A stretch of DNA of 8,039 nucleotides from Candidatus Zixiibacteriota bacterium (GTDB lineage Bacteria; SM23-81): assembly GCA_030628225.1 (NCBI GenBank), contig DAOVRJ010000109.1, forward strand, positions 1-8,039, read 5' to 3'. This document shows, piece by piece, positions 1 to 8,039 of the stretch. The notes under the pieces were generated by a model that was given only the letters and a program-made list of their open reading frames with translations, was not told the DNA's origin and ran no database searches. Made by a program: the position numbers and the translations under genes. Positions within the stretch are counted from its first letter, which is position 1, and each line of letters opens with the position of its first letter.

Positions 1-379
1 CAGCTCTCTCTTCCAGACCGGCGATTCCTTTTCCTTCCAGCACCTCCAACAGCCGGAGCTGGGCTTTCTCACTGATTCCTCCCACAGATTTCAGAAACAG
101 GGTCACTGGAGATTGGCTGACTACTCTTGGCGGGGTCAAGAAGAGGAGCTGCTGAATTTCCAGAAAGTTGATCTCCGAAGAATAACAAGGATATACCTTA
201 AATCCCCTCTCTCCAGGATCTCTGTACCGGTGAATTTGCCGGGCGAGATATTCCTTGCCCACACCGCTTTCCCCCACGATCAACACGTTGGCAAACACCT
301 GACTGGCTCTTTGAGCCAACCTATAAGCTCCCTCCATTGTAAACTCGGAACTAACCTGCTTTGGGACGATGTAATACAT
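1..379 (-). CDS. Degenerate sigma-54-type AAA+ protein, 3' end outside window
   Basis: The reading frame is open from an ATG at 379 to the window edge, giving 126 residues. The start has GGAG (386-389) six bases upstream and an in-frame TGA shortly before it. Residues 30-50 match the start of a sigma-54 activator AAA+ domain, with Walker A GESGVGKE at 36-43 and the following ARQIH. The segment that should hold the ELFG...GAFTGA loop is shortened to a few unrelated residues (about 78-92). The Walker B strand is recognisable (TLFLKSVGGISEKAQLRLLE, from residue 93), but Lys97-Ser98 stand where the family has Asp-Glu. ATP binding may persist; hydrolysis and sigma-54 contact are unlikely. No receiver, GAF or PAS domain precedes the AAA+ part. 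The gene begins 94 bases after the 79-residue membrane protein gene on the same strand, so the two are probably cotranscribed. The C-terminus, where a Fis-type HTH would sit, is not visible. Family assignment is firm; its role is inferred. Confidence 0.82.
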   Translation of the reverse strand, partial: MYYIVPKQVSSEFTMEGAYRLAQRASQVFANVLIVGESGVGKEYLARQIHRYRDPGERGFKVYPCYSSEINFLEIQQLLFLTPPRVVSQSPVTLFLKSVGGISEKAQLRLLEVLEGKGIAGLEERA

Positions 380-385
380 CCGCAG

Positions 386-389
386 CTCC
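386..389 (-). promoter_or_regulatory. Ribosome binding site of the degenerate AAA+ gene
   Basis: GGAG on the minus strand lies six bases before the ATG at 379. It supports that ATG over the next in-frame Met (codon 15). An in-frame TGA nine codons upstream limits any longer protein. Confidence 0.6.
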
Positions 390-473
390 AGCTGGTTACA
401 TCAAAGTGTCCATCTGGTGTTGTAAAAAAAATTCCCTAAAATGATAACAACCCCATCAAACAAAGGTCTCATT

Positions 474-713
474 CTAACTGATATATCCCAGCTGAGACAT
501 TACGAAAGATGGCGTTTCCTCTTCACCTTCTTTTTCAGGATCAGATGGAGGATCCTCTTCCGACCATGGAATTCCTGGCGGTGCCGGTTCCGGATCACCC
601 ACGGGCCCAGCCACGAGTAAAGTACTTATTGTCAGCACGAGAACGAAGCTAAACACGAAAACCAATATGAGGGCTTTCCCGAATTCATTCCATCCAGTAT
701 TTGGCGCAGACAT
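474..713 (-). CDS. Small single-pass membrane protein with acidic proline-rich tail
   Basis: This gene encodes 79 residues and I do not recognise the family. Residues 1-13 are polar with Lys13. Residues 14-36 form one uninterrupted hydrophobic segment (ALILVFVFSFVLVLTISTLL and following). Residues 37-69 are dominated by Pro, Glu and Asp. Lys before the segment and the acidic tail after it predict N-inside, C-outside topology. The start is well supported: AAGGAGGG (723-730) lies nine bases before the ATG. A consensus sigma-54 promoter (771-786) is about 60 bases upstream with no gene between, so expression is probably sigma-54-dependent. The degenerate AAA+ gene follows 94 bases downstream on the same strand. 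A sensor partner, small secretion or envelope component, or stress peptide would all fit; nothing decides between them. Confidence 0.78.
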   Translation of the reverse strand: MSAPNTGWNEFGKALILVFVFSFVLVLTISTLLVAGPVGDPEPAPPGIPWSEEDPPSDPEKEGEEETPSFVMSQLGYIS

Positions 714-722
714 CAGTAACGT

Positions 723-730
723 CCCTCCTT
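723..730 (-). promoter_or_regulatory. Strong Shine-Dalgarno of the 79-residue membrane protein gene
   Basis: AAGGAGGG on the minus strand, nine bases before the ATG at 713. This near-perfect anti-16S match is strong evidence that the short ORF is translated. Confidence 0.8.
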
Positions 731-770
731 CCGTGAACAGTATGAATCGCAGTTAATCGTCTTAGCAAGT

Positions 771-786
771 GGCAAATAATGTGCCA
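771..786 (-). promoter_or_regulatory. Sigma-54 (-24/-12) promoter
   Basis: On the minus strand the sequence reads TGGCAC-ATTAT-TTGCC, matching the RpoN consensus TGGCAC-N5-TTGCW except for the last base, with exact GG-N10-GC spacing. A start about 12 bases past the GC, near 760, would leave a leader of roughly 47 bases before the ATG at 713. It faces the 79-residue membrane protein gene and, beyond it, the degenerate AAA+ gene. The terminator at 792-820 lies immediately upstream and would shield it from read-through. I found no other site of this quality in the window. Confidence 0.82.
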
Positions 787-791
787 AGGCC

Positions 792-820
792 AAAAAAAAC
801 CGTTAGATTCAGCCTAACGG
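792..820 (-). terminator. Intrinsic terminator on the minus strand
   Basis: A perfect 7-bp stem (CCGTTAG at 800-806 with CTAACGG at 814-820, 7-base loop) is followed on the minus strand by eight consecutive T (799-792). It would end transcripts coming from the 1237-1710 gene and the small ORFs behind it, about 400 bases after the last conventional stop codon. The plus strand has no T-run after the stem, so it acts in one direction only. Confidence 0.8.
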
Positions 821-884
821 GTTAGTATCAAAATAGTTAATAAAGACAAAAGTTCTAAATGTCCAGATAGGAAATAGCCAAGGC

Positions 885-921
885 GTGGCATCTCGCTACT
901 AAAAGTTGCGAAATGCCCCAC
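885..921. promoter_or_regulatory. Long imperfect dyad upstream of the sigma-54 promoter: candidate enhancer or RNA hairpin
   Basis: Half-sites GGCATCTCGC (887-896) and GCGAAATGCC (908-917) are inverted repeats with one mismatch in ten, separated by 11 bases. The match extends outward through GTG/CAC with a two-base bulge. Its centre is about 140 bases upstream of the predicted sigma-54 start (near 760), within the range typical of activator enhancer sites, which are usually dyads. In a minus-strand transcript the mismatch becomes a G-U pair, so a structured 3' UTR element upstream of the terminator at 792-820 is an equal alternative. Confidence 0.45.
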
Positions 922-992
922 CAAAAACACACTATTTCCGGCAATCTTCTTTCTAAATCCACATTAGACATAGAGTTTAGCAAACGGAGTTA

Positions 993-1124
993 TTAACGAA
1001 GTGCTTTCCCGCAATATTCGCTAAAAAGGAGTACCTTACCATTCTTCAGCAAGTTACGGACTCGCAGAATTTGCTGTAGGGCTGTTTCCCACAGCTTAAG
1101 GATCACTTCCAGAATTGAAACCAT
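993..1124 (-). CDS. Possible 43-residue protein
   Basis: An ATG at 1124 opens 43 codons ending in TAA, beginning MVSILEVILKLWETALQQIL. The composition is amphipathic: Leu/Ile/Val-rich with regularly placed charged residues and a basic middle (RVRNLLKNGK), as in a short helical peptide. An in-frame TAA four codons upstream fixes the 5' limit. The Shine-Dalgarno is poor (only GGAA directly before the ATG), though translation could be coupled to the overlapping 39-codon ORF. No family is recognised and chance is a real possibility. Confidence 0.22.
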   Translation of the reverse strand: MVSILEVILKLWETALQQILRVRNLLKNGKVLLFSEYCGKALR

Positions 1125-1215
1125 TTCCGTTCTTTAAATACAGCACCATTATTTTTTTGAACATTGCAACGGGTTTGTACCTCGTAGCGGCAAGCAAATC
1201 CGCATACGAAGTCAT
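1096..1215 (-). CDS. Possible 39-residue protein overlapping the next small ORF
   Basis: An ATG at 1215, 21 bases after the stop codon at 1237, opens 39 codons starting MTSYADLLAATRYKPVAMFK and ending at TAA 1096-1098. GAGAG (1219-1223) lies three bases upstream, which is close; GGGGAG (1231-1236) is too far. It overlaps the 43-codon ORF by 29 bases in another frame, an arrangement compatible with translational coupling or with an old frameshift in one small gene. No family is recognised. Confidence 0.22.
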   Translation of the reverse strand: MTSYADLLAATRYKPVAMFKKIMVLYLKNGNGFNSGSDP

Positions 1216-1236
1216 TTTCTCTCTTATTATCTCCCC

Positions 1237-1710
1237 TCACCCATCATCCCCTCTGAATTTTTCAACTTGATCCTTACAGTCTTGAACAAGATGTCCCCAC
1301 TCCTCAGGATCTTGCTCCCAGAAACCCCCTCCCCAGCTCGCTGCATGCAGGTACCACTCGTCAGAGATCTTATAATAGTTGCAATAGACATAATGGATGA
1401 CAGTCAGGTCGAAATAATCCCGTTCAGGCACCTCTAATGAGGGAAATGTAAATACCATGGCTTCCACTTTCAGGCCATCTAAGCTGGGCACCTTTTTTAA
1501 AACCTCTTCGGGGATCCTTTTCCACAGATAAATCGTTATCTCATCAGCCTGCAAACTTGTTTCGCGCTCATAGATAACCCTTAGCCATATTTTAAATTCC
1601 TTTTCAGTAGGCAGATTGTCTGAGCAGCCACATCCGCAGAAAAGGAGAACGACAAGTGCAACAAAGAAATTAGCGAGGTAATTGCTGAATTCAGATGATA
1701 TAATAGGCAT
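1237..1710 (-). CDS. Putative secreted or lipid-anchored protein of unknown function
   Basis: This gene encodes 157 residues from the ATG at 1710, chosen because GGGAG (1719-1723) lies eight bases upstream. An ATG at 1716 and a GTG or ATG near 1743 would lengthen it. Residues 11-24 form a hydrophobic segment ending in a cysteine cluster at 25, 27 and 29 (LLFCGCGCSDN). Cys27, with Gly at -1, is the best lipobox candidate, but the box is not canonical and the n-region lacks Lys/Arg, so this is a weak lipoprotein signal. The mature part is mixed alpha/beta and rich in Trp and Tyr, with an acidic and aromatic C-terminal third (GGGFWEQDPEEWG). It would act at the envelope. A consensus sigma-70 promoter (1825-1853) stands about 110 bases upstream. 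No conserved family is recognised. Confidence 0.68.
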   Translation of the reverse strand: MPIISSEFSNYLANFFVALVVLLFCGCGCSDNLPTEKEFKIWLRVIYERETSLQADEITIYLWKRIPEEVLKKVPSLDGLKVEAMVFTFPSLEVPERDYFDLTVIHYVYCNYYKISDEWYLHAASWGGGFWEQDPEEWGHLVQDCKDQVEKFRGDDG

Positions 1711-1718
1711 ATTCATTT

Positions 1719-1723
1719 CTCCC
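1719..1723 (-). promoter_or_regulatory. Ribosome binding site that decides the 1710 start
   Basis: GGGAG on the minus strand lies eight bases before the ATG at 1710 but only two before the ATG at 1716. This favours the downstream Met, which also puts the hydrophobic segment closer to the N-terminus. Confidence 0.5.
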
Positions 1724-1824
1724 TGTAAAGTACAACACACCATTACCGCTCTGGAACTATCTCGAAGTAATCAGCGTTTGACAACTTCACCTGGAAATGG
1801 AAAAAATAATTCCAGCATCATTTC

Positions 1825-1853
1825 ATTGTAGAAAATAGGCGATTACTTGTCAA
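1825..1853 (-). promoter_or_regulatory. Sigma-70 promoter of the 1237-1710 gene
   Basis: TTGACA (1853-1848), a 17-base spacer and TACAAT (1830-1825) on the minus strand match the vegetative consensus at 11 of 12 positions. Transcription would begin near 1818, giving a leader of about 108 bases. The leader contains a small inverted repeat (CTGGAA 1791-1796 with TTCCAG 1810-1815). Confidence 0.75.
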
Positions 1854-1859
1854 GTAGTT

Positions 1860-2045
1860 TTACATCTTTTTCTGAATTATCGAGTTGGCCGCGTCGGGAT
1901 GATCTCGAGTTTTAAGCCAGCTCTTTATGAAAAAAACTGCCTCTTCAAAGGGTAAGCTTCTCAACCGGAAAGTGAGCTTTCCAGTCGAGCAAGCTGCATC
2001 TGTAGGCAGCTTTTTCGCATGGCTCAGCATAACATATTTTTTCAA
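1860..2045 (-). CDS. Doubtful 61-codon ORF
   Basis: The ORF opens at TTG (2045) or ATG (2030) and stops at TAA 1860. The C-terminal half reads like a helix (LPFEEAVFFIKSWLK), but no family is recognised. There is no Shine-Dalgarno before the TTG and no promoter upstream. It lies between a truncated TrkA-like remnant and the promoter of the next gene, in DNA that looks decayed. It may be a fragment of an older gene or chance. Confidence 0.2.
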   Translation of the reverse strand: MKKYVMLSHAKKLPTDAACSTGKLTFRLRSLPFEEAVFFIKSWLKTRDHPDAANSIIQKKM

Positions 2046-2136
2046 CTGATCTTTAAATCTTCACTTCTACAATAAGAAACCGCTGTCCCGCAGAACAGCA
2101 GCATAAGACAACAAGAAAAACCCGGATAGTTAAAAA

Positions 2137-2340
2137 TCATTTCTTCTTCGTTAAAAAACCTGCTGCCTGTTTGATGTGCTGACTAGTGGAAACCAGAAAG
2201 ACGGTGTCCCCCTCTTGCAGAACGTTTCCCCCTCGGGGAATCTGAAAATTGCCCTTCTCCTCATTATAATTTCCCACAAAGACGCACTCATACACGAAGC
2301 TCGAAACGGGGTTAACGGTTTCGATACCGACAGATGAGCT
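2137..2340 (-). pseudogene. C-terminal remnant of a TrkA/RCK_C-type potassium transport protein
   Basis: The minus-strand frame ending at TGA 2137-2139 encodes about 67 residues with the closing pattern of an RCK_C (TrkA C-terminal) domain: VFVGNYNEEKG, then FQIPRGGNVLQEGDTVFLVS, then a final helix HIKQAAGFL and TKKK. The IPRG...L..GD.V..V signature is the ligand-binding RCK_C strand pair. Full TrkA-type proteins have a Rossmann RCK_N domain (GxGxxG) and a complete RCK_C in front. Here the frame carries no such sequence: it runs into repeats at 2340 and reaches a TAA just before 2396 without any ATG. In a complete gene this domain gates a K+ channel or transporter in response to nucleotides. 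The remnant is probably not translated. An RCK_C tail of another transporter is the alternative. Confidence 0.68.
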
Positions 2341-2357
2341 TCGTAAAAACCGGGGTT

Positions 2358-2380
2358 CGAGATTCGAGACTCGAGATTCG
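2358..2380. repeat. Direct repeat CGAGATTCG x2, 14-base period
   Basis: CGAGATTCG occurs at 2358-2366 and again at 2372-2380. The pair is flanked by two related segments beginning TTCGTAAAA (2339 and 2377), which suggests local duplication about 38 bases long. Confidence 0.6.
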
Positions 2381-2432
2381 TAAAACCAACGGGTTTATGA
2401 TGTATTTTACGATTACCAATCCTCGAGTCTCG
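2365..2432. repeat. Imperfect inverted repeat
   Basis: The arm at 2365-2385 is the reverse complement of 2405-2432 apart from a few inserted bases. Both arms share TTTTACGA and CTCGAGTCTCG when read on matching strands. The 19 bases between them hold no other feature. Confidence 0.6.
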
Positions 2433-2465
2433 GTCTTTTCAGAGGGGGTAGCGGAAGACAGCTTG

Positions 2466-2486
2466 ACGACCTTCTGCGAAGGTCGT
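2466..2486. repeat. Perfect 9-bp hairpin
   Basis: ACGACCTTC (2466-2474) pairs perfectly with GAAGGTCGT (2478-2486) across a three-base loop TGC. No T-run follows on either strand, so it is not an intrinsic terminator. It resembles a REP-type palindromic unit. Confidence 0.65.
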
Positions 2487-2496
2487 AATGAAAAAG

Positions 2497-2606
2497 GCAA
2501 AGTGAAAAGTGTAAAATGAAAAATGGATTCAGCAAACCGGTGAAACCTCAGACCAATAATTTGTCGATGTCTTTTTGAAATTTGCACTTTGCATTTTTCA
2601 ATTTGC
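2497..2606. repeat. 30-base imperfect inverted repeat of A-rich words
   Basis: The arms 2497-2526 and 2577-2606 match at 22 of 30 positions when one is reverse-complemented, with a 50-base centre. Most mismatches are transitions. Both arms are built from the same short words (AAAGTG, AAATG, GCAAA), so simple-sequence composition accounts for part of the similarity. Confidence 0.5.
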
Positions 2607-2610
2607 AATG

Positions 2611-2629
2611 GCGGCACCGCAGGTGCCGC
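2611..2629. repeat. Perfect 8-bp GC-rich hairpin
   Basis: GCGGCACC (2611-2618) pairs with GGTGCCGC (2622-2629) across a GCA loop. A G-T wobble and a T-A pair extend the stem outward. No T-run follows on either strand. Confidence 0.6.
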
Positions 2630-2690
2630 TAAAGGGTGATGGGATGCGACCAAAGGGAGCATCAGGTGGGGTGGACTTCCCCCTTACCCA

Positions 2691-2721
2691 TAAAAAACCG
2701 CCTTTGCAGCGAAGGCGGTTT
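2691..2721 (-). terminator. Intrinsic terminator of the large regulator gene
   Basis: A perfect 10-bp stem (AAACCGCCTT at 2695-2704 with AAGGCGGTTT at 2712-2721, 7-base loop) is followed on the minus strand by a run of T ending at 2692. It begins 37 bases after the stop codon of the kinase/sigma-54 regulator. The short T-run on the plus side could make it weakly bidirectional. Confidence 0.88.
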
Positions 2722-2757
2722 CTCAGGCATCCGGTTAAGCCCAAAGAGACATTAATT

Positions 2758-5700
2758 TTACTTTGAGCTCTTCATGTTGTACTTGTGCATTTTATATCGC
2801 AGAACACTCTCCCTAATCCCCAGGGATTTAGCGGCTTTCACCTGAACAAAACCATGCTCCCGCAACGATTTCTCGATCGTGGTCCGCTCGATAAAAGCGA
2901 GCAGGTCTTCCAATTTCGAATAACCTGATGGAACGCTGACGGTCATCTCCTGCCCTTCACCAATAACAATAGAGGGTACGTACTCTATGGGGAACAATTT
3001 GCCATCAGCCATTACCACGCCTCGCTGAACGAAGTTCTCCAACTCTCTCACGTTTCCAGGCCAGTCGTACTTCATGAAGGCCTCCATCGCCTCGGCCGAT
3101 ATGATAATCCGCTCCCGTTCATTCTCCAGGCAATACTTGTTCATGAAATAATCAATCAGAAAGGGAATATCCTCCTTACGATCCCGTAGAGGAGGAATGT
3201 TAATGGTCACCGTGTTTAATCTGTAAAAAAGGTCCTTTCTGAATTTCCTCTCAGTGATAGCCCTCTGGGGCTCCTGATTGGTGGCTGAGATAATTCGTAC
3301 ATCAACCTTTATTGTACTGCTTCCTCCTACCCTTTCGAATTCCCGCTCCTGAAGAACGCGCAGAACCTTGGCTTGCGTAGACAGACTCATATCGCAAATC
3401 TCGTCCAAGAAAATGGTCCCGCCATCGGCCAACTCGAATTTCCCCTTTCGGCTCTTAACCCCAGTGGCGATCTTCTCCTCAATGCCGAACAACTCCGTCT
3501 CCAGCAAACTCTCCGTCAGAGCCGCACAATTCACCTTCAGAAACGGTCTGTCCTTTCGAGGACTGGAATAATGAATTAATCTGGCTACCAGTTCCTTGCC
3601 AGTGCCGCTTTCGCCCAACACCAAAACGCTGGCTCTGCTGGGCGAAACCTTCTCGATTACATTGAAGATGTCCTGCATCGTTTTGCTGTTGCCGACGAAA
3701 TTGTCATGCTTATATTTGGTGTTCAGCTCCTTCTTCAGGTACACGTTCTCCCCATAGAGCTGGCTATACAGTTTGGCATTTTCGATGGCCATGGCCGTCA
3801 GGTTGGAGAAAGATTCCAGAAAGGAGATGTCCCGGGCGGAGAAGATGCCCGGCACGCTGCGGTTATCCAGGTAAATGGTGCCGATGATCTTGCCCTTGAT
3901 CTTCAGGGGCACACAGAGAATGGACATAATATTGTACATGGACACGCTCTGCCAGCGATTGAATTGATCATCTTGCAAAGCGTTATCGACAACAATCGGC
4001 TTTCCCAGCATGGCAACGTTTTTCACGGTGCTGCGGCTGATCTCCAGGGCATCCGATAAAGTCTGTTTTTCCATGCTACGCGCTATTTTGACTTGAAAAT
4101 CATCTTGTTCCCAATCGTAAAAGATGATCGCTCCCCTCTCAGCATGTAACATATCGATGGCCAAATCCAAAACCCTTTCTAAAAGAAGATCCAGATCGTG
4201 CATGGAGTTTAGAATCTCACTCATGGTGTAGAGGGTAAACAGCTCTGCGCTCTCCTGCCGATCCAGAACAGCCTGTAAACTCTCCAGTCGTTTCTCTATT
4301 CTGGACATAAAATGTTTCACCCCCAATTTTTGGAAGATCATCAGGGATTCCCTGAAATATCGGATCGATTCCCTAACCCTGAGCCCTTTTTGTTTTGTTG
4401 TGCCCCGCATAAAATAGGTTTTGGCCAATTCATAGCGTGCCGGGAGCTTTTTCAAGATCTCGATGCTCTGGACAAACAACTCATCGGAGCCCGCCTCATT
4501 TCCGGAAAGGGCCTCGATGGTGGCCATAGTCCTGGCAGCCTCTGCCCGCAATAACGCCACTCCCGCTTGCGATGCCCCGGACAGTGACCGACTCCCGAAT
4601 TCCCTCGCTTTATCCAACCGATCCATAGCTAAATAGAGCTCGGCCAAGGCCAGGTCCACCTGCACCAGATCTACTGGATTTTCAAATCTCTCCAGGCAAT
4701 CGCGACTGGCCAGAAGGCTCCGCTCCGCTTTTTGATGATGGCCCTGGTCTACATCCAAACAGCCCAAATTAAATAGGGAGATACATGCACCGACCTCATC
4801 TTTGATCTCCGTCCTGAGCCGCTGAGCCCTTTTATAGTGACCAAAAGCCGCTTTCCACTCGCCTTTTGCTCTGGCCAAATCACCAAAATTATCGTACGAG
4901 GCACCCAGACCATACTTGTTGTCCAACTGCTTCCGGATGCGCAAGGCCTCTTCTTGACAGCGCTCTGCCTCGCTCCACATCCCCCGGTGCATATGCAGGA
5001 TCCCCAAATTGTTGAGCGTGAGGGCCAACCCTTCCAGATCTCCCAGGCGCATCTTGATCCTCTGGCTCTGCAGATAAAAGGTGGTGGCCTGATCCCATTC
5101 GCCGCTCTCAGCGTAAGCCCAGGCTAGATTGTGACAGACCTTCGCCTCGCCAAAAACATCCGCCGTCGTCCTGCGCAGGTGATGACACTCCTGGAACTTC
5201 TCGATGGCCCTCTCTCCTTGCCCCTGGTTTAAGTAGACCAACCCCAGGTTATCGAGAAGAACCGCTATTCTCTCCTGGTCCCCGAGCTCCTGATATATTT
5301 TCAGTGCTCTCTCGTAATAACACTGTGCCTCTTGGTATCGACCTAAAGTCCAGGACACGACGCCCAATCTATTCAATACCTGGGCAGTGTCGGCCCGGTC
5401 TTGTCCCCAGCGAAGCAGTTTCAACGACTTCATCAGCGCCGTCAGAGCACCCTCGTAGTCGGATTTCATCCGGTTGATCCAGCCAATCTCGGCCAATATA
5501 CGCGCCCGAGAAAGGTTCAGGCCGGGGCCATGCGCTTGAGCCAGCGCTTCATCCAGAATAGTTAAAGCTTTCTCGAACTGACTCTGTTTTCGAAAAAGCA
5601 CGGCTCTTTTCCGCTGGAGCTCCATGACAGCGACAGAGCCAGGCTCGACCAGTTGACTGAGAACCCGGTTATAATGTTGAAGGCCCTCGGCATAGCGGCC

Positions 5701-7851
5701 CGACAACGAACAGGAATCCCCCAAAGCTTCCAGGATAGAGGACAACTGACTCTTATCTCCGACAATCTCCTTGGCTTTCAGGGCCTGCATAAAAAGCCGA
5801 TAGACCTCCTCTGGATTAGAGACAGCCCGGGCTCTCTCAGCGGCCTTTGGGGAATACACAGATGACTTGGCATACTCACCGGCCCGATGAAAATGATCGG
5901 CCATAGCCACCAGATCTCTATTGCCTGAAGATCGCCTTTCCAACCGCAGGGCAATATTCCGATGAAGCTTTTTACGAACATCGGGGGCAATGGACTCATA
6001 CAGGCTTTCTCTTAATCCCGTTTTGGCGAAATAATACAAGTTCTCCCGCCCACCAGCGGCTGGTTCCCTGGTCAAAAAACCATCCATCAGAGCGTCTCTC
6101 AAATAGGCATAAAAATTCGACCCGGGGAGAACCAACACTTGCCGGAGATCTTCCAGCCGAAACCCGTCGCCGATCACGGCGGTGGCGGATAGAAGCTCTC
6201 TGACTCCCTGACTCATACCTGCGATGGCAACCTGATTTATGTCATCCAGGGTCCGCGGAAATCTGAGCTGCAGCAGCCGATCGCGATCCAGTGACCAGTC
6301 TCCTGCACAGGGAACCAGTATCTTGTGAGCGCGTATGGCCGCGATGAACTCCTCCACATACAGCGGATTACCCCTGGATTGCTGATAGAGATAGTCTTTG
6401 AGCTTTTCTTCCCCATCCAGCAGCTTGAACCGGGAACGAATCAACTGGGCCACAGCTGGCTTTGTCAGTGGCCGCAACTTTAAAGTGCGCACGGGAGAAC
6501 CCGCTCCTCTTTTCTGGAAAGACAGCAGCGACGACCTTCTTTCTTCATCGAGCCGGGATGCCTGATAACTGGCACAGATCATGATGGGATGGCCAGAGAG
6601 CCGATCCAATAGGTAGTCGAGAAAGGGCAATAGAGCCAGATCACTGGACTCGAGATCCTCGATGAGAAGCAGGGGGGCTCTGGAGAACTGGCTGATTTGA
6701 CGACAGATCAGCTCCCAGGCCCGGTAACCCTCCCCAGGGACCTCACCGGGCACATGGAAAACAGGCATCTCGATAGCCAGGCTGCTCAGCTGTGGAATGC
6801 CCCCACACCCCCAGTTGTGCCCAAACACGGCGGTCCCCTGTAGCTGACAGCTAATGGCAAACTCTTTCAGGAGCCGCGACTTTCCAATCCCAAATTCCCC
6901 CTCTATAAAAACCAGGCGCGCCTCTCCGGCCATCACCTCCTGATGCCATCTACGCAGGCGAGCTATCTGGGACTCTCGGCCCACAAACTGGCTTGGAGGC
7001 AGAATGCCCGTGGCTCGTTCCTGATCACCTGTCAGGGCGTAACCAGCATCCCGGCGCAGGCTGTCCAGAACCGCCGAGGCAGTGGGAAATCGATCCAGAG
7101 GATCTTTCTCCAAAAGCTTGAGCACAATTCTCTCAAGGGCTCCAGGGATCTTCTTATTGTACATCCGGGGAGATTTGGGAATCAGCTCCAGATGATTGCG
7201 CAAAATGCCGTGGGCATCTTTGGCCCGGAAGGGGTTTTCCCCGGTGAGCACCTCGTAGAGAGTAACACCCAGAGAGTAGAGGTCGGCACGATGATCCACG
7301 GCTCCTCCACGAATCATCTCCGGCGCAAAATACTCCAAAGTCCCCGATAATTGAACCCCACCTGCGGCAACCTTCGTCGTGGCCAGGCCAAAATCAACGA
7401 GCTTAGCGATGGGCGGTCCCTGGGGACGGGATTGAAGAAGAATATTGCTGGGTTTCACATCCTGGTGGATGAGACCGTAGGCATGCAAATAATCCAAAGC
7501 CAGGCAGATGTCTGCCAGGATGGAGTAAAAATCGACCTCCGTGATCTTCTGGAAAAGAGACTGATCGAACGGAGGCCCTTTTACGTATTCCATGACAAAA
7601 TACGGTTTCTTCTTTGATGTCAGACCAAAATTTAGTATTTTGACTATGTACGGATGATCAAGCTGACTGAGAAGGGAGAATTCGTCTCGCAGGCTTTGCG
7701 CACCCTCGAGGTCAGCAGAACCAAAACCCAGCACCTTCAAGGCTACCGGGATTTTATCCCCGACCAAATGAGCCTGATATACCGAGCCGATGGATCCTGC
7801 ACCCAATTTTCGACCTATCACGTATCGAGCATCGATGATCCGTGTGCTCAT
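2758..7851 (-). CDS. Ser/Thr kinase - AAA ATPase - TPR - GAF - sigma-54-type AAA+ - Fis HTH regulator
   Basis: This gene encodes 1697 residues from the ATG at 7851, with GAGAG eight bases upstream; a GTG at 7866 adds five residues. Numbering is from the ATG. Residues 9-265 are a Hanks kinase: glycine loop 16-25, Lys39, HQDVKPSN 129-136 (Asp131), DFG 153-155, APE 176-178; the catalytic residues are present, but Gln replaces Arg of HRD. Residues 289 to about 600 are an AAA_16-type ATPase (FVGRE, Walker A GEFGIGKS 318-325, LLLIED ending at 399), as in PknK-like kinases. About 665-1175 hold roughly twelve TPRs with 40-residue spacing. GAF covers about 1205-1362. The sigma-54-type AAA+ domain (1385-1615) has GESGTGKE 1413-1420, Asp1483-Glu1484 and RKDLFYRLN, but KIATGV (1460-1465) in place of GAFTGA. 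A Fis-type HTH is at 1659-1693. No membrane segment is seen, so it is cytoplasmic. Its targets are unknown. Confidence 0.95.
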   Translation of the reverse strand: MSTRIIDARYVIGRKLGAGSIGSVYQAHLVGDKIPVALKVLGFGSADLEGAQSLRDEFSLLSQLDHPYIVKILNFGLTSKKKPYFVMEYVKGPPFDQSLFQKITEVDFYSILADICLALDYLHAYGLIHQDVKPSNILLQSRPQGPPIAKLVDFGLATTKVAAGGVQLSGTLEYFAPEMIRGGAVDHRADLYSLGVTLYEVLTGENPFRAKDAHGILRNHLELIPKSPRMYNKKIPGALERIVLKLLEKDPLDRFPTASAVLDSLRRDAGYALTGDQERATGILPPSQFVGRESQIARLRRWHQEVMAGEARLVFIEGEFGIGKSRLLKEFAISCQLQGTAVFGHNWGCGGIPQLSSLAIEMPVFHVPGEVPGEGYRAWELICRQISQFSRAPLLLIEDLESSDLALLPFLDYLLDRLSGHPIMICASYQASRLDEERRSSLLSFQKRGAGSPVRTLKLRPLTKPAVAQLIRSRFKLLDGEEKLKDYLYQQSRGNPLYVEEFIAAIRAHKILVPCAGDWSLDRDRLLQLRFPRTLDDINQVAIAGMSQGVRELLSATAVIGDGFRLEDLRQVLVLPGSNFYAYLRDALMDGFLTREPAAGGRENLYYFAKTGLRESLYESIAPDVRKKLHRNIALRLERRSSGNRDLVAMADHFHRAGEYAKSSVYSPKAAERARAVSNPEEVYRLFMQALKAKEIVGDKSQLSSILEALGDSCSLSGRYAEGLQHYNRVLSQLVEPGSVAVMELQRKRAVLFRKQSQFEKALTILDEALAQAHGPGLNLSRARILAEIGWINRMKSDYEGALTALMKSLKLLRWGQDRADTAQVLNRLGVVSWTLGRYQEAQCYYERALKIYQELGDQERIAVLLDNLGLVYLNQGQGERAIEKFQECHHLRRTTADVFGEAKVCHNLAWAYAESGEWDQATTFYLQSQRIKMRLGDLEGLALTLNNLGILHMHRGMWSEAERCQEEALRIRKQLDNKYGLGASYDNFGDLARAKGEWKAAFGHYKRAQRLRTEIKDEVGACISLFNLGCLDVDQGHHQKAERSLLASRDCLERFENPVDLVQVDLALAELYLAMDRLDKAREFGSRSLSGASQAGVALLRAEAARTMATIEALSGNEAGSDELFVQSIEILKKLPARYELAKTYFMRGTTKQKGLRVRESIRYFRESLMIFQKLGVKHFMSRIEKRLESLQAVLDRQESAELFTLYTMSEILNSMHDLDLLLERVLDLAIDMLHAERGAIIFYDWEQDDFQVKIARSMEKQTLSDALEISRSTVKNVAMLGKPIVVDNALQDDQFNRWQSVSMYNIMSILCVPLKIKGKIIGTIYLDNRSVPGIFSARDISFLESFSNLTAMAIENAKLYSQLYGENVYLKKELNTKYKHDNFVGNSKTMQDIFNVIEKVSPSRASVLVLGESGTGKELVARLIHYSSPRKDRPFLKVNCAALTESLLETELFGIEEKIATGVKSRKGKFELADGGTIFLDEICDMSLSTQAKVLRVLQEREFERVGGSSTIKVDVRIISATNQEPQRAITERKFRKDLFYRLNTVTINIPPLRDRKEDIPFLIDYFMNKYCLENERERIIISAEAMEAFMKYDWPGNVRELENFVQRGVVMADGKLFPIEYVPSIVIGEGQEMTVSVPSGYSKLEDLLAFIERTTIEKSLREHGFVQVKAAKSLGIRESVLRYKMHKYNMKSSK

Positions 7852-7937
7852 CCTTCCAACTCTCACATCTGTGCCATATGGCGGGAAAAAGGTGTGTGAC
7901 CTCTCTTTCCGGTCTTAAAAAGATAGGGAACATTTCC

Positions 7938-7966
7938 ATTATAGGCCGAATTGGCAGGGGAGTCAA
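7938..7966 (-). promoter_or_regulatory. Sigma-70 promoter of the large regulator
   Basis: TTGACT (7966-7961), a 17-base spacer and TATAAT (7943-7938) on the minus strand match the consensus at 11 of 12 positions. Transcription would start near 7931, about 80 bases before the ATG. The regulator therefore looks constitutively transcribed rather than sigma-54-dependent. Confidence 0.8.
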
Positions 7967-7988
7967 GAGATTTAGAAAAAATTCTTGA
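7963..7988. promoter_or_regulatory. Dyad spanning the two divergent -35 boxes
   Basis: TCAAGA (7963-7968) and TCTTGA (7983-7988) form a 6-bp inverted repeat with a 14-base centre. Each arm overlaps one of the two -35 elements. The symmetry could be an operator, or could simply arise from two back-to-back TTGAC boxes. Confidence 0.35.
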
Positions 7989-8013
7989 CAATTTCCCACT
8001 TTTGATGTAGTAT
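7985..8013 (+). promoter_or_regulatory. Divergent sigma-70 promoter for a gene beyond the window
   Basis: TTGACA (7985-7990), a 17-base spacer and TAGTAT (8008-8013) lie on the plus strand. Transcription would begin near 8020 and leave the window. The two promoters are back to back, with 18 bases between -35 boxes, so the unseen gene may be coregulated with the kinase/sigma-54 regulator. A direct repeat CACCGT x2 (8020-8031) sits at the expected start site. Confidence 0.65.
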
Positions 8014-8039
8014 GAAGTTCACCGTCACCGTGTACTAAG

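Follow-up and report, generated by a model that had tools for sequence, protein, structure and literature searches.

A predicted sigma-54 circuit encoding a small, probably exported peptide and a pseudo-AAA+ protein recurs in three little-known bacterial phyla

Does a short contig that carries a sigma-54 promoter, a small open reading frame and a degenerate AAA+ gene beside a large regulator hold a self-contained regulatory circuit? The window analyzed here is an entire 8,039-base contig from a 2.34-Mb draft genome, in which an rpoN gene was found. All genes of interest in the window lie on the minus strand. In the direction of transcription they begin with a 1,702-aa regulator and a 168-aa lipoprotein-like ORF, which are followed by a terminator, a -24/-12 site, a 79-aa ORF and an AAA+ ORF. 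The features are as follows.

2758-7866 (-): regulator, 1,702 aa, assigned by Pfam; 71% identical to the SM23_81 copy and in a clade with the triad regulators of a second phylum
893-911 (-): candidate enhancer TCGCAACTTTTAGTAGCGA, with the 13-mer TCGCAACTTTTAG conserved between the window and SM23_81
792-820 (-): intrinsic terminator, 8-bp stem plus T8, from folding and shuffles
771-786 (-): predicted -24/-12 sigma-54 promoter TGGCACATTATTTGCC, from a motif match; 18 further loci have a corresponding site at a comparable distance
724-732 (-): Shine-Dalgarno sequence GGAAGGAGG, a 9-mer identical in SM23_81 at nearly the same distance
474-713 (-): small protein of 79 aa, exported or anchored in the membrane, whose acidic tail is rich in Pro (GDPEPAPP)
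2-379 (-): pseudo-AAA+ protein of the sigma-54-activator type, cut by the contig end after 126 aa

An earlier note, made from the sequence of this DNA, had described a near-perfect sigma-54 promoter and a transcript 5' end at about 760. The site at 786-771 (-) has one mismatch to TGGCACN5TTGCW and is the only such site in the window, where 0.26 are expected. Within the 130 nt upstream of the 79-aa ORF, the match has a p of about 0.0005. GG and GC are spaced by 10 nt within a TGGCAC-N5-TTGC context, the site stands before a gene, and the start predicted from it, about 12 nt downstream, agrees with a 5' end at about 760. These data support 786-771 (-) as a predicted sigma-54 promoter whose RpoN dependence is read from its sequence.

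The promoter had also been described as lying just behind a terminator. The stem CCGTTAGGCTGAATCTAACGG at 820-800 (-) is followed by T8 at 799-792, with 5 nt between the end of this T run and the -24 hexamer. The 8-bp stem folds at -9.1 kcal/mol (z -1.6), and 11 of 200 shuffles fold equally well. Terminator-like matches in the window are not above chance as a class (6 found, 8.4 expected); this one is the only match with an 8-T run. No terminator was seen at the equivalent place in the relative. The description of the unit as insulated holds for read-through and no further, since the terminator stands between the promoter and the best enhancer candidate, at 911-893 upstream. With the elements in this order, the terminator can stop read-through and still leave enhancer looping possible.

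The same order is found in Zixibacteria SM23_81, where a regulator and a lipoprotein gene are followed by a -24/-12 site, an 80-aa small ORF and a pseudo-AAA+ gene. When we scanned with the loop region of the regulator, the same three genes appeared in four more genomes, and two further genomes of their phylum, a second small one, bring the triad to 6 of its 8 genomes. In all eight loci of the two phyla, the small ORF is directly followed by an AAA+ gene that is Walker-A-positive and lacks L1. The earlier note had proposed to look for the small protein beside Walker-B-less AAA+ genes in other genomes, and would have given up the idea had homologues never adjoined them. Adjacency in 8 of 8 loci is repeated co-occurrence of the kind that it had named as support for a system. 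A third group comes from Eisenbacteria. Behind each of 11 related regulators there is a small ORF, about 85-120 residues long, that begins with a signal peptide; most of these signal peptides end in AxA/Q (cleavage is marked by a slash throughout). An even more degenerate AAA+ protein of 160-185 aa, with Walker A and the lid lost, lies beside 10 of the 11. Its assignment is based on Pfam and NCBIfam; of four proteins tested, three have PF00158 matches at 6e-10 to 2e-15 and one has a weak match. Two loci depart from the pattern: another ORF intervenes in L122, and the pseudo-AAA+ gene is cut by the contig end in L118.

The promoter recurs along with the genes. A GG-N10-GC-type site precedes the peptide start in 19 of 19 loci, ending 34-62 nt from the start codon; these loci are related and do not count as 19 independent events, and the sequence around the site differs strongly between phyla. 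An equally good site at that distance occurs at 0.8% of random positions and at 6 of 109 ORF starts, some of which are triad ORFs. For the top -24/-12 match ahead of the small ORF, p is ≤0.016 in each of the eight loci of two phyla and 0.003-0.044 in the 11 Eisenbacteria loci. Most Eisenbacteria -12 elements read TCGC rather than TTGC, and a few differ further. Our literature searches found no description of this arrangement. Recurrence of the triad in three little-known phyla, as judged from these comparisons, points to a self-contained, undescribed circuit rather than to chance.

What does the operon encode? Its first gene, 713-474 (-), follows the Shine-Dalgarno sequence, and its 43-residue tail contains 11 D/E, 10 P and one K/R, which bears out the description of a well-marked 79-codon gene with an acidic Pro-rich tail. 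The product is 46% identical to its homologue in SM23_81, a genome of the same family, and has no match in Pfam or NCBIfam. A single-pass membrane protein, as first proposed, is one possible reading; against it, the hydrophobic stretch in most homologues looks like a cleavable signal peptide. Judged by eye, from a basic n-region, a hydrophobic core and a small-x-Ala site, signal peptides are clear in most second-phylum and Eisenbacteria homologues (CFA/D, AxA/Q), and the window copy has a possible but ambiguous cleavage site, LVAG/P. In the second phylum, the signal-peptide-like N-terminus (e.g. CFA/DG) is followed by an acidic segment that contains GDP. The small peptides of other phyla are only 19-31% identical to that of the window; at such short lengths and such divergence, no strong case for homology between phyla can be made. 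Weak small-protein matches in unrelated genomes were discarded after a check for small ORFs with the GDP motif. These sequences suggest that, in most members, export of the small product as a peptide is more likely than anchoring in the membrane.

The second gene, 379-2 (-), runs off the contig, with its 3' end outside the window. Its 126 visible residues match Pfam Sigma54_activat at 1.7e-12. In an alignment with ordinary enhancer-binding proteins, Walker A is kept (GESGVGKE), about 12 residues covering GAFTGA (L1) are missing, and Walker B reads LFLKSV, with its acids replaced. By the GAFTGA and Walker B criteria, the protein is an enhancer-binding-protein homologue and not a functional activator, much as the earlier note had it in calling the gene a dead sigma-54-type AAA+. 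The SM23_81 homologue is 240 aa long and consists of an AAA+ domain and lid without an HTH; a comparison of its AlphaFold model (pLDDT 72) gave fold matches to the NtrC1 and PspF AAA+ domains. Differences between the window and SM23_81 copies fall mostly at third codon positions (28/32/63), indicating that the pseudo-AAA+ gene is maintained under selection.

The six second-phylum pseudo-AAA+ proteins have lost the hydrolysis residues and keep an arginine (LYxR) aligned with what we take, by reference to PspF, to be the second arginine finger. This residue is lost in the SM23_81 and Eisenbacteria proteins. Retention of LYxR without hydrolysis residues would suit a non-hydrolysing ring member, and it is not universal. 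The pseudo-AAA+ proteins form one clade (99/98), with long branches and a bootstrap not fully settled. Recent duplication of the regulator's own AAA+ domain was rejected as their origin, as they resemble that domain no more closely than they resemble ordinary proteins of the NtrC type. A single-sequence genome-wide scan with the pseudo-AAA+ protein as query found nothing. With a profile run over 386 genomes of many families, full-length members were found in only two phyla among the matches listed, and the other matches listed all lay inside long frames of ordinary enhancer-binding proteins.

In six second-phylum genomes, one to three enhancer-like CGTAY-N4-RTACG palindromes per locus lie upstream of the promoter, at about 170-185 nt before the peptide start and in most loci also at 340-360 nt. 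The motif occurs nowhere else in about 60 kb around these loci, and the whole genomes (2.3-3.3 Mb) contain only 2-5 copies. Six off-locus copies that we examined are mostly inside coding frames. Because the palindromes are rare in the genome and mostly at this locus, the second-phylum regulator looks dedicated to the operon, which lends support to the word self-contained in the earlier proposal.

In the window, about 125 bp separate the candidate enhancer from the -24 element downstream of it. The 13-mer that it shares with SM23_81 is at -198/-203 from the ATG and is part of a palindrome in the window. The window and the SM23_81 locus each have a single copy of the pattern GCRAC-N5-GTHGC, and we tentatively propose it as the enhancer motif of the window family, on weaker evidence than for the second-phylum palindromes. 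In the Eisenbacteria locus L054/L121, pairs of the CGTAG-N4-CTACG type occupy the same relative place and overlap the last codons of the regulator. Enhancer-like palindromes overlap these codons in L121 and in other Eisenbacteria loci. The C-terminal tail of the Eisenbacteria regulator may thus be encoded by its own predicted binding sites.

The regulator combines a Ser/Thr kinase, an AAA_16 (STAND-type) domain, TPRs, GAF, a sigma-54 AAA+ domain and a Fis-type HTH (Pfam). Regulators of the PknK/AcoK type are alike in joining a kinase or STAND ATPase to TPRs, and differ in carrying a LuxR-type HTH where this protein has a sigma-54 AAA+/Fis output module. The match to Sigma54_activat is strong (3e-65) and is accompanied by HTH_8, and Walker A (GESGTGKE) and Walker B (IFLDEI) are intact. 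The earlier note was right to place a large regulator of the same family nearby, as this sigma-54 AAA+/Fis protein of 1702 aa is encoded upstream; what has to be corrected is the loop. At the position of GAFTGA the protein reads KIATGV, with a one-residue deletion. By published criteria, changes in the GAFTGA loop often abolish sigma-54 activation (PMC3162934). DVUA0100 of Desulfovibrio vulgaris, which has a GVATGV loop and is likewise linked to sigma-54 promoters, is predicted to be active (PMC4641369, excerpt). It differs from the present regulator in being a predicted governor of type III secretion genes, and the excerpt reports no peptide/pseudo-AAA+ pair.

We compared 68 AAA+ domains in a tree. 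Nearly all proteins with an xATxV loop fall in a single clade (97/94), within which those belonging to the triads of the two phyla group together as a clade of their own (97/88). Two Eisenbacteria triad regulators are also within the xATxV clade, not demonstrably beside the other triad regulators. The xATxV proteins of L048, L130-L135, L143 and L158, ordinary response regulators included, belong to one supported clade across several phyla. Such a grouping suggests a functional subclass rather than decay, and the xATxV clade is possibly an overlooked subclass of enhancer-binding proteins. A long kinase-xATGV regulator of another lineage (G255) has no triad, so architecture and loop alone do not predict one.

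We favor, at somewhat better than even odds, a dedicated and autogenous sigma-54 circuit whose output is an exported peptide and whose feedback subunit is the pseudo-AAA+ protein. The cytoplasmic kinase/STAND/TPR/GAF/AAA+/Fis regulator would integrate a signal, bind palindromes upstream of the neighboring -24/-12 promoter and presumably activate a short operon for the small exported acidic peptide and the pseudo-AAA+ protein. The peptide would be an envelope or extracellular output. The pseudo-AAA+ protein probably binds nucleotide in some members; lacking the sigma-54-contacting loop and hydrolysis residues, it would most likely insert into or cap the AAA+ ring of the regulator and tune it; negative feedback is the simplest form this could take. 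Sequence comparison gives good support for the wiring (gene order, promoter, enhancer-like sites confined to the locus, maintained coding and motif loss), and we infer the functions of the peptide and the pseudo-AAA+ protein. The circuit proposed in the earlier note is thus retained on the strength of the triad and the -24/-12 sites in all 19 loci, and its envelope output or sensor becomes an exported peptide more probably than a membrane anchor.

Heteromeric rings have precedents in HrpR/HrpS, FleQ/FleT and VnfA1/VnfA3 (PMC9542535). In these systems two sigma-54-type AAA+ proteins act together and one is sometimes reduced, FleT being without sensor and DNA-binding domains. Here the reduced partner has in addition lost Walker B and the sigma-54 loop, and its gene shares an operon with an exported-peptide gene; joint action is what we infer. 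The loss of the arginine finger in SM23_81 and Eisenbacteria, and of Walker A in Eisenbacteria, implies that ring co-assembly need not work alike everywhere. Counting against the dedicated circuit are the KIATGV loop, where sigma-54 activation normally needs GAFTGA, the strong dissimilarity of the peptides between phyla and the tentative status of the enhancer motif in the window family. A stronger form, in which the exported peptide feeds back on the kinase/TPR regulator while a pseudo-AAA+ subunit with the same fold as the activator gates the ring, would be a previously undescribed class of sigma-54 autoregulation in uncultured phyla; we regard it as rather unlikely.

The arrangement resembles the Psp system, where a small protein of the envelope and a cytoplasmic one are encoded by a sigma-54 operon beside its activator. 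In that system PspA binds to the ring of PspF and inhibits it (PMC3128695). By analogy with PspB/C and PspA acting on PspF, the small protein could be a sensor or effector of envelope stress, and the pseudo-AAA+ protein a cytoplasmic anti-activator through which the state of the small protein reaches the regulator. D-Ala-D-Ala carboxypeptidase-like ORFs downstream in some Eisenbacteria loci fit such a module, as do clpX and dnaK flanking the second-phylum loci. It is nonetheless doubtful, because the window proteins and relatives scanned include no homologue of PspA, PspB or PspC, and most peptides carry a cleavable signal peptide of typical form and so would not remain in the membrane to signal inwards. 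The activator also differs, being a 1700-aa kinase/TPR/GAF protein, and a pseudo-AAA+ protein would take the part of the restrainer. The peptide could instead act as an autoinducer: after re-import or sensing, it would be recognized by the TPR/STAND part of the regulator, with the pseudo-AAA+ protein damping the loop. A short exported peptide does adjoin a TPR/STAND regulator, apparently its controller, in every locus, and the second-phylum regulator appears to have one main target. We think this unlikely, as the loci contain no peptide importer or processing protease, the predicted mature peptides of about 40-75 residues are long for a pheromone, and their sequences vary strongly.

The departure of KIATGV from GAFTGA also raises the question of whether the promoter, still dependent on sigma-54, is driven by another activator of the genome, the regulator being a repressor or acting with sigma-70 and its adjacency reflecting co-inheritance only. 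At least seven further sigma-54 AAA+ proteins are encoded in the window genome. This reading is quite unlikely, given palindromes beside the promoter that are mostly confined to the locus and the supported cross-phylum clade of xATxV proteins. Finally, any single element could be fortuitous in one 8-kb contig. That an unrelated small ORF, an AAA+ fragment and a promoter-like sequence came together by chance is extremely improbable and is already contradicted by the comparisons, in which order, promoter and codon-position pattern are conserved across three phyla.

The dedicated circuit would be compact, apparently single-target and movable to a laboratory host for testing. A natural pseudo-AAA+ partner for a sigma-54 activator would bear on how inactive subunits tune AAA+ rings, and the xATGV loop class, discarded as non-functional by published rules, gains candidate natural target promoters.

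The surroundings of the triad vary. The lipoprotein-like ORF at 1743-1237 (-), 168 aa, is 63% identical to its SM23_81 copy; it has no match in Pfam or NCBIfam and was not seen in triad loci other than these two. SM23_81 has intact trkH and trkA between the regulator and the lipoprotein gene. In the window, a trkA remnant remains at 2137-2355 (-), its C-terminal 50-70 or so codons being 62-82% identical to SM23_81 TrkA, and the rest of trkA is gone. The intergenic stretch from the regulator to this remnant (2330-2700) is internally repetitive, e.g. gattcgagactcgagattcg. SM23_81 has an extra 158-aa secreted-looking ORF of no known family between the lipoprotein gene and the promoter (L044:14494-14967), which is absent in the window. 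In the second phylum, a conserved ORF of about 130 aa lies between the pseudo-AAA+ gene and dnaK (L087:1697-2083; L047, L053, L088). It has the look of a nuclease fold (DIEA...IEVET), and Pfam gives a weak match to Hjc.
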